Shown here: positions 1-64,000 of the stretch, one piece after another
Position numbering within the stretch: position 1 is the first letter of the stretch
Layout of the letters: the number at the start of each line of letters is the position of its first letter
Assembly (NCBI RefSeq): GCF_019891395.1
Contig: NZ_CP078143.1
Location: 3,547,001-3,611,000, forward strand
Source of the DNA: Nitratireductor kimnyeongensis
Lineage (GTDB): Bacteria > Pseudomonadota > Alphaproteobacteria > Rhizobiales > Rhizobiaceae
Direction of reading: 5' to 3'
DNA: 64,000 bases
Position numbers and translations under genes: made by a program
The notes under the pieces: generated by a model
Told to the model about the DNA's origin: nothing
Databases searched by the model: none
The model's input: only the letters and a program-made list of their open reading frames with translations

Positions 1-2
1 AA

Positions 3-1262
3 CGGAAAGTTTCGCGTGGCGGGGGCAGGATCCTGGACGATCACATCATCATCATCGGTGCTGGCCATGGCGGCGTACAAGCTGCCGCGAGTCTCCGCGA
101 GGAGGGGTATGAAGGCCGACTGACACTCGTGTCAGGCGATCCGGAATTGCCCTACCACAAACCGCCGCTTTCCAAGGCCTTTCTCAAGGCGATAGATGCC
201 GAGCCGCAGATCCTCAGAGCCCAGGCATTTTACGACACGAACCGCATCGAGCTGCAGAAAGGCGTACGGGTCGCCGACATAGACCCGGCTGGCCAGACAC
301 TGCGGCTGGAGGAGGGAGGGCAGCTTGTCTGGACTGGGCTTCTTCTTGCTACGGGAGCCGAACCGCGGCGATTGTCCGTGCCAGGGGCGGACCTTTCGGG
401 CGTTTTCTATCTGCGCGACTGTGCCGATGCCCGCAATCTGCGCGATGCGTTCTCCCGGGCAAACAGTGTGGTTGTGATCGGCGGTGGCTTTATCGGTCTG
501 GAAGTGGCAGCGACGGCTGCCATGGCCGGGAAGGGCGTTACGGTCGTGGAAGCGGCCGATCGCATTCTTGGCCGTGCCGTGAGCCAGCCTGTCGCAGCGC
601 ACATGCATGCCTATCATGAGGGCCTCGGCGTAACAATATTCACGGGAACCGATGTTGAGCGGCTGGATGGCACCGAAGGCACCGTGCGCAGTGTCATCAC
701 AAAGGACGGGCAGATCCTTCCAGCCGACATGGTGCTGGTAGGAATTGGCGCAAAGCCAAACATTGCGCTTGCGGAGGCGGCAGGCCTTGTTTGTGACAAT
801 GGCATCCGGGTGGACGCGTCTTGTCGAACAAGCGCTCGCAACATTCATGGGATCGGTGATTGCGTGTCGTTCCCGCATGTCGCCTCGGGGCGCGTGCTGC
901 GCCTGGAATCCGTGCAGAACGCCACCGATCAGGCGCGTATCGCCGCAAAATCGATGCTCGGCAAACCGGCGGTGCATGATGCTGTTGCCTGGTTCTGGTC
1001 CGATCAAGGCGAACGCAAGCTGCAAATGGCAGGCCTGCCTTTCGATGTGGATCGGGAGATCATTGCGGGGGATGCGGAAAGCGGGGCTTTCGGAGTCTAC
1101 CTCTACGCGGGGGACCGGCTTGTTGCTGTGGAGACCGTCAACCGTCCCGGCGAGCACATGATGGCGCGAAGGATGCTGGCGGCTGGATTTTCGCCTACGG
1201 CTGAAGCGGTTCTGGAAGGTCCGGCGGCGCTGAAATCGGCAATGCTTGCCGGCGGACGCTGA
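3..1262 (+). CDS. FAD-dependent oxidoreductase, ferredoxin/rhodocoxin reductase type (5' end unresolved)
   Basis: This flavoprotein probably passes electrons from NAD(P)H to a small ferredoxin partner, as in the putidaredoxin/rhodocoxin reductase family. The open frame runs to the left edge of the window. Near its start it encodes a run of Ile followed by the FAD-binding GAGHGG loop (bases 57-74). The family signature PYHKPPLSK follows, then a second dinucleotide fold VVIGGGFIGLE (about base 470) and the flavin-contacting GIGDC segment (about base 855). The C-terminus fits the Reductase_C domain. The first ATG/GTG/TTG in frame is the GTG at 129, which would cut off the FAD loop, so the true start is further left. 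A CTG at 33 after a purine-rich stretch is possible, or a start lies outside the window. No ferredoxin or P450 partner is visible nearby. The family call is solid; the substrate is unknown. Confidence 0.8.
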   Translation, partial: RKVSRGGGRILDDHIIIIGAGHGGVQAAASLREEGYEGRLTLVSGDPELPYHKPPLSKAFLKAIDAEPQILRAQAFYDTNRIELQKGVRVADIDPAGQTLRLEEGGQLVWTGLLLATGAEPRRLSVPGADLSGVFYLRDCADARNLRDAFSRANSVVVIGGGFIGLEVAATAAMAGKGVTVVEAADRILGRAVSQPVAAHMHAYHEGLGVTIFTGTDVERLDGTEGTVRSVITKDGQILPADMVLVGIGAKPNIALAEAAGLVCDNGIRVDASCRTSARNIHGIGDCVSFPHVASGRVLRLESVQNATDQARIAAKSMLGKPAVHDAVAWFWSDQGERKLQMAGLPFDVDREIIAGDAESGAFGVYLYAGDRLVAVETVNRPGEHMMARRMLAAGFSPTAEAVLEGPAALKSAMLAGGR

Positions 1263-1509
1263 ACGCTTCCCGGCTGGGCTTTGGCCGCCACAGGCCCATT
1301 GCCTGCTTGATAAATCCTGCTGCCGCACTTTATGACAACCGGCGCGAGCCATGCTAGAGGTCCGCCTTGTCTGAACACGCACTCTGCACGCGCCTCCATC
1401 GATGTGAACGCGCTTTAAAGGCAGTGTGTTGTCAGTTCCCGGTTTCTGGCGGGAAAGAGGCCGGTGCAAGGTGCAAGCAAGCTCGAGAAATGTAGGCGAA
1501 GTGGCAGAA

Positions 1510-2517
1510 ATGCAAAGACAGTCACAGATCAGCGCGCAGAAATCGTTTGCCGTCGCACCCATGATCGATTGGACGGATCGGCACTGCCGCTTTTTCCACC
1601 GGCGGCTCACGGGCAGGGCGCTTCTTTATACCGAGATGATCGTCGCCGATGCCGCCATCCACGGGGATCGCGAGCGGTTGCTGGGCTTCGATCGGAGCGA
1701 ACATCCGGTTGCTCTGCAGCTTGGTGGGTCGGATCCTCATAAACTTGCACAAGCTGCCGAGATCGGCGCCGGATATGGCTATGACGAAATCAATCTGAAT
1801 GTGGGTTGCCCTTCGGACCGGGTGCAGTCGGGCACATTCGGAGCCTGCCTCATGAAGACGCCCGAAGTGGTGGCCGCCGGGGTTGCGGCGATGAAGGCGA
1901 GGGTGTCGGTTCCCGTGACGGTCAAGTCCCGGATCGGAGTGGACGAACAGGACATCGAAACCGCACTTGACGCTTTGGCCGGGGCAGCCTGGTCGGCGGG
2001 GGCGGATGCACTTTGGGTGCATGCCCGCAAGGCCTGGTTGCAGGGACTGAGCCCCAAGGAAAACCGGGAGATTCCGCCACTCGACTATGATCGCGTCTAC
2101 CGTCTCAAAAAGGCCAACCCGGACCGGTTCATCGGCATCAATGGCGGCATTCTCAGCCTCGAAGAAGCGGCCACCCATCTGAAGACGGTTGACGGTGTGA
2201 TGCTGGGGCGCGGGGCCTACCAGAACCCGGCGCTGCTGGCGGGTGTCGACGCCTTCCTTGAGGAAAGGGCGCCCGAGCCGGTGGATTTTCACGGGCTGAT
2301 CGAAGCGATGGCCGAGTATGCGGACAGGCACATCAGTCAGGGAGGCCGGCTCTCGCATGTGACACGGCACATGATCGGCCTTTTTCATGGGTTCGACGGT
2401 GCGCGGCGTTATCGGCAGATCCTGTCCAGCAAGGCCACGAGGCCGGGTGCGGGAAGCGAGATCCTGCGCGAGGCATTCGCAGCGGTCGATCTCGCCACAA
2501 GACGCGACGCGGCGTGA
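1510..2517 (+). CDS. dusA: tRNA-dihydrouridine(20/20a) synthase DusA
   Basis: An FMN enzyme that reduces uridine to dihydrouridine in the tRNA D-loop. The FAVAPMIDWTDRHCR opening and the NVGCPSDRVQSG segment, with its catalytic Cys about 100 residues in, are diagnostic of the DusA branch. The TIM-barrel motifs continue through the phosphate-binding GGI and MLGRGAYQNP segments. I chose the ATG at 1510 (335 residues) because family members start only 10-20 residues before FAVAPM. The frame is also open back to a GTG at 1426, and a GTG at 1501 is possible. The roughly 250-bp gap before it carries only a weak promoter-like ATGACA-N17-TAGAGG around 1332-1360. It is a single gene with no obvious operon partner. 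Confidence 0.93.
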   Translation: MQRQSQISAQKSFAVAPMIDWTDRHCRFFHRRLTGRALLYTEMIVADAAIHGDRERLLGFDRSEHPVALQLGGSDPHKLAQAAEIGAGYGYDEINLNVGCPSDRVQSGTFGACLMKTPEVVAAGVAAMKARVSVPVTVKSRIGVDEQDIETALDALAGAAWSAGADALWVHARKAWLQGLSPKENREIPPLDYDRVYRLKKANPDRFIGINGGILSLEEAATHLKTVDGVMLGRGAYQNPALLAGVDAFLEERAPEPVDFHGLIEAMAEYADRHISQGGRLSHVTRHMIGLFHGFDGARRYRQILSSKATRPGAGSEILREAFAAVDLATRRDAA

Positions 2518-2600
2518 GGCTGATCCCACAAACGGAAATTGCATTTGTGCGGCTTGAGCGCTAGCTAGGCGACGCTGCGTCGGGTTTTAAGGGGGACATC

Positions 2601-3422
2601 ATGAACCTGCCCATGGGCGAAATCGCCATGTTTGCGGCTGCGCTGACGGCGGCGGGCGTGGTGGCCGGGGTTCTGGCCGGCCTGTTCGGCATCGGCGGCG
2701 GGGCAATCCTCGTGCCCGTATTCTATCAGGTGTTCGGGCTTGTCGGCGTGGATGAGGCAGTACGCATGCACCTGTCCGTCGGTACCTCGCTTGCCATCAT
2801 CGTTCCCACGTCCCTGCGCTCTTTCCGCGCGCATTATCTGAGGGGCGCGGTAGACATGGAGCTGTTGCGGAGCTTCGTGATCGCGGTGCCAACGGGTGTG
2901 GTTTTGGCTACCCTCGTGGCGGCTTATGTCTCCAGCGGCGGACTAAGGGCCATCTTTGCGGCCATTGCGTTTCTGGTGGGTGTCCGGCTGCTCTTGAACC
3001 GCGAGACCTGGCGGCTGGGGACGGAAATTCCCGCGAACCCGATCCGTTCGCTGGTGGGAATGTTGATCGGATTTCTATCCACATTGATGGGCATTGGCGG
3101 CGGTGTTCTGAACAACACCTTCATGACGCTTTTCAACCGCCCCATGCACCAGGCGGTGGCGACGTCGTCGGGTGTGGGCGTGTTGATTTCGATCCCGGGC
3201 CTGTTCGGCTATGTCTGGGCGGGGTGGGGTGAGCCGCTTCTGCCGGTGGCTTCGACCGGATATGTGAACTGGATTGCCGTCTTTCTGATCATTCCGATTA
3301 CGCTTCTTGTCGCGCCGCTCGGCGTGCGGATAGCCCATGCACTCGACAAGAGAAAGCTCGAAACCGCGTTCGGCATTTTCATGATCATCGTGGCCGCCCG
3401 GTTTGGCTGGAGCCTGCTTTAG
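2601..3422 (+). CDS. TauE/SafE family sulfite/sulfoacetate exporter-type membrane protein
   Basis: A 273-residue polytopic inner-membrane protein of the TauE/SafE (DUF81) family, which exports sulfur-containing or other small organic anions. The two family repeats are visible as the glycine-rich GLFGIGGGAILVP near residue 27 and LMGIGGGVLNNTFM near residue 162, each followed by several hydrophobic segments. The start is well supported by an AAGGGGG ribosome-binding site seven bases upstream of the ATG. It sits 83 bp after dusA and may be transcribed separately. The substrate cannot be told from sequence, and no sulfonate-catabolism genes are nearby. Confidence 0.88.
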   Translation: MNLPMGEIAMFAAALTAAGVVAGVLAGLFGIGGGAILVPVFYQVFGLVGVDEAVRMHLSVGTSLAIIVPTSLRSFRAHYLRGAVDMELLRSFVIAVPTGVVLATLVAAYVSSGGLRAIFAAIAFLVGVRLLLNRETWRLGTEIPANPIRSLVGMLIGFLSTLMGIGGGVLNNTFMTLFNRPMHQAVATSSGVGVLISIPGLFGYVWAGWGEPLLPVASTGYVNWIAVFLIIPITLLVAPLGVRIAHALDKRKLETAFGIFMIIVAARFGWSLL

Positions 3423-3640
3423 AGCGGTCCACCGCTTCATGGAAACGCTGCTCCGCTCTATCTGTCTGCTTTTCCGGATTTGTGCGGATGTCAGGCGACT
3501 CCACCAGAGTGCAAAATGCTCTACGCCGGGCAGCGGCTCCTTCATTCCAACGTTTCGCTTGATCGGTGGCTGCAATGCCTGTGCGTGGTTCGACAAGCTC
3601 ACCATGCCCGCAGCGCAGACCATCCTGAGGATGAACGTTC
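3420..3640. repeat. Spacer built of repeat-like elements: 8-bp inverted repeat and a GGTTCGACAAGCTCACCATG unit
   Basis: The gap between the convergent TauE and NUDIX genes holds no gene. TAGAGCGG at 3420-3427 is perfectly inverted as CCGCTCTA at 3453-3460. A short inverted AGAG/CTCT unit follows near 3508-3523. At about 3588-3607 lies GGTTCGACAAGCTCACCATG; read on the other strand it encodes the peptide MVSLSNH, a familiar mistranslation of dispersed intergenic repeats in proteobacteria. I judge this from memory of such repeats. Only one copy of each is in this window, so repeat status is inferred. Confidence 0.5.
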
Positions 3641-4402
3641 CTAGATCAGTTTCCGCTCAAAGCGGTTGTAGCGCATGGAATAGAAGGGGACCGGTGCTCC
3701 CGGATTGAGTTCCGGGTCGGATTTGAGCCGCTGCTCCAGATCATCGAGAACCGTGCAGGTTATCAGCGGCACCTCGGTCTTCTTCGCCTCCGGGATGGAG
3801 AGCCACACCAGCTCTTCCAGCTCGTGGGTGGGGCCGCCATCTGGCAGTTCCACGGCGACATCGTCGCGCCATGCGGCCAGAAACCGGGTGTCGAAGCGGC
3901 GCACGCGGCCGGGCGGCGTGATCGCGCGGGCGATGTAGCGCAGGCCCGAAAGCGAGGGGCAGACGCCATATTCGGCAAAACCCTGCCAGTCCTTCGCTGC
4001 AGTGGAGAACGCTCTTCTTTCTCCGATTAAAAGACCGGCTTCCTCATAGGTTTCGCGGATGGCCGACATGGCGACGGCCCGCGCCCGCGCCGGTGTCGCG
4101 CGTGAACCGGTGCCAATCAGCCGGCGTTCTTCGTCCGGATGCAGACCGGCAGCCACGGGGATGCGGCCATCGGCAGGATCGGTACGTCCGCCTGGAAACA
4201 CAAAACGGCCGGGCATAAAGGCATGGTTGCGGTGGCGGCGTCCCATCAACACGCGCACCTCATCGCCGCTGCGGTCGAGCAGGATGAGTGTTGCCGCATC
4301 GCGTGGCCGCATGGGTTTACCGCCAAGCGAAAAATCCTTCGCTTCCGCGCGGTCGACTGCGGCCTTGTCGAGACCATCCATGCGATTGGGGCGCTCGTTC
4401 AT
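3641..4402 (-). CDS. NUDIX hydrolase with an expanded Nudix box
   Basis: A 253-residue NUDIX pyrophosphohydrolase. The fold is recognised from RVLMGRR, FPGGRTDPAD and AIRETYEEAGLL. The segment between the PGG glycines and the RETYEEAG helix is about 35 residues longer than in a compact Nudix box. This resembles the NUDT19/CoA-diphosphatase-like group, so CoA or a related nucleotide conjugate is a possible substrate, but that is inference. The ATG at 4402 has an AGGAGG site five bases upstream; a GTG at 4408 would lie inside that site. The gene is the last of the topA-rnr-DUF983-NUDIX run, nine bases after DUF983. Confidence 0.85.
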   Translation of the reverse strand: MNERPNRMDGLDKAAVDRAEAKDFSLGGKPMRPRDAATLILLDRSGDEVRVLMGRRHRNHAFMPGRFVFPGGRTDPADGRIPVAAGLHPDEERRLIGTGSRATPARARAVAMSAIRETYEEAGLLIGERRAFSTAAKDWQGFAEYGVCPSLSGLRYIARAITPPGRVRRFDTRFLAAWRDDVAVELPDGGPTHELEELVWLSIPEAKKTEVPLITCTVLDDLEQRLKSDPELNPGAPVPFYSMRYNRFERKLI

Positions 4403-4411
4403 GGCCACCTC

Positions 4412-4858
4412 CTAGGAGTGCTTTCCCAGTTCCGGGTGTGTTTCGATATGTTCGTCTTCATCGCCGAAACCGTGCATGTAATAGGCCCATTGCAGCCCGA
4501 CGATTGCCCCCTTGATGGGGCCGATCAGAAGCAGCGACATGATCAGCGTGATGGGCACCCAGATAGCGAGGTGCACCCAGCCCGGCCAATCGGTAAGAGC
4601 CTCCATTCCCATGAATGCGCCGACAACAATGTGGCCGACAATGAAAATCACAAGGTAGGCAGGCAGGTCGTCGGCGCGATGGTGATGGAACTCTTCGCCG
4701 CATTCAGGGCATTTGTCGGCCGTCTTCAGATAGGCGCGAAAGAGTTTTCCCTCGCCGCAATTGGGGCAACGGCCCATGAACCCGCGTTTCATGGCCTCCA
4801 TGAGGGGGCGTACGGGCCGCTTCGGGGCGGCTCTACCCACATAAACCTTCTCTTCCAT
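4412..4858 (-). CDS. DUF983 zinc-ribbon membrane protein
   Basis: A 148-residue DUF983 protein of unknown function. An N-terminal zinc ribbon has Cys pairs at about residues 31/34 (CPNCGEGKLF) and 50/53 (CPECG). Two hydrophobic membrane segments follow at about 66-86 and 98-118. The ATG at 4858 overlaps the rnr stop in a TGATG junction, which points to translational coupling with ribonuclease R. A GTG three bases upstream is the alternative start. In related genomes this gene usually follows rnr, so a link to RNA or envelope quality control is possible but unproven. Confidence 0.85.
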   Translation of the reverse strand: MEEKVYVGRAAPKRPVRPLMEAMKRGFMGRCPNCGEGKLFRAYLKTADKCPECGEEFHHHRADDLPAYLVIFIVGHIVVGAFMGMEALTDWPGWVHLAIWVPITLIMSLLLIGPIKGAIVGLQWAYYMHGFGDEDEHIETHPELGKHS

Positions 4859-7197
4859 CACCGTCTCCTGCCCTGCGAGGCGCGTCGGCTTTTGCCCGAA
4901 GCGCGCCCGGAGCGACCCTTTGCCTTGTGAAACGACTTCATCGATCCCGGCAGTTTCTCGGGCTTGCTCAGCATTTCAAACCGCATGGCGCCAGCCAGCG
5001 GCGCAATCTCAACCAACCGGACCGACACGCTGTCGCCCAACTGAAAGCCGCGCCCGCTACGCTCGCCCACCATGGCATGCCGCGCCTCGTCATAGATATA
5101 GTACTCATCTCCAAGTGTGGACACGGGCACAAAGCCATCGGCACCGTATTGCGGCAACTGGACAAAAAGTCCCGCCTTGGCCACGCCGGAAATCCGGGCA
5201 TCGAATTCCTCGCCGACACGGCCCGACAGATGCTCTGCAACGAGCCGGTCGACCGTGTCGCGCTCGGCGGCCATGGCGCGGCGCTCCGTTGCAGAAATCA
5301 ATGCTGCGGTTTCTTCAAGTCGGGTTTCCTCATCCTGGGTCAGACCGTCCTTGCCAAGCCCGAGAGCGGCAATCAGCGCGCGATGGACGATCAGGTCCGC
5401 ATAGCGGCGGATGGGCGAGGTGAAATGCGCATAACGGCGCAGGTTGAGGCCGAAATGGCCAAGATTCTCAGGTGCATAGACCGCCTGGCTCTGCGAACGC
5501 AGCACGACCTCGTTGACCAGTTGTTCGTGTTCGGTGTCACGCACGCGGGCAAGAATCGCGTTGAACTGGGCAGGCTTCAGCTGTGCACCGCGCGCCAGCG
5601 AGATCTCGAAGGTGCGCAGAAATTCGCGCAGGGCCTCCTGCTTGGCAAGCGAGGGGGCATCGTGGACACGGTAGATAAGTGCCTGACGTTTTGCCTCCAG
5701 CGTTTCGGCTGCCGCGACATTGGCCTGCACCATGAATTCTTCGATGAGTTTGTGCGCATCAAGACGCGGCGGCACGACCACGCGATCCACGGTGCCATCT
5801 TCCTTCAGAAGGATCTTGCGCTCCGGAAGGTCGAGTTCGAGTGGCTGGCGGTTGTCGCGCCCGCGTTTCAGAACCGCGTAGGCATCCCAGAGGGGCTTTA
5901 GGATGGGCTCGAGAAGCGGGCCCGTCTTGTCATCCGGTTCGCCGTCAATGGCCTTCTGTGCCTGCTGGTAGGAGAGTTTTGCTGCCGAGCGCATGATGAC
6001 GCGGTGAAAGCTGTGCCCGACCTTTTGTCCCGATGCGGAAAAGCGCATGCGCACGGCCATGGCTGGGCGCGGCTCGCCTTCGCGCAGGGAGCACAGATCG
6101 TTGGAAATGCGCTCCGGCAGCATGGGAACCACGCGGTCGGGGAAATAGACGGAATTGCCGCGTTTGACTGCTTCGCGGTCGAGCGCCGAACCTTGACGCA
6201 CATAATGCGCCACGTCGGCAATCGCGACGGTGGCGATGAAGCCGCCGGGATTCTTCTCGTCCGGATCAGGCTCCGCCATCACTGCATCGTCGTGATCCTT
6301 AGCATCGGCCGGATCGATGGTGATAAGCGGCATGTCACGCCAGTCTTCGCAGCCGGACAGCGTGACGGGTTTTGCCGCTTCGGATTCCGCAATGACGTCA
6401 TCGGGGAAAATATGCGGGATCTCATGCGCGTGAATGGCGATCATGGAGACCGCCTTCTCGCTGGACAGCGAACCGATGACCGAAATCACCTTGCCGCGCG
6501 CCGGGCCATAGCGCCCCCCGGAGATGGGCTCGATCTCTACAAGATCGCCATCCAGCGCGTCATTGAGATCGTCTGTATCTATGGTGAGCTCGCGTTGGGT
6601 GCGCTCGACGGGCTCGATGCGAAACACGCCATCCTTCGATTTGCGAATGACGCCCAGAATGCTCTGCCGCCGCTTTTCGAAGACCTTCATCACACGGCCC
6701 GTATAGGCGGGACCTTCACCGTTTTCCGTGCGGAAGACACGGGCCAGGACGCGGTCGCCGATGCCGGCAGCCTTGCCGCCTTTCTGGGTGCGGATTTCCA
6801 CGAGGGGCAGGGGGCCTTCGCCTTCATCCTGATCCTCCCGCTCTGCGGGCCTTGCCAGAAGCGCGCCGGCGGCATCGCGCGAGAAGATGTCGAGCACCAC
6901 GACATGCGGCAGCGCGCCGGGGCGCAGAAGGCGTTTGCGCGTCTTCTTCAGGAGCCCCTCGTCCTGAAGCTCGCGCAGAATGTCCTTCAGCCAGATCCGG
7001 TCACCGCCCTTGAGTCCGAAAGCCTTGGCAATGTCGCGCTTCGCGGTGCGGTCGGGATTGTCCTTGATGAAGCGCAACACCTCGTCACGGTCGGGCAGGT
7101 GGTCTCCGGAGGTCGCCTTGGCCGATTTCGCGTCGCGTCCGGCTTTGCCGAGGGTTCGGGTCTTTGCTTTCGACTTGCCGGAAATGCTGCGCGCCAA
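4858..7197 (-). CDS. rnr: Ribonuclease R
   Basis: A processive 3'-5' exoribonuclease of the RNB/RNase II family, 779 residues. It degrades structured RNA and takes part in rRNA and tmRNA-linked quality control. The N-terminal winged-helix region (EVLRFIKDNP onward) precedes cold-shock domains, the RNB domain with the metal-binding ITIDPADAKDHDDAV segment at about residues 293-307, and a C-terminal S1 domain. The tail is rich in Lys, Arg and Ser, as in other RNase R. The start is a TTG at 7197, supported by GAGGAA about nine bases upstream, and lies four bases after the topA stop. The two genes are almost certainly co-transcribed. Confidence 0.96.
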   Translation of the reverse strand: MARSISGKSKAKTRTLGKAGRDAKSAKATSGDHLPDRDEVLRFIKDNPDRTAKRDIAKAFGLKGGDRIWLKDILRELQDEGLLKKTRKRLLRPGALPHVVVLDIFSRDAAGALLARPAEREDQDEGEGPLPLVEIRTQKGGKAAGIGDRVLARVFRTENGEGPAYTGRVMKVFEKRRQSILGVIRKSKDGVFRIEPVERTQRELTIDTDDLNDALDGDLVEIEPISGGRYGPARGKVISVIGSLSSEKAVSMIAIHAHEIPHIFPDDVIAESEAAKPVTLSGCEDWRDMPLITIDPADAKDHDDAVMAEPDPDEKNPGGFIATVAIADVAHYVRQGSALDREAVKRGNSVYFPDRVVPMLPERISNDLCSLREGEPRPAMAVRMRFSASGQKVGHSFHRVIMRSAAKLSYQQAQKAIDGEPDDKTGPLLEPILKPLWDAYAVLKRGRDNRQPLELDLPERKILLKEDGTVDRVVVPPRLDAHKLIEEFMVQANVAAAETLEAKRQALIYRVHDAPSLAKQEALREFLRTFEISLARGAQLKPAQFNAILARVRDTEHEQLVNEVVLRSQSQAVYAPENLGHFGLNLRRYAHFTSPIRRYADLIVHRALIAALGLGKDGLTQDEETRLEETAALISATERRAMAAERDTVDRLVAEHLSGRVGEEFDARISGVAKAGLFVQLPQYGADGFVPVSTLGDEYYIYDEARHAMVGERSGRGFQLGDSVSVRLVEIAPLAGAMRFEMLSKPEKLPGSMKSFHKAKGRSGRASGKSRRASQGRRR

Positions 7198-7201
7198 AGC
7201 G

Positions 7202-9826
7202 TTATTCCTCTTTCTTGGCTGCGGTCTTCTTCTTCGCCGCGGTGGTTTTTTTGGTGGTGGTGGTCGCCTTCTTCGCCGGAGCCTTCTTTTTGGCCGCGGG
7301 CTTCTTCTTGCCGCCCTTGGCCGCCTTGGCAGCGATCAGTTCCAGCGCTTCTTCCAGCGTGACATCCATCGGGTCCTTGCCCTTGGGGAGGGTCGCGTTG
7401 ACCTTGCCATGGTTGACATAAGGACCATAGCGACCGTCGCGTACGGTGATCTTGCCACCTTCGTCGGGATGATCGCCAAGCTCTTTCAAGGCTGCAGGAG
7501 CAGAGCGTCCGCGCCCGCCTTTGGCCTGTTTTTCCGCAATCACGGTGACAGCGCGGTTCAGCCCAATGGAGAACACATCCTCGACGGTTTCCAGATTGGC
7601 ATAGGCGCCGTCATGGAGAAGGAAGGGGCCATAGCGCCCTATGCCGGCGGATATCATCTTGCCGGATTCAGGATGCTGGCCCACATCACGCGGCAGGGAG
7701 AGCAGCGCCAGCGCCTGTTCGATGTCGATGGAATCAGGTGCCCAGCCCTTCGGCAGGCCGGCGCGCTTGGCTTCCTTGCCGTCACCGCGCTGCACATAGG
7801 GGCCGAAACGGCCGGAGCGCAGCGTGATCTCTTCTTCTGTGTGCGGGTCCTTGCCGAGCACCTTGTCGCCGTCGAGACCGTTTTCGCCATTCTCGCCATT
7901 GCCGGCCTCGCCGAACTGGCGGGTAAACCCGCATTCGGGATAGTTGGAGCAGCCGACAAAGGCACCGTGGCGACCGAGCTTCAGGGAGAGCTGACCGGTT
8001 CCGCAACGCGGACATGCACGCGGATCGCTGCCATCTTCCTTGGCGGGGAAAGCGAGCGGAGCGAGCTCCTCGTTCAGCGCATCGAGCACGTTCGTGACGC
8101 GCAGCTCCTTGATCTCGTCCACATGACCGGAGAAATCGTTCCAGAAGTCGCGCAGCACGTCCTTCCAGGAAAGCTGTCCGTCGGAAATCTTGTCGAGCTT
8201 TTCCTCAAGGTCCGCCGTGAAATCATATTCCACATAGCGCTCGAAGAAATTCTCCAGAAATGCGGTGACCAGCCGGCCCTTTGCCTGCGGCATGAGCTTG
8301 CGCTTTTCGATCGTCACATAGTCACGATCCTCAAGCGTTTTGAGCGTCGCTGCATAGGTGGAGGGACGGCCGATGCCCAGCTCTTCCATCTTCTTGATGA
8401 GCGAGGCTTCCGAGTAGCGCGGCGGTGGCTCGGTCGTGTGTTTGGTGGCCTCGATCTTTTCGCGCGTTTGCTCCTCGCCCTCGTGGATTTCAGGCAGGCG
8501 GCGACTTTCCTCGTCCTCGGCGTTTTCGTCCTTGTCGATCGCATAGGCGGCAAGGAAACCCTCGAACCGGATCACCGACCCGACGGCGCGCAGGCCCGCA
8601 TTGCGGGCCTCATTCTCGGCCACGATCTCGACCGTGGTGCGCTCGATCTCGGCTGGCTGCATCTGGCTGGCGATGGCCCGCTTCCAGATCATTTCGTAGA
8701 GACGGGCCTGATCGGCATCGAGATAGCGGCGAACCTGATCGGGCGTGCGGGAGAAATCCGTCGGACGGATTGCCTCATGCGCTTCCTGCGCATTCTTGGC
8801 TTTCACCGAATAAAAACGCGGTTTTTCAGGCAAATAGCGCTCGCCGAATTCCGCGCCGATCGCCTTGCGGGCCTGATCGAGCGCCTCGGGGGCCATCTGA
8901 ACGCCGTCGGTTCGCATATAGGTGATGAGACCCGCCGTCTCGCCGCCAATGTCGATGCCCTCATAAAGCCTCTGCGCCACTTGCATGGTGCGCGACGCCC
9001 CGAAACTGAGACGCGAGGAGGCTGCCTGCTGCAGGGTAGAGGTCGTAAACGGCGGTGCGGGATTGCGCCTGGTGGGCTTTGCCTCCACGGAGACCGCCTT
9101 GAATGAGGCACCATCGAGCATGGCCTTGATGTCGTCGGCCTGCTCCTGGCTCTTGATGTCAAGCTTCTGGAGCTTTTTGCCATCGATCGTGGTCAGTCGC
9201 GCCTCGAAGCTTTCCTGACGCGGGGTGGCGAGCGTGGCGGCGATCTGCCAGTAATCCTCGCGGATAAACCGCTCGATCTCCGCCTCGCGATCACACACCA
9301 GGCGCAGTGCCACCGACTGGACGCGGCCTGCGGAACGAGCGCCCGGCAGTTTGCGCCACAAGACAGGCGAGAGCGTGAAGCCAACCAGATAGTCGAGCGC
9401 GCGGCGGGCAAGATAGGCATCGACCAGCGGAACATCCACCTCACGCGGATGAGAGAGCGCATCAAGCACCGCCTTCTTGGTAATGGCGTTAAAGACAACG
9501 CGCTGCACCGGCTTGTCTTTCAGAACTTTTTTCTGCTTCAGAACTTCCAGCACATGCCAGGAAATCGCCTCACCCTCGCGGTCGGGGTCGGTGGCGAGGA
9601 TCAGACTGTCGGCTTCCTTCACCGCCTTTGCAATGTCGCTCAATCGCTTGGAGGAGGGGCTGTCCACACTCCACGACATGGCGAAATCCTCATCCGGGCG
9701 CACCGAGCCATCCTTTGGAGGAAGGTCGCGCACATGGCCGAACGAGGCCAGAACCTTGTAGTTCGAGCCCAGATATTTGTTGATGGTTTTCGCCTTGGCC
9801 GGCGACTCGACGATAACAAGATCCAT
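7202..9826 (-). CDS. topA: DNA topoisomerase I
   Basis: Type IA topoisomerase that relaxes negative supercoils, 874 residues. The Toprim domain begins at residue 1 (MDLVIVESPAKAKTI), with acidic metal ligands in ATDPDREGEAI. The active-site Tyr lies in the GLITYMRTDG segment. One four-cysteine zinc ribbon is visible (CPRCGTGQ ... CSNYPECGF), followed by repeated KITVRDGRYGPYV-type modules, and the protein ends in a Lys/Ala-rich tail of about 45 residues that probably binds DNA non-specifically. It heads the topA-rnr-DUF983-NUDIX unit. The 284 bp upstream are shared with a small gene reading the other way. Confidence 0.97.
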   Translation of the reverse strand: MDLVIVESPAKAKTINKYLGSNYKVLASFGHVRDLPPKDGSVRPDEDFAMSWSVDSPSSKRLSDIAKAVKEADSLILATDPDREGEAISWHVLEVLKQKKVLKDKPVQRVVFNAITKKAVLDALSHPREVDVPLVDAYLARRALDYLVGFTLSPVLWRKLPGARSAGRVQSVALRLVCDREAEIERFIREDYWQIAATLATPRQESFEARLTTIDGKKLQKLDIKSQEQADDIKAMLDGASFKAVSVEAKPTRRNPAPPFTTSTLQQAASSRLSFGASRTMQVAQRLYEGIDIGGETAGLITYMRTDGVQMAPEALDQARKAIGAEFGERYLPEKPRFYSVKAKNAQEAHEAIRPTDFSRTPDQVRRYLDADQARLYEMIWKRAIASQMQPAEIERTTVEIVAENEARNAGLRAVGSVIRFEGFLAAYAIDKDENAEDEESRRLPEIHEGEEQTREKIEATKHTTEPPPRYSEASLIKKMEELGIGRPSTYAATLKTLEDRDYVTIEKRKLMPQAKGRLVTAFLENFFERYVEYDFTADLEEKLDKISDGQLSWKDVLRDFWNDFSGHVDEIKELRVTNVLDALNEELAPLAFPAKEDGSDPRACPRCGTGQLSLKLGRHGAFVGCSNYPECGFTRQFGEAGNGENGENGLDGDKVLGKDPHTEEEITLRSGRFGPYVQRGDGKEAKRAGLPKGWAPDSIDIEQALALLSLPRDVGQHPESGKMISAGIGRYGPFLLHDGAYANLETVEDVFSIGLNRAVTVIAEKQAKGGRGRSAPAALKELGDHPDEGGKITVRDGRYGPYVNHGKVNATLPKGKDPMDVTLEEALELIAAKAAKGGKKKPAAKKKAPAKKATTTTKKTTAAKKKTAAKKEE

Positions 9827-10110
9827 GAGCTTTCAGATTTCCCCGCAGGCGTCCGGCATTTTCGCGGCGCCTCGCATTTTGAACGAATCCAGCCTCGTCA
9901 CATGGCCGTGCTTTGTCGTGCGGTCAAGGGTCAACGGGAATTTCGTCCGCTGCAAAGCGTCTGTGGACGACGTTTGTTTATCGTAAATTTTCCGTTTATT
10001 TGTTTATAATGGTGTGTATACTCCACCTGGGTCCTTAATGGAGAATAGTCGGGGACATTGTTCTCGGGCAACACCAATGGGTGCCGCGCGCTGGAAGGGA
10101 GTGACGGCGA

Positions 10111-10341
10111 ATGGGCGAACATTCCGGTGGGGGCCGGACCGATGCGCTTGACTACTTGCAGGCGATGCTTGGGCAATTGCGCACCATGGCGCTTGCTGAG
10201 CGTTGTGACCTGCTCGCCTATATGATCGAGATGGCATATCTCGAAGCCAGTGACATTATTCGCGGTGACCAGCCTTGCGGCCTTCAGGGGAATGGGGCGG
10301 GGCTACATGTCTCCGGGAAGAAGCGAGACCGCGCTTCCTGA
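10111..10341 (+). CDS. Small conserved-type hypothetical protein (76 aa)
   Basis: I do not recognise a named family. The core (DYLQAMLGQLRTMALAERCDLLAYMIEMAYLEASDII) reads as one or two amphipathic helices and resembles short rhizobial proteins of unknown role. The ATG is preceded by GGAAGGGAG at a workable distance. The region upstream is AT-rich, with a TATAAT at 10005-10010. The last 39 bp overlap the convergent dprA 3' end, and that part of the protein looks less structured. It stands alone between topA and dprA, in opposite orientation to both, so it has its own promoter. Small size keeps confidence moderate. Confidence 0.65.
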   Translation: MGEHSGGGRTDALDYLQAMLGQLRTMALAERCDLLAYMIEMAYLEASDIIRGDQPCGLQGNGAGLHVSGKKRDRAS

Positions 10342-11433
10342 GTGCCGCTCAAGTCTGCCGGCGAGATCAAGCTCGAGCAGAACGGTAAGAACCTGCGAGG
10401 GGTGAAGGCCGGTATGGCGAATGATGTCGTCTATCAAAACGGGTGAGGGCCCAAGTGTCTGAGTGACCCTGTCGCGGTCTCTGTCATCGGGTGGAGGAGC
10501 CGCCGTTATGGTCGGCGGTTCTTCGAGTTTCTCGGATTTCGACAGCGGTTTCTCCAGCAGAGGAATAATCTGAGAAACGATATCTTCGGCTTCGGTAACA
10601 AGAATAGCGCCGTCTTTCAGCAATGCGTTCGTGCCGCCGGCGCGGGGATCCAACGGCGACCCCGGCACGGCGAAGACAAGCCGTCCCATCTCTCCTGCTA
10701 GCCGCGCGCTTATAAGAGAACCGGAGCGTTTCGCCGCTTCGACCACCACGAGACCAAAGGCGACACCCGCGACCAGACGGTTGCGCCGCGGAAAATCGCG
10801 CGCCCTTGGCGCCCAGCCGAATGGCATTTCGCTCAGAACGGTCCCCCGTTCTGCTATCTCATCAAAAAGAGCAAGATTCTCGGGCGGATAGGGGCGATCA
10901 AGGCCACCGGCAAGTGCGGCGATGGTGCCGCTCTCGAGGCTCCCCTGATGGACTGCCGCATCGATGCCGCGGGCAAGGCCCGACGCGACTGAAAAGCCGG
11001 TACTTCCGAGTTCCGCCGCCAAACGCCTTGCCATTTTCATTCCGGTCAGTGATGCGTTGCGCGCTCCGACCAGTGCGACTGTCGGCCTGAGTGCGACGGA
11101 AAGGTCTCCCTTCATCGCGAGCAGTGGGGGCGGCTGGTCCATGCGGCGCATCAACGGAGGATACTCGGGTTCCCCCACCGCGACGAAACGGGCGCCCAAG
11201 CGGGCTGCCTGTTCCAGTTCCCGCTCCGCATCCGCAAGCGAGGCAATCACGATACGTCGTGTTGCTCCGCCGCGCGCCGCGAGTTCCGGCAACATCTGCA
11301 AGGCGGCTTCGGCCGAGCCACAGTGATTGACCAGTTGGCGAAAGGTGACCGGACCTACATTTTCGCTGCGCAGCAGCTGCAACCAGGCGAGGCGCTGACG
11401 GTCGCTAAGCCGAGCGCCCTCGCCAAGGCTCAT
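10303..11433 (-). CDS. dprA: DNA-processing protein DprA
   Basis: Binds incoming single-stranded DNA during natural transformation and loads RecA. The 376-residue protein has an N-terminal helical SAM-like region, the Rossmann-fold core with VALVGARNASLTG, GLARGIDAAVHQG and FPRRNRLVAG (about residues 119-235), and a C-terminal winged helix (about 315-376). The ATG at 11433 forms a TGATG overlap with the plsY stop, so the two are translationally coupled. Together with comEC near 55 kb this gives two competence-type genes in the window, although both are widespread in non-competent alphaproteobacteria. Confidence 0.95.
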   Translation of the reverse strand: MSLGEGARLSDRQRLAWLQLLRSENVGPVTFRQLVNHCGSAEAALQMLPELAARGGATRRIVIASLADAERELEQAARLGARFVAVGEPEYPPLMRRMDQPPPLLAMKGDLSVALRPTVALVGARNASLTGMKMARRLAAELGSTGFSVASGLARGIDAAVHQGSLESGTIAALAGGLDRPYPPENLALFDEIAERGTVLSEMPFGWAPRARDFPRRNRLVAGVAFGLVVVEAAKRSGSLISARLAGEMGRLVFAVPGSPLDPRAGGTNALLKDGAILVTEAEDIVSQIIPLLEKPLSKSEKLEEPPTITAAPPPDDRDRDRVTQTLGPSPVLIDDIIRHTGLHPSQVLTVLLELDLAGRLERHSGSAVSLLPGDM

Positions 11434-12047
11434 CACCCTTTGCCCCCGATGCGCGTTTCGGTCCCCGACATCAAGCGTGAAATGTTTGTCCTGTGTTTGA
11501 TAAACACGATCACGCTCATCAACACAAAGAGTTCAGCCGCCTGAACATAGTCCAGCAGATAAAGTCCGACCGGAACTGCGACGGCAGCGACGAGGGCCGA
11601 AAGCGACGAATATCTTGTGATGAAGGCGACGGTGAGCCAGACCACGGCGAAGATGACGGCACCCGGCCAGGCGATCCCAATCAATACGCCCAGATACGTC
11701 GCCACACCCTTTCCGCCGCGAAAGCCGAGCCACACCGGAAAGAGATGGCCGAGAAATGCGCCAAGCCCTGCAGCGACCGCCTGATCGGGCCCGTAAAAAC
11801 CTGCCAGCAGAACTGCGACCGTGCCCTTGAAGGCATCGCCAAGGAGTGTCAGGGCAGCGAGCTTCTTGTTGCCGGTGCGGAGCACGTTGGTCGCGCCGAT
11901 ATTGCCCGAGCCGATCTTGCGGACATCGCCGAGGCCGGCAAGCCGCGTTACGACAAGGCCAAACGGAATGGAACCGAGCAGATAGCCGAAAAGGAGCGCG
12001 GCCACGAGATAGGGCAATGCTAGCTGCCAACTTATGGGATCCGGCAT
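11433..12047 (-). CDS. plsY: Glycerol-3-phosphate acyltransferase PlsY
   Basis: Integral membrane enzyme that moves an acyl group from acyl-phosphate to glycerol-3-phosphate, the first step in phospholipid synthesis. The 204-residue protein shows the three cytoplasmic family motifs: GSIPFG near residue 25, [12 protein letters not shown] near 46, and [20 protein letters not shown] near 110. Hydrophobic segments separate them. The frame is open 83 codons further up, but the ATG at 12047 matches the family start and has a GGGGGAGA site just upstream. It follows pyrC' by 29 bp and overlaps dprA. Confidence 0.96.
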
Positions 12048-12076
12048 CGGGCTCTCCCCCCTGAAACTACGTTCAC

Positions 12077-13363
12077 TCAGGCCGTGAACACTGTGCGGCC
12101 TGCAACCATTGTTTGCAAGACCCGGCCCTGCATTCGCGCACCTTCGAAGCATGTGTTCTTCGAAAGGGAACGAATATCCGTCTCGCGCACGATCCACGGC
12201 GCGTCTAGGTCCACCAAAACCAGATCGGCGTCTGCACCGGGTTTCAGCGTGCCGCCGGGAAGACCGAACAGACGCGCCGGCGCCGTGGCCAGGCACTCGA
12301 CAAGACGCATGAGCGGCAGGTCGCCGTTATGATAAAGGCGCAGGGCCGCCGCCAGAAGCGTCTCGAGACCGATGGCGCCGGCTTCGGCTTCGGCAAACGG
12401 TAGGCGCTTGGTATCCACGTCCTGAGGGTCGTGAGAAGAAACGATAATGTCGACAATCCCGGTTTTCAGGGCCTCCACCATGGCGACCCGGTCATCTTCG
12501 GTGCGCAATGGCGGTGAAAGCCGGAAGAATGTGCGGTAATCGCCAATGTCGTTCTCGTTCAGCGTCAAATGGTTGATCGAGATGCCTGCACTGACATCCG
12601 CGCCGTCATCTTTGGCCCTCGCGATGGCCGCTGCAGACATTGCGGTGGAGATTTTCGCGGCGTGATAGCGGCCGCCTGTTAGGGCGGCAAGCATCAGGTC
12701 TCGGCTGAGCGGAATGGTTTCGGCCTCGCGCGGGATGCCGGGCAAACCAAGCCAACTCGCGAAAAGTCCTTCGTTCATCACGCCGGAGGACGCCAGATGC
12801 GGGTCCTGCGTCTCGTGAGCAATGGTGATGCCAAGATCACGGGCATAGGTGAGGGCACGCCGCATGACCAGTGCATTGTTAATGGTCGAGCGCCCCTCGG
12901 TCAGCATGACTGCGCCGGCTTCGTGCAGAAGCCCGAACTCCGAAAGCTCCTTTCCCGCAAAGCCCTTGGTTACGGATGCGGCAGGAAATATGTTGATCGT
13001 CGCCGTATCGCGCGCAGTGCGTTTGACGAATTCCACCAACGCAACATCGTCGATCACCGGGGTGGTATCCGGCATCATGATGACGGACGTCACGCCGCCT
13101 GCAGCCGCAGCCCGGCTCGCTGAAGCTATGGTTTCCCTGTGTTCTGCGCCGGGTTCGCCAATGAAGACACGCGAATCGACAAGGCCGGGGATGACGGCGT
13201 GCCCCTGGCAATCGACGATGTCAGCGTTCTCAGGGGCGCCCTGATTCTGGGCATCGGCACCCGCGGCAAGGATTTTCCCGTCGGCGACGATGACCGTTCC
13301 GTGTTCGTCCTTGCCGCGTGAAGGGTCCACAACACGGGCGTTCTGAAAAACGGTCGCACTCAT
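12077..13363 (-). CDS. Dihydroorotase-like protein PyrC' (PyrX), predicted inactive
   Basis: A 428-residue homologue of class I dihydroorotase that has lost most metal ligands. Where active enzymes have the HxH pair followed by LREPG, this has [10 protein letters not shown] (residues 63-72), so both His are gone (R65, F67). The usual His in the VST segment is Lys (K237). The Asp of the conserved TDHAPH segment is Ser (S310). One His (H183) remains. In Pseudomonas an equivalent PyrC' is known to be a non-catalytic partner that holds aspartate transcarbamoylase together, and the ATGA overlap with pyrB fits that role. A separate active dihydroorotase must then be encoded elsewhere. Automated annotation would call this pyrC. 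Confidence 0.9.
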
Positions 13364-14322
13364 GCTTCGCCTCCGTCGGCGTCACGTCGCGGGTCGAGCA
13401 GCGCCTCCATCACGGCCATCCGCACGGCGACCCCCATCTCCACCTGTTCCTGAATGAGGCTCTGCGGCCCGTCCGCGATCTCGGAGGCGATCTCCACGCC
13501 GCGGTTCATGGGGCCGGGATGCATCACCAGGACGTCGTCTTTGGCCGCCTTCAGTTTCTCGGCGTCGAGGCCGAAATGGCGGAAATATTCTCGCACCGAG
13601 GGAATGAGAGATCCCGCCATCCGCTCACGCTGGAGCCGCAGCATCATCACAATATCGGCCCCCTTCAGGCCCTCATCCATCCTCGTGAAGGGTTCCACCC
13701 CCATCTGACTGATGCCGGCGGGAAGAAGCGTCGAGGGCGCAACGACCCGCACCCGCGCGCCCATGGCGTTCAACAGAATGATGTTCGAGCGCGCCACCCG
13801 TGAATGCAGAACATCCCCGCAGATCGCCACGGTAAGCCCGCCGATGCGGCCTTTCGCGCGACGGATCGTAAGTGCATCGAGCAGGGCCTGCGTCGGATGT
13901 TCATGAGCGCCGTCGCCCGCGTTGACCACCGAGCATGAAACCTTTTGAGCGAGCAGGGCCGCGGCACCGGCCGCTGCATGCCGGATTACCAGAATGTCCG
14001 GTCGCATGGCGTTCAGCGTGATCGCGGTGTCCAGCAGAGTCTCGCCCTTTTTGGTCGACGAGCTTGCGACGGACATGTTCATCACGTCTGCGCCCAACCG
14101 CTTGCCGGCCAGTTCAAATGAAGACTGGGTGCGGGTGGAGGCTTCGTAGAAAAGGTTGATATGCGTACGGCCGCGCAGTGCGGCCGTCTTCTTCTCCTGT
14201 TGCCTGGAAATGGCAACGGCCGTGTCCGCCCGGTCGAGAAGTGTTTCGATGTCGAGGGGCGATAGCCCCTTGATGCCAAGCAGGTGGCGGTGTGGGTAAA
14301 GTGGGAAAGAGGCGTTTGTCAT
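13360..14322 (-). CDS. pyrB: Aspartate carbamoyltransferase catalytic subunit
   Basis: Condenses carbamoyl phosphate and aspartate in pyrimidine synthesis. The 320-residue protein carries the carbamoyl-phosphate-binding STRTQSSFE (about residues 61-69), the HPTQALLD segment and the late HPGPMNRG signature. No regulatory pyrI is present, as expected for the class that pairs with a dihydroorotase-like partner. It is the first gene of pyrB-pyrC'-plsY-dprA and overlaps pyrC' by four bases. The 200 bp upstream, shared with the divergent AidB-like gene, contain a 7-bp hairpin TGGCAAG/CTTGCCA at 14444-14462 that might be an operator. Confidence 0.97.
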
Positions 14323-14525
14323 CTCAAGAGCCTGCTATAGGCTGCAGCCAGAACCGCTGCAAGCGCGCATCACGTGCTGAACCCATCTGACGGACACAAA
14401 TAACAGCTTTTGTGTTTTTATGGCGCATCAAGGTTTCATCGATTGGCAAGGTGTGCTTGCCACTATGGGTCGTTGAGCGCGCGTTGATTCCCGACGCGCT
14501 GCTTTTGTTGTGATAGAGTAAAGCC

Positions 14526-16154
14526 GTGACGCATGAAGTAACCAACCAGTCGCCTCCAATCGCCGGCACCAATGCCTGGCGCAGCGATCCATTGTTGATG
14601 CAGGCGGCAGAGCGGTTTTCGGAACCTGTGCGCAAAGACCTCGATACGCTTGGACGTTTCGTGCGCAATCAGGAAGCGCTTGATCTGGCACGCCTGGCCA
14701 ATGCCGAGACGCCTCAGCTGAGAACGCATGACCGATACGGCAACCGTCTCGATCTGGTGGAGTATCACCCCGCCTATCACGCATTGATGCGTCGCTCTGC
14801 CGCCAACGGGCTTCATTCCTCCATCTGGGAGAAGACGGAAGCCGAGGCGGGCCATCGCCATCAGATACGCGCCGCGCGCTTTTATCTGACGGCACAGCTC
14901 GAATGCGGTCATCTTTGCCCGCTGACCATGACGAACGCCTCGCTTGCGGCCTTGATGGCGGACAACACGCTGTTTCGCCGCTGGGCACCGCGCGTGGCCG
15001 TCCGCAAATACGACCATGCGAACAAGCCCGTGGCGCAGAAAAATGGCATCACCATCGGCATGGGAATGACCGAGAAACAGGGCGGAACCGATGTACGCGC
15101 GAACACGACGCGGGCCGAGCGCCTTGAAGGCAAGATCTATCGTTTGACAGGCCACAAATGGTTCCTGTCCGCGCCGATGTCCGACGCCTTTCTGGTTCTG
15201 GCACAGGCCGATCAGGGCTTGTCCTGCTTTCTCGTGCCGCGGGTTCTGGAGGACGGGGCCGGAAACGGCCTGCATTTCCAGCGCCTCAAAGACAAGCTCG
15301 GCAACCGCTCGAATGCCTCCTCAGAGGTGGAGTTTCATGGCACGATGGGCGAGTTGGTCGGCGAGCCCGGCGGCGGCATCCGCACCATCATGGATATGGT
15401 GACGCTCACGCGCCTTGATTGCGCGCTGGGATCGGCGGGCATCATGCGCGCGGCATTGGCTGAAGCCGTACACCACACAAGGCATCGTCAGGTTTTCGGC
15501 GCGCCGCTGATCGAGCAGCCGCTGATGCTGCGGGTGCTTGCCGACATGGCCCTTGATGTCGCCGCAGCAACGGCGCTTTCGATGCGACTTGCGCGCTCCT
15601 TTGACGAGGCCGCCGACAGCCGTGGCGATGCGGCCTTTGCCCGGGTCATGACGCCGGTCGTCAAATATTGGGTTTGCAAGCTGGCGCCGGCTGTGACCTA
15701 TGAGGCTATGGAGTGCCTTGGCGGCAATGGCTATGTCGAGGAAGCTCCATTGTCCAGGCACTATCGCGAAGCTCCGGTCAACGCGATCTGGGAAGGGTCC
15801 GGCAACGTGATGGGGCTCGACGTCTTGCGCGTCCTTGAGCGCAATGCCGGGCTTTTCGACGAGGTGCTTGGTATGATCGGAAGAGATCTTGGCGAAAAGG
15901 GCGGTGCGACACTCGAGGTTCTGGCAGCCGCTGCCCGCGTCTGTCAGACCGACGAGGGATCAGCCCGTATCCTGACCGAACAACTTGCGCTCGCGGCAGC
16001 CGCTGCCGAATTGAAGCGGCTGGGCGCTGGCAGGGTTGCGGATGCCTTCATCGAAACACGTCTTGCCGGCCAGTGGCGCAGCACATACGGCATGCTGGAC
16101 GCGCGGCACGACGCCTCCTCCATCCTCGACGTGCTCTATCCCGACGAGAACTGA
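14526..16154 (+). CDS. Acyl-CoA dehydrogenase family protein, AidB-like
   Basis: A 542-residue flavoprotein of the AidB branch of acyl-CoA dehydrogenases. It is longer than ordinary acyl-CoA dehydrogenases (about 390 residues). It carries the AidB-typical N-terminal stretch (NQSPPI, DRYGNRLDLVEYHPAYH), the GMGMTEKQGGTDVRANTT flavin segment, the TGHKWFLSAPMSDAF strand, and near the C-terminus MECLGGNGYVEE and IWEGSGNVM. E. coli AidB is alkylation-induced and binds DNA, but whether that holds here is unknown. The start is a GTG, since no ATG lies close to the conserved N-terminus. The 3' end overlaps the convergent AEC carrier gene by 19 bp. Confidence 0.88.
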   Translation: MTHEVTNQSPPIAGTNAWRSDPLLMQAAERFSEPVRKDLDTLGRFVRNQEALDLARLANAETPQLRTHDRYGNRLDLVEYHPAYHALMRRSAANGLHSSIWEKTEAEAGHRHQIRAARFYLTAQLECGHLCPLTMTNASLAALMADNTLFRRWAPRVAVRKYDHANKPVAQKNGITIGMGMTEKQGGTDVRANTTRAERLEGKIYRLTGHKWFLSAPMSDAFLVLAQADQGLSCFLVPRVLEDGAGNGLHFQRLKDKLGNRSNASSEVEFHGTMGELVGEPGGGIRTIMDMVTLTRLDCALGSAGIMRAALAEAVHHTRHRQVFGAPLIEQPLMLRVLADMALDVAAATALSMRLARSFDEAADSRGDAAFARVMTPVVKYWVCKLAPAVTYEAMECLGGNGYVEEAPLSRHYREAPVNAIWEGSGNVMGLDVLRVLERNAGLFDEVLGMIGRDLGEKGGATLEVLAAAARVCQTDEGSARILTEQLALAAAAAELKRLGAGRVADAFIETRLAGQWRSTYGMLDARHDASSILDVLYPDEN

Positions 16155-17074
16155 GCGACAACCGTGAGAACCAACGGTATCGTGAAGAAGGCGAGCGCCG
16201 TTTGCAGTGTGGTGATGCTCGCATAGAGCGGTGCATCGCCACCGAGTTGCCGCGCGAGAAGATAGCCGTTCATGGCGGTGGGAACCGCCGCACAAAGCGC
16301 CAGATAGTCGAGTGCCGGCCCGGTGACGCCAAAAACGAGCGCCATCGAAATCATGAGGGTCGGAAAGAAAATCAGTTTCAAGAAGGCAGATGCCCACAAG
16401 GCTGCCGGTGCAGCCAGGAAGTCGCCGGGACGCAGGCTGGCGCCAATGGTCAAAAGCCCCATCCCCAGCGCAGCGCGACCTACGAGGTCCAGCGTCTGGT
16501 TCAAGGGAGGGTAGAGGCCGAAGGGCAGAAACCGCAGGGCCACCGCTGCCGACGCCGCCAGCACCATCGGGTTGCGCGCAACGTCCAGCAAAACCTTGGA
16601 CCAGGAAGCGCTGTTGTCGGCAAACCGTGTGACCACGAACACCGAGGCGATGTTGATGGGGATGATGATCGTCGCCATCACAAGCGCCACCACGGCGGCT
16701 CCTTCAGGAGGAAAGAGCTTCTGGGCGACCGCCAGGGCCATGAAGCCGTTCCAGCGCACAGCCGTCTGGAAGAGCGAGGAGAATTGACTGTGCTTGATCA
16801 ATCGGCTCGCTCTCAGAGCAGGCCACAAGGCGAGCACCAGAAAAATCATCCCGAGAACCGAAACCATCAGCGCGCCGAGCAGGGCGTCGAGGCGGAGTTT
16901 TGAGAAATCCGCATTGACAATGGTGATAAAAAGAAGCGCCGGGTACAGAAACCAATAGCAAAGCTGCTCAAGTCCCGGCCATGTGTCGTCACTGATAAGC
17001 GGTGTCCGCCGCAGCGCATTTCCTGCGATGATGAGCAGGAAAATCGGCAGGATGCTTTCGAAGATGGCGAACAT
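16136..17074 (-). CDS. AEC family (auxin efflux carrier-type) transporter
   Basis: A 312-residue integral membrane protein of the AEC family, related to the malonate transporter MdcF and to plant PIN-like carriers. About ten hydrophobic segments are visible in two halves. The centre holds the polar break IGASLRPGDF, and the second half has the conserved CAAVPTAMNGYLLA segment. The substrate is unknown, probably a carboxylate or other small organic anion. It is encoded alone and convergent with the AidB-like gene. Confidence 0.88.
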   Translation of the reverse strand: MFAIFESILPIFLLIIAGNALRRTPLISDDTWPGLEQLCYWFLYPALLFITIVNADFSKLRLDALLGALMVSVLGMIFLVLALWPALRASRLIKHSQFSSLFQTAVRWNGFMALAVAQKLFPPEGAAVVALVMATIIIPINIASVFVVTRFADNSASWSKVLLDVARNPMVLAASAAVALRFLPFGLYPPLNQTLDLVGRAALGMGLLTIGASLRPGDFLAAPAALWASAFLKLIFFPTLMISMALVFGVTGPALDYLALCAAVPTAMNGYLLARQLGGDAPLYASITTLQTALAFFTIPLVLTVVAQFSSG

Positions 17075-17237
17075 GGAAAACCGGCGACAGAAGGGAGCTT
17101 ATTGCTAATAGCCGCCTGCAAGTCTGTAAACCCGGAGCGCTGCTCTCCCCGCCTGTGAAAGTTAACCTTAATGATTGGTAAGCGTTGCAGCGAGATTTGC
17201 GGCGGGTCAGTGTACGTTTCATCCGGGAACGAGAGTC

Positions 17238-17810
17238 ATGAACCGCACATTTTCAATCCTTCTTTCTGTCTATTGGGCCGTTATTTTCGGCCTGGCCGTG
17301 TGGACAGCCGCGCAGGCCGAAGGCATTGTCGTTCCGGTCGGTTCGCTGGCGGCTGAAACCGCCTGGCGCATGACGACGTTCTTGGGCCATTTGGGCATCG
17401 TGCTTGGCAACGCGTTGGTGGCGGCGCTTTTCACATGGACGCTGGTGGTGTCCGTCCTTGAAAACGGAGACAGGCGGGAGACGGCAAACGTTGCCGCTGT
17501 GGCCTGCGCGGCTGCATTGGTCATGCTGCTCGCTGATCTGCTTCATACGGGGCTTTCTGCAAGCGCAGCCGCTGTCCCGCTCTCCACCGCCACGACGATG
17601 AAATTCCTCGCGGTCCTGGCGTCGCACCTCGTGCTGCGGCGGGAAGGAGAGGCTGCGGAACAGGCAAATGCCGAACCGGCCCCTCCGGCCATGTCGCGTG
17701 TCAACACACTGCAGATCATCGATGCCGCTCACGACGCCATGGCAAGGCGTGTTGCCCAACGGCAGCGGTTGCGATTCTCCACCCCTGCCAACGATCATTG
17801 GAGCCCGTAA
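17238..17810 (+). CDS. Hypothetical membrane protein (190 aa)
   Basis: I do not recognise the family. The protein has about four hydrophobic segments (roughly residues 5-25, 50-73, 84-103 and 119-133), then a soluble Ala/Glu-rich C-terminus. The ATG at 17238 has a purine-rich GGGAACGAGAG upstream; an earlier in-frame ATG lacks this. The stop overlaps the next gene's start in TAATG, so it is probably co-translated with the DUF6105 protein. The 160 bp upstream contain AT-rich TTAACCTTAA, which could be part of a promoter or a CtrA-like site, but I cannot decide. Confidence 0.72.
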   Translation: MNRTFSILLSVYWAVIFGLAVWTAAQAEGIVVPVGSLAAETAWRMTTFLGHLGIVLGNALVAALFTWTLVVSVLENGDRRETANVAAVACAAALVMLLADLLHTGLSASAAAVPLSTATTMKFLAVLASHLVLRREGEAAEQANAEPAPPAMSRVNTLQIIDAAHDAMARRVAQRQRLRFSTPANDHWSP

Positions 17811-18142
17811 TGCGTTATCTTCTGATCTTCTGGGCGCTCCCGCTCGGCCTGTTCTGGGGATGGTATGGACTGTCTTACCATGACATCAATTTCGGCCTCG
17901 GTTTTTTCAGCCGCGAGATGAATGATCTGCTGTTTCGGATCTATGGCAACATTCTGGGCATCGATCCGACCATCATACCGGGCATGGTCGCCCGCGCTTG
18001 CGTGCTCGACAGCTTCATCCTCATGGCCATCATCGCGTTCCGACGCCGGCGCTCTCTCTGGGCATGGTTCAAAGAAAAGCGCACCGCTTATCGTTCGGGG
18101 GAAGCGGCTGCGGACGTGCGCAACCTGTCCAGCGCACCCTGA
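17810..18142 (+). CDS. DUF6105 family small membrane protein
   Basis: A 110-residue protein with a strongly conserved N-terminal segment, [21 protein letters not shown], then a loop ([20 protein letters not shown]), a second hydrophobic stretch and a basic tail. I recall this as the alphaproteobacterial DUF6105 family; its function is unknown. The start overlaps the preceding stop (TAATG). The 3' end overlaps the convergent ruvX gene by 55 bp, more than usual in this window. Confidence 0.8.
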
Positions 18143-18573
18143 AGAATGAAGGCGGCGGCGGCGGAATCGATCCGCTCCGCCCGTTTTTTTCGCGACACAT
18201 CCATCTCCAGAAGAGCCCGCTCGGCAGCAACAGTCGACATGCGCTCGTCCCAGAAGGCGACGGGGAGCGCGGTAAGCCGCTCGAGATTGCGGATGAAGGC
18301 GCGCGTCGACTGCGCACGCGCTCCTTCGCTCCCGTCCATGTTTACAGGCAATCCGATGACGATGCCGCCCACATTGTCACGCTTGAAAGCCGCAATCAGC
18401 GCTTCGGCATCCTGCGTGAACTTCTTGCGCATGATCACCTGCCGCGGTGTGGCAAGGGAGAGGCCCCGATCGGAGACTGAAATTCCGATGGTCTTGGTGC
18501 CGAGGTCGAGGCCGGCCAGCGTCTGGCCTGCTCCGAGAAAAGCGGGGAGTTCCTGCAGGTCAACCACTGACAA
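18088..18573 (-). CDS. ruvX: Putative pre-16S rRNA nuclease / Holliday junction resolvase YqgF (RuvX)
   Basis: A 161-residue RNase H-fold nuclease of the YqgF/RuvX family, implicated in maturation of the 16S rRNA 5' end. Conserved acidic segments are [26 protein letters not shown] and [10 protein letters not shown]. The likely start is a TTG at 18573, with GGAGAA about eight bases upstream; a GTG at 18567 is the alternative. It diverges from the UPF0173 hydrolase gene with a 124-bp gap. Confidence 0.92.
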
Positions 18574-18697
18574 AACTGACTTCTCCGATTAGGACTGTGG
18601 GATCGTTTTAGCGCTGCACCGGTTACACGGAAAGCTGCCGATGCGCGATAACCGCCATCGGGTGCGCTGCACGAAAGAGATATTGGAGAACAATCGC

Positions 18698-19405
18698 ATG
18701 GATCTGACCTGGTACGGCCATTCTGCATTTCGCGTCGATGCGGGCGAAGCACGCATCCTGATCGACCCGTTTCTGACCGGTAATCCCTCCTGGAACGGCG
18801 GATGGGAGGAGCCGGCCGAGGGTGTGACCCATGTTCTGCTGACCCATGGCCACGACGATCATATCGGCGATGCGGTCGATATTCTGAGAAGCACCGGCGC
18901 GATGCTGGTCGCCAATTTCGAGATCTGCATGTTTCTTGTGGGCAAGGGCGTCGACCAGAGCCGCATCAACCCCGGCAATCATGGGGGCACGGTAGACTGC
19001 CACGGTTTCACCACCACCTTTGTTAACGCGCAGCATTCCTCATCTTCTTCGGGCGAGGGCGGTACCAACACCTATCTGGGCAATCCGGCAGGGCTGGTGC
19101 TGCATTTCCCAGATGAAAAGACACTCTATCATATGGGCGACACGGACATTTTCAGCGATATGGCGCTGATTCATGAGTTGCATCAGCCCGAAATCGGACT
19201 GGTGCCCGTCGGCGATCGCTTCACCATGGGAGGTGCGGTGGCAGCGCTCGCCTGCCGTCGGTATTTCAAGTTCGAGACGGTTCTGCCCTGTCACTTCGGT
19301 TCCTTCCCAATCATCGACCAGACGCCTCAAAAATTCGTCGAGGGGATGGAAGGTTCGGGCGTGAACGTGCCGACGTTGAAGGCGGGTGAGAGCATATCTC
19401 TGTAG
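18698..19405 (+). CDS. UPF0173 family metal-dependent hydrolase
   Basis: A 235-residue metallo-beta-lactamase-fold protein. The metal-binding [11 protein letters not shown] lies near residue 48, with further ligands at [13 protein letters not shown] and CHFGSFP. The substrate of UPF0173 proteins is not established. I placed the start at the ATG after TTGGAGAA, because family members begin close to the LTWYGHSAF segment; an ATG 19 codons earlier is less likely. It is followed by gatC after 92 bp in the same direction. Confidence 0.92.
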
Positions 19406-19497
19406 CAAATCCGGTGCGTCGAAGCGCGTTGGCGGTTGCACGCTGCCCGCGCGCCGATTATAGCCGGGGCGCAGCCAATAAGCGCCTGGAGAAAACC

Positions 19498-19785
19498 ATG
19501 TCCGTGGACATCGATACCGTGAAGCGTGTTGCGCGCCTTTCCCGCATTGCCGTTGACGAGGCCGATGCCGAGCGCATGACGGGCGAACTCAATGCGATTC
19601 TCGGTTTCGTCGAGCAATTGAATGAAGTGAATGTGGAGGGCGTAGATCCCATGACCTCCGCCATTCCGATGGCGATGAAGAAGCGGAAGGACGGCGTGAC
19701 CGACGGCAGCAAGGCCGATGATATCGTCGCTAATGCGCCTGCTTCGGAAGACAATTTCTTCGTCGTTCCCAAAGTGGTTGAATAA
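19498..19785 (+). CDS. gatC: Aspartyl/glutamyl-tRNA amidotransferase subunit C
   Basis: A 95-residue subunit that stabilises GatA within GatCAB, the complex that converts Glu-tRNA(Gln) (and Asp-tRNA(Asn)) to the amidated form. The opening [17 protein letters not shown] and the NVEGVDPM middle are typical. CTGGAGAAAA upstream supports the start at 19498. It precedes gatA by 60 bp and the two are surely one operon. The presence of the pathway implies that glutaminyl-tRNA is made indirectly, working with the gltX product near 54 kb. Confidence 0.95.
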
Positions 19786-19845
19786 GAGCGCCCCGCTTCC
19801 AAACCCATTTGCCCTCATGGGCCTCCGGATTTCCACGGATCTTCA

Positions 19846-21327
19846 ATGACAGAGCTCACCAAACTCACAATCGCCGAAGCGCGCGAGAAGCTCGCCTCCA
19901 AGGCCTTCACCGCCACCGAACTGACCGAGGCCTATCTTTCGGCCATCGACACAGCCAACGAAAAGCTGAACGCCTATGTTGCCGTTACCCATGAAAAGGC
20001 ACGGGCGATGGCAAAGGCGAGTGACGCAAAGATTGCGAAGGGTGAAGCCGGCGCGCTGGAAGGTATTCCGCTCGGCATCAAGGATCTTTTTGCGACACAA
20101 GACGTCCACACCCAGGCCGCCAGCCACATTCTCGACGGGTTCAAGCCGAAGTATGAATCCACCGTTACCGCCAATCTATGGTCGGATGGCGCGGTGATGC
20201 TCGGCAAGCTCAACATGGATGAGTTCGCCATGGGCTCGTCCAACGAGACCTCCTATTACGGGCCGGTTATCAATCCCTGGCGCGCGGAAGGGTCCAGTGC
20301 CGATCTCGTGCCAGGCGGCTCGTCGGGTGGTTCGGCGGCTGCCGTTGCGGCTTTCCTGTGTGCGGGCGCTACTGCGACGGACACCGGCGGCTCGATCCGC
20401 CAGCCCGCCGCCTTCACCGGTACAGTCGGTATCAAGCCGACCTACGGTCGCTGTTCGCGCTGGGGCACGGTGGCCTTTGCTTCTTCGCTCGATCAGGCGG
20501 GACCGATTGCACGCGATGTGCGCGATGCGGCGATACTGCTGAAGTCCATGGCCTCCGTGGACGACAAGGACACCACCTCCGTCGACCTGCCGGTGCCGGA
20601 CTACGAAGCAGCCATCGGCCAGTCGGTCAAAGGCTTGAAAATCGGAATCCCGCGCGAATACCGCATGGACGGCATGCCCAACGAGATCGAGGCTCTTTGG
20701 AAGAAAGGCATCGACTGGATGCGCGATGCCGGTGCGGAGATCGTGGATATCTCGCTGCCGCACACCAAATACGCTCTACCCGCCTATTATATCGTCGCGC
20801 CTGCCGAAGCTTCGTCCAACCTGGCGCGCTATGACGGCGTGCGCTACGGCTTGCGCGTGCCCGGCAAGGACATTGCCGATATGTATGAGCAGACCCGTGC
20901 GGCTGGTTTTGGTCGCGAGGTCAAGCGCCGCATTATGATCGGTACCTATGTGCTTTCGGCGGGCTATTACGATGCCTATTACCTGAAGGCGCAGAAGGTG
21001 CGCACGCTGATCAAGCGTGACTTTGAACAGGTCTTCGAAGATGGGGTCGATGCCATCCTGACGCCAGCCACACCATCGGTTGCATTCGGCATAGCCGATC
21101 AGGAAATGGCATCCGATCCGGTAAAGATGTATCTGAACGACATCTTCACTGTGACGGTCAACATGGCGGGTCTGCCGGGCATCGCCGTACCGGCAGGGCT
21201 CGATGAAAAAGGCCTGCCGCTCGGCCTGCAGCTTATCGGCAAGCCGTTTGACGAAGAAACACTGTTCCGCACCGCGCATGTCATCGAACAGGCTGCGGGG
21301 CGCTTTGCACCGAACAGGTGGTGGTAG
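19846..21327 (+). CDS. gatA: Aspartyl/glutamyl-tRNA amidotransferase subunit A
   Basis: The 493-residue amidase subunit of GatCAB, which releases ammonia from glutamine. The amidase signature is complete: the catalytic Lys in [10 protein letters not shown] (near residue 79), and the Ser-cisSer-Ser elements in [14 protein letters not shown] and [11 protein letters not shown]. Length is normal for the family. gatB does not follow; the next gene is a YdcF protein in the same direction 40 bp later, so GatB is encoded elsewhere. Confidence 0.97.
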
Positions 21328-21367
21328 TCTGCGTGGCGCGGATTTGACCTAAAACAGGGGCCGCGCC

Positions 21368-22177
21368 ATGTTTCACCTCGTTTCCGCGATTGGCTGGCTG
21401 TTCCTTCAACCCCTCAGCCTTGTCGCTATCCTGATTGCGGTGTCTTTTCTGACCGCATTTTTGGGTAGGCACCGCTTGTCCATGGCGGCGAGCGGATTGT
21501 CCTTTATGGTTCTCTTTCTTTCAGCCTGGACAACGCTCGGCGCGCTTGTGCTCGGGCCACTGGAAGATCGTTTTCGCAAACCCCGGCCCATTCCGGACAC
21601 GATCGATGGCATCATTGTTCTCGGGGGCGGGCTGGAAGGCTCCATCAATATGGCGCGGGGTGGCTATGAGCTGAACGCCAGTGGTGACCGCTTTGTGGAA
21701 ACCGCAATTCTTGCGCGCCGGTTCCCGCAAGCCAAGATCTTGATCTCAGGGGGGCAGGGCGCTGTCTTTCTGGCTGGAGAGGGCGATGCGGATACCGCTC
21801 CGCGCCTCCTGGCCGCGCTTGGCGTGGCTGCGGGCCGACTTGTTCTGGAGAACCGTTCGCGCGACACGTTTGAAAACGCCCACTTTTCAAGAGAACTGGT
21901 GAAGCCGGCCGCAGGTGAGACATGGCTTCTCGTCACCTCCGCCTTCCACATGCCGCGCGCCGTGGGCGTCTTCCGGAAGGTCGGATTTCCAGTGACTCCC
22001 TGGCCGGTTGACTACAAAACGGCCGGCAACGAAACGCCGGGCCTAGCGGAAGACAATGCACTCGATTCCCTGCGTAACACGACCGTTGGAATACGCGAGT
22101 GGATCGGCCTCGTAGCCTATCGAATGGCTGGCAGAACGGATGCGCTTTTTCCCGGGCCAAAGCCTTCGTCGCGGTGA
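21368..22177 (+). CDS. YdcF/ElyC (DUF218) family protein
   Basis: A 269-residue membrane-anchored DUF218 protein. Two N-terminal hydrophobic segments (about residues 8-30 and 38-60) precede the soluble domain, which opens with DGIIVLGGG, continues through ILISGGQG and NTFENAHFSREL-like elements, and includes SAFHMPRA. ElyC and SanA relatives act in envelope integrity and lipid-carrier metabolism in enterobacteria; the biochemical reaction is uncertain. It may be transcribed with gatCA. Confidence 0.86.
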   Translation: MFHLVSAIGWLFLQPLSLVAILIAVSFLTAFLGRHRLSMAASGLSFMVLFLSAWTTLGALVLGPLEDRFRKPRPIPDTIDGIIVLGGGLEGSINMARGGYELNASGDRFVETAILARRFPQAKILISGGQGAVFLAGEGDADTAPRLLAALGVAAGRLVLENRSRDTFENAHFSRELVKPAAGETWLLVTSAFHMPRAVGVFRKVGFPVTPWPVDYKTAGNETPGLAEDNALDSLRNTTVGIREWIGLVAYRMAGRTDALFPGPKPSSR

Positions 22178-22441
22178 GTCGAGGCTCTTTCGGGGCGCGG
22201 GATGGTGCATTGCAGCAAAAATGTCCGCATTTCGCCACATCTGTTGAGAAATCCTTTATTGGCCCAAGTGCCTGATTATGCTGGAAAACCCTCGTTTTCT
22301 GGGATTTTAGAACAGTTCACAGGTCGTGATTTCGCCGTTTTTGGGCTTGCGGAAGCGTACGCGGAGGAGTATCTCCCGCCGTCACAGATCGGCGATCGGG
22401 ATCATCCCGGTCGGAGATTGAACTAAAAAAACGGGATATGC
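22178..22441. other. Intergenic region without a convincing gene
   Basis: This 264-bp stretch between the YdcF gene and a small membrane-protein gene is more AT-rich than its surroundings. A short frame of 74 codons exists but lacks a good ribosome-binding site and protein-like composition. GATCGGGATCATCCCGGTC near 22395-22413 is a small hairpin. The region probably holds the promoter and leader of the following small gene. Confidence 0.5.
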
Positions 22442-22573
22442 ATGGACGATAGCGTTGAGAGATCCTGCTGGGGTGTAACCGCCAAAGCAGTGATCGGGCT
22501 TGCGGGAATCATCTTTCTGGCATGGCTCTTGATTGGCGCCGAAACGGCAGCGGTCGTAGCAACGTCAAGCTGA
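22442..22573 (+). CDS. Small single-pass membrane protein (43 aa)
   Basis: A short frame of 43 codons begins with ATG GAC GAT at 22442, with CGGGA a few bases upstream, and stops with TGA at 22573. The protein has a charged N-terminus (MDDSVERSC), one hydrophobic helix (about residues 14-32, AKAVIGLAGIIFLAWLLIG) and a small Ala/Val tail. A strong hairpin terminator begins 40 bp after the stop, which makes an independent short transcript likely. No family is recognised. Evidence is positional and compositional only. Confidence 0.55.
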   Translation: MDDSVERSCWGVTAKAVIGLAGIIFLAWLLIGAETAAVVATSS

Positions 22574-22613
22574 ACGACCAGCAAAACCGCAAGACATCGG
22601 TTCTTTAAAGTCG

Positions 22614-22641
22614 AAGGGCGCAGCGCAATCGCTGCGCCCTT
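22614..22641 (+). terminator. Hairpin terminator after the small membrane-protein gene
   Basis: AAGGGCGCAGCG (22614-22625) is perfectly inverted as CGCTGCGCCCTT (22630-22641) around a four-base CAAT loop. T-rich sequence (TGCTTGTTT) follows. The stem has 12 pairs and no mismatch. Confidence 0.8.
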
Positions 22642-22766
22642 TGCTTGTTTGGGTAAATCGCCTACATCATGCGATGTCGCGGTCGTGTCAGCGTGCCGCT
22701 TCTTTACTGTCGGGGGCTCGCACACTGCGAGAGTTCCTCGTCTGGACACATCCGGAGCCTTCGCCC

Positions 22767-24167
22767 ATGTTCCTTTCCGTTTTCGACCTGTTCAAGATCG
22801 GTATCGGACCATCCAGTTCGCACACGATGGGCCCCATGACGGCAGCAGAACGCTTTCTGGCTGAGGTTGCCGGCGACGACTGGCCCCGCCCGACCGGGAG
22901 TGTCGTGCACCGGCTTGGTGTCAGCCTGCATGGCTCCCTTGCCTTTACCGGCGTGGGCCACGGTACGGACCGCGCCGTGATCCTCGGACTTGCAGGATAC
23001 AATCCCTTGACCGTCGATCCTGATCGCATGGACGAACAGCTCGCCACGATTGCGGCCGAGAAGATGGTCCGGCCTGAAGGCCATCAGCCATACCAGTTCG
23101 ATCCGCAAAACGACCTTGTGCTCGACAAGAAGGAGGCTCTGCCGGGTCATGCCAATGGTATGGCGTTCAACGCGTATGATGCGGATGGAAGGCTCCTGCT
23201 CAGGCGCATCTATTATTCCATCGGTGGCGGTTTTGTGGTTTCCGAGGAGGAACTGCAGACGCTGAAGAAGCAGTCCAGAAAGCCCGAGGCCGGCGATGTA
23301 CCGTTCCCCTTTGCGAGCGCGCGCGAAATGCTTGCCATGGCGGCTGAAAGCGGATTATCGATCGCCGAGATGAAGCGGGCGAACGAAGAAGCGCACATGA
23401 CCCGGGCAGAGCTTGATGCCGGTCTCGACCGAATCTGGGAGGCCATGGACGGATGCATAGAACGTGGCCTTTCGCAGGACGGCATCATGCCCGGCGGTCT
23501 GAACGTGCGCCGTCGCGCGCGGCACTTGCATGACAGGCTGGATGAAGACTGGCGTCAGAACCGCCCCAATCCTCTTGCAGCGAACGACTGGCTTTCCGTT
23601 TTCGCAATGGCCGTGAACGAGGAAAACGCCAGCGGCGGCCGCGTGGTGACCGCTCCGACCAATGGAGCGGCGGGCGTTGTGCCTGCGGTCATGCGTTACT
23701 GGCAGAAATTTCATGTCGACGCTGATGCTGCCGGCATCCGCGATTTCCTTCTGACGGCCGCCGCGATCGGTGGCATCGTCAAGCACAATGCCTCCATATC
23801 CGGAGCTGAGGTCGGCTGCCAGGGCGAAGTGGGGTCGGCGTCCGCCATGGCGGCAGCTGGTTTTGCCGCCGTCTTAGGCGGCACGCCCGAACAGGTGGAG
23901 AACGCAGCCGAAATAGCACTCGAACACCATTTGGGCATGACCTGCGATCCGGTAGCAGGGCTTGTGCAGGTGCCGTGCATCGAGCGCAATGCTTTGGGCT
24001 CGGTCAAGGCCGTAACGGCAGCGTCGCTCGCGGTAAAAGGCGACGGCAAGCATTTCGTTTCACTTGATGCCGCGGTCGAAACGATGCGGCAGACCGGCAT
24101 GGACATGAACGAGCGCTACAAGGAAACAAGCCTCGGAGGTCTTGCGGTCAACGTTGTGGAATGCTGA
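22767..24167 (+). CDS. sdaA: L-serine ammonia-lyase, single-chain iron-sulfur type
   Basis: Deaminates L-serine to pyruvate and ammonia using a [4Fe-4S] cluster. The 466-residue protein has the N-terminal beta-domain ([19 protein letters not shown]) fused to the alpha-domain, where the Ser-binding and cysteine-rich segments [35 protein letters not shown] are complete. The frame is open 42 codons further up, but homologues start at [12 protein letters not shown], and GGAG lies ten bases before that ATG. It is encoded alone between the small membrane-protein gene and DUF1489. Confidence 0.96.
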
Positions 24168-24238
24168 GTTCCGCTCAACGCTGTGGAGAGCCGGCTATCC
24201 CGCTTGACCTTGACCGGGCAGCGCCCGACATTTGAACG

Positions 24239-24673
24239 ATGGCACTCAACCTCATCAAATTGTGCGTCGGCTGCGAAAGCGTCGAGCAATTGCAGGATTG
24301 GATCGCGCTTCGTCTGCGGGAAAAACAGGCGCGCGGCGAGCCGGCTGAGCAGTTTCACACGACGCGCATGGTGCCAAAGCGCGTGGAAGAGCTGACCCAA
24401 GGTGGCTCTCTCTTTTGGGTCATCAAAGGCACGGTTCAATGCCGTCAAAGACTGTTGGACATCCGTCCGTTCCGTGATTCTGAGGGTGTGTCGCGCTGTC
24501 ATCTGGTGCTGGAGCCCAGATTGGTGCGCACGCAGTTTCAGCCGCGCCGAGCCTTTCAGGGGTGGCGATATCTCGAGGCAAAGGACGCGCCACAAGATCT
24601 TGGCAGCGCCGGAGACGACGCGGAAATGCCTTTGGAACTGCGCCGTGAACTCACAGAACTCGGCTTGCTGTAG
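24239..24673 (+). CDS. DUF1489 family protein
   Basis: A 144-residue alphaproteobacterial protein of unknown function. The opening ALNLIKLCVGCESVEQL and the central WVIKGTVQCRQRLLDI segment match what I know of DUF1489. It is soluble, with no signal peptide or membrane helix. It begins 71 bp after sdaA on the same strand and precedes the VWA gene by 66 bp, so a loose operon is possible. Confidence 0.85.
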   Translation: MALNLIKLCVGCESVEQLQDWIALRLREKQARGEPAEQFHTTRMVPKRVEELTQGGSLFWVIKGTVQCRQRLLDIRPFRDSEGVSRCHLVLEPRLVRTQFQPRRAFQGWRYLEAKDAPQDLGSAGDDAEMPLELRRELTELGLL

Positions 24674-24739
24674 CGCCTCATCTGGCGCAGGCTTGTGGTG
24701 AGCCTTGCAACCAGTCGGTGGACGCCCATCTTTCTCATT

Positions 24740-25477
24740 ATGAGTGACAAGAAAACACCCGCGCCTCGCCGCGCAGAGACAAAGCCCTCCGAAACCCGGT
24801 CACCATCGGGAGCCATTGACGCGTTCGTGCGGCAAGCGCGTGCACTGGCTCCAATGCGCGGCACCGGCAGCGGCCGGCTTATCCTCGCGCTGGACGCAAC
24901 GATGAGCCGACAGCCCACCTGGGATCTTGCCTGCAAACTTCAAGCCGAGATGTTCGATGCCGTGGACAAGGCCGGTTCGCTGAACGTTCAACTCGTCTAT
25001 TTCAGAGGTTTCGGCGAGAGCCGCGCCTCGCGCTTCGTGCGGGATACCGAAGCGCTGCAGACACTCATGACCAAGATTGACTGTCGTGGCGGCCACACAC
25101 AGATCAGCAAGGTGCTGGCGCACGCTTTGAAGGAAACGTCTCGCGAGAAGGTGAACGCGCTTGTCTATATCGGCGACGCGATGGAAGAGAGCGTCGACGA
25201 TCTGTCAGACAAGGCCGGGCGCCTTGGTTTGAGTGGCGTTCCGGTTTTCGTTTTTCAGGAAGGACATGATCCGATTGCTGAACGGGCTTTTCGCGAGATC
25301 GCCCGTCTGTCGAAAGGAGCCTGGTTTCGTTTTGATTCGCGGTCCGCGGCCGAACTGGGGAAGCTACTCTCCGCCGTCGCGGTTTATGCGACCGGCGGGT
25401 TTAAGGCACTGAGCGATCGGAACAGGCCCGAAGATCGCAGGATGCTCGAACATCTTCACGGCGACAGAGACCGATGA
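24740..25477 (+). CDS. VWA-fold protein paired with a membrane J-domain protein
   Basis: A 245-residue cytosolic protein. It has the layout of a von Willebrand A domain: LILALDATMSRQPTW stands where a MIDAS DxSxS motif would be (here D-A-T-M-S), with later strands NVQLVYFRGFGESRAS, TQISKVLAHAL, NALVYIGDAMEES and VPVFVFQEG. The MIDAS-like motif is imperfect. The ATG at 24740 is preferred to an earlier in-frame ATG because the region between reads as non-conserved. It overlaps the J-domain gene by ATGA, so the two products probably work together. Function is not known. Confidence 0.8.
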   Translation: MSDKKTPAPRRAETKPSETRSPSGAIDAFVRQARALAPMRGTGSGRLILALDATMSRQPTWDLACKLQAEMFDAVDKAGSLNVQLVYFRGFGESRASRFVRDTEALQTLMTKIDCRGGHTQISKVLAHALKETSREKVNALVYIGDAMEESVDDLSDKAGRLGLSGVPVFVFQEGHDPIAERAFREIARLSKGAWFRFDSRSAAELGKLLSAVAVYATGGFKALSDRNRPEDRRMLEHLHGDRDR

Positions 25478-26169
25478 GCTTCCCGTTCTTCTTCTTCGCG
25501 CTTTTGCTGCTGCTCGTTCTGGGCGCTTTCGGCTTCATGAATGCAAACCCCAAGCGGGTGGCCAACACCTTGCGGATCGCCGGGCCGGGCTTGCTGGCGC
25601 TCGCCGGTGTGGTGATGCTGTTTGCAGGCAGGGCAGGGATCGGCGGGATGTTGATTTCAGCCGCGGTCGCCTGGTTCGGTTCAGCGCGACTGAGAATGGG
25701 GCGCGTAAAAAAGCCGGGGCAAAGCTCTACGGTGCGCTCGGCGGCGCTCGAAATGGAGCTCGATCACGATAGTGGGACACTGTCTGGAGAGGTTCTTGCA
25801 GGCCGGCACGAAGGGCGCCGGCTCGCAGATATGACGCTGGAGGAACTGCTTTCGCTCTACAAGGAGCTTGAAGGCGATGAAGAGAGCTTACGGCTTCTGG
25901 AAACCTATCTTGACAGCGAATTCCCCACCTGGCGCGATGGCGCGCAGCCGAATGGCGACGGGGGGGAGGGAGTTGCGTCGGGCTCGGGCCCCATGACCGA
26001 GGAGGAGGCCTATGAGGTCCTTGGTCTTGAAAGAGGTGCGTCCGTTGCGCAGATCAGAGAGGCTCACCGCCGCCTGATGCAGCGCCTGCATCCCGACATG
26101 GGAGGTACCTCGTCTCTTGCTGCCCGTGTCAACGAGGCTCGCGACGTTTTGCTTTCCGCTCATGAGTGA
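25474..26169 (+). CDS. Membrane-anchored DnaJ-domain protein
   Basis: A 231-residue co-chaperone-like protein. Hydrophobic segments at about residues 3-20 and 34-65 anchor it. A middle region follows (LEMELDHDSGTLSGEVLAG, resembling the conserved part of mitochondrial TIM14-type proteins). The C-terminal J domain (about 173-231) has the HPD motif in RLHPDMGGT. It is expected to stimulate a DnaK-type ATPase at the inner membrane face. It is translationally coupled to the VWA gene. Confidence 0.88.
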   Translation: MSFPFFFFALLLLLVLGAFGFMNANPKRVANTLRIAGPGLLALAGVVMLFAGRAGIGGMLISAAVAWFGSARLRMGRVKKPGQSSTVRSAALEMELDHDSGTLSGEVLAGRHEGRRLADMTLEELLSLYKELEGDEESLRLLETYLDSEFPTWRDGAQPNGDGGEGVASGSGPMTEEEAYEVLGLERGASVAQIREAHRRLMQRLHPDMGGTSSLAARVNEARDVLLSAHE

Positions 26170-26216
26170 GTTCCCGGCACGCGCTACACTATCCTGACTC
26201 ATCATAAACTCCGGTC

Positions 26217-27584
26217 TTACTGCTGTACGGCGTAGCAGGAGATGCTCTTCTTCTTGAGGGACGCACAGGCGCCCCAAGCATCGGATTTGCTCGCGAACCC
26301 GACGAAACGGGCACGGTGGTAGGTAACGCCACCTTTCTCGAAGGTCTCGGTAATCGGTACGGCGCTTGCCAGAACGGTGCCTGCCTTTTTCTCAGTTTCG
26401 GCGAGGAACATCAGCGCTTCGTCTTCGCTGGGCATGGAGGCTACCTGAATGACCCAGCCACCGATGGAACTGGCGCCCTGTGCTTCTGGCTCCGTGGAAG
26501 CCGTGGGCATGGGATCGACGGCAGCGACCGGGGCGGTTGGACGTGGTACGGATGCCGTGACGATAGCAGCTGCCTTGACTGGTTGCTCCGGTGCATAAGC
26601 GGTGAGCGTATCCACTTCGGGGCGTTCGGTGGGCAAGGGAACCTGTTTGCCCGGGATCATTGCAGCAAGCGCGGTGCGCGCGCCACCGGGAGCCTTGGCG
26701 ATCAACATGCGATCCCGTCCGGTCGACCCCTTATTCAGATAGCGAGAGATCAGATCTGCCATGTGTGCATCGCGGCTGCGTGACGTACGCCCCCCCATGA
26801 CCACGGCGACGATGCTGCGGCCATTGGCCTGCACCGAACTGGCAAGGTTGAAGCCGGATGCGCGCGTATAGCCGGTCTTGATACCATCGACACCCTTGAC
26901 CCGACCAAGCAGGCGATTGTGATTGCCGTAGCGACGCTTTTTGTAGGTGAAGGACGTGGTCTGGAAATAGCTGTAATATTGCGGGTAGTGCTCGCGCAGG
27001 GCGATGCTGAGCTTGGCCATGTCCCGCGCGGTTGTCTTCTGCTCGCTGTTGGGCAGACCATGCGCATTCTTGAAGGTGGTTCGCGACATGCCGAGTTGGC
27101 GTGCCTTCGCGGTCATCATGGAAGCGAACTTGGATTCCGAACCGCCGAGAAACTCAGCCACTGCGGTGGCGGCATCGTTCGCCGAGCGGGTAACCAGCGC
27201 TCGAATGGCCTGGTCTACCGTCAGGCTGTCACCAGGGCGCAAGGCAATGTTGGTCGGGGGCTCTGCAGCCGCGTTCCGCGACACGGGAATGCGTGTCTCC
27301 TTGCTGATGCGACCCGTCGAAAGGGCCTCGAAGATCATGTAAGCAGTCATCATCTTGGTCAGCGACGCGGGATAGCGCGGAGCATCTGCGCTTGATTCAT
27401 AGAGAACCTTGCCGGTCTTCGCATCCATGACGATGCCTGCATATTTGGCGTTTGCAGAAGCCTCTTCTGCCGCGCCCAACATAACGATACCGGAAATGAA
27501 AAGTGCAGTGAGAATCCTGCTTGATAGCCGCACAAGATTCGCTCTACCCAACAACGCCTGACGCACGATTACACCCATTTGCAT
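26217..27584 (-). CDS. D-alanyl-D-alanine carboxypeptidase (PBP5/6 type) with C-terminal SPOR domain
   Basis: A 455-residue periplasmic S11-family peptidase that trims the terminal D-Ala from peptidoglycan stems. An N-terminal signal sequence ends near residue 45 (EEASANA). The catalytic motifs are SLTK (74-77), SAN (134-136) and KTG (236-238). A proline/alanine-rich linker leads to a SPOR domain (about 373-455), which binds denuded glycan strands at division sites. This fusion suggests action at the septum. Start codons at residues 1 and 3 are both possible. It diverges from clpS. Confidence 0.93.
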   Translation of the reverse strand: MQMGVIVRQALLGRANLVRLSSRILTALFISGIVMLGAAEEASANAKYAGIVMDAKTGKVLYESSADAPRYPASLTKMMTAYMIFEALSTGRISKETRIPVSRNAAAEPPTNIALRPGDSLTVDQAIRALVTRSANDAATAVAEFLGGSESKFASMMTAKARQLGMSRTTFKNAHGLPNSEQKTTARDMAKLSIALREHYPQYYSYFQTTSFTYKKRRYGNHNRLLGRVKGVDGIKTGYTRASGFNLASSVQANGRSIVAVVMGGRTSRSRDAHMADLISRYLNKGSTGRDRMLIAKAPGGARTALAAMIPGKQVPLPTERPEVDTLTAYAPEQPVKAAAIVTASVPRPTAPVAAVDPMPTASTEPEAQGASSIGGWVIQVASMPSEDEALMFLAETEKKAGTVLASAVPITETFEKGGVTYHRARFVGFASKSDAWGACASLKKKSISCYAVQQ

Positions 27585-27909
27585 CTGGTTTCAGGCCGCG
27601 AGGCATCCCCACTCGCAGGCCCATTTCTCATCACCCTATCGGCGGCGGCGTTACCAATCCGTTTATGGTGAGCTATTCGTTGACGGAATTTCTTAATATT
27701 GACTCGAAATCGAATGATCGTCCGGCCGAAAAGGCGGCTGGAGTGAATGTCTGGAGCAACCATGGTGATGATGGCGTAGTTTTGAACGCAAAACCCCGCC
27801 CCCCATATTGTCAGGAACGGATAAGGGCTTAAAATTGTCAGAACGGTACCTACATGTCCCACGTAAGGGCTCGGCATAGGGAATGGAATTTTTGAATATC
27901 GGTGAAGCC
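27585..27909. other. Divergent intergenic region between the carboxypeptidase and clpS
   Basis: About 325 bp with no gene. The middle is AT-rich (around 27665-27720, TTCTTAATATTGACTCGAAA) and likely contains the promoters of both flanking genes. I could not fix a convincing -35/-10 pair. The possible alternative clpS start at 27883 falls at its right end. Confidence 0.4.
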
Positions 27910-28260
27910 ATGCAGCACGGCGTCTGGCGAATGCAGGATGGCGAAAAAGATGATGACAGTTCCGACCGTGGAACTGCGGTCATTACGCGTACGAAAACCA
28001 AGACGAAGAAACCGAGCCTCTATCGTGTATTGTTGCTGAATGACGATTACACACCAATGGAGTTCGTCATTCATGTGCTTGAGCGCTTCTTCAAGAAGGA
28101 TCGCGAAGCCGCGACCAGAATTATGCTGCACGTACACAATCACGGTGTCGGTGAATGTGGCGTGTTCACGTTCGAAGTGGCGGAAACGAAAGTAACGCAG
28201 GTGATGGATTTCTCCCGCCAACACCAGCATCCACTTCAATGCGTGATGGAAAAGAAATGA
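27910..28260 (+). CDS. clpS: ATP-dependent Clp protease adaptor ClpS
   Basis: The N-recognin adaptor that delivers N-degron substrates to ClpAP. The conserved core [25 protein letters not shown], the [14 protein letters not shown] helix/strand and the [18 protein letters not shown] end are all present. The start is uncertain. ATGs at 27883, 27910 and 27931 are in frame. I prefer 27910 (116 residues) because GGTGAAG sits at a workable distance; at 27883 the AGGGA touches the start codon. It ends nine bases before clpA. Confidence 0.94.
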
Positions 28261-28268
28261 GGTACTGA

Positions 28269-30734
28269 ATGCCGGCTTTTTCCCAAGGCTTGGAGCGGGC
28301 ACTGCATCAGGCGCTCACTTTGGCCAATGAGCGCCACCATGAATATGCAACGCTCGAGCATTTGCTTCTTGCGCTGATCGACGATTCGGACGCTGCGGCC
28401 GTTATGCGTGCCTGCAATGTCGATCTGGATGCGCTCAAAGAGACAGTGATCAAATACATAGACGGCGAACTCGACAATCTCGTCACGGGCTATGACGAGG
28501 ATTCCAAGCCGACCGCGGGGTTCCAGCGCGTTATCCAGCGCGCTGTCATCCATGTGCAATCGTCTGGACGCGAAGAGGTGTCGGGAGCCAATGTGCTCGT
28601 AGCAATTTTCGCCGAGCGCGAGAGCCATGCGGCCTATTTTCTGCAGGAACAGCAGATGACGCGCTACGACGCGGTCAACTACATCAGTCACGGCATCGCC
28701 AAACGGCCCGGCGGATCAGAGGCACGAACGCCACGTGGTGCGGAGGACGAGGACTCCGGCGCACCTGGGGCAGAGGCCGAGGACGGCAACAAGAAGAAAC
28801 AGGCGCAAGACGCGCTTACAGCCTATTGCGTCAATCTCAACGAGAAGGCGCGGGCCGGGCGCATCGATCCGCTGATCGGGCGCGCGCCCGAAATCAACCG
28901 TACCATTCAGGTTCTCTGCCGCCGTTCCAAGAACAATCCGCTGTATGTGGGGGATCCTGGCGTCGGCAAGACGGCGATCGCAGAAGGGTTGGCCAAGCGA
29001 ATCGTGGAAGGCGACGTGCCTGATGTGCTGGCCGATGCCACGATCTTTGCGCTCGACATGGGATCGCTTTTGGCTGGCACGCGGTATCGCGGTGATTTCG
29101 AGGAACGTCTCAAACAGGTCGTGAAGGAGCTGGAAGACTTCCCCGGTGCGGTTCTCTTCATTGATGAGATTCACACGGTGATCGGCGCCGGAGCGACCTC
29201 TGGCGGGGCAATGGACGCCTCCAATCTCTTGAAGCCTGCCTTATCGTCTGGCTCCATCCGTTGCATCGGCTCGACCACCTACAAGGAATTCCGGCAGTTC
29301 TTTGAGAAGGATCGCGCGCTGGTGCGTCGCTTCCAGAAGATCGACGTGAGCGAGCCGACGGTGGAAGATGCCATCGAAATCATGAAGGGGCTCAAGCCCT
29401 ATTTCGAGGACTTTCACAAGGTTCGCTACACCAACGAGGCTGTGAAGGCGGCGGTCGAGCTTTCGGCCCGCTATATCAGTGACCGAAAGCTGCCGGACAA
29501 GGCGATCGACGTGCTGGACGAAACTGGCGCCTCGCAGAAGCTGTTGCCGGAAGCCAAGCGGCGCAAGACGATCAACGTCAAGGAAATCGAGGCCACCATC
29601 GCCACCATGGCCCGCATACCGCCCAAAACGGTATCTGCCGATGACGAGAAGATCCTTGCCACGCTCGAAGACGAGTTGAAAAGGGTTGTTTACGGACAGG
29701 AAGCGGCGATCACCGCACTGTCGTCGGCGATCAAGCTGGCACGTGCAGGGCTGCGCGAACCCGAGAAACCGATCGGTTCGTACCTGTTCTCCGGTCCCAC
29801 GGGCGTCGGCAAGACCGAGGTCGCCAAGCAGCTAGCTGCCTCGCTCGGTGTTGAACTGTTGCGTTTCGACATGTCGGAATACATGGAGCGCCACACGGTC
29901 TCGCGCCTGATCGGCGCGCCGCCCGGCTATGTGGGCTTCGATCAGGGCGGTTTGCTGACCGACGGGGTGGATCAGCATCCTCATTGTGTGCTTCTGCTCG
30001 ACGAAATCGAGAAGGCGCATCCGGATCTCTTCAATATCCTTTTGCAGGTGATGGATCATGGCAAGCTGACCGATCACAATGGCAAAAGCATCGACTTCCG
30101 CAATGTCATTCTGATCATGACGACCAATGCGGGTGCCGCGGACATGGCCAAACCGGCGATCGGCTTCGGTTCCTCCAAGCGGGAAGGCGATGACATGGAA
30201 GCGATCAACCGGCTGTTCACGCCGGAGTTCCGCAACCGTCTGGATGCCGTGATACCGTTTGGTGCCCTGCCTGCGCCAGTCATTCATCAGGTCGTACAGA
30301 AGTTTGTCATGCAGCTTGAGGCACAGCTCGCCGAGCGCCGAGTCACGTTCGATCTGTCGGAAGATGCGGTCGCCTGGCTGGCAGACAAGGGATATGACGA
30401 ACGGATGGGTGCCCGTCCTCTGGGGCGTGTCATTCAGGAGCATATTAAGAAGCCACTTGCCGATGAGGTCTTGTTCGGAAAACTGAAGAAGGGCGGAACG
30501 GTGAGAGTCACGGTGGATAAAGGTGAGAGTGGCGAGAGCCTACTTAAACTCGACGCCTTGCCCGATGATGCGCCGATTAAGCCGCGCGATGAGGTTCCGA
30601 CCAAGAAGAAGGCCAGGCCCGCCGCGAAAAAACCTCGCAAGCCCAAGGCGGCTGCGAAGCCGAAACCTAAGGCGCAGAAGCCCAAGGAGCCGCCGAAGCG
30701 AAGCCTCGTTCCGCAATTGCCGCGGAAGGATTGA
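28269..30734 (+). CDS. clpA: ATP-dependent Clp protease ATP-binding subunit ClpA
   Basis: AAA+ unfoldase that feeds ClpP. The 821-residue protein has the N-terminal double Clp domain (1-145), an acidic linker (150-175), AAA-1 with Walker A GDPGVGKT (228-235) and Walker B VLFIDE, and AAA-2 with GPTGVGKT (509-516). An Arg/Lys/Pro/Ala-rich tail of about 45 residues is common in rhizobial ClpA but absent from E. coli. It follows clpS directly and is ended by a strong hairpin. Confidence 0.97.
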   Translation: MPAFSQGLERALHQALTLANERHHEYATLEHLLLALIDDSDAAAVMRACNVDLDALKETVIKYIDGELDNLVTGYDEDSKPTAGFQRVIQRAVIHVQSSGREEVSGANVLVAIFAERESHAAYFLQEQQMTRYDAVNYISHGIAKRPGGSEARTPRGAEDEDSGAPGAEAEDGNKKKQAQDALTAYCVNLNEKARAGRIDPLIGRAPEINRTIQVLCRRSKNNPLYVGDPGVGKTAIAEGLAKRIVEGDVPDVLADATIFALDMGSLLAGTRYRGDFEERLKQVVKELEDFPGAVLFIDEIHTVIGAGATSGGAMDASNLLKPALSSGSIRCIGSTTYKEFRQFFEKDRALVRRFQKIDVSEPTVEDAIEIMKGLKPYFEDFHKVRYTNEAVKAAVELSARYISDRKLPDKAIDVLDETGASQKLLPEAKRRKTINVKEIEATIATMARIPPKTVSADDEKILATLEDELKRVVYGQEAAITALSSAIKLARAGLREPEKPIGSYLFSGPTGVGKTEVAKQLAASLGVELLRFDMSEYMERHTVSRLIGAPPGYVGFDQGGLLTDGVDQHPHCVLLLDEIEKAHPDLFNILLQVMDHGKLTDHNGKSIDFRNVILIMTTNAGAADMAKPAIGFGSSKREGDDMEAINRLFTPEFRNRLDAVIPFGALPAPVIHQVVQKFVMQLEAQLAERRVTFDLSEDAVAWLADKGYDERMGARPLGRVIQEHIKKPLADEVLFGKLKKGGTVRVTVDKGESGESLLKLDALPDDAPIKPRDEVPTKKKARPAAKKPRKPKAAAKPKPKAQKPKEPPKRSLVPQLPRKD

Positions 30735-30781
30735 TGCGCATGGACTGAAGTGTAGGGGCGAGCATCAAGTGGCCCAATTTC

Positions 30782-30814
30782 GAAGGCGTGAGTGCCCCAA
30801 GCACTCACGCCTTC
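30782..30814 (+). terminator. Perfect 14-bp hairpin after clpA, no U-tract
   Basis: GAAGGCGTGAGTGC (30782-30795) is perfectly inverted as GCACTCACGCCTTC (30801-30814) with a CCCAA loop, 48 bp after the clpA stop. The sequence after the stem (ATTGTATCG) is not T-rich, so it may stabilise the transcript end rather than terminate intrinsically. Confidence 0.6.
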
Positions 30815-30858
30815 ATTGTATCGCACCCAACCTCTTCCTGTGGTAGTTCGTTCGGGCA

Positions 30859-31608
30859 ATGAGTGAGTCCCCGATAGCCCAACCAGACGAAGAATCACGC
30901 GCATTCGCTTGGTATCTGCGAGGTGTGCGGCGCTGCTTCTCGATACCGGGCCTTGTTCTGGTGAGCGCGTTTATCGGCTTCTCCGGTCTTGCACGCGAGG
31001 CGGGCCTCACGCTTGCACAAACCGTCTTCATGACGGGTGTGGTCTGGGCCTTGCCCGGACAGGTGGTGCTGATCGGTGCGATACTGGCTGGAAACAGCCT
31101 GTTTGCTGCGGCATTCGCGGTCGCTCTCTCCTCCGTGCGCCTGGCACCCATGGTGGTGGCGATCACACCGGAAATGCAAACCCCCAAAACGCGAGGATGG
31201 GTCCTCTACGCCTTGTCGCATTTTGTCGCCATCACCTCATGGGTGTTGGCGATGGGGAGCTTCAAAACCGTTCCGCGACCGTTGCGCACGGCCTATTACA
31301 CCGGCATCGGATCAACACTTGTGCTGGTGAATATGGGTGTGGTGGCAACCGTGTTCCTTGTGGCGGAAACCTTGCCTGCGACAGTGAATGCGGGGCTGCT
31401 TTTTCTCACGCCCATCTATTTTCTCACGTCGCTTTGGGGATCTGCCCGGGAACGGGCGGGACATGTCGCGATGATCCTAGGCCTGATCTGCGGACCCGTC
31501 TTCCACATTCTCATGCCCGGTTTCGATCTCCTGGCCGCCGGTGTCGTTGCCGGTGTGGTTTCCTATGCGTGGCACCGCATGAAAGCCAAAAATGAGGAGG
31601 CCGGATGA
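30859..31608 (+). CDS. azlC: AzlC family branched-chain amino acid transport protein
   Basis: The large subunit (249 residues) of an AzlCD-type exporter for branched-chain amino acids or related compounds. Several hydrophobic segments are visible; the SARLARE-like opening reads SGLAREAGLTLAQTVFMTGVVWALPGQ and the conserved ALSSVRLAPMVVAI lies near residue 90. It overlaps azlD by the four bases ATGA. Substrate is inferred only from the family. Confidence 0.88.
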   Translation: MSESPIAQPDEESRAFAWYLRGVRRCFSIPGLVLVSAFIGFSGLAREAGLTLAQTVFMTGVVWALPGQVVLIGAILAGNSLFAAAFAVALSSVRLAPMVVAITPEMQTPKTRGWVLYALSHFVAITSWVLAMGSFKTVPRPLRTAYYTGIGSTLVLVNMGVVATVFLVAETLPATVNAGLLFLTPIYFLTSLWGSARERAGHVAMILGLICGPVFHILMPGFDLLAAGVVAGVVSYAWHRMKAKNEEAG

Positions 31609-31955
31609 GCTTTGATGCGTTCGAGAGCTGGTGGTGGCCCTATCTGTTCATCCTCCTGGCCGGCTGGCTGGCAACAGATATATGGCGGTATATCGGCGTC
31701 TATCTGGGAGGGAAAATGTCCGAAGAGTCGGACATTCTTGTCTTCGTGCGCTGTATTGCAACGGCACTCGTCGCCGCGGTGATCGCCAATCTTATCGTGT
31801 TTCCCAGTGGGGCGCTGGCCGATTCCCCGCTCGAATTGCGGGTGGCGGCCGCCATTGCCGGCTTTGCCGCCTATCTTTTCTGCCGCAAGCAGATCCTCAT
31901 TGGAATCGTCGCTGCCGAATTGGTGCTGTTGAGCGGTTTATATCTCTTGGGCTAG
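31605..31955 (+). CDS. azlD: AzlD family protein, small partner of AzlC
   Basis: A 116-residue membrane protein with about four hydrophobic segments, the expected partner of AzlC. It starts inside the azlC stop. The position and size match the family better than the sequence alone does. Its stop overlaps the convergent HIT gene by four bases. Confidence 0.82.
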   Translation: MSFDAFESWWWPYLFILLAGWLATDIWRYIGVYLGGKMSEESDILVFVRCIATALVAAVIANLIVFPSGALADSPLELRVAAAIAGFAAYLFCRKQILIGIVAAELVLLSGLYLLG

Positions 31956-32398
31956 AGAGCGCCCGAGTTCTGCTGGAGTTTTTGGCGGATCTTTTCGGCT
32001 TGTTCGGCAAGCAGCGCCTGTTCCGCCATCTCCCCGGTATGCGGTCGAAGCGCGACACTCTCGAAACGGGGAATGATGTGAACATGCAGATGGAAAACGA
32101 CCTGTCCGCCAGCGGCCTCGTTGAATTGCTGAATGGTCACGCCGTCGGCATCGAATGCGGCTTTCGCTGCCCGTACCAGCTTCTGGACTGTGCGCATGAC
32201 CGCTGCAAGACTTTCCGGCTCCACGTCTAGGATATTGCGTGAAGGTTTCTTCGGGATCACCAGACAATGGCCGTCGCCGCGCGGCATGATGTCCATAAAG
32301 GCGAACGTGTCCTCATCTTCATAGAGTTTGTGGGCCGGCAGTTCGCCGCGCAGGATCTTCGCGAATATGTTGTCGTTGTCATAGGCGGCGCTGGTCAT
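31952..32398 (-). CDS. HIT family nucleotide-binding hydrolase
   Basis: A 148-residue histidine-triad protein. The triad HLHVHIIP is near residue 100, preceded by the family's NNG-like QQFNEAAGGQVVFH. FAKILRGELPAHKLYEDED and IMPRGDGHCLVIPKK complete the fold. HIT proteins hydrolyse purine nucleoside phosphoramidates or dinucleoside polyphosphates; the exact substrate is open. The ATG at 32398 with AGAGG upstream matches family starts; the frame is open further but that part is not family-like. Confidence 0.93.
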   Translation of the reverse strand: MTSAAYDNDNIFAKILRGELPAHKLYEDEDTFAFMDIMPRGDGHCLVIPKKPSRNILDVEPESLAAVMRTVQKLVRAAKAAFDADGVTIQQFNEAAGGQVVFHLHVHIIPRFESVALRPHTGEMAEQALLAEQAEKIRQKLQQNSGAL

Positions 32399-32492
32399 TT
32401 GAACCTCTTGGATGGAGCAATTGCCGCCGCAGTTTTCTGCGCTAATGTCCGGACCGTCAACACCCGTAGACGGGTGATTCGACAGGTTTTCC

Positions 32493-32837
32493 ATGAAGGC
32501 GCAGACATTGACTTATCTCTATCTTATCGTCGCCATTCTTTTCGAGGTGGTGGCGACAACCGCACTCAAACAGACAGCGGGATTCACACGTCTCGCACCT
32601 TCGCTGATCACGCTCATCGGCTATGCAGTCGCCTTCTTTTTCCTCTCGCTGACGCTGCGTACCATGTCTGTGGGCATCGTCTATGCCCTTTGGTCAGGTG
32701 CTGGAATCGTCTTCATCACCGCTATTGGCTGGCTCTGGTTTCAAGAGGCGCTGGATGCTCCTGCTCTGCTGGGAGTGGGGCTGATCATTGCGGGCGTGCT
32801 GGTCATCAATCTCTTTTCGAAATCGGTGATGCACTGA
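32493..32837 (+). CDS. SMR family small multidrug efflux protein
   Basis: A 114-residue four-helix proton antiporter of the EmrE type. The membrane-embedded Glu is residue 18 in AILFEVVATTALKQT. The third-helix motif WSGAGIVFITAIGWLWFQE follows. A single SMR gene, not a paired one, fits an EmrE-like homodimer exporting cationic compounds or guanidinium-type substrates. It ends seven bases before the convergent DUF482 gene. Confidence 0.92.
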   Translation: MKAQTLTYLYLIVAILFEVVATTALKQTAGFTRLAPSLITLIGYAVAFFFLSLTLRTMSVGIVYALWSGAGIVFITAIGWLWFQEALDAPALLGVGLIIAGVLVINLFSKSVMH

Positions 32838-32843
32838 ACCGCG

Positions 32844-34046
32844 TCAGCCCTTCTTGAACGGTGTGTGTTCTTCGAGCACACGGTTGATTTCGGCTACGTC
32901 GCGCCGTTCCATGTCAAGATACTGCGCCACGGCCCGTCTCAGACCGGGGTGGGGGATGTGATGGGCAGAGCGGGTGGTGACCGGCTCATAGCCGCGCGCC
33001 AGTTTGTGTTCACCTTGCGCTCCGGCCTCCACACGCGCCAGGCCATGCGCAACGGCAAACTCGATGGCCTGATGGTAGCAAACCTCGAAATGCAGAAACG
33101 GATGCTGTTCCACGCATCCCCAATTGCGACCGAACAGAGTGTCCGAGCCGATGAAATTGATGGCACCGGCGATATAACGACCATTCCTGCGGGCCATGAT
33201 GAGAAGAATGTCGTCCGCCATGCGCTCTCCGATCAGGGAGAAGAAACGCCGGTTGAGATAGGGGCGGCCCCATTTGCGGCTCCCGGTATCCATGTAGAAG
33301 CGGAAGAACTCGTCCCAAACGGTTTCCGTCAGGTCCGAACCGGTCAGCCATTCGATTTGAACACCGCTTTCCAGCGCGCTACGGCGCTCTTTTTTCAACG
33401 CCTTGCGCTTGCGCGAGGCCAGGGTGCTCAAAAACTCCTCATAGGAGCCATAGCCGCGATTGAAGAAATGAAACTGCTGGTCGGTGCGCAGTAGGAAGGA
33501 CGATTGATCGAGCGCTGCGATGTCTTCCTGTAGGGCGAAAGTGACGTGAACGGAAGAGACGCCGAGCCTCTCCGTCAGGGTTTTAAGCCCTTCTGCAAGT
33601 GCATGACGCACGGCTTGCGGTTCCAAGTCATCGCGAACAAGGAGACGGGGCCCGCTGGCGGGGGTGAAAGGTATCGACACCTGAAGTTTCGGATAATATC
33701 GCCCGCCGGCCCGCTCGAAAGCATCGGCCCAACCATGGTCGAACACATATTCGCCCTGGCTGTGCGACTTGAGATAGCAGGGAACCGCACCCAGAAGCGA
33801 GCCGTCTGGCGCTCGCAGAGAAAGATGCTGGCCAAGCCACCCGGTCTCACGCACGGCACAAGCACTGTCTTCCAGACTGGACAGAAAGGCATGGGAGACG
33901 AAAGGATTGTAGGGGGATTGTGCCGTAGACTGCCGGCCCGCGCCCGCAAGTGTCGCCCACTGGGCGGGCGAAATGTCGGAGAATGACGGAGCAACCGTCA
34001 GAGTGGCCTCGCCCGCCATTTCGGCATCATTTCGGGTGTTCGACAT
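32844..34046 (-). CDS. DUF482 / GNAT-fold N-acyltransferase (peptidogalycan biosynthesis family)
   Basis: A 400-residue protein with two GNAT-like halves, of the DUF482 family annotated as peptidogalycan biosynthesis or FemAB-like. Recognisable pieces include NPFVSHAFLSSLEDS (about 47-61), QGEYVFDHGWADAFERAGGRYYPKLQ, and the late FGRNWGCVEQHPFLHFEVCYHQAIEFA and AGAQGEHKLARGY segments. The acyl donor and acceptor are unknown. It follows the GDPD gene by 52 bp on the same strand. Confidence 0.86.
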   Translation of the reverse strand: MSNTRNDAEMAGEATLTVAPSFSDISPAQWATLAGAGRQSTAQSPYNPFVSHAFLSSLEDSACAVRETGWLGQHLSLRAPDGSLLGAVPCYLKSHSQGEYVFDHGWADAFERAGGRYYPKLQVSIPFTPASGPRLLVRDDLEPQAVRHALAEGLKTLTERLGVSSVHVTFALQEDIAALDQSSFLLRTDQQFHFFNRGYGSYEEFLSTLASRKRKALKKERRSALESGVQIEWLTGSDLTETVWDEFFRFYMDTGSRKWGRPYLNRRFFSLIGERMADDILLIMARRNGRYIAGAINFIGSDTLFGRNWGCVEQHPFLHFEVCYHQAIEFAVAHGLARVEAGAQGEHKLARGYEPVTTRSAHHIPHPGLRRAVAQYLDMERRDVAEINRVLEEHTPFKKG

Positions 34047-34098
34047 GGGCTTTAACTAAGCGCGCATGTGGCTCCTCTTCAAGAGGCCACCACGCCGG

Positions 34099-34809
34099 CT
34101 AGGGGCTGAAGCCCTCATATGTCATCTGATCGGCATAGGCGAATGTCCGCGTAACCGCCTCCCGGTCCCGCACGGTCCATGTGATGACCGGCATGGAGAG
34201 GCGCTCGCGCACAAAGCTCACAAACGGGTTGGGCAGGTCGCTCACCGCATAGGAGACGAATGATATCTCATGCGCCAGCATGGAGAAATGCGCCTCCATC
34301 GATGCGGCCGACCGCCCTTCGGCTGTGAGCCCGCGGGGCAGGTCAGGCGCAAGTTCTGCCAGCTGCCGCACAAGGCGATGCTCAAAGGACATGAGCGCCA
34401 CCCGACCGGAATAGGATTTCAAGGCTTCCGCAACCCGCTCCACGAGCGCAGCATCATGCCCCTCGGATGCCTTGAGCTCGATCACCAGTGCGGCGCGTCC
34501 GCCGACCAGTCGGAGCATCTCCTGCAGTGTGGGCACATGATCATCGGTTTCGCCGACTTTGAGTGCCCCAAGTTCTGCAGCCGTCTTTGCGGCGATGGTG
34601 CCGTCCTGTCCCGTGAGACGGCGCAGCGCATGATCGTGAAAGACCATAGGGACGCCGTCGGACGACAGATGCACGTCGCACTCGATCGAATGACCGGCGT
34701 CCACGGCTGCCTGAAACGCCGAAAGCGTGTTCTCCCATCGTGTGCGGTTCAAATCGTGAAGTCCGCGATGGGCAATGGGCCGTGCTGTGAGCCATTCTAC
34801 GTTGGACAT
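34099..34809 (-). CDS. Glycerophosphodiester phosphodiesterase family protein
   Basis: A 236-residue cytosolic GDPD, expected to hydrolyse glycerophosphodiesters to glycerol-3-phosphate. The TIM-barrel motifs are IAHRGLHD with ENTLSAF, then IECDVHLSSDG with VFHDHALRRLTG, and later LVIELKAS. No signal peptide is present. The ATG at 34809 overlaps the ridA stop in TGATG; a TTG at 34812 is the alternative start. It is the middle gene of ridA-GDPD-DUF482. Confidence 0.92.
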   Translation of the reverse strand: MSNVEWLTARPIAHRGLHDLNRTRWENTLSAFQAAVDAGHSIECDVHLSSDGVPMVFHDHALRRLTGQDGTIAAKTAAELGALKVGETDDHVPTLQEMLRLVGGRAALVIELKASEGHDAALVERVAEALKSYSGRVALMSFEHRLVRQLAELAPDLPRGLTAEGRSAASMEAHFSMLAHEISFVSYAVSDLPNPFVSFVRERLSMPVITWTVRDREAVTRTFAYADQMTYEGFSP

Positions 34810-35276
34810 CAATCGGCAACTTCGATTACGGCATCGATCTCGACGGGCGCGTTCATGGGGAGGGAGGCCATGCCGACAGCGGCGCGCGCGTGGCGCCCGC
34901 GGTCTCCCAGGGCGGCCACGAGAAAATCTGAAGCGCCATTTGCGACCAGGTGTTGGTCAGTGAAATCGGGTGTGGAGGCAACAAAAACGGAGATCCGGAC
35001 CACGCGCTTGATTCTTTCAAGATCGCCGAGCGCCGCGCGGGTCTGAGCCAACACATTGACGGTGCACCATTTGGCAGCGAGCTTGCCGGCCTCAATCCCC
35101 AGTTCCCGGCCGAGTAGCCCCATGGCCATCAGCTTGCCGTCCTTCATCGGCAGCTGGCCCGATGTCATCAACAGCGAGCCTGTCTGAACATAAGGCACAT
35201 AATTGGCCACGGGTGCAGCGGCTTCCGGCAGTTCCACGCCCAGTTCCAACAGTCGTTTCTCGATGTCACGCGCCAT
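34809..35276 (-). CDS. RidA/YjgF family protein
   Basis: A 155-residue member of the RidA superfamily, which hydrolyses reactive enamine/imine intermediates. The conserved VQTGSLLMTSGQLPMKDG, QTRAALGDLERIKRVVRISVFVAS and MASLPMNAPVEIDAVIEV segments are present. It is longer than canonical RidA (about 128) and lacks the classical GPY-Arg segment ahead of IEIEA, so it is probably one of the Rid1-7 type subfamilies. The ATG at 35276 has GGGAG six bases upstream. It leads the ridA-GDPD-DUF482 unit. Confidence 0.85.
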   Translation of the reverse strand: MARDIEKRLLELGVELPEAAAPVANYVPYVQTGSLLMTSGQLPMKDGKLMAMGLLGRELGIEAGKLAAKWCTVNVLAQTRAALGDLERIKRVVRISVFVASTPDFTDQHLVANGASDFLVAALGDRGRHARAAVGMASLPMNAPVEIDAVIEVAD

Positions 35277-35502
35277 AATCATCTCCCGGGAATTCAAACT
35301 CTGCTCCGGCAATGACCGCCGAGCAGGCAAACTAAACGTCACTTGCGGCAGTTTCGCAATCGAATCCGTAGTCAATCCACGATGCCGCAGGCGAAGAGGT
35401 TGCATATTTGCCTCGCTTCCGCCACGACTCTCGGTCAAACGGAACCATCCAAACGGTCACGATACGCTCCGACCGTAAAATACCGAATATCGGAGGTCGT
35501 TC

Positions 35503-36336
35503 ATGCGCTCATTGCGCCTAGTTGCTTTGGCCCTTCTCTCTTTTCCGGTTGCCGGGACAGGCCTTGCCCAGGCAGCCCCGAAGTTGCTGCCACATCGGGC
35601 CGTTTACGACCTTTCTCTGGAACAAGCGAGCGATCGCTCCGGCATAAACGGTATTAGTGGCCGCATGGTCTACGAATTCGCAGGCTCTGACTGTGAGGGT
35701 TATACGACCACCTTCCGTTTCGTCATGCGGCTGGAGACGGATGACGCGTCGCGGCTTTCGGACCAACAGACCACCACTTACGAGGATGGTGCCGGGGAGG
35801 TTTTTCAGTTCGTCAACAAGATGTATCTCGACAACATGCTCGACCGGGAGGTGAAAGGGGTGGCCCGTCTGAAAGATGGCGCGACGCTGGTTGAGCTTTC
35901 CAAACCCGAACGCCGCAGCGAGAAGCTCCAACTGACGCAATTTCCGGTTCGGCACATGAAGGAAGTGTTGGCAAAGGCCGAATCCGGCGGCGGATTCTAT
36001 CAGACCACGCTTTTTGACAGCTCTGAAGATGCCGATCGTGTGATGATGACCTCGGTGACGATCGGCAAAGCGAAGCTGATCGAAGAGAGCGAGGCGGAAT
36101 GGTCTGCCGCCACCCCGCTTGAGAACCAGTCCTATTGGCCCGTAAGCATCGCTTATTTCGATCCGAATGAGGAGCGCGGTGAGGCGCTGCCGGATTACGA
36201 AATCAGCTTTCTCCTGAATGAGAGTGGCGTGACGCGAAGCCTGGAGATGAACTATGACGAGTTTTCGATTCGTGGCCAACTTGTCGATCTGACGATGTTC
36301 GATGAGAACAAAGAAGCGGCGAACTGCGCTAAATAA
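35503..36336 (+). CDS. eipB: EipB family cell-envelope integrity protein (DUF1849)
   Basis: A 277-residue periplasmic protein of the EipB family, first characterised in Brucella, where it supports envelope integrity and infection. A signal peptide covers about residues 1-25. The beta-spiral opening LLPHRAVYDLSLEQASDRSGINGISGRMVYEF is complete. The two conserved Cys are at 64 (SDCEGYT) and 275, which form a disulfide in the Brucella protein. CGGAGG precedes the ATG. It lies immediately upstream of the rpsB promoter, but has no terminator of its own that I can see. Confidence 0.92.
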   Translation: MRSLRLVALALLSFPVAGTGLAQAAPKLLPHRAVYDLSLEQASDRSGINGISGRMVYEFAGSDCEGYTTTFRFVMRLETDDASRLSDQQTTTYEDGAGEVFQFVNKMYLDNMLDREVKGVARLKDGATLVELSKPERRSEKLQLTQFPVRHMKEVLAKAESGGGFYQTTLFDSSEDADRVMMTSVTIGKAKLIEESEAEWSAATPLENQSYWPVSIAYFDPNEERGEALPDYEISFLLNESGVTRSLEMNYDEFSIRGQLVDLTMFDENKEAANCAK

Positions 36337-36357
36337 GCCCATTCGCCGGTCAAATGC

Positions 36358-36386
36358 TTGCATTCTGCGCCATAAGCTTCTATATG
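36358..36386 (+). promoter_or_regulatory. rpsB promoter, TTGCAT-N17-TATATG
   Basis: TTGCAT (36358-36363) and TATATG (36381-36386) are separated by exactly 17 bases. Read as CTTGCA and CTATAT they match the alphaproteobacterial housekeeping consensus closely. It lies about 110 bases upstream of rpsB, leaving a leader of roughly 100 nt. Confidence 0.75.
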
Positions 36387-36393
36387 CGCGCGC

Positions 36394-36498
36394 ATTCCAC
36401 ACACGGATCTTGGTTCCGGTCGGGAGACATCCGGCCTGCGCCTCCGGTGGCGGTTTCCGCCTGACGGTCCGTGGAGGTTCAACCGGAAAGGATAACAA
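36394..36498 (+). promoter_or_regulatory. rpsB 5' leader with nested stem-loop
   Basis: The leader contains GGCGG (36449-36453) paired to CCGCC (36457-36461), enclosed by CCTCC (36441-36445) paired to GGAGG (36473-36477), ending shortly before the GGAAAGGA ribosome-binding site. Ribosomal protein S2 leaders are autoregulated in some bacteria, so this could be an S2-binding structure; that is inference. Confidence 0.45.
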
Positions 36499-37293
36499 AT
36501 GGCACTGCCCGATATCAGCATGCGCCAGCTTCTGGAAGCTGGTGTTCACTTTGGTCACCAGACCCACCGCTGGAACCCGAAGATGTCCAACTACATCTTT
36601 GGCGCCCGCAACAATGTTCACATCATCGACCTGAGCCAGACGGTGCCGCTGATGCACCAGGCGCTGAAGGTCGTCTCCGACACTGTCGCCAAAGGCGGCC
36701 GCATCCTTTTCGTTGGCACCAAGCGTCAGGCGTCCGAGATCGTTGCCGATTCGGCCAAGCGTTCGGCACAGTATTATGTGAACGCTCGCTGGCTCGGCGG
36801 CATGCTGACCAACTGGAAGACGATCTCCCACTCGATCCAGCGTCTGCGCAAGCTCGATGAGCTGCTGGCTTCCGACGCTCAGGGCTTCACCAAGAAGGAG
36901 CGTCTGAACCTGGAGCGTGAGCGCGAAAAGCTCGACCGCGCTCTCGGCGGTATCCGCGACATGGGCTCCACGCCGGACCTTATGTTCGTGATCGACACCA
37001 ACAAGGAGGCAATTGCCGTTCAGGAGGCCAAGCGTCTCGGAATTCCGGTGGTTGCGATTGTCGATTCGAACTGCGACCCGGATGTTGTCGATTACCCGAT
37101 TCCGGGCAACGACGACGCTGCACGTGCGCTCGCTCTTTATTGTGACCTCGTAGCCAAGGCGGCCATCGACGGTATCGAGCGCCAGCAGGGCGCCCTCGGC
37201 CTCGATATCGGCGAGGCAGTCGAGGCTCCGGCAGAACCGGCTCTCGACGATGAAGCCGCTACGCCGGCAGCAGAGGAAAACAAGGACGCCTAA
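36499..37293 (+). CDS. rpsB: 30S ribosomal protein S2
   Basis: A 264-residue S2 protein. The opening [28 protein letters not shown] and [20 protein letters not shown], and [10 protein letters not shown] segments are typical. The C-terminus is an acidic Ala/Glu extension of about 35 residues seen in alphaproteobacteria. A GGAAAGGA site precedes the ATG. It is the first gene of the long rpsB-to-lpxB cluster. Confidence 0.98.
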
Positions 37294-37332
37294 CCAGCGC
37301 CGTTCCGAAAATGCGGGGCTGAGGCCTCGCGG

Positions 37333-37370
37333 CGGCCGCGCGGCAGACAAGAAGCTACGCGGCCGTTTTT
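37333..37370 (+). terminator. Terminator/attenuator hairpin between rpsB and tsf
   Basis: CGGCCGCG (37333-37340) pairs with CGCGGCCG (37358-37365), followed by TTTTT (37366-37370). It lies 40 bp after rpsB and 27 bp before tsf. It could lower tsf expression relative to rpsB. Confidence 0.75.
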
Positions 37371-37396
37371 GTTAGAAGATTGATGAAGAGGCGACG

Positions 37397-38320
37397 ATGA
37401 GCATTACAGCAGCAATGGTCAAGGAACTGCGCGAGAAGAGCGGCGCAGGGATGATGGACTGCAAGACGGCCCTGACCGAGAACAATGGTGACATGGAAGC
37501 AGCCATGGACTGGCTGCGCAAGAAGGGCATTGCCAAGGCTGACAAGAAGGCTGGCCGTACGGCGGCCGAAGGCCTGATCGGCGTTGCATCCGACGCAAAC
37601 AGCGCTGTTGTTGTAGAGGTCAATTCCGAGACTGACTTCGTTGCCCGCAATGAGGCCTTCCAGGCGCTGGTGAGCAATATCGCAACCGTCGCTCTTGGCA
37701 CCGATGGATCGATCGACGCGGTCTCCTCCGCAACTTATCCTGCAACGGGTAAGTCCGTTGCCGACACCGTGAAGGATGCGATTGGCACGATCGGCGAGAA
37801 CATGGCGCTGCGCCGTTCGGCAAAGCTGTCTGTCGAAAACGGTGCAGTTGCAAGCTATGTCCACAATGCCGTCACCGATGGTCTTGGCAAGCTCGGCGTT
37901 TTGGTAGCGATCGAGACCACGGGCGATGCCGACGCCGCTCGCGCTTTTGGCCGCCAGGTCGCCATGCATGTGGCCGCGACCAATCCGCTGGCTCTGAACG
38001 AGGCCGATGTGGATCCGGCAGCCGTTGCCCGCGAGAAGGACATCTTCTCCGACCAGGCGCGCCAGTCCGGCAAGCCGGAGAACATTATTGAAAAGATGGT
38101 CGAAGGCCGTCTGCGCAAGTTCTTCGAGGAGGTCGTGCTCCTGAAGCAGGCTTTCGTGATGAACCCTGACCTGACAGTCGAAAAGGCTCTTGCCGAGGCT
38201 GAAAAGGAAATCGGTGCGCCGGCAAAGATCGTAAGCTTCGTCCGTTTCGCGCTTGGTGAAGGCATCGAGCGGGAAGAGACCGACTTTGCCGCTGAAGTGG
38301 CTGCTGCCGCAAAGTCCTAA
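37397..38320 (+). CDS. tsf: Elongation factor Ts
   Basis: The guanine-nucleotide exchange factor for EF-Tu, 307 residues. The UBA-like N-terminus ([19 protein letters not shown]) and the TDFVARN motif, central dimer modules, and C-terminal [13 protein letters not shown] are complete. GAAGAGGCG precedes the ATG. It follows a terminator-like hairpin after rpsB and is itself followed by a strong hairpin before pyrH. Confidence 0.98.
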
Positions 38321-38343
38321 GACCGGCGAATAGCTGTTTGAAG

Positions 38344-38379
38344 ACGAAGGGCGCCGCGTGACAACGCGGCGCCCTTCGT
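38344..38379 (+). terminator. Perfect 16-bp hairpin between tsf and pyrH, no U-tract
   Basis: ACGAAGGGCGCCGCGT (38344-38359) is perfectly inverted as ACGCGGCGCCCTTCGT (38364-38379) around a GACA loop, 23 bp after the tsf stop. No run of T follows. It may stop part of the transcription or protect the rpsB-tsf mRNA. Confidence 0.65.
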
Positions 38380-38411
38380 GTAACGCAGGGTCAAATTTGG
38401 AGACTTTGAAG

Positions 38412-39158
38412 ATGACCGAGAAACGCTATCGGCGCGTTGTCCTGAAAGCATCCGGGGAGGCCCTGATGGGCGAGCAGGGGTTCGGCATCGATGTTTCGGT
38501 GGTGGACCGCATCGCCCGCGACATTCTGGAAGCGCGCAGGTTGGGCGTCGAGGTCGGGGTCGTTATCGGGGGCGGCAACATCTTCCGCGGCGTGGCTGTG
38601 GCCTCCAAGGGCGGTGACCGGGTCACCGGCGATCACATGGGCATGCTCGCCACAGTCATCAATTCGCTGGCGTTGCGCACCTCCCTGGTGAAGATGGGTG
38701 TCGATGCCGTGGTCATGTCGGCCATCGCCATGCCTGAGCTTTGCGAAAGCTTCTCACAGCGCCAGGCCACCAGCTACATGAACGCGGGCAAGGTGGTGAT
38801 ATTTGCCGGCGGTACCGGCAACCCATTCTTCACTACAGATTCGGCCGCAGCGCTTAGGGCGGCAGAGATCGGCGCGGATGCGCTCTTCAAGGGTACGCAG
38901 GTCGACGGCGTCTATTCCGCTGATCCGCGCATGGATCCCGATGCGACGCGCTATGAGCGTCTTAGTCACGCGCAGGTGATCAGAGACGGTTTGGCCATCA
39001 TGGATACTGCCGCGATTGCTCTTGCGCGCGAGAACCACATTCCGATAATCGTTTTCTCGATTCATGAAGAGGGCGGATTCAACGCCATCTTGAAAGGCGG
39101 CGGACATTGCACCATCGTGTCCGATGACGCCGAAGCTGAACAGCGTGCCGGTGCGTAA
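38412..39158 (+). CDS. pyrH: UMP kinase
   Basis: Phosphorylates UMP to UDP; the bacterial amino-acid-kinase-fold enzyme. 248 residues. VVLKASGEALMG, VIGGGNIFRG, GGTGNPFFTTDSAAALRAAEI and VDGVYSADPRMDP are complete. I chose the ATG at 38412 (MTEKRYRRV), which matches the family; the frame is open for 18 further codons that overlap the preceding hairpin. It ends 12 bp before frr. Confidence 0.97.
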   Translation: MTEKRYRRVVLKASGEALMGEQGFGIDVSVVDRIARDILEARRLGVEVGVVIGGGNIFRGVAVASKGGDRVTGDHMGMLATVINSLALRTSLVKMGVDAVVMSAIAMPELCESFSQRQATSYMNAGKVVIFAGGTGNPFFTTDSAAALRAAEIGADALFKGTQVDGVYSADPRMDPDATRYERLSHAQVIRDGLAIMDTAAIALARENHIPIIVFSIHEEGGFNAILKGGGHCTIVSDDAEAEQRAGA

Positions 39159-39170
39159 GGAGATTTGATA

Positions 39171-39731
39171 ATGGCCGACGGCGTTGATTTTAAAGACCTG
39201 AAGCGGCGTATGGACGGAGCAACGACTGCCTTCCAACACGATTTGGCTTCTCTGAGGACGGGCCGCGCTTCCGCCAATCTTCTCGATCCGATCCAGGTGG
39301 AAGCTTATGGCGCGGCAATGCCGATCAATCAGGTAGCAACGGTTTCCGTGCCCGAACCGCGCATGATTTCGGTCGCGGTCTGGGACCAGAGCATGGTCAA
39401 TGCAGTGGACAAGGCGATCCGCGAATCGAATCTCGGTTTCAACCCGATCGTGGATGGATCGACCCTGCGTATTCCCTTGCCCGAGCTCAACGAGGAGCGC
39501 CGCAAAGAACTCGTCAAGATCGCGCATCAATATGCCGAGAGCGCGAAAGTGGCGGTTCGTCATGTGCGGCGCGACGGCATGGAGCATCTCAAAAAAGCCG
39601 AGAAAGACGGCGACATCAGCCAGGATGAACTGCATGCGCAGTCCGACCAGGTGCAGAAGATGACGGACGAAACCATTTCCGCCATCGACAAGCTCCTGGT
39701 GACCAAGGAAGCCGAGATCATGCAGGTCTAG
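39171..39731 (+). CDS. frr: Ribosome recycling factor
   Basis: Dissociates the post-termination ribosome together with EF-G. 186 residues, the usual length. Conserved features are [33 protein letters not shown] and the [14 protein letters not shown] helix. The ATG at 39171 has AAGGAG eight bases upstream; a TTG six bases earlier is less likely. It follows pyrH by 12 bp. Confidence 0.98.
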
Positions 39732-39771
39732 CCGCCAGGGCGATGCTCAAGAGGTGAGGGGAGAATAGCAG

Positions 39772-40488
39772 TTGAAGCCGGCCCACATAGCCATAATCAT
39801 GGACGGAAACGGTCGCTGGGCCGAAGCGCGGGGCCTCCCGCGCCGGGCCGGGCACCGCGCCGGTGTGGAAGCGCTGCGCAGCGCCGTGCGTTCGGCTGGC
39901 GAACTTGGGATCAACTGGCTCACCGTCTACGCCTTTTCGTCCGAAAACTGGTCCCGGCCACGCTCGGAAGTCAATGATCTCATGGGGCTTCTTCGATTGT
40001 TCATCCGTCGGGATCTTGCCGAATTGCATCAGAATGGTGTGCGCGTGCGCATCATTGGTGATCGGGAGAATCTGGAAAAGGACATCAAGTCGCTTCTGTT
40101 GGAAGCGGAAAATCTGACGGCGGATAACACCAATATGAACTTGGTGATCGCTTTCAACTACGGCGCGCGTGACGAAATCTTGAGGGCTGCAAAAGCGCTG
40201 ATGCGTGACGTGCAATCGGGCCGGCTGGAGGCAAATGCGGTCGATCTGGAAGCGTTCGGTGGTTATCTCGATACTGCCGGCATTCCCGATCCGGACCTGA
40301 TTATTAGAACGAGCGGCGAGCAGCGTCTGTCTAACTTCCTGCTCTGGCAGGCCGCTTATGCGGAATTTGTCTTCCTGCCCTGTCATTGGCCGGATTTCGG
40401 TCGCGCCGATCTTGAAACCGCGATCGCTACCTTCAATGCCCGCGAACGACGCTTTGGCGGCGTCGGAGCTCGCGAAGCCGTCCTATGA
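39772..40488 (+). CDS. uppS: Isoprenyl transferase (undecaprenyl diphosphate synthase)
   Basis: Makes undecaprenyl diphosphate, the lipid carrier of peptidoglycan and polysaccharide synthesis. 238 residues. The active-site Asp lies in [17 protein letters not shown]; the [12 protein letters not shown] and [18 protein letters not shown] segments bind substrates. The start is a TTG at 39772, with GGGGAG upstream; the sequence between it and the conserved [11 protein letters not shown] is very short, so no later start is possible. It overlaps cdsA by ATGA. Confidence 0.97.
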
Positions 40489-41348
40489 ACGGTCTTGGGG
40501 AGGAGGGAAAGCCGGCGTCCGGCCGCCCGCGTAGCAATCTGCAATTGCGCATTGTTTCGGCGATCATTCTGGGCCTCGCCGTTCTCCTGATTACATATTT
40601 TGGCGGCTTACCTTTTCGGATCATGTCCGCAGCCATGGCCGGTGCGATTTTTTATGAATGGTGCGCCATGCGCTCGGAGCGAGGTGGAGGCATGCACATC
40701 GCGCTCGGTGCTGCATTGCTTGCTGCGATCATGGCTTTGATGATTCTCGGCCAGCCGGCATCGGTTCTGTTTCTTGGCCTGGTGGGAGCTCTTCTCATTC
40801 TGGCATTGCACGGCTGGGCAACCGGATCCGGCTTTGGAATTGTTGCAGGGCTTGCATACGCGGCCACGCCCACGCTGGCGCTGGTTCATCTGCGTGTGGA
40901 TGATACCTCCGGGCTTTTGGCAATCCTGTTTCTGTTCGCAGTTGTATGGACGACGGACATCATGGCCTATTTCACCGGGCGGACGTTTGGCGGAGCAAAG
41001 CTCGCGCCCTCCATTTCACCGGGAAAGACGTGGAGTGGCGCGGTCGGCGGAACGGTTTTCGCCGTGCTTGCGGGTGGTGCTTTCACACTGCATGAGAACG
41101 CGGTTCACAGCGTGGAGACGATTGCCTTGATCGCGTTCATACTGGCTGTTGTCTCTCAGGTCGGTGATCTATTCGAATCGGCTCTCAAGCGGAAAAACGG
41201 CGTTAAGGATTCAAGCAACCTCATCCCCGGTCATGGCGGGGTGATGGACCGGGTTGATGGGCTGCTGGCGGCGGCGCTTGCTCTCTACGTGCTGGCGGCA
41301 TTTCTGGGTGGAACAGACCACCCGGCTCAAGCTCTTTTCAAGTTCTAG
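40485..41348 (+). CDS. cdsA: Phosphatidate cytidylyltransferase
   Basis: Forms CDP-diacylglycerol from phosphatidate and CTP, the branch point for phospholipids. 287 residues with about eight hydrophobic segments. The signature near the C-terminus reads [38 protein letters not shown], as expected. It overlaps uppS by four bases. In many rhizobia dxr follows; here rseP is next after a 192-bp gap. Confidence 0.97.
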
Positions 41349-41540
41349 CGGAGCCGGAACCATTTGCCTTGGAACTGCCGGAATGGCATGGAGTGTGGTG
41401 AAGTCGGGATTCGGGAGGCTCTTTCAGGGCTGATCGTATTAACCGGCGGCTTATTGGAACAATGCGACAGACCTTCTGAAAGTCTTGACGAGTTTTCCCG
41501 ATTCAAGCGCTGACGCAAACCGCGATCGAGTGAGACAGAC

Positions 41541-42680
41541 GTGATCGATTTTTTGACTTCGATTTTCAGCACGAATGGCCTTCTGGTCGGAACGATCGTT
41601 CCGTTCCTGTTCGTTCTGACCGTGGTCGTTTTCGTTCATGAAATGGGACACTATCTTGTCGGGCGTTGGTGCGGCATCGGGGTGAAGGCATTCTCGATCG
41701 GTTTTGGACCTGAGCTGTTCGGGTTTAATGACCGGCACGGCACACGCTGGAAATTGTCGGCGATCCCCCTTGGCGGATATGTGAAATTCACCGGCGACAT
41801 GTCGGTGACCAGCACGCCTGACCCCGAATCAACCGAACATCTGTCGCCCGAGGAGTTGCGTGTCGCCTTCCATACTCAACCCGTATGGAAACGCGCGGCG
41901 ACGGTCTTCGCCGGCCCGCTCTTCAACTTTCTTCTGACCATCGCTGTCTTTGCCGTCATGTTTTCTGGCTTCGGACGGTATGTGATGGAACCGATGGTGG
42001 CTGACGTGCGGTCGGATTCGCCCGCCGCCATCGCCGGATTTCAGCCTGGCGACAGGTTTGTCTCCATCGATGGTACGCAAGTGCGCACCTTTGGTGATGT
42101 TCAACGTATCGTTTCCGGCCGGGCAGGCGATGAGTTGTCGTTCGTCGTCCGCAGGGATGAAGAGGAAGTGACCCTCACGGCGACGCCAGAGCTTCTCGAA
42201 CAGAAGGATGCTCTGGGCAACACGGTGCGGATCGGCGCAATCGGCGTGATCAACGATCAGGAGATGGGGCAACCCCGCCTGATCGAGTTCGGTCCACTCG
42301 AGGCGCTCGGCGAGGCGGTGGGGGAAACCGGTTACGTGATTTACCGCACCGGCCAGTTCCTGAAGCGCTTCGTGGCCGGCCGGGAAGATCGTTGCCAGCT
42401 TGGCGGGCCGGTCAAGATCGCGGATATGGCCGGAAAGGCCGCTCAACTCGGGTTCGAGTGGCTGGTTCAACTTGTTGCATTATTGTCAGTCGGGATAGGC
42501 GTTCTTAATCTTTTACCCATTCCCCCCCTTGATGGCGGGCATCTGGTGTTCTACGCCATAGAAGCCGTGATGCGCCGTCCTGTGTCCGAGAGGGTCATGG
42601 ACGCGGTTTACCGCGTTGGTCTGTTCGCCGTTCTCGCATTCATGGGGTTTGTTTTTTGGAACGACCTGTTTGGGTGCTAG
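41541..42680 (+). CDS. rseP: RIP metalloprotease RseP
   Basis: Intramembrane site-2 protease that cleaves anti-sigma factors and remnant signal peptides. 379 residues. The zinc site HEMGH lies near residue 34 in the first membrane helix. One PDZ domain is visible (about 145-215, SPAAIAGFQPGDRFVSIDG). The second metal motif is NLLPIPPLDGGHL near the C-terminus. The start is a GTG at 41541; no better alternative is seen. It is followed by bamA after 215 bp. Confidence 0.96.
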   Translation: MIDFLTSIFSTNGLLVGTIVPFLFVLTVVVFVHEMGHYLVGRWCGIGVKAFSIGFGPELFGFNDRHGTRWKLSAIPLGGYVKFTGDMSVTSTPDPESTEHLSPEELRVAFHTQPVWKRAATVFAGPLFNFLLTIAVFAVMFSGFGRYVMEPMVADVRSDSPAAIAGFQPGDRFVSIDGTQVRTFGDVQRIVSGRAGDELSFVVRRDEEEVTLTATPELLEQKDALGNTVRIGAIGVINDQEMGQPRLIEFGPLEALGEAVGETGYVIYRTGQFLKRFVAGREDRCQLGGPVKIADMAGKAAQLGFEWLVQLVALLSVGIGVLNLLPIPPLDGGHLVFYAIEAVMRRPVSERVMDAVYRVGLFAVLAFMGFVFWNDLFGC

Positions 42681-42797
42681 GGAGGCTCGGGAAGGCAAAA
42701 TGTGTAAAAATTGAGACGATATTTACCATGGCTTTGATTTTGGCGTGATGCGAATGCCACTAAGCGGTGGTTCGTAAACGCAAATTAACTAGAAGGC

Positions 42798-42825
42798 TTG
42801 CGTGTAGGGAAAATCTGGCTATTAG
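42798..42825 (+). promoter_or_regulatory. Possible bamA promoter TTGCGT-N16-TATTAG
   Basis: TTGCGT (42798-42803) and TATTAG (42820-42825) are spaced 16 bases apart in the 215-bp rseP-bamA gap, about 70 bases before bamA. The match is moderate. Confidence 0.35.
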
Positions 42826-42895
42826 GTTAGCTGCTTTGCAAGATTGTTCCTATTTCTCGCTGCGGGGACAAAGAGAATAGAGGTTTTCAGGCCCA

Positions 42896-45250
42896 ATGAA
42901 GGCATCTTCGAGCTTTAAGAACGCCGTTTCGGCAGTAGCCCTTTCGGCGGGGTTGGCGATGACGGGGACGGTCGCCGTTGAGCTGGCCACGATGGAGGCG
43001 GCGCATGCTGCCACGGTCAGCCGAATCGAGGTGCGTGGAAACCGTCGCGTCGACGCGGAAACCATTCGCAACTATATCAGCATTCGCCCGGGGCGTTCGT
43101 TCTCGCAGGATGATGTGAACGATGCCGTCAAGCGGCTCTTCGCAACCGGCCTTTTCGCCGATGTTTCGATCAGCCAGTCCGGCGGGGCGCTGGTCGTCAC
43201 TGTTGATGAGTACTCGATCGTCAATCAGGTGATTTTCCAGGGCAACAAGAAGATCAAGGACGCGAATCTGGCGCGCGCAGTGCAGTTGCAGCCACGCAAG
43301 TCCTTCTCCAATCAGTCGCTTCAGGCCGACGAGGAGACGATCCGTGAAGCCTACCGGCGCATTGGCCGTGACGACGCAACCGTCAGCGGTCGCACGCAGG
43401 AGCTGGAAGACGGCCGCGTCAACGTCATCTTCGAGGTTCAGGAAGGCGGCCGCACCAAGATCGCCGCGATCAATTTCGTCGGCAACAATGCATTTCGCAA
43501 CGGCCGTCTGAAGGATGTGATTTCGACGAAGCAGTCGAATTTCCTTTCCTTCCTGATGCGCAACGACATTTATGACGACAATCGTCTGCGCGCTGACGAG
43601 GAAACGCTGCGTCGTTTCTATTACAACCGTGGCTATGCCGATTTCCGTGTCATTTCCTCGTCTGCCGATCTCGACGAGACCGAGAACGCATACACCCTGA
43701 CCTTCACAGTGGAGGAGGGCGAGCGCTATCGCTTTGGCAATATCGGCATCGAGAGCACGATTTCCGGGATCGATCCGGAGACCCTGCGCTCGCAGATCGA
43801 AACCAACCAGGGTAGCGTCTACAGCGCCAAGAACGTCGAAGATTCCATCATCGCCCTGACGGAGCATGTCGCCGGCATGGGCTATGCCTTTGCCCAGGTC
43901 ACGCCGCGCGGCAACCGTAATTTTGAAACCCGTGAGATCGATGTTGTCTATTCGATCGATGAGGGACCGCGCGCCTATATCCAGCGTATCGAGATCCGCG
44001 GCAACCAGCGCACCCGCGATTATGTGATACGCCGCGAGTTCGATCTGAGTGAAGGCGATGCCTTCAACCAGGTGCTGGTACAGCGCGCCAAGCGCCGTCT
44101 TGAAGCACTGAACTTCTTCCAGACGGTCAATATCTCCACCGTGCCGGGCTCGCAGCCCGACCAGGTGGTCCTCGTCGTCGATGTGGTCGAGAAATCAACG
44201 GGTGAATTCTCCATCGGCGCCGGTTATTCGACCAGCGGCGGTGTCGACAGCAGCGGCGGTTTCTCCGTGGAAGGCTCGGTTACCGAGCGTAACTTCCTGG
44301 GTCGCGGCCAGTATGTCCGTATTGCTGCCGGCGGCGGCAAGAACTCGCGCGATTACTCGTTCTCGTTCACCGAGCCGTATTTCCTCGGACGCCGCATCTC
44401 GGCTGGTTTCGACGTTTACCGCCGCACGCGCAAGTTCGATGACAAGTATGAGCGCGACACGACAGGTGCGACGGTCCGCTTCGGTTTGCCGATTACCGAG
44501 GCGCTGTCCACGCAGCTGGCCTACAACCTCTCTCAGGAGGAATATACGGGCATTGGTGATTGCGAAGATCCGTATTCTGGGGGGTGCGATCTTGCCACCG
44601 CTCTTGTTCAGGCCATCGATCAGGAGAAGTGGATCAAGTCGTCCGTCAGCGGTTCGCTGATCTACAACACGATCGATGACATGAAGAACCCGCATTCGGG
44701 TCTTTATGCGAACCTGACGCTTGAGGTCGCCGGTCTCGGCGGCGATGCCAAGTTCGTGAAGGCAACCGCGCGCGGCACCTATTACCACACGCTGTCGGAG
44801 GAGCTTGACCTGGTCGGCCTCTTCACGGTCGGTGGTGGCCACATTCAGGCGCTTGATGGCGACCTGCGCGTGTTCGACCATTTCTCGAGCAGCGATCGCA
44901 TCATTCGCGGCTTTGACTACAACGGCATTGGTCCGTATGACACTGCCACCGGCGATCATCTGGGCGGCACGACCTATTTCAATGCCTCCGCGGAAGCGCA
45001 GTTCCCGTTCCCGATCCTGCCCGAAAGCTTCGGTCTTCGTGGCGCGGTCTTTGCCGATGCCGCCACGCTTTACGGCAGCGATGTTGCCGGGGCGATCGGA
45101 ACCGATATGCAGTGGCGCGCCTCGGTCGGCGCCGGCCTGATCTGGGCATCGCCCTTCGGACCGCTGCGCGTTGATTATGCCTACCCGGTCCTGAAAGAAG
45201 AATCGGACGAGGTGGAGCATTTCAACTTCGGTATTTCGACACGCTTCTAA
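42896..45250 (+). CDS. bamA: Outer membrane protein assembly factor BamA
   Basis: The Omp85 core of the BAM complex, which folds beta-barrels into the outer membrane. 784 residues. A signal peptide ends near residue 38 (MEAAHA). Five POTRA repeats (about 40-360) precede the surface-antigen barrel. The protein ends in ISTRF, with the terminal Phe typical of outer membrane barrels. It sits between rseP and lpxD, the usual place, and may have its own promoter. Confidence 0.97.
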   Translation: MKASSSFKNAVSAVALSAGLAMTGTVAVELATMEAAHAATVSRIEVRGNRRVDAETIRNYISIRPGRSFSQDDVNDAVKRLFATGLFADVSISQSGGALVVTVDEYSIVNQVIFQGNKKIKDANLARAVQLQPRKSFSNQSLQADEETIREAYRRIGRDDATVSGRTQELEDGRVNVIFEVQEGGRTKIAAINFVGNNAFRNGRLKDVISTKQSNFLSFLMRNDIYDDNRLRADEETLRRFYYNRGYADFRVISSSADLDETENAYTLTFTVEEGERYRFGNIGIESTISGIDPETLRSQIETNQGSVYSAKNVEDSIIALTEHVAGMGYAFAQVTPRGNRNFETREIDVVYSIDEGPRAYIQRIEIRGNQRTRDYVIRREFDLSEGDAFNQVLVQRAKRRLEALNFFQTVNISTVPGSQPDQVVLVVDVVEKSTGEFSIGAGYSTSGGVDSSGGFSVEGSVTERNFLGRGQYVRIAAGGGKNSRDYSFSFTEPYFLGRRISAGFDVYRRTRKFDDKYERDTTGATVRFGLPITEALSTQLAYNLSQEEYTGIGDCEDPYSGGCDLATALVQAIDQEKWIKSSVSGSLIYNTIDDMKNPHSGLYANLTLEVAGLGGDAKFVKATARGTYYHTLSEELDLVGLFTVGGGHIQALDGDLRVFDHFSSSDRIIRGFDYNGIGPYDTATGDHLGGTTYFNASAEAQFPFPILPESFGLRGAVFADAATLYGSDVAGAIGTDMQWRASVGAGLIWASPFGPLRVDYAYPVLKEESDEVEHFNFGISTRF

Positions 45251-45315
45251 CGGTTGCGTGTTGCTGAAGCAGTTCCGTTTAGCCCGGGCCCTATGGGTCC
45301 GGGCGAAAGGTTTCC

Positions 45316-46377
45316 ATGAAGGACCCTGATTTTTTTCCTCCCGCACGCCGCATTACGGCAGGCGAGATTGCCTCGCTGACGGGAGCCGAACTTGTTCGTC
45401 CCGAATTTGCGGGGATCGTGATCGATAGCGTTGCCGCCGCCTCTGACGGCGGCGCTGGCACGCTGGTTTTTATCGAAGGCAAGCGCAATGCCGAGCTCGT
45501 GCGAAACACGACGGCCGCCGCCGTTTTGTGCAAGCGCGAGGCGGCAGGCCATTGTCCCGAAACCGTGGCCCTTCTCGTGATCGATAGGCCACAGGCGGCC
45601 TTCGCCCAGATAACGCGACTTCTCTTCCCGCAGGCCATGACCCCCGGCACGATGACCGGCGAAACCGGAGTTTCGGAGCGGGCGAGCGTGGCCGCAGACG
45701 CCGTTCTCGAAGATGGGGTAATCGTGGAACCGGGCGCCGTTATCGGCACTGGCGTCATGATCGGCCGCGGAACGATTATTGCTCCCAACGCCGTGATCGG
45801 CGCCTCCTGCCGGATTGGCCGGGACAGCTATGTGGGCCCCGGCGCTTCCGTGCAATGCGCCATGATCGGGGACCGCGTCATTCTTCACGCGGGCGTGCGA
45901 ATCGGCCAGGACGGGTTCGGTTATCTGCCGGGAACCAAAGGGCTTGAAAAACTGCCGCAGATCGGTCGTGTGGTCATTCAGGACGATGTGGAGATAGGCG
46001 CCAACACCACTGTGGACCGTGGCGCGCTCGTGGACACGATCATCGGACAGGGGACGAAGATCGATAACCTCGTCCAGGTGGCACACAATGTCCGCATTGG
46101 CAGAAGTTGCATCATCGCCGGAAATTGCGGCCTTTCAGGATCGGTGACGCTCGGCGATTTCGTCATGTTGGGCGGCCGGGTCGGGATAGCCGACCACATC
46201 AACATCGGCACCGGTGCCCAGCTTGCAGCATCCAGCGGCGTCATGAATGACGTGCCGGCGGGCGAGCGTTGGGCCGGGTCTCCCGCCCAGCCGATCCGCG
46301 AGGCATTCCGTGAGTTGGCTGCCTTGCGCGGGCTGGTGGACGGAAAGAAAAAGAGAACGAGGGACGGGGATGAGTGA
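45316..46377 (+). CDS. lpxD: UDP-3-O-(3-hydroxyacyl)glucosamine N-acyltransferase
   Basis: Third acylation step of lipid A synthesis. 353 residues. An N-terminal uridine-binding domain precedes a left-handed beta-helix made of hexapeptide repeats ([15 protein letters not shown] onward). The catalytic His is in [14 protein letters not shown]. Its last eight bases overlap fabZ. Confidence 0.97.
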
Positions 46378-46840
46378 CACCGCTTCGACCACGCTTGAAA
46401 GCCTGGATATCATGGACCTGATGCGCTTGCTGCCGCATCGTTATCCTTTCCTTCTCGTAGACAAGATCATCGAGATTGACGGTGATCGTTCTGCCATAGG
46501 CATCAAGAATGTTACCATTAACGAACCTCATTTTACGGGGCATTTTCCGACACAACCGGTGATGCCGGGCGTTCTGATCGTCGAGGCGATGGCGCAGACC
46601 GCTGGTGCGATCTGCATCAACAATGCCGGCGACGAAAGTCCCTCGCTGGTCTATTTCATGACCATCGACAACGCGAAGTTCCGCAAACCGGTCATTCCAG
46701 GCGACCGTCTGGAGATCCACGTGACCAAGGTGAAGCAGCGCGGAAGTATCTGGAAGTTCGATTGCGTCGCAAAGGTGGGCGAGGCCAAGGTTGCCGAGGC
46801 CGTCATTTCGGCGATGATGTCTGTGGAACAGGCGAGCTGA
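46370..46840 (+). CDS. fabZ: 3-hydroxyacyl-[acyl-carrier-protein] dehydratase FabZ
   Basis: Dehydrates beta-hydroxyacyl-ACP in fatty acid elongation and so competes with LpxA/LpxD for substrate. 156 residues. The hot-dog fold motifs [12 protein letters not shown] and [20 protein letters not shown] contain the catalytic His and Glu. The ATG at 46370 follows GAGGGACGGGG and overlaps lpxD; the frame is open further up but inside lpxD. Confidence 0.97.
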
Positions 46841-46850
46841 CGGAAAACTC

Positions 46851-47681
46851 ATGGCGCGCGACACTGTTATTCACCCGTCGGCTATCGTCGAATCCGGCGC
46901 AGAGCTTGGCCAGGGCGTTCGGGTTGGGCCATTCTGCCATGTGTCGTCGGGCGCCAAGCTACACGATGACGTGGAACTGATCGGCCACGTGACCATCATG
47001 GGCGACACGACACTTGGCGAGGCATGCCAGGTCTATCCACAAGCCGTTCTCGGCGCACCTCCGCAAAACTTCAAGCACAAGGGCGGCAAAAGCACGCTTG
47101 AGGTCGGATCTCACAACGTTATCCGTGAAGGCGTGACCTTTCATGCCGGGACAGACACCAGCCGTGGCAAGACGACGGTGGGGTCGCATGGCCTCTTCAT
47201 GGCCTATTCGCACGTCGCGCATGATAGTGATGTGGGCAATCACGTCACCATGGCGAATTACGCCGGTCTTGGCGGGCATGCCGAAATCGGCGATCACGTG
47301 ATCATTTCGGGTTATGCGGCGGTCCATCAATTTGTGCGGATAGGGCATCACGCGTTTCTGGGCGGATTTGCCGCCGTGGTTGGCGATGTCATTCCCTATG
47401 GGATGGCTGTGGGTGACCGGGCGCGCCTGCGCGGCCTCAATCTCGTTGGCCTTAAGCGTTCAGGCATGCCGCGCGACGATATCGCCGCCCTGCGCAAGGC
47501 CTACAGAATGCTCTTCGCCGAAGATGGTTCGCTGGACGAGAACGCTCGCGCTGTTGAGCGCGCCTATCCCTCTTCGGAGCTGATTGGTGACATCGTCGCC
47601 TTTGTGGGGGGCAGGGACAAGCGTCACTTCACCCTTCCGGCGCGCGGCAGGGGCGCCTCCGAGGATGATGACTCAGGCTGA
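46851..47681 (+). CDS. lpxA: Acyl-ACP-UDP-N-acetylglucosamine O-acyltransferase
   Basis: First enzyme of lipid A synthesis, a homotrimeric hexapeptide-repeat acyltransferase. 276 residues. IHPSAIVESGAELGQGVRVGPFCHV begins the helix; the catalytic His is in FMAYSHVAHDSDVGN. It follows fabZ by ten bases and overlaps the start of lpxI by 14 bases. Confidence 0.97.
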   Translation: MARDTVIHPSAIVESGAELGQGVRVGPFCHVSSGAKLHDDVELIGHVTIMGDTTLGEACQVYPQAVLGAPPQNFKHKGGKSTLEVGSHNVIREGVTFHAGTDTSRGKTTVGSHGLFMAYSHVAHDSDVGNHVTMANYAGLGGHAEIGDHVIISGYAAVHQFVRIGHHAFLGGFAAVVGDVIPYGMAVGDRARLRGLNLVGLKRSGMPRDDIAALRKAYRMLFAEDGSLDENARAVERAYPSSELIGDIVAFVGGRDKRHFTLPARGRGASEDDDSG

Positions 47682-48564
47682 AAAATATCCGGCTCTGCCG
47701 GAGTCTGCTCGCGTCGCCGTTGTCGCCGGCAGCGGAGCCCTGCCGCGGGATGTGGTTCGAACGCTCGTGAAGGGTGGGCACAGGCCGATTGTCATTGCCA
47801 TTGAAGGTGAAGCGGACTGGCTGGATGGCGCGAATGTCGCCGAATTTGAGCTCTGGCCCGCGCCCGCTGAACGTCTGGCTCTGTTTCTGCCGAAGCTGCA
47901 AAGAGCGGGTGTGACGCATCTCGTGCTCGCCGGGGGTGTGAGCCGCCGCCCGCCGATCCTCAAAGTCAGGCTGGGGTGGGACGTGTTTCGCGCTCTTCCC
48001 AAGCTCGTGGCGGCTTATGCCAAGGGCGATGACGGGCTCCTGCGTGCGGTGATCGCGCATATCGAGTCCAAAGGCATCCGGGTTCTGGGTGCGCACGAGA
48101 TTGCCCCGGAGCTTCTCGCACCCGAAGGGATAATGACGCGCACCAAACCAAAAGCGTCCGACAAAAAGGATTTGGAGGCTGCCTACGCGGCAGCGCGAAT
48201 GATCGGCGCGCTCGACATTGGCCAGGCGGCCATAGCGGTGGGCGGACGCGCGGTGGCGCTTGAGGGGATTGAAGGAACTGCAGGCTTGCTCGACCGGATG
48301 CGCGGCCTGCGCGATCACGGCCGCCTTGCTGGCAAATCCCGCGGCGCAATAGTCAAATGCGTCAAACCGGAGCAAGAGGAACGCGCCGACATGCCGACCA
48401 TCGGCCCTGACACGATAAGGGCGGCACATGCTGCCGGGCTAGCCGGCGTCGGGGTGGAGGCGGGGCGCTCACTGATACTCGATTATGCAACCACGGTTGA
48501 GCTGGCAGACAAGCATGGTCTGTTCGTCATCGGGCTTGATCCGGAGGCGAACCATGAACGCTGA
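47668..48564 (+). CDS. lpxI: UDP-2,3-diacylglucosamine diphosphatase LpxI
   Basis: Hydrolyses UDP-2,3-diacylglucosamine to lipid X; the alphaproteobacterial replacement for LpxH. 298 residues (DUF1009). VAVVAGSGALPRDVV opens it, and the C-terminal domain has MPTIGPDTIRAAHAAGLAGVGVEAGRSLI. Adjacent ATGs at 47665 and 47668 are both possible starts. It overlaps lpxA and lpxB. Confidence 0.95.
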   Translation: MTQAEKYPALPESARVAVVAGSGALPRDVVRTLVKGGHRPIVIAIEGEADWLDGANVAEFELWPAPAERLALFLPKLQRAGVTHLVLAGGVSRRPPILKVRLGWDVFRALPKLVAAYAKGDDGLLRAVIAHIESKGIRVLGAHEIAPELLAPEGIMTRTKPKASDKKDLEAAYAAARMIGALDIGQAAIAVGGRAVALEGIEGTAGLLDRMRGLRDHGRLAGKSRGAIVKCVKPEQEERADMPTIGPDTIRAAHAAGLAGVGVEAGRSLILDYATTVELADKHGLFVIGLDPEANHER

Positions 48565-49729
48565 GCGCCGCCCTTTGAAAATTGCCGTGATCGCCGGTGA
48601 GGAATCCGGAGATTTGCTTGGTGCGGACCTCGTGGAGGCGCTGCGCAAGATGAACGGGTCGGATGTCGAGCTTCTTGGTGTCGGCGGGCGAGGGCTTATC
48701 GGGCACGGACTGGAATCGATCTTTGATGCCGAAGACATCGCGCTGATGGGGGTCAGCGCCATTGTGCGCGACCTGCCCAGGCTGATCCGCCGTATTGGCC
48801 AGACCGCAACGGCGATTGCGGATGCGAATCCCGACTGCCTGATCACGATCGACAGCCCGGAGTTCAGCCTCCGGGTCGCAAAGAAGGTGCGCGCGCTCGC
48901 ACCCTCCATCCCGATCATCCATTATGTATGTCCAAGCGTGTGGGCGTGGCGGCCCGGAAGGGCGCCGGCCATGCGTCCGCATGTCGATGAGGTGCTTTGT
49001 CTTCTGCCATTCGAACCCGCCGAACTGGAACGGCTCAGCGGCCCGCCCGGCACATTTGTCGGCCATCGTCTGGCAAGTGACGCAGGCATCCTGGCGGCGG
49101 CTCAGGCGCATGTATCACGGCCGGCAAAAACATCCGACGAGCAGCGATCCCTGCTTCTTCTGCCTGGATCGCGCCGCGGGGAAGTGTCGAGGCTTCTCCA
49201 GCCGTTTGAGGAGACCGTGCGGCATCTTCATGAGGCAGGGCACGACTTCCGCATTCTCATGCCCACGGTTCCGCATGTCTCATCCATGATCGAAGCCGCG
49301 GCAAAGCACTGGCCGAAAAGACCCGAAATCATCCTCGATCAAGAGCGTAAATGGCAGGCCTTTGCCGAGGCCGATGCGGCACTGGCGTGTTCTGGAACCG
49401 TTTCTCTGGAACTTGCTCTGGCCCGCATACCGACCATTCTTTGCTACAAGACCGATTTTGCAGCCCGCGCCCTCATACCTTTGATCACCGTGTGGTCTGC
49501 GGCACTGCCAAACCTGATCGCCGGTTGGCCAGTCGTGCCTGAACATTTCAATCAGTACGTCCGGCCATCTTATCTCGCCCGCCAGATCACAACCTTGTGG
49601 GACGACAAGCCGGCGCGTGCCGCGCAGATGGCAGGCTTTCAGGAGATCGCCCACGCACTGGCGACAGAAAGACCATCAGGCGAGATTGCGGCGCAGGTGG
49701 TTCTCCGGCATGTTTCAGGCGCGGCTTGA
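48554..49729 (+). CDS. lpxB: Lipid-A-disaccharide synthase
   Basis: A GT-B glycosyltransferase (391 residues) that joins lipid X and UDP-diacylglucosamine. IAVIAGEESGDLLGADL, IDSPEFSLRVAKK, CPSVWAWRPGRA and LLLLPGSRRGEVSRLL match the family. The ATG at 48554 has GGAGGCGAA upstream and overlaps lpxI by 11 bases. It is the last gene of the cluster. Confidence 0.97.
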   Translation: MNAERRPLKIAVIAGEESGDLLGADLVEALRKMNGSDVELLGVGGRGLIGHGLESIFDAEDIALMGVSAIVRDLPRLIRRIGQTATAIADANPDCLITIDSPEFSLRVAKKVRALAPSIPIIHYVCPSVWAWRPGRAPAMRPHVDEVLCLLPFEPAELERLSGPPGTFVGHRLASDAGILAAAQAHVSRPAKTSDEQRSLLLLPGSRRGEVSRLLQPFEETVRHLHEAGHDFRILMPTVPHVSSMIEAAAKHWPKRPEIILDQERKWQAFAEADAALACSGTVSLELALARIPTILCYKTDFAARALIPLITVWSAALPNLIAGWPVVPEHFNQYVRPSYLARQITTLWDDKPARAAQMAGFQEIAHALATERPSGEIAAQVVLRHVSGAA

Positions 49730-49777
49730 GGTTTTGCAGGCTTTTTCCGGCCACAGGCTTGCACAGCACGCAGATCA

Positions 49778-49806
49778 TTGACGTAGGGGCGGCTTCCGGC
49801 TAGAGA
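49778..49806 (+). promoter_or_regulatory. Promoter TTGACG-N17-TAGAGA ahead of the MATE gene
   Basis: TTGACG (49778-49783) and TAGAGA (49801-49806) are spaced 17 bases apart, in the gap after lpxB. It would give a leader of about 150 nt to the TTG start at 49961. Confidence 0.55.
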
Positions 49807-49960
49807 GCGGATCGGCTGCAGGCGCCTGCCGTCCGCCGACATCATGTCACGGTGAAGTTCTGCCCCAGACCTTTTCGATCCTCCTCCACGCATGTTCGCG
49901 CGGATGGCAATGCGGACCCCGTCCTTTTCAGCGCGGCTCTTGCGACAGGAGAACGGGGAT

Positions 49961-51352
49961 TTGTCTGAAAAACCCATCAACGCTTTCACCGAAGGTCCTC
50001 TCGGACCCATCTATGCGCGTACCGCACTTCCGATCATTTTCGTGATGGGCATGAACGGACTGCTTGCTGTCTGCGACGCGCTCTTCCTTGGGCAATTCGT
50101 GGGGCCGGATGCTCTGGCCGCCGTCACGCTCATGTTCCCGCTATATATGTTCATCGTCGCACTGGCGACGCTTGTTTCGAGTGGCATGTCGAGCCTTCTG
50201 GCACGTCTTCTGGGCGCTGCCGAAACGCAGGCGGCAGGAAAAGTGTTTTCCGGCGCGCACGGCCTAGCGCTTCTTGTCAGCCTTCTTCTGATGCTGCTTT
50301 TCCTGCCGTTCGGACCGGCGATCTCCCTGCTTGTTGCTGGCGGCTCGCAGAAACTCGCGGAGATGGGCCTTGTTTATCTGCGGATCACGGTCTTCTCTTC
50401 ACCCCTTCTGTTCCTGCTTTCCGTCAACTCCGACGCATTGCGCAATGAGGGCCGCATCAACCTCATGGCCGCGATGACCTTTCTGATCTCGATCGCCAAT
50501 ATCGGCTTCAACTACATGCTGGTTGCCGGTCTTGGCATGGGCGTTTCCGGCTCCGCCTATGGAACCGCACTCGCCCAGGTGCTCGCATTCGCAGGCATTC
50601 TCGCCTTTCGTCTGTGGGGCCGGACGCAATTGCCTCTTTCAGTCCTTGCGCGCTACGGTCTGCATGGAAGCTGGGGACACATCCTGGCGCTCGGCGCGCC
50701 GCAGAGCCTGAATTTTATCGGCATCGCGCTGGGGTCGGCGACGATCCTTACAGCACTTCAGTGGGTGGCGGCGCCGGGCTATGGGACCACCGTTTCGGCA
50801 TACGGGATCACAACGAGGGTCATGACCTTCGCTTTCCTGCCGCTTCTTGGGTTGAGCCATGCCATGCAGACGATCACGGGCAACAATTTCGGCGCAGACA
50901 GGCTGCTGCGCGTGAACAGGAGCCTGCAATTTGCTGTTGTCGCCGCCTTCGCCTACTGCCTTGCGCTTCAGGTTCTGATGGCCTGCTTCGCCTCTGCGAT
51001 AGGGCGGGTCTTCGTCGGGGATCCAGCGGTCGTGGCCGAAGTGGCGCGCATCCTTCCCGTGATAACAGGCCTGTTCTTCGCCACTGGCCCGCTGATGATG
51101 ATCGCGATGCATTTTCAGGCAATCGGTGATGCGGGCCGGGCGGCGCTGCTCGGTCTTTCGAAGCCATACCTCTTTGCAATGCCGCTCGCCTTCTCGTTCG
51201 CCGCTATTTTCGGCGAGGCCGGTATCTGGGTTGCCGGGCCGTCCGCAGAAGCAATGCTTTTCGTCCTCACCGTCTTCGTGCTTTACCGCACGGCCCGGAC
51301 AAAAAGGCTGGGTTGGGGGCTTTTCCCGGCGGTGAGTGGAGTGCAGGCATGA
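49961..51352 (+). CDS. MATE family efflux transporter
   Basis: A cation-coupled multidrug or metabolite exporter with about twelve hydrophobic segments. ARTALPIIFVMGMNGLLAVCDALFLGQFVGPDALAAVTLMFPLYM near the N-terminus is MATE-like. I prefer the TTG at 49961 (463 residues, LSEKPINAF), with AGGAG eight or nine bases upstream. An ATG at 49892 would add 23 residues of Arg/Ser-rich, unconserved-looking sequence. The stop overlaps the next gene by ATGA. Confidence 0.87.
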   Translation: MSEKPINAFTEGPLGPIYARTALPIIFVMGMNGLLAVCDALFLGQFVGPDALAAVTLMFPLYMFIVALATLVSSGMSSLLARLLGAAETQAAGKVFSGAHGLALLVSLLLMLLFLPFGPAISLLVAGGSQKLAEMGLVYLRITVFSSPLLFLLSVNSDALRNEGRINLMAAMTFLISIANIGFNYMLVAGLGMGVSGSAYGTALAQVLAFAGILAFRLWGRTQLPLSVLARYGLHGSWGHILALGAPQSLNFIGIALGSATILTALQWVAAPGYGTTVSAYGITTRVMTFAFLPLLGLSHAMQTITGNNFGADRLLRVNRSLQFAVVAAFAYCLALQVLMACFASAIGRVFVGDPAVVAEVARILPVITGLFFATGPLMMIAMHFQAIGDAGRAALLGLSKPYLFAMPLAFSFAAIFGEAGIWVAGPSAEAMLFVLTVFVLYRTARTKRLGWGLFPAVSGVQA

Positions 51353-51789
51353 AGCCCGCACTGCCCACCATGGCGGAGGCGAAGGCGCTCGCAAAGCGCC
51401 TACGCCTGCATCTGAAGGACCGAGGCCGCGTCGTATCGCATGCGCAGGCGCTCGAAACAATCGCGCACCAGCATGGATACCGTGACTGGAACACGCTTTG
51501 TGCTGCAATCGGGCAGAATAAACCCGATGCATGGGCTCCCGGCCAGCGCGTGCAGGGGATCTATCTCTCGCGGCCGTTTGAAGGAACCCTGATCGCTTCG
51601 CAAAGGCTGCGCCCCGGCTGGTTTCGCGTCGTGATCGACCTCGACGAACCTGTGGACGTTGTCACGTTTGACAGCTTCTCCAGCCACCGCAAACGCATTC
51701 GTGGAACCGTCGGTCCGGACGGGCATTCCCGAGAGCGCACATCCAACGGGCTGCCGCATCTGACGCTGGAAGCCAGAGCAGTTCCATAA
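51349..51789 (+). CDS. Glyoxalase-related small protein
   Basis: A 146-residue protein. Its N-terminal half (SHAQALETIAHQHGYRDWNTLCAAIGQ, about 28-54) matches the glyoxalase-related domain seen in proteins called glyoxalase superfamily protein. The rest (RPFEGTLIASQRLRPGWFRVVIDLDEPVDVVTFDSF) looks like a small beta domain. No metal-binding glyoxalase motif is evident, so an enzymatic role should not be assumed. It overlaps the MATE stop (ATGA) and is closed by a strong bidirectional terminator. Confidence 0.75.
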   Translation: MKPALPTMAEAKALAKRLRLHLKDRGRVVSHAQALETIAHQHGYRDWNTLCAAIGQNKPDAWAPGQRVQGIYLSRPFEGTLIASQRLRPGWFRVVIDLDEPVDVVTFDSFSSHRKRIRGTVGPDGHSRERTSNGLPHLTLEARAVP

Positions 51790-51792
51790 AGA

Positions 51793-51823
51793 AAAAGCCC
51801 CGCCGAAAAACAGCGGGGCTTTT
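51793..51823. terminator. Bidirectional terminator between the glyoxalase-related gene and gltA
   Basis: AAAAGCCCCGC (51793-51803) is perfectly inverted as GCGGGGCTTTT (51813-51823) around a nine-base A-rich loop. The A-run before and T-run after the stem make it work on both strands, and the flanking genes converge on it. Confidence 0.92.
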
Positions 51824-51840
51824 CTCTGGTCGATAAGACC

Positions 51841-53136
51841 TCAGCGCTTGGCGATCGGAACGTAATCGCGCTGCGACGCACCTGTGTAGAGCTGGCGGGG
51901 GCGACCGATCTTCTGCTTCGGATCCTCGATCATCTCTTTCCACTGGGCGATCCAGCCGACGGTGCGCGCGAGCGCGAAGAGCACCGTGAACATGGTGGTG
52001 GGGAAGCCCAGCGCCTTCAGCGTGATACCGGAATAGAAATCGATGTTCGGATAGAGCTTCTTTTCGATAAAGTACTCATCCGTCAGCGCAATGCGCTCGA
52101 GCTCCATGGCGATGTCGAGCTGCGGGTCGTCTTTGATGCCCAGTTCGCTTAACACCTCGTGGCAGGTCTTCTGCATGATTTTCGCGCGCGGGTCATAGTT
52201 TTTGTAGACCCTGTGGCCGAAGCCCATAAGGCGGAACGGATCGTTCTTGTCCTTCGCACGGTCGATGAATTCGGGAATTCGATCGACCGAACCGATCTCG
52301 TCGAGCATGTTGAGCGCCGCCTCGTTTGCGCCACCATGGGCAGGCCCCCAAAGGCAGGCGATGCCGGCAGCGATACAAGCAAATGGATTGGCGCCCGAAG
52401 AGCCGGCCAGACGGACAGTCGAAGTGGAAGCATTCTGCTCGTGGTCGGCATGCAGAATGAAGATCCGCTCCATCGCGCGCGCAAGAACCGGGTTTACATT
52501 ATAGTCCTCGCACGGCACCGAAAAGCACATGTGCAGGAAGTTCGCTGCATAGCCAAGGTCATTCTTCGGATAAACGAAGGGCTGACCCACATGATACTTG
52601 TAGGCCATGGCCGCGATGGTCGGCATCTTGGCGATCATGCGAAGGCTGGCCACCATGCGCTGATGCGGATCGGAAATGTCTGTGGAGTCGTGATAGAAGG
52701 CCGACATCGCCCCCACCACGCCACACATGACCGCCATTGGATGCGCATCACGGCGGAAACCGGTGAAGAAGCGGTTCATCTGCTCGTGCACCATGGTGTG
52801 GTGCGTCACGCGATAGTCGAAATCTTCCTTCTGCGCCTTGGTCGGCAATTCGCCATAAAGCAGCAGATAACAGGTCTCCAGAAAATCGCCATGCTCAGCC
52901 AGCTGTTCGATCGGATAGCCGCGGTGGAGGAGGATGCCTTCGTCACCGTCAATATAGGTAATCTTCGATTCGCAGCTCGCCGTGGAGGTGAAACCCGGGT
53001 CGTAGGTGAACATCCCGGTGTCTTTGTAAAGCGAGGTGATGTTGACGACATCCGGGCCCACGCTGCCCTTCAAAATCTCGAATTCGTGCCCGTCTTCCTG
53101 GCCGCCAATTTCCAGCTTCGCAGTTGGTTTGGTCAT
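51841..53136 (-). CDS. gltA: Citrate synthase (type II)
   Basis: Condenses acetyl-CoA and oxaloacetate at the start of the TCA cycle. 431 residues, the Gram-negative hexameric type. Catalytic residues lie in [30 protein letters not shown] and [15 protein letters not shown]. The ATG at 53136 has GAGAGG eight bases upstream; a GTG at 53145 overlaps that site. A terminator follows. Confidence 0.97.
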
Positions 53137-53332
53137 CGCAATCACCTCTCACTTCAAGGAACTTGGCGCCAGAAAACTGTCGCCCAAAACAATATGGTCG
53201 GCGGTCGAGCGCGCGAAATAGCTAACGCATTTCCCCCGTGGTGCCAAGCGCGTGCAGCATCTGAATATTGCACTGCAGCACGCTCTTGGTCATGAAACCC
53301 TGTCCGCAAGCCTAATCCTTTGCGGGACGAAG

Positions 53333-54754
53333 CTAGGCAGCCTGATCGCGGATACGCGCCAAACTCTCCTCTTGCCCAAGAACGGAAAGAACATCGAAGA
53401 TGCCTGGCGACGTGGTGCGCCCGACGAGCGCTGCCCTCAAGGGTTGGGCGACTTTGCCAAGCTTGCGTTCGGTCTGTTCCGCAAAAGCGCGGACAGCTGC
53501 TTCGATATTCGCAAGGGTCCAATCCTCTACATTTTGCAATACGGGAAGAATTTCCGCAAGCAGTTGACGCGCATTCTCATCCAGAAGCTGATTGGCTTTT
53601 TCGTCGACATGAAGCGGTCTTTCCACGAATAGAAATCCGGCACTATCAACGAGTTCCACGAGAGTCTTGGCGCGTTCTTTCAAGCCCGGAAGCGCCTGCA
53701 GCAACTGATTTTTCCGCGTCTCGTCCAGGGCGTCGAGGAGTGCCTTGCCTCCAGCCAGATATGGCAGTGTATCGGTCAGGATATCAAGCAGCGTCGCATC
53801 TTCCATCTGCCGCATATGCACGCCATTGAGCGCCTCCAGCTTCTGGAAATCGAAACGCGCGGCGCCCTTGTTCACATCGGCAATGTCGAACCAGCGAATC
53901 ATGTCTTCGTCAGACATGATCTCGTCGTCGCCATGGCTCCAGCCCAACCGTGCCAGATAGTTGCGCAAGGCCGAGGGAAGGTAACCCATCTCCCTGTACG
54001 CCTCGACGCCCAGCGCGCCATGCCGTTTGGAGAGTTTCGCGCCGTCTGGCCCATGAATAAGCGGGATATGGGCCATCACCGGCACCTCCCAGCCCATTGC
54101 CCTGTAGATCACCGTCTGGCGTGCGGCATTGGTCAGGTGGTCGTCGCCGCGGATGATGTGTGTGACGCCCATATCGTGGTCGTCCACCACCACGGCATGC
54201 ATGTAGGTGGGGGATCCATCGGAACGTAGGATAATGAAATCATCGAGATCCTTGTTGGGGAAGCGCACCGTGCCCTGCACCTGATCCTCGACAATGGTTT
54301 CCCCGTCTTGCGGCGTTTTGATACGGATAACGGGTTTGATTCCCTCGGGAGCCTCCGAAGGATCGCGATCACGCCATGTGCCGTCATAGCGGGGTGGGCG
54401 CCCTTGGGATCGCGCTTTCTCGCGCATGGCCTCCAGCTCCTCCTGTGAGCTGTAGCAATAGTAAGCTTCTCCCCTGGCCACCAGCTCCTCCGCAACCGCG
54501 CGGTGTCGCTCTGCGCGCGCAAATTGTGAAACAGGCTCGCCATCGCAGTCGAGACCGAGCCAAGCAAGTCCGCTGAGGATGGCTGCGGTCGCTTCGTCCG
54601 TTGAGCGCTGTCGGTCAGTGTCTTCGATGCGCAACAACATCTTCCCGCCGGTATGGCGCGCATAGAGCCAGTTGAAGAGCGCCGTGCGCGCGCCGCCGAT
54701 ATGCAAAAAGCCGGTGGGTGAGGGCGCAAAGCGCGTGACGACGGTGCTGCTCAT
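53333..54754 (-). CDS. gltX: Glutamate-tRNA ligase
   Basis: Class I synthetase, 473 residues. The HIGH element is HIGG near residue 18 in [21 protein letters not shown], and the KMSKS element is KLSKRHG. It probably charges tRNA(Glu) and, non-discriminatingly, tRNA(Gln), which GatCAB then corrects. It precedes gltA with a 196-bp gap and diverges from comEC. Confidence 0.96.
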
Positions 54755-54884
54755 GAATCTATCCCGGGATTTGACGCGATCTCACAGCCTTTTCAAAGGT
54801 AAGCGATACCGCAGGTGGTCTTTGGCTGGCTGTCATGTAGCATAGAACGGTTCGGGCGCAAGCATGGTACGGGGAGGCCAGGCG

Positions 54885-57290
54885 ATGGGGGACGAACTGG
54901 CAGTGCCTGAGACCGATGAGCGGGCGCAGTTTGCCGTCGGTATGCAAGCGCCGGAAGCGCAAGTCGAAGCAAAAGTTATCGAAATGGGGCAGGCGCGCGC
55001 CTCGCATACCCTCATTGCAGCAAGAAAACTCGGTTTGCCCACCCCGCTCTGGCATGCGTGGAACACGAGAACGCGTGCCGCACTTTCGCAGGAAGCAGCC
55101 AGAGGCACCCTGTTTCTTTGGCTTCCGGTTCTGCTGGGTGCCGGGGCGCTTGGTTACTTCGCCTTGCCAGTCGAGCCGCCTGCCTATGCTGTTGTCAGCG
55201 GCTTGTTCGCCCTCAGTTTTATGGCCTTCCTGGCTTCGGGAAAACCCTTCCTTCGCGTCGCAATTCTTGCCACTCTCATCGTTCTCTTGGGGCTTACATG
55301 TGCCAAGATCGAAAGCTGGCGGGCAGCAACACCCATGCTTGGGGCGGAGGTGACAACGCGGCTTACCGGCCGTGTCGCGAGCATTGAGGCGCGAGCGGAC
55401 GGGCGTTTGCGTTTGACCGTAGACCTGATTTCAACCGAACGCCCACAGTTGCGCTATGCACCGGCGCGCGCGCGCCTATCGGCACGCTCAATTCCAGAGG
55501 GTTTGAGACCGGGGGATGGAATTCAGGGGCTGGTGCGCCTTATGCCCCCGTCAGGACCCATCCGGCCCCGCGCTTATGATTTTTCATTCGAGAGCTATTT
55601 CGACGGTCTCGGCGCCGTGGGCTTTTTCATGAAGGGTCCGGAGCGGGTGGAAATCGATCAATCATATGGAACATGGCGATCGTCTTTATCCGCACTCCAG
55701 AGATTGCGGGAACACCTTGCCGAGAGACTCCGCAGCCGCGTGGGCGGGGCCGAGGGCGAGGTGGCCGCAGCGCTCATCACCGGGATGAGGGGAGGCATCC
55801 CAGAAGAGTACAACGAACATCTGCGCCGGGCCGGACTGGCGCATGTTCTCGCCATTTCGGGGCTGCATATGGCGCTTGCTGCTTTTACGATAATCGGTGC
55901 CGCGAGGCTCGGATTTGCATTCTTTCCCGGTTTTTCTTCGCGTCATCCGGTTCGCAAATATGCTGCCGCTGTCGCCCTGCTTGTCTGCTTTTTCTATTTG
56001 CTGGTCTCAGGGGGCGGTGTGGCGGCTCAGCGCAGCTTTCTCATGCTTGCGATCATGCTCCTTGCCCTGTTGTTTGATCGCGCTGCTTTGACCATGCGTA
56101 ATCTGGCTTTTGCAGCCTTGATCGTGATTGTGACGGCGCCGCACGAGGTCGTTGGGCCCGGCTTCCAGATGTCGTTTTCAGCAACTGCGGCGCTCATTGC
56201 TGGCTATGCGGTTTGGAACGCGCACCGCATCAAACGGCTTTCCCGAAAACCCTATGCGGAGCGGAAAGGTGCTGCAAAGTTCGCCCACCTGATCATCGTG
56301 TCCATCTGCGGTATCGCGCTTACATCCCTTATCGCCGGCACTGCGACAACGCTCTATGGTGTGTGGCACTTTCAGCGGGCATCCCCGCTGGCGCTCGGAG
56401 CCAATCTGGCGGCCATGCCCGTGGCCTCAGTCGTGGTGATGCCTTCGGCAGTCGCGGCGATCGCCACGATGCCGCTGAACCTCGATGGTTGGCCGTTGGC
56501 CCTGATGGGCGGGGGGATATCCGCAGTCATGGGCATCGCTCGGTGGTTTTCCGAGCACAGCCCAATCGATGCCACCGGCGCAATCCCTCTCTCCGCCACC
56601 CTCTGTCTGACCGCGGCGCTAGCCATCCTCACCACCACAACCACCAGTTTGCGATTGGCCTCTCTGCCACTTCTCGCGATGGGGCTGCTCCTCATTTCGG
56701 CGCGCAATTTGCCTGACATCTTCATTTCCGAGGACGCACGGCTGGTGGCGGTGCGTACATCGGACGGGGCTCTCGCTGTCAACCGCAATCGACCAAATGC
56801 ATTTGCTCTGGAAAACTGGTTACGAGCCGCCGGAACAGAAACTGTTCTTAAACCAGAAGGGCTGAGCGGCGCGGCAACTGCGGAGGTCTTTGCCCGCGCC
56901 ACAACGCCTCGGTTTCGATGCAACGAGGCCTTCTGTGTGCTGCGCCATCAGCATGGTGCAATCATTGTGCATGTGATGAAAAGCGAAGCTCCGCCTTCCC
57001 GTCGACTTCTTGATGAACTGTGTGGGGCTGCCGATCTCATCATCATCAACGATGCGCGCATCGACGGGCCTTGTGGGCTGGGCCGCGCAAGAACAATCAC
57101 GGCTCAAGATCTGGCGCGAGGAGGCAGTGCGGAGATAAGCATAGCCAGCACTGCTCAGGAACGGCCCCCGTTTCACATCGCTTTTGCGGTCAGTGAACCT
57201 TTTCGGCCATGGCACCAGCAGCGTCAGTATTCACGCGCGGCTCGTGGCCTGGGACCATACAAACGCAGCCCGAAGACTTCAAAAGACTGA
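54885..57290 (+). CDS. ComEC/Rec2 family competence membrane protein
   Basis: An 801-residue polytopic membrane protein with an N-terminal DUF4131 OB-like region (after two helices, about residues 70-200) and the Competence channel domain (GLAHVLAISGLHMALAAFTIIGAA and the later helices). In full-length ComEC a metallo-beta-lactamase nuclease domain follows. Here the C-terminal 160 residues contain no HxHxDH. The ATG at 54885 has GGGGAGG seven bases upstream; an ATG at 54864 is the alternative. DNA uptake in this organism is unproven. Confidence 0.88.
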   Translation: MGDELAVPETDERAQFAVGMQAPEAQVEAKVIEMGQARASHTLIAARKLGLPTPLWHAWNTRTRAALSQEAARGTLFLWLPVLLGAGALGYFALPVEPPAYAVVSGLFALSFMAFLASGKPFLRVAILATLIVLLGLTCAKIESWRAATPMLGAEVTTRLTGRVASIEARADGRLRLTVDLISTERPQLRYAPARARLSARSIPEGLRPGDGIQGLVRLMPPSGPIRPRAYDFSFESYFDGLGAVGFFMKGPERVEIDQSYGTWRSSLSALQRLREHLAERLRSRVGGAEGEVAAALITGMRGGIPEEYNEHLRRAGLAHVLAISGLHMALAAFTIIGAARLGFAFFPGFSSRHPVRKYAAAVALLVCFFYLLVSGGGVAAQRSFLMLAIMLLALLFDRAALTMRNLAFAALIVIVTAPHEVVGPGFQMSFSATAALIAGYAVWNAHRIKRLSRKPYAERKGAAKFAHLIIVSICGIALTSLIAGTATTLYGVWHFQRASPLALGANLAAMPVASVVVMPSAVAAIATMPLNLDGWPLALMGGGISAVMGIARWFSEHSPIDATGAIPLSATLCLTAALAILTTTTTSLRLASLPLLAMGLLLISARNLPDIFISEDARLVAVRTSDGALAVNRNRPNAFALENWLRAAGTETVLKPEGLSGAATAEVFARATTPRFRCNEAFCVLRHQHGAIIVHVMKSEAPPSRRLLDELCGAADLIIINDARIDGPCGLGRARTITAQDLARGGSAEISIASTAQERPPFHIAFAVSEPFRPWHQQRQYSRAARGLGPYKRSPKTSKD

Positions 57291-57403
57291 TAAAACTCCG
57301 TAGAAACAGGGGTTTAAATCAAACTTCAAAGACTTTAGATGTCCGGCCCAGTCCGAGCTCACTCTGACCCAAAGGCGTGAAGCACGGCATCACGGAAGAT
57401 GAG

Positions 57404-58204
57404 CTAGCCCACGCGCTGCATAAAAGCTCTGGCGGCATGTGGCGCGCGAATCTTTCCTTCATGAATGAAGTAGACGAAGACCTCGCGCGGCTTCATCGCG
57501 GGCGTGAAATCCGGGTCCATGAGCGGAAGGTCATCGGGTTGTCCGCCCTGAGCCCACAATTTCGCCCGTTGCGTCCATCCGTCGAGCTCTGCCGGCGGAT
57601 AGGCTGTCGGAACATCATCCTCGCCGCGCTGCAGACGGGCATAGATGAAATCACCCGTCACGTCGGCGATTTCCGGATAAGTGTTGTGATGCGCGTAGCA
57701 GATGGCGGCACCATACTTGCGCACGAGGCGGGGAAACTCCGGCGTGCAGAAGCTTTCGTTACGCACCTCCAGAACATGCCTGAGGGGAACGCCATCGCGC
57801 TCGGAGGGCAGCAACTGCAAAAACCCTTCAAAATCTTCCGGATCAAACTTCTTCGTTGGAGCGAACTGCCAGACGAGAGGCCCAAGTTTCTCTCCGATTT
57901 CGGAAATACCGGAACCAAGAAATTTCTCAAGAGATTCAGTAGCTTCCGACAGAACCTTGCGGTTTGTCACGAAGCGATTTCCTTTGAGCGCGAAGACAAA
58001 TCCATCCGGCGCCTCGCTTGCCCATTTGGCATAGGTTGCGGGCTTCTGGCTCCCATAATAGGTGCCGTTCACCTCAATGGTCGGCACCTGCCGCGAGGCG
58101 TATTCGAGTTGTCGCTTCTTCGGCAGGTCATCGGGATAGAAGGTGCCTTCCCATGGCTGGAACGTCCAGCCGCCCATGCCAGCGCGAATGGTGCCAGTGG
58201 TCAT
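57404..58204 (-). CDS. DUF72 family protein
   Basis: A 266-residue TIM-barrel protein (YecE-like). IRAGMGGWTFQPWEGTFYPDDLPKKRQLEYASRQVPTIEVNGTYY at the N-terminus is the DUF72 hallmark; HVLEVRNESFCTPEF and YARLQRGE follow. Its function is unknown. The ATG at 58204 (GGAG upstream) lies four bases after the uvrA stop, so it is very probably transcribed with uvrA and falls under the same SOS control. Confidence 0.9.
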   Translation of the reverse strand: MTTGTIRAGMGGWTFQPWEGTFYPDDLPKKRQLEYASRQVPTIEVNGTYYGSQKPATYAKWASEAPDGFVFALKGNRFVTNRKVLSEATESLEKFLGSGISEIGEKLGPLVWQFAPTKKFDPEDFEGFLQLLPSERDGVPLRHVLEVRNESFCTPEFPRLVRKYGAAICYAHHNTYPEIADVTGDFIYARLQRGEDDVPTAYPPAELDGWTQRAKLWAQGGQPDDLPLMDPDFTPAMKPREVFVYFIHEGKIRAPHAARAFMQRVG

Positions 58205-58208
58205 CGGT

Positions 58209-61133
<2,925 letters not shown>

Positions 61134-61343
61134 GCCCCGTCGCTGCCTGTTTTGAGAAACCGGATGGGCCGGCAGCACGCCGGTCTGTGCATCATGTAGG
61201 AAGCGGGATGCAAATGTCGACCGCCGGGTCGGAATGACACCGTGCCGACAGCGCTTCGCCGCGAGCGCCCCCGTCTCATCAGTTTGAGACGAAAACGCAT
61301 ATCTCCCTTTAACACGTGCTCCCCGGCGTTCCGCAAGGAAAAA

Positions 61344-61358
61344 GAACAAAAAACGAAC
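61344..61358 (-). promoter_or_regulatory. SOS (LexA) box upstream of uvrA
   Basis: GAACAAAAAACGAAC (plus strand) is GAAC-N7-GAAC; on the uvrA strand it reads GTTC-N7-GTTC, the direct-repeat LexA site of alphaproteobacteria. It lies 211 bp before the uvrA start, so a leader of that order is expected. Confidence 0.85.
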
Positions 61359-61628
61359 GCTCTCCTGACAATTTTGCCAGACCCGACCATGCGATCGAGA
61401 AAATGCGCCAGGTTACAGCTGATCACATTTGCCGGCTTGGCAAGGCATTTTCTTGACCGCTACGCCCCGAAGGCGCAGTATATCTCGGTCAGCGCTCGTG
61501 GTTTGAGTGCGCCGTGGAAATGCCTGTGGGCATATCTGCAAGCACGGTCTGCCTGAGCAGGCAAACACCGAGCAATGGCCGAAACGCGAAGAAGGAGCAG
61601 GGTATGACTCCACCTGACCGATCCCTAG
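61359..61628. other. Part of the uvrA-ssb spacer with no gene recognised
   Basis: No frame here has a credible ribosome-binding site and protein-like composition. CTTGACC near 61448 and GTATAT about 19 bases later could be a plus-strand promoter for the structured RNA that follows, although the spacing is long. Confidence 0.35.
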
Positions 61629-61912
61629 GGCTTCGCCTGGATTGCGAAGCCACAGCCGGCTGATCGGTTCAAGACACATTCGACGCTTGTCGCGGAAAAT
61701 GTGTTTCGATACCGATCCATGGTGATTGACGTTTCTGGAGAACGCGATCGCCGGCAGGCATGACAACGCTGGCGGCTGGCTGCCCCCTAAAATCAAAACT
61801 CTTTGAAGACAGGGTTGTAAAAAGCCCTGCCTGATGACACCGGTAAACCATTCCCGGTATGGAGGGTCGGAAGACCCGGAGCCCCGTGCGACCAAAAGGC
61901 GGCGGGGCTTTT
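61629..61912 (+). ncRNA. Candidate structured small RNA ending in a Rho-independent terminator
   Basis: Consecutive inverted repeats line up on the plus strand: GGCTTCGC/GCGAAGCC (61629-61636 with 61644-61651); ACACATT/AATGTGT (61674-61680 with 61698-61704), enclosing CGAC-GCTT-GTCG; CAGGG/CCCTG (61810-61829); ACCGG/CCGGT (61839-61858); GGGTC-GGAA-GACCC (61864-61877). The last is the terminator at 61880-61912. No protein gene ends at this terminator, and the ssb promoter begins after it. The exact 5' end is not known; the dense part is 61800-61912. I do not recognise an Rfam family. It is not tmRNA, RNase P, SRP or 6S RNA as far as I can see. Confidence 0.45.
61880..61912 (+). terminator. Rho-independent terminator in the uvrA-ssb spacer
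   Basis: AGCCCCG (61880-61886) pairs with CGGGGCT (61903-61909), followed by TTTTCTCT from 61909. The 16-base loop is GC/A-rich. It resembles the stem after the glyoxalase-related gene. Confidence 0.8.
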
Positions 61913-61943
61913 CTCTCACGTTGCGTGCGCGGGAGCGGGTGCA

Positions 61944-61973
61944 TTGACGCTGATCATTGAATGTGAACATAAT
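61944..61973 (+). promoter_or_regulatory. ssb promoter TTGACG-N18-CATAAT
   Basis: TTGACG (61944-61949) and CATAAT (61968-61973) are separated by 18 bases. The -10 lies inside the SOS box, so LexA binding would block it. The leader to the ssb start is about 105 nt. Confidence 0.7.
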
Positions 61974-61979
61974 AAGAAC
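61965..61979 (+). promoter_or_regulatory. SOS (LexA) box upstream of ssb
   Basis: GAACATAATAAGAAC is GAAC-N7-GAAC with an AT-rich spacer, the alphaproteobacterial LexA direct repeat. It overlaps the predicted -10 of the ssb promoter. Confidence 0.88.
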
Positions 61980-62084
61980 AAATGAGCTGTGGACGAGAGC
62001 CGGAGCACCGCAGGCGGAGCGCGCGCGGGAGCGCGGCTTTCGATAAAGTGCGCAGCAGATTTCGGACAAGCGTGGAGAAGCGTT

Positions 62085-62579
62085 ATGGCGGGCAGCGTCA
62101 ACAAGGTCATTTTGGTGGGAAATCTGGGTGCAGATCCCGAAATTCGCCGGCTAAATTCCGGCGATCCGGTGGTTAATATGCGCATCGCCACCTCTGAAAC
62201 CTGGCGCGATCGCCAGTCGGGTGAGCGCCGTGAGCGGACCGAGTGGCACAATGTCGTGATTTTCAACGATAATCTTGCCAAGGTGGCCGAGCAATATTTG
62301 AAGAAGGGCGCCAAGGTTTATATCGAGGGCCAGCTTCAGACACGCAAATGGACCGACCAGAACGGTCAGGAACGCTACACGACTGAAGTTGTATTGCAAA
62401 AATTCCGTGGCGAACTGCAGATGCTCGACACGCGCGGGCAGGGCGGCGACAATCAGGTCGGTTATAGCGGCGGTGGCAATCGCGGTTCCGATTTCGGCCA
62501 GTCAGGCCCTGCCGATACCAGCGGTGGCAGTGGCGGAGGCGGCTACTCGCAGAACCTCGACGACGAAATCCCGTTCTGA
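62085..62579 (+). CDS. ssb: Single-stranded DNA-binding protein
   Basis: A 164-residue SSB. The OB fold begins with [34 protein letters not shown] Gly/Ser-rich linker (about 120-155) leads to the acidic tip DDEIPF, which recruits repair and replication partners. GGAGAAG precedes the ATG at 62085; the frame is open 32 codons earlier but that part is not SSB. It is transcribed from an SOS-controlled promoter and followed closely by a secreted-protein gene. Confidence 0.97.
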
Positions 62580-62607
62580 TCGGCATCTGAATCTATGGAG
62601 ACCCGGC

Positions 62608-63021
62608 ATGATCACTCCGCCCCATGACGGTAGACATGGTTTTCGGGCGGGCGTTGCCGGGTCCGTTATGCTTGCACTCATAATCGCACCATCAGCGCTT
62701 GCTGGTGAAGCGGACATTGTGGACGTCAACGTCATTGCCGAATCAGCAGGGACGTACAGTTTTGAGGTCACGGTCGAGCATGCCGATGAAGGTTGGGAGC
62801 ATTATGCGGACCGGTGGGACGTGCTCGACAATGCCGGCAATGTCCTTGGTTCGCGCAAGCTACTGCACCCGCATGTCAGCGAACAGCCATTTACCCGCAG
62901 CCTGTCCGGCGTCACGCTGCCGGATGGTCTTACACATGTCACCATTCGTGCACACGACAGTGTTCACGGCTATGGCGGCAAGGAGATGAAGGTTTCCATC
63001 CCCGCACAGACGGGGCAATAG
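62608..63021 (+). CDS. Conserved-type periplasmic protein of unknown function (137 aa)
   Basis: A signal peptide (hydrophobic 15-30, ending near ALAG, residue 33) precedes a compact beta-rich domain: SYSFEVTVEHADEGWEHYADRWDV-like sequence, then LHPHVSEQPFTRSLSGV and VTIRAHDSVHGYGG. I recall similar short proteins in other proteobacteria but know no function. The His-rich pattern (HADEGWEHYAD, HPHV, HDSVHG) could bind a metal; this is speculation. GGAG lies before the ATG. The gene follows ssb by 28 bp and may share its promoter. Confidence 0.78.
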   Translation: MITPPHDGRHGFRAGVAGSVMLALIIAPSALAGEADIVDVNVIAESAGTYSFEVTVEHADEGWEHYADRWDVLDNAGNVLGSRKLLHPHVSEQPFTRSLSGVTLPDGLTHVTIRAHDSVHGYGGKEMKVSIPAQTGQ

Positions 63022-63149
63022 AAGCACGCATCTGCCACTTCGCTCTGAGCCCTTCTTTCCCGTCCGCGAAGGCGGCCGGTCACCGGAGATGGAACAATCC
63101 GCGCGCCTTTCTCCCTGGACGCTAGAGGATGGTTGCTCAGAGGTGGGGA

Positions 63150-64000
63150 TCAGCCAAGCATCAGAACGCGGCAGCGGGAACCCGGTTCGGCAGCTGGTGC
63201 TCCTGGCTCACGCACAATCAGCGCATTGGCGGCCGCCAGGGTCGTGAGCATGGAGGAATCTTGCAGGGGAAAGGGTGTCGCAATCAGTCCTTCGGGGCCT
63301 GCAGCAACCGAAGCCCGAATATAATCGCGGCGCTCGTCATTTTCACGCAGGGGCGTGGCCAGAACCGCTGCCCGCAGATCGGGCGTGTGGTTGCGCTGCC
63401 CCAACCGGGCAACAAGCGGTCTCAGAAACAGCTGCGCGCACACCAGACTTGAAACAGGATTGCCGGGCAGGCCGAGAACGCGCATCTCTCCCAGCCTGCC
63501 GAACATCAGTGGCTTGCCCGGTCGCATCGCGATCTTCCAGAAGTCGAGTGACATGCCCGCTTCGAGAAGGGCCTGCCGCACGAGATCACGGGCGCCGACG
63601 GAAGCTCCGCCAAGGGTGACCAGAACATGCGCCCCTGCATCTGCAGCTTTCCGAACCGCGGCTGAAATTGCAGCGCTATTGTCATTCACGATACCCAAAT
63701 CGAGAACGCGGGCACCGTCGTTCTTCGCCAGTGCTCCAATCGCAAAACCATTCGATGCAACGATCTGATCGGGACCACATGTTTCTCCTGGCCGCACCAA
63801 CTCGTCGCCGGTTGCAATGATCGCGACCAGCGGACGTTCGGTTACAGAAAGATGCGCATGGCCCGCAGCAGCGGCCAGACCGATACCGGCTGGTCCAAGC
63901 AGACGCCCTTGCTCAAGGACCACATCGCCGTCGTGAAAGTCCAGCCCGGCTTTACGGATGTGACGACCGATCGCCACAGAACTCGTTGCTTCGATAAAGC
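63150..64000 (-). CDS. moeA: Molybdopterin molybdenumtransferase MoeA (5' part outside window)
   Basis: Inserts molybdate into adenylated molybdopterin. The visible 283 residues are the C-terminal two thirds, from FIEATSSVAIGRHIRKAGLDFHDGD. The MoCF-biosynthesis domain contains ATGDELVRPGE, TLGGASVGARDLV and the late GLPGNPVSSLVCAQLF. The frame runs off the right edge without a start. It converges with the secreted-protein gene; the 128 bp between hold nothing I can name. Confidence 0.95.
   Translation of the reverse strand, partial: FIEATSSVAIGRHIRKAGLDFHDGDVVLEQGRLLGPAGIGLAAAAGHAHLSVTERPLVAIIATGDELVRPGETCGPDQIVASNGFAIGALAKNDGARVLDLGIVNDNSAAISAAVRKAADAGAHVLVTLGGASVGARDLVRQALLEAGMSLDFWKIAMRPGKPLMFGRLGEMRVLGLPGNPVSSLVCAQLFLRPLVARLGQRNHTPDLRAAVLATPLRENDERRDYIRASVAAGPEGLIATPFPLQDSSMLTTLAAANALIVREPGAPAAEPGSRCRVLMLG

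Follow-up and report, generated by a model that had tools for sequence, protein, structure and literature searches.

Here we report that the interval between uvrA and ssb of Nitratireductor kimnyeongensis almost certainly encodes a conserved, free-standing structured RNA, and that the 5' part of this RNA carries a very short reading frame, opening with Met-x-Pro-Pro, that is probably translated and selected for a ribosomal pause. The DNA analysed, hereafter the window, is the 64,000-nt stretch at positions 3,547,001-3,611,000 of the forward strand of NZ_CP078143.1 (assembly GCF_019891395.1), in which the RNA region is flanked by the uvrA start codon (61131-61133, minus strand) and the ssb ATG (62085, plus strand). 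An initial annotation had placed at 61629-61912 an orphan structured RNA that ends in a terminator of its own and does not depend on ssb; its inverted repeats and this terminator are indeed present in the sequence, and among relatives the stems vary by compensating changes. The structured RNA is thus upheld, while its promoter, its mini-ORF, its full length and its wide spread among genomes had been missed. The suggested length of 110-280 nt proved too short, as the element begins earlier and extends over about 425 nt from a promoter at 61453-61481.

All parts of the element lie on the plus strand. By sequence, it reads as a free-standing transcription unit, with a sigma70-type promoter (TTGACC-N17-CAGTAT), a start of transcription that we infer near 61488, and a terminator ending at 61911-61912. 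The promoter was assigned by conservation across loci: the pattern TTGACN-N16-18-NANNNT occurs at -200 to -70 relative to the mini-ORF ATG in 100 of 120 loci, as against 13 of 2400 shuffled sequences. Some 30 nt 5' of its -35 hexamer, the genus alignment reveals a conserved GATCACATTT element (61421-61430), possibly the site of a regulator; GATCACR is present upstream in 69/120 loci. A 5' structured region (61487-61580) is outlined by a predicted fold and by blocks conserved in nine genus members, the sequence 61487-61600 folding with z = -2.15 (5 of 200 shuffles equally good). It is followed by the Shine-Dalgarno sequence GAAGGAG (61591-61597) and by the mini-ORF MTPPDRSLGLRLDCEATAG of 19 codons (61604-61663 including the stop), recognized through codon statistics over 120 loci. 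Hairpin A, formed by GGCTTCGC and GCGAAGCC (61629-61651), is supported by spacing and covariation; it is the first of the repeats and is overlapped by the mini-ORF in the window, its first base lying 25 nt past the A of the ATG.

The remainder of the RNA is a predicted central branched domain (about 61653-61784), variable in length among relatives but with a GGCAGGCATGACAACGCTGG block largely kept within the genus alignment, and a compact 3' domain. The latter comprises stem C (61807-61832), from the predicted fold and a match to the core covariance model R2; stem D (ACCGG..CCGGT, 61839-61858), from the fold and the pair count of the core alignment; stem E (GGGTC-GGAA-GACCC, 61864-61877), from the fold and outside that pair count; and the intrinsic terminator (61878-61912), a hairpin at 61878-61911 running into T-rich sequence, from the fold and covariation in relatives. 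The case for both promoter and terminator rests on conservation, since a generic consensus scan of the window reported neither. Two minus-strand ORFs cross the region (61413-62069 and 61669-61944), and the many indels within them in the genus alignment argue against their being genes.

Covariation among relatives had been set beforehand as the test of the RNA, and compensating changes were seen both in the core stems and in hairpin A, as expected of a structured non-coding RNA. None of 200 shuffles folded as well as 61629-61920 (z = -5.22), and one of 200 as well as 61790-61920 (z = -3.23). In an alignment of 45 sequences (A2), the core stems make up 25 pairs in five helices that are paired in 95.1% of cells; 21 of the 25 pairs are changed on both sides, and double-change cells number 133 against a shuffled mean of 34.3. 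These pairs were set by hand from a column scan of the same alignment, which favours structure there, so that the controls matter: sliding the partners by one base brought pairing below 47%. RNAalifold, run on the 57 sequences that carry the core pattern, recovered part of the stems. Those 57, less 12, are the 45 of A2, and they stand among 101 family loci, the 44 others including the whole of the window's genus, which is therefore absent from A2. The window RNA is a divergent member, matched by R2 at 61785-61916 with 40.7 bits (E 4.2e-9) compared with 100-117 bits for nine relatives.

Hairpin A was aligned separately in alignment A3 (49 of 51 references, with L092 and L189 dropped), to which other families contribute 15 sequences. 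It is paired in 84.9% of cells and has 72 double-change cells versus 20.1 in shuffles; all 8 of its pairs show double changes, a measure equalled by 11 of 500 shuffles. Within the window's genus, GGGTC/GACCC of stem E is replaced by GGATC/GATCC in genome G009, a compensating change, and the terminator of relatives is a covarying CCCYG..CRGGG hairpin. A terminator-like hairpin was picked in 101/101 family loci, a figure that is partly by construction because the picker favours C-rich arms; the pick for L159 was wrong and was replaced, and certain loci, L031 among them, have a weak T-run. When the core stem was looked for in 15 distant loci, 6 proved to have a stem, which in one of them (L222) lies at the terminator.

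By DNA similarity, the region is held by 9 of 10 genomes of the window's genus, whose alignment displays conserved islands rather than uniform similarity. The same uvrA-ssb layout recurs in Chelativorans, Aquamicrobium, Brucella pseudogrignonensis, Phyllobacterium and Mesorhizobium. A model of the 5' part, R1, built from 17 sequences (alignment A1, 17 of 18 loci, L062 dropped), matched 103/297 family genomes in 42/109 genera, once per genome except in G007, which has a second, partial match. The RNA is present in 144/146 genomes of the genus of Mesorhizobium amorphae and in 35/35 of a genus that we call Brucella-like because its member L184 shares its mini-peptide with Brucella pseudogrignonensis (L057). 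In one Rhizobium locus (L098) the 271-nt uvrA-ssb gap has no mini-ORF pattern, and at least this Rhizobium seems to be without the RNA.

Across the order, R1 matched 48/347 genomes at E up to 0.01 and R2 matched 31/347, many of the matches being weak in both cases; five genomes outside the family are matched by both models, the two matches being adjacent in G503 and G700 but separate in G596, G608 and G631. The mini-ORF start is seen at 15 of 16 order-level places examined. A further model, R3, matched 42/117 genomes of another genus, which we take to be Bradyrhizobium, in a patchy manner, and 15/337 genomes across the class, its own genome included. Of the 14 class-level matches other than its own, 8 were examined and 5 have the mini-ORF start (L233, L234, L235, L236 and L238, with L235 at a contig end). 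Second R3 matches in four genomes of one genus (G631, G1160, G1204 and G1232) may be second copies or chance. Several candidates were rejected as members: L229 and L244 resemble protein-coding DNA, L240 has the ATG and CCNCC without such a hairpin, and L237 and L239 lack the mini-ORF pattern at the match. An RNA with this presence in two genera, with relatives in other orders and absent from Rfam 15, would represent a large gap in a well-studied group.

The mini-ORF bears the signature expected of codon-level selection for Pro-Pro-x. In 120 distinct loci (L031, the same place as L130, was left out here and is still counted within the 101 family loci), x-Pro-Pro follows the ATG in 120/120 and an SD-like 4-mer precedes it in every case. 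The CCNCC invariance is partly by construction, since CCNCC was common to the training sequences of the models and was part of the pattern by which most loci were pinned; the variation at third positions and the choice of residues at codon 5 are not built in by this way of finding loci. In the Pro codons 3 and 4, positions 1 and 2 are invariant and third positions vary (A in 99 and G in 21; G in 75, T in 40, C in 4 and A in 1). Codon 5 is D in 100 loci, G in 9, E in 4, N in 3, K in 3 and Q in 1, so that it is Asp or Glu in 104/120 and a hydrophobic or aromatic residue in 0/120. The set {D,E,G,N,P,W} accounts for codon 5 in 116/120 loci, and for codons 6 to 10 in 7, 41, 37, 53 and 22 of 120. 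Constraints on codons and on structure overlap, as hairpin A overlaps the ORF in many loci.

This choice of residues parallels the pausing rules of Escherichia coli lacking EF-P, as given in the portions of PMC4140641 drawn on here: an acidic residue after Pro-Pro stalls the ribosome regardless of the preceding residue, a hydrophobic or aromatic one does not, a basic one gave a pause only when Pro-Pro was preceded by an acidic residue, an amide one can fail to do so when a hydroxyl residue precedes, and pausing at PPG and PPP is variable. By these rules a pause would be doubtful in 7/120 loci (MTPPN in three, MTPPQ, MTPPK, MNPPK and MKPPK), and the variable motif PPG occurs in 9/120.

The main rival to the explanation that we prefer is that CCNCC is kept as RNA, either as an anti-Shine-Dalgarno-like seed for mRNAs or as a mask of the element's own Shine-Dalgarno sequence. 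Such a role would suit the C-rich ACTCCACC and the several predicted folds that pair the SD region with CTCC or CCACC, and yet it does not account for Pro codons that vary at their third positions around invariant first and second ones, for a codon 5 that switches among D, G, E and N, or for an ATG and SD kept in 120/120 loci. Of the 27 loci whose codon 2 ends in C rather than T, 25 retain GGAG or GGAGG as their SD, so no compensating change is seen. On this evidence we regard a role at the RNA level as rather unlikely.

The position of hairpin A is consistent with a ribosome paused on the mini-ORF. It starts 24-26 nt after the A of the ATG in 107/119 loci, compared with 201/2380 shuffles (L235 is too short to be counted). 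Counted from the first base of the codon in its P site, a bacterial ribosome extends about 15-17 nt downstream; if that codon is Pro4, at offset 9, the front edge would lie at offset 24-26, so that a ribosome halted at Pro-Pro-x would come to rest just before hairpin A.

The best explanation, in which our confidence is evenly balanced, is a structured sRNA that holds a ribosome in place close to its 5' end and acts in trans through its 3' domain. A ribosome would start on the RNA, make Met-x-Pro-Pro and pause with Pro4 in the P site and the fifth codon in the A site, so that its leading edge would reach the base of hairpin A. Parked there, it would guard the 5' part of the RNA and leave hairpin A folded, and the length of the peptide and its sequence after the fifth residue would be immaterial. 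The pause may be short when EF-P is present. Action in trans by stems C to E on a target is plausible, a step that we put forward by inference. If the pause is real, selection would have shaped a free-standing RNA for the stalling of a ribosome and not for a peptide product or for control of the next gene; we know of no earlier case.

More tentatively, the RNA could be a housekeeping-type RNA of many Alphaproteobacteria that holds a ribosome at Met-x-Pro-Pro by means of a strong start site and a hairpin placed nearly to the nucleotide, its 3' domain acting on or from the ribosome as a reporter of elongation stress or of EF-P activity. We know of no other RNA built in this way. This proposal overlaps with the parking of a ribosome by a trans-acting sRNA and also with a further alternative, in which the RNA acts on translation itself, sensing EF-P or Pro-Pro pausing or sequestering a ribosome, with no base pairing to a target. 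The pause motif, the match between hairpin spacing and a paused ribosome, the lack of a constant downstream gene and the mostly single copy are all compatible with that alternative, which we nonetheless consider unlikely.

A dual-function sRNA making a functional micropeptide would equally call for the conserved SD, ATG and first codons, but the product ranges from 5 to 39 residues, has no strictly conserved residue after codon 4 and in L194 ends directly after MSPPD. A functional peptide was rejected on the grounds that the tail is not conserved across loci, and the dual-function reading is very unlikely.

The gene neighbourhood of the RNA varies. Divergent uvrA lies upstream in 95/101 family loci and same-strand ssb downstream in 90/101 (one place counted twice), and the gap from terminator to ssb ranges from 130 to 2300 nt. 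In Mesorhizobium amorphae (L246), where ssb starts about 2.75 kb past the RNA match, two minus-strand frames intervene (L246:1615-2919; one of 96 aa with no Pfam match and one of 314 aa with a Clp protease domain), together with a putative plus-strand frame of 179 aa. In the sequence around 12 of 15 members outside the family, neither divergent uvrA nor same-strand ssb is found: uvrA is retained in L216 and, together with ssb, in L218; ssb alone is present in L224, on the RNA's strand, and in L226, on the opposite one; and the other 11 have neither gene there. L224, L226 and L227 each have an ORF of 224-233 aa upstream of the RNA and on its strand, and these ORFs look alike. In the window, ssb has a promoter-like site and an SOS-type box of its own, and, across 93 loci, alternative partners for the two arms of hairpin A are in weak excess (0.53 +/- 0.24 and 0.54 +/- 0.26 score units). 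An ssb leader, whose mini-ORF and hairpins would form an attenuator deciding read-through into ssb, agrees with the frequent same-strand ssb and the terminator-like hairpin before it, but is extremely improbable given this variable gap, the intervening frames in many loci, the other contexts outside the family and the separate promoter-like site of ssb.

The initial annotation had also suggested a link to the DNA-damage response, which our observations do not support. As it had noted, the RNA sits between two SOS-type boxes, at 61344-61358 on the uvrA side and 61965-61979 on the ssb side, which are neighbours rather than parts of the RNA (we take GAAC-N7-GAAC to be the consensus), and no box is placed to drive the RNA, the nearest ending 94 nt before its -35. 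Among 112 loci having the upstream TTGAC, 58 have a box within the search reach of 250 nt upstream of the ATG; these boxes start 38-102 nt before TTGAC and none touches the promoter hexamers. Membership of the SOS regulon was therefore rejected, with no LexA box overlapping the RNA promoter in the window or in these 58 loci, and the neighbours differ outside the family. Further GAAC-N7-GAAC or GTTC-N7-GTTC boxes occur in the window at 9740, 23889, 24975 and 41598. With gap and context variable and box positions off the promoter, the RNA is not accounted for by control of ssb or by SOS control.

The RNA appears to be a structured sRNA of a family not in Rfam 15, with an unusual built-in pause site. 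A search against Rfam, proposed earlier as a check, matched no Rfam 15 family to it: the sole match in the window at or above cut-off is an rpsB sRNA away from the RNA, the interval 61150-62150 gave three matches at E up to 10, all far under their cut-offs, and there were none in the loci of 12 relatives or in 15 of 16 distant loci. The rpsB match itself (RF01815) lies at 36398-36500 on the plus strand and scores 46.2 bits against a cut-off of 40. For tmRNA, ARAGORN found 0 genes in the window, and neither the region nor its relatives matched alpha_tmRNA or any other family of Rfam. Nor is the RNA named in the open-access literature searched; term look-ups within PMC2864571, PMC12772402, PMC4845025, PMC8632094, PMC5596092, PMC5082802, PMC3927594, PMC11109978 and PMC10987492 gave no name for it in the passages they returned. 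Of the 40 intergenic sRNA candidates MH_s1-40 of Mesorhizobium huakuii, 16 are unannotated in the portions of PMC5596092 consulted, and one of these could be this RNA. By eye, no place of the RNA in the genus with 144/146 genomes fits Table 1 of that paper, whose strain is perhaps absent from our genomes, and its main text has neither uvrA nor ssb.

Several known systems share features with this RNA. Arrest by the ApdP and ApdA uORFs requires a longer nascent chain, whereas only four residues precede the pause predicted here. They are otherwise similar in combining a short ORF with a Pro-Pro arrest motif (RAPP-like) in Alphaproteobacteria including Rhizobiales, but, in the parts of PMC10987492 considered, they accompany a secDF gene, while the RNA reported here has no constant following gene. 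The uORF attenuator of Corynebacterium ilvB likewise joins a Shine-Dalgarno sequence, a mini-ORF, hairpins and a terminator (PMC11109978, in the sections used); the present RNA differs in that the gene following it is not constant, its mini-ORF lacks a series of codons for one biosynthetic amino acid and hairpin A shows no clear alternative pairing.

To our knowledge, no Pro-Pro mini-ORF occurs in the families of trans-acting sRNAs of rhizobia, and the RNA half of rnTrpL/peTrpL has a trans role of its own. That leader transcript of Sinorhizobium meliloti, whose products act in trans according to the portions of PMC7298713 consulted, derives from the trp attenuator, whereas our RNA is not seen as the leader of a gene in the loci examined. 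The trans-acting sRNA families of rhizobia, as presented in the parts of PMC3927594 covered, resemble it in being intergenic and conserved across the order, and differ from it in that it has no Rfam match. Another possible member of the same family is BjsR3, an sRNA of Bradyrhizobium; relatives of its terminator occur in Mesorhizobium and Brucella (PMC5082802, in the passages considered).
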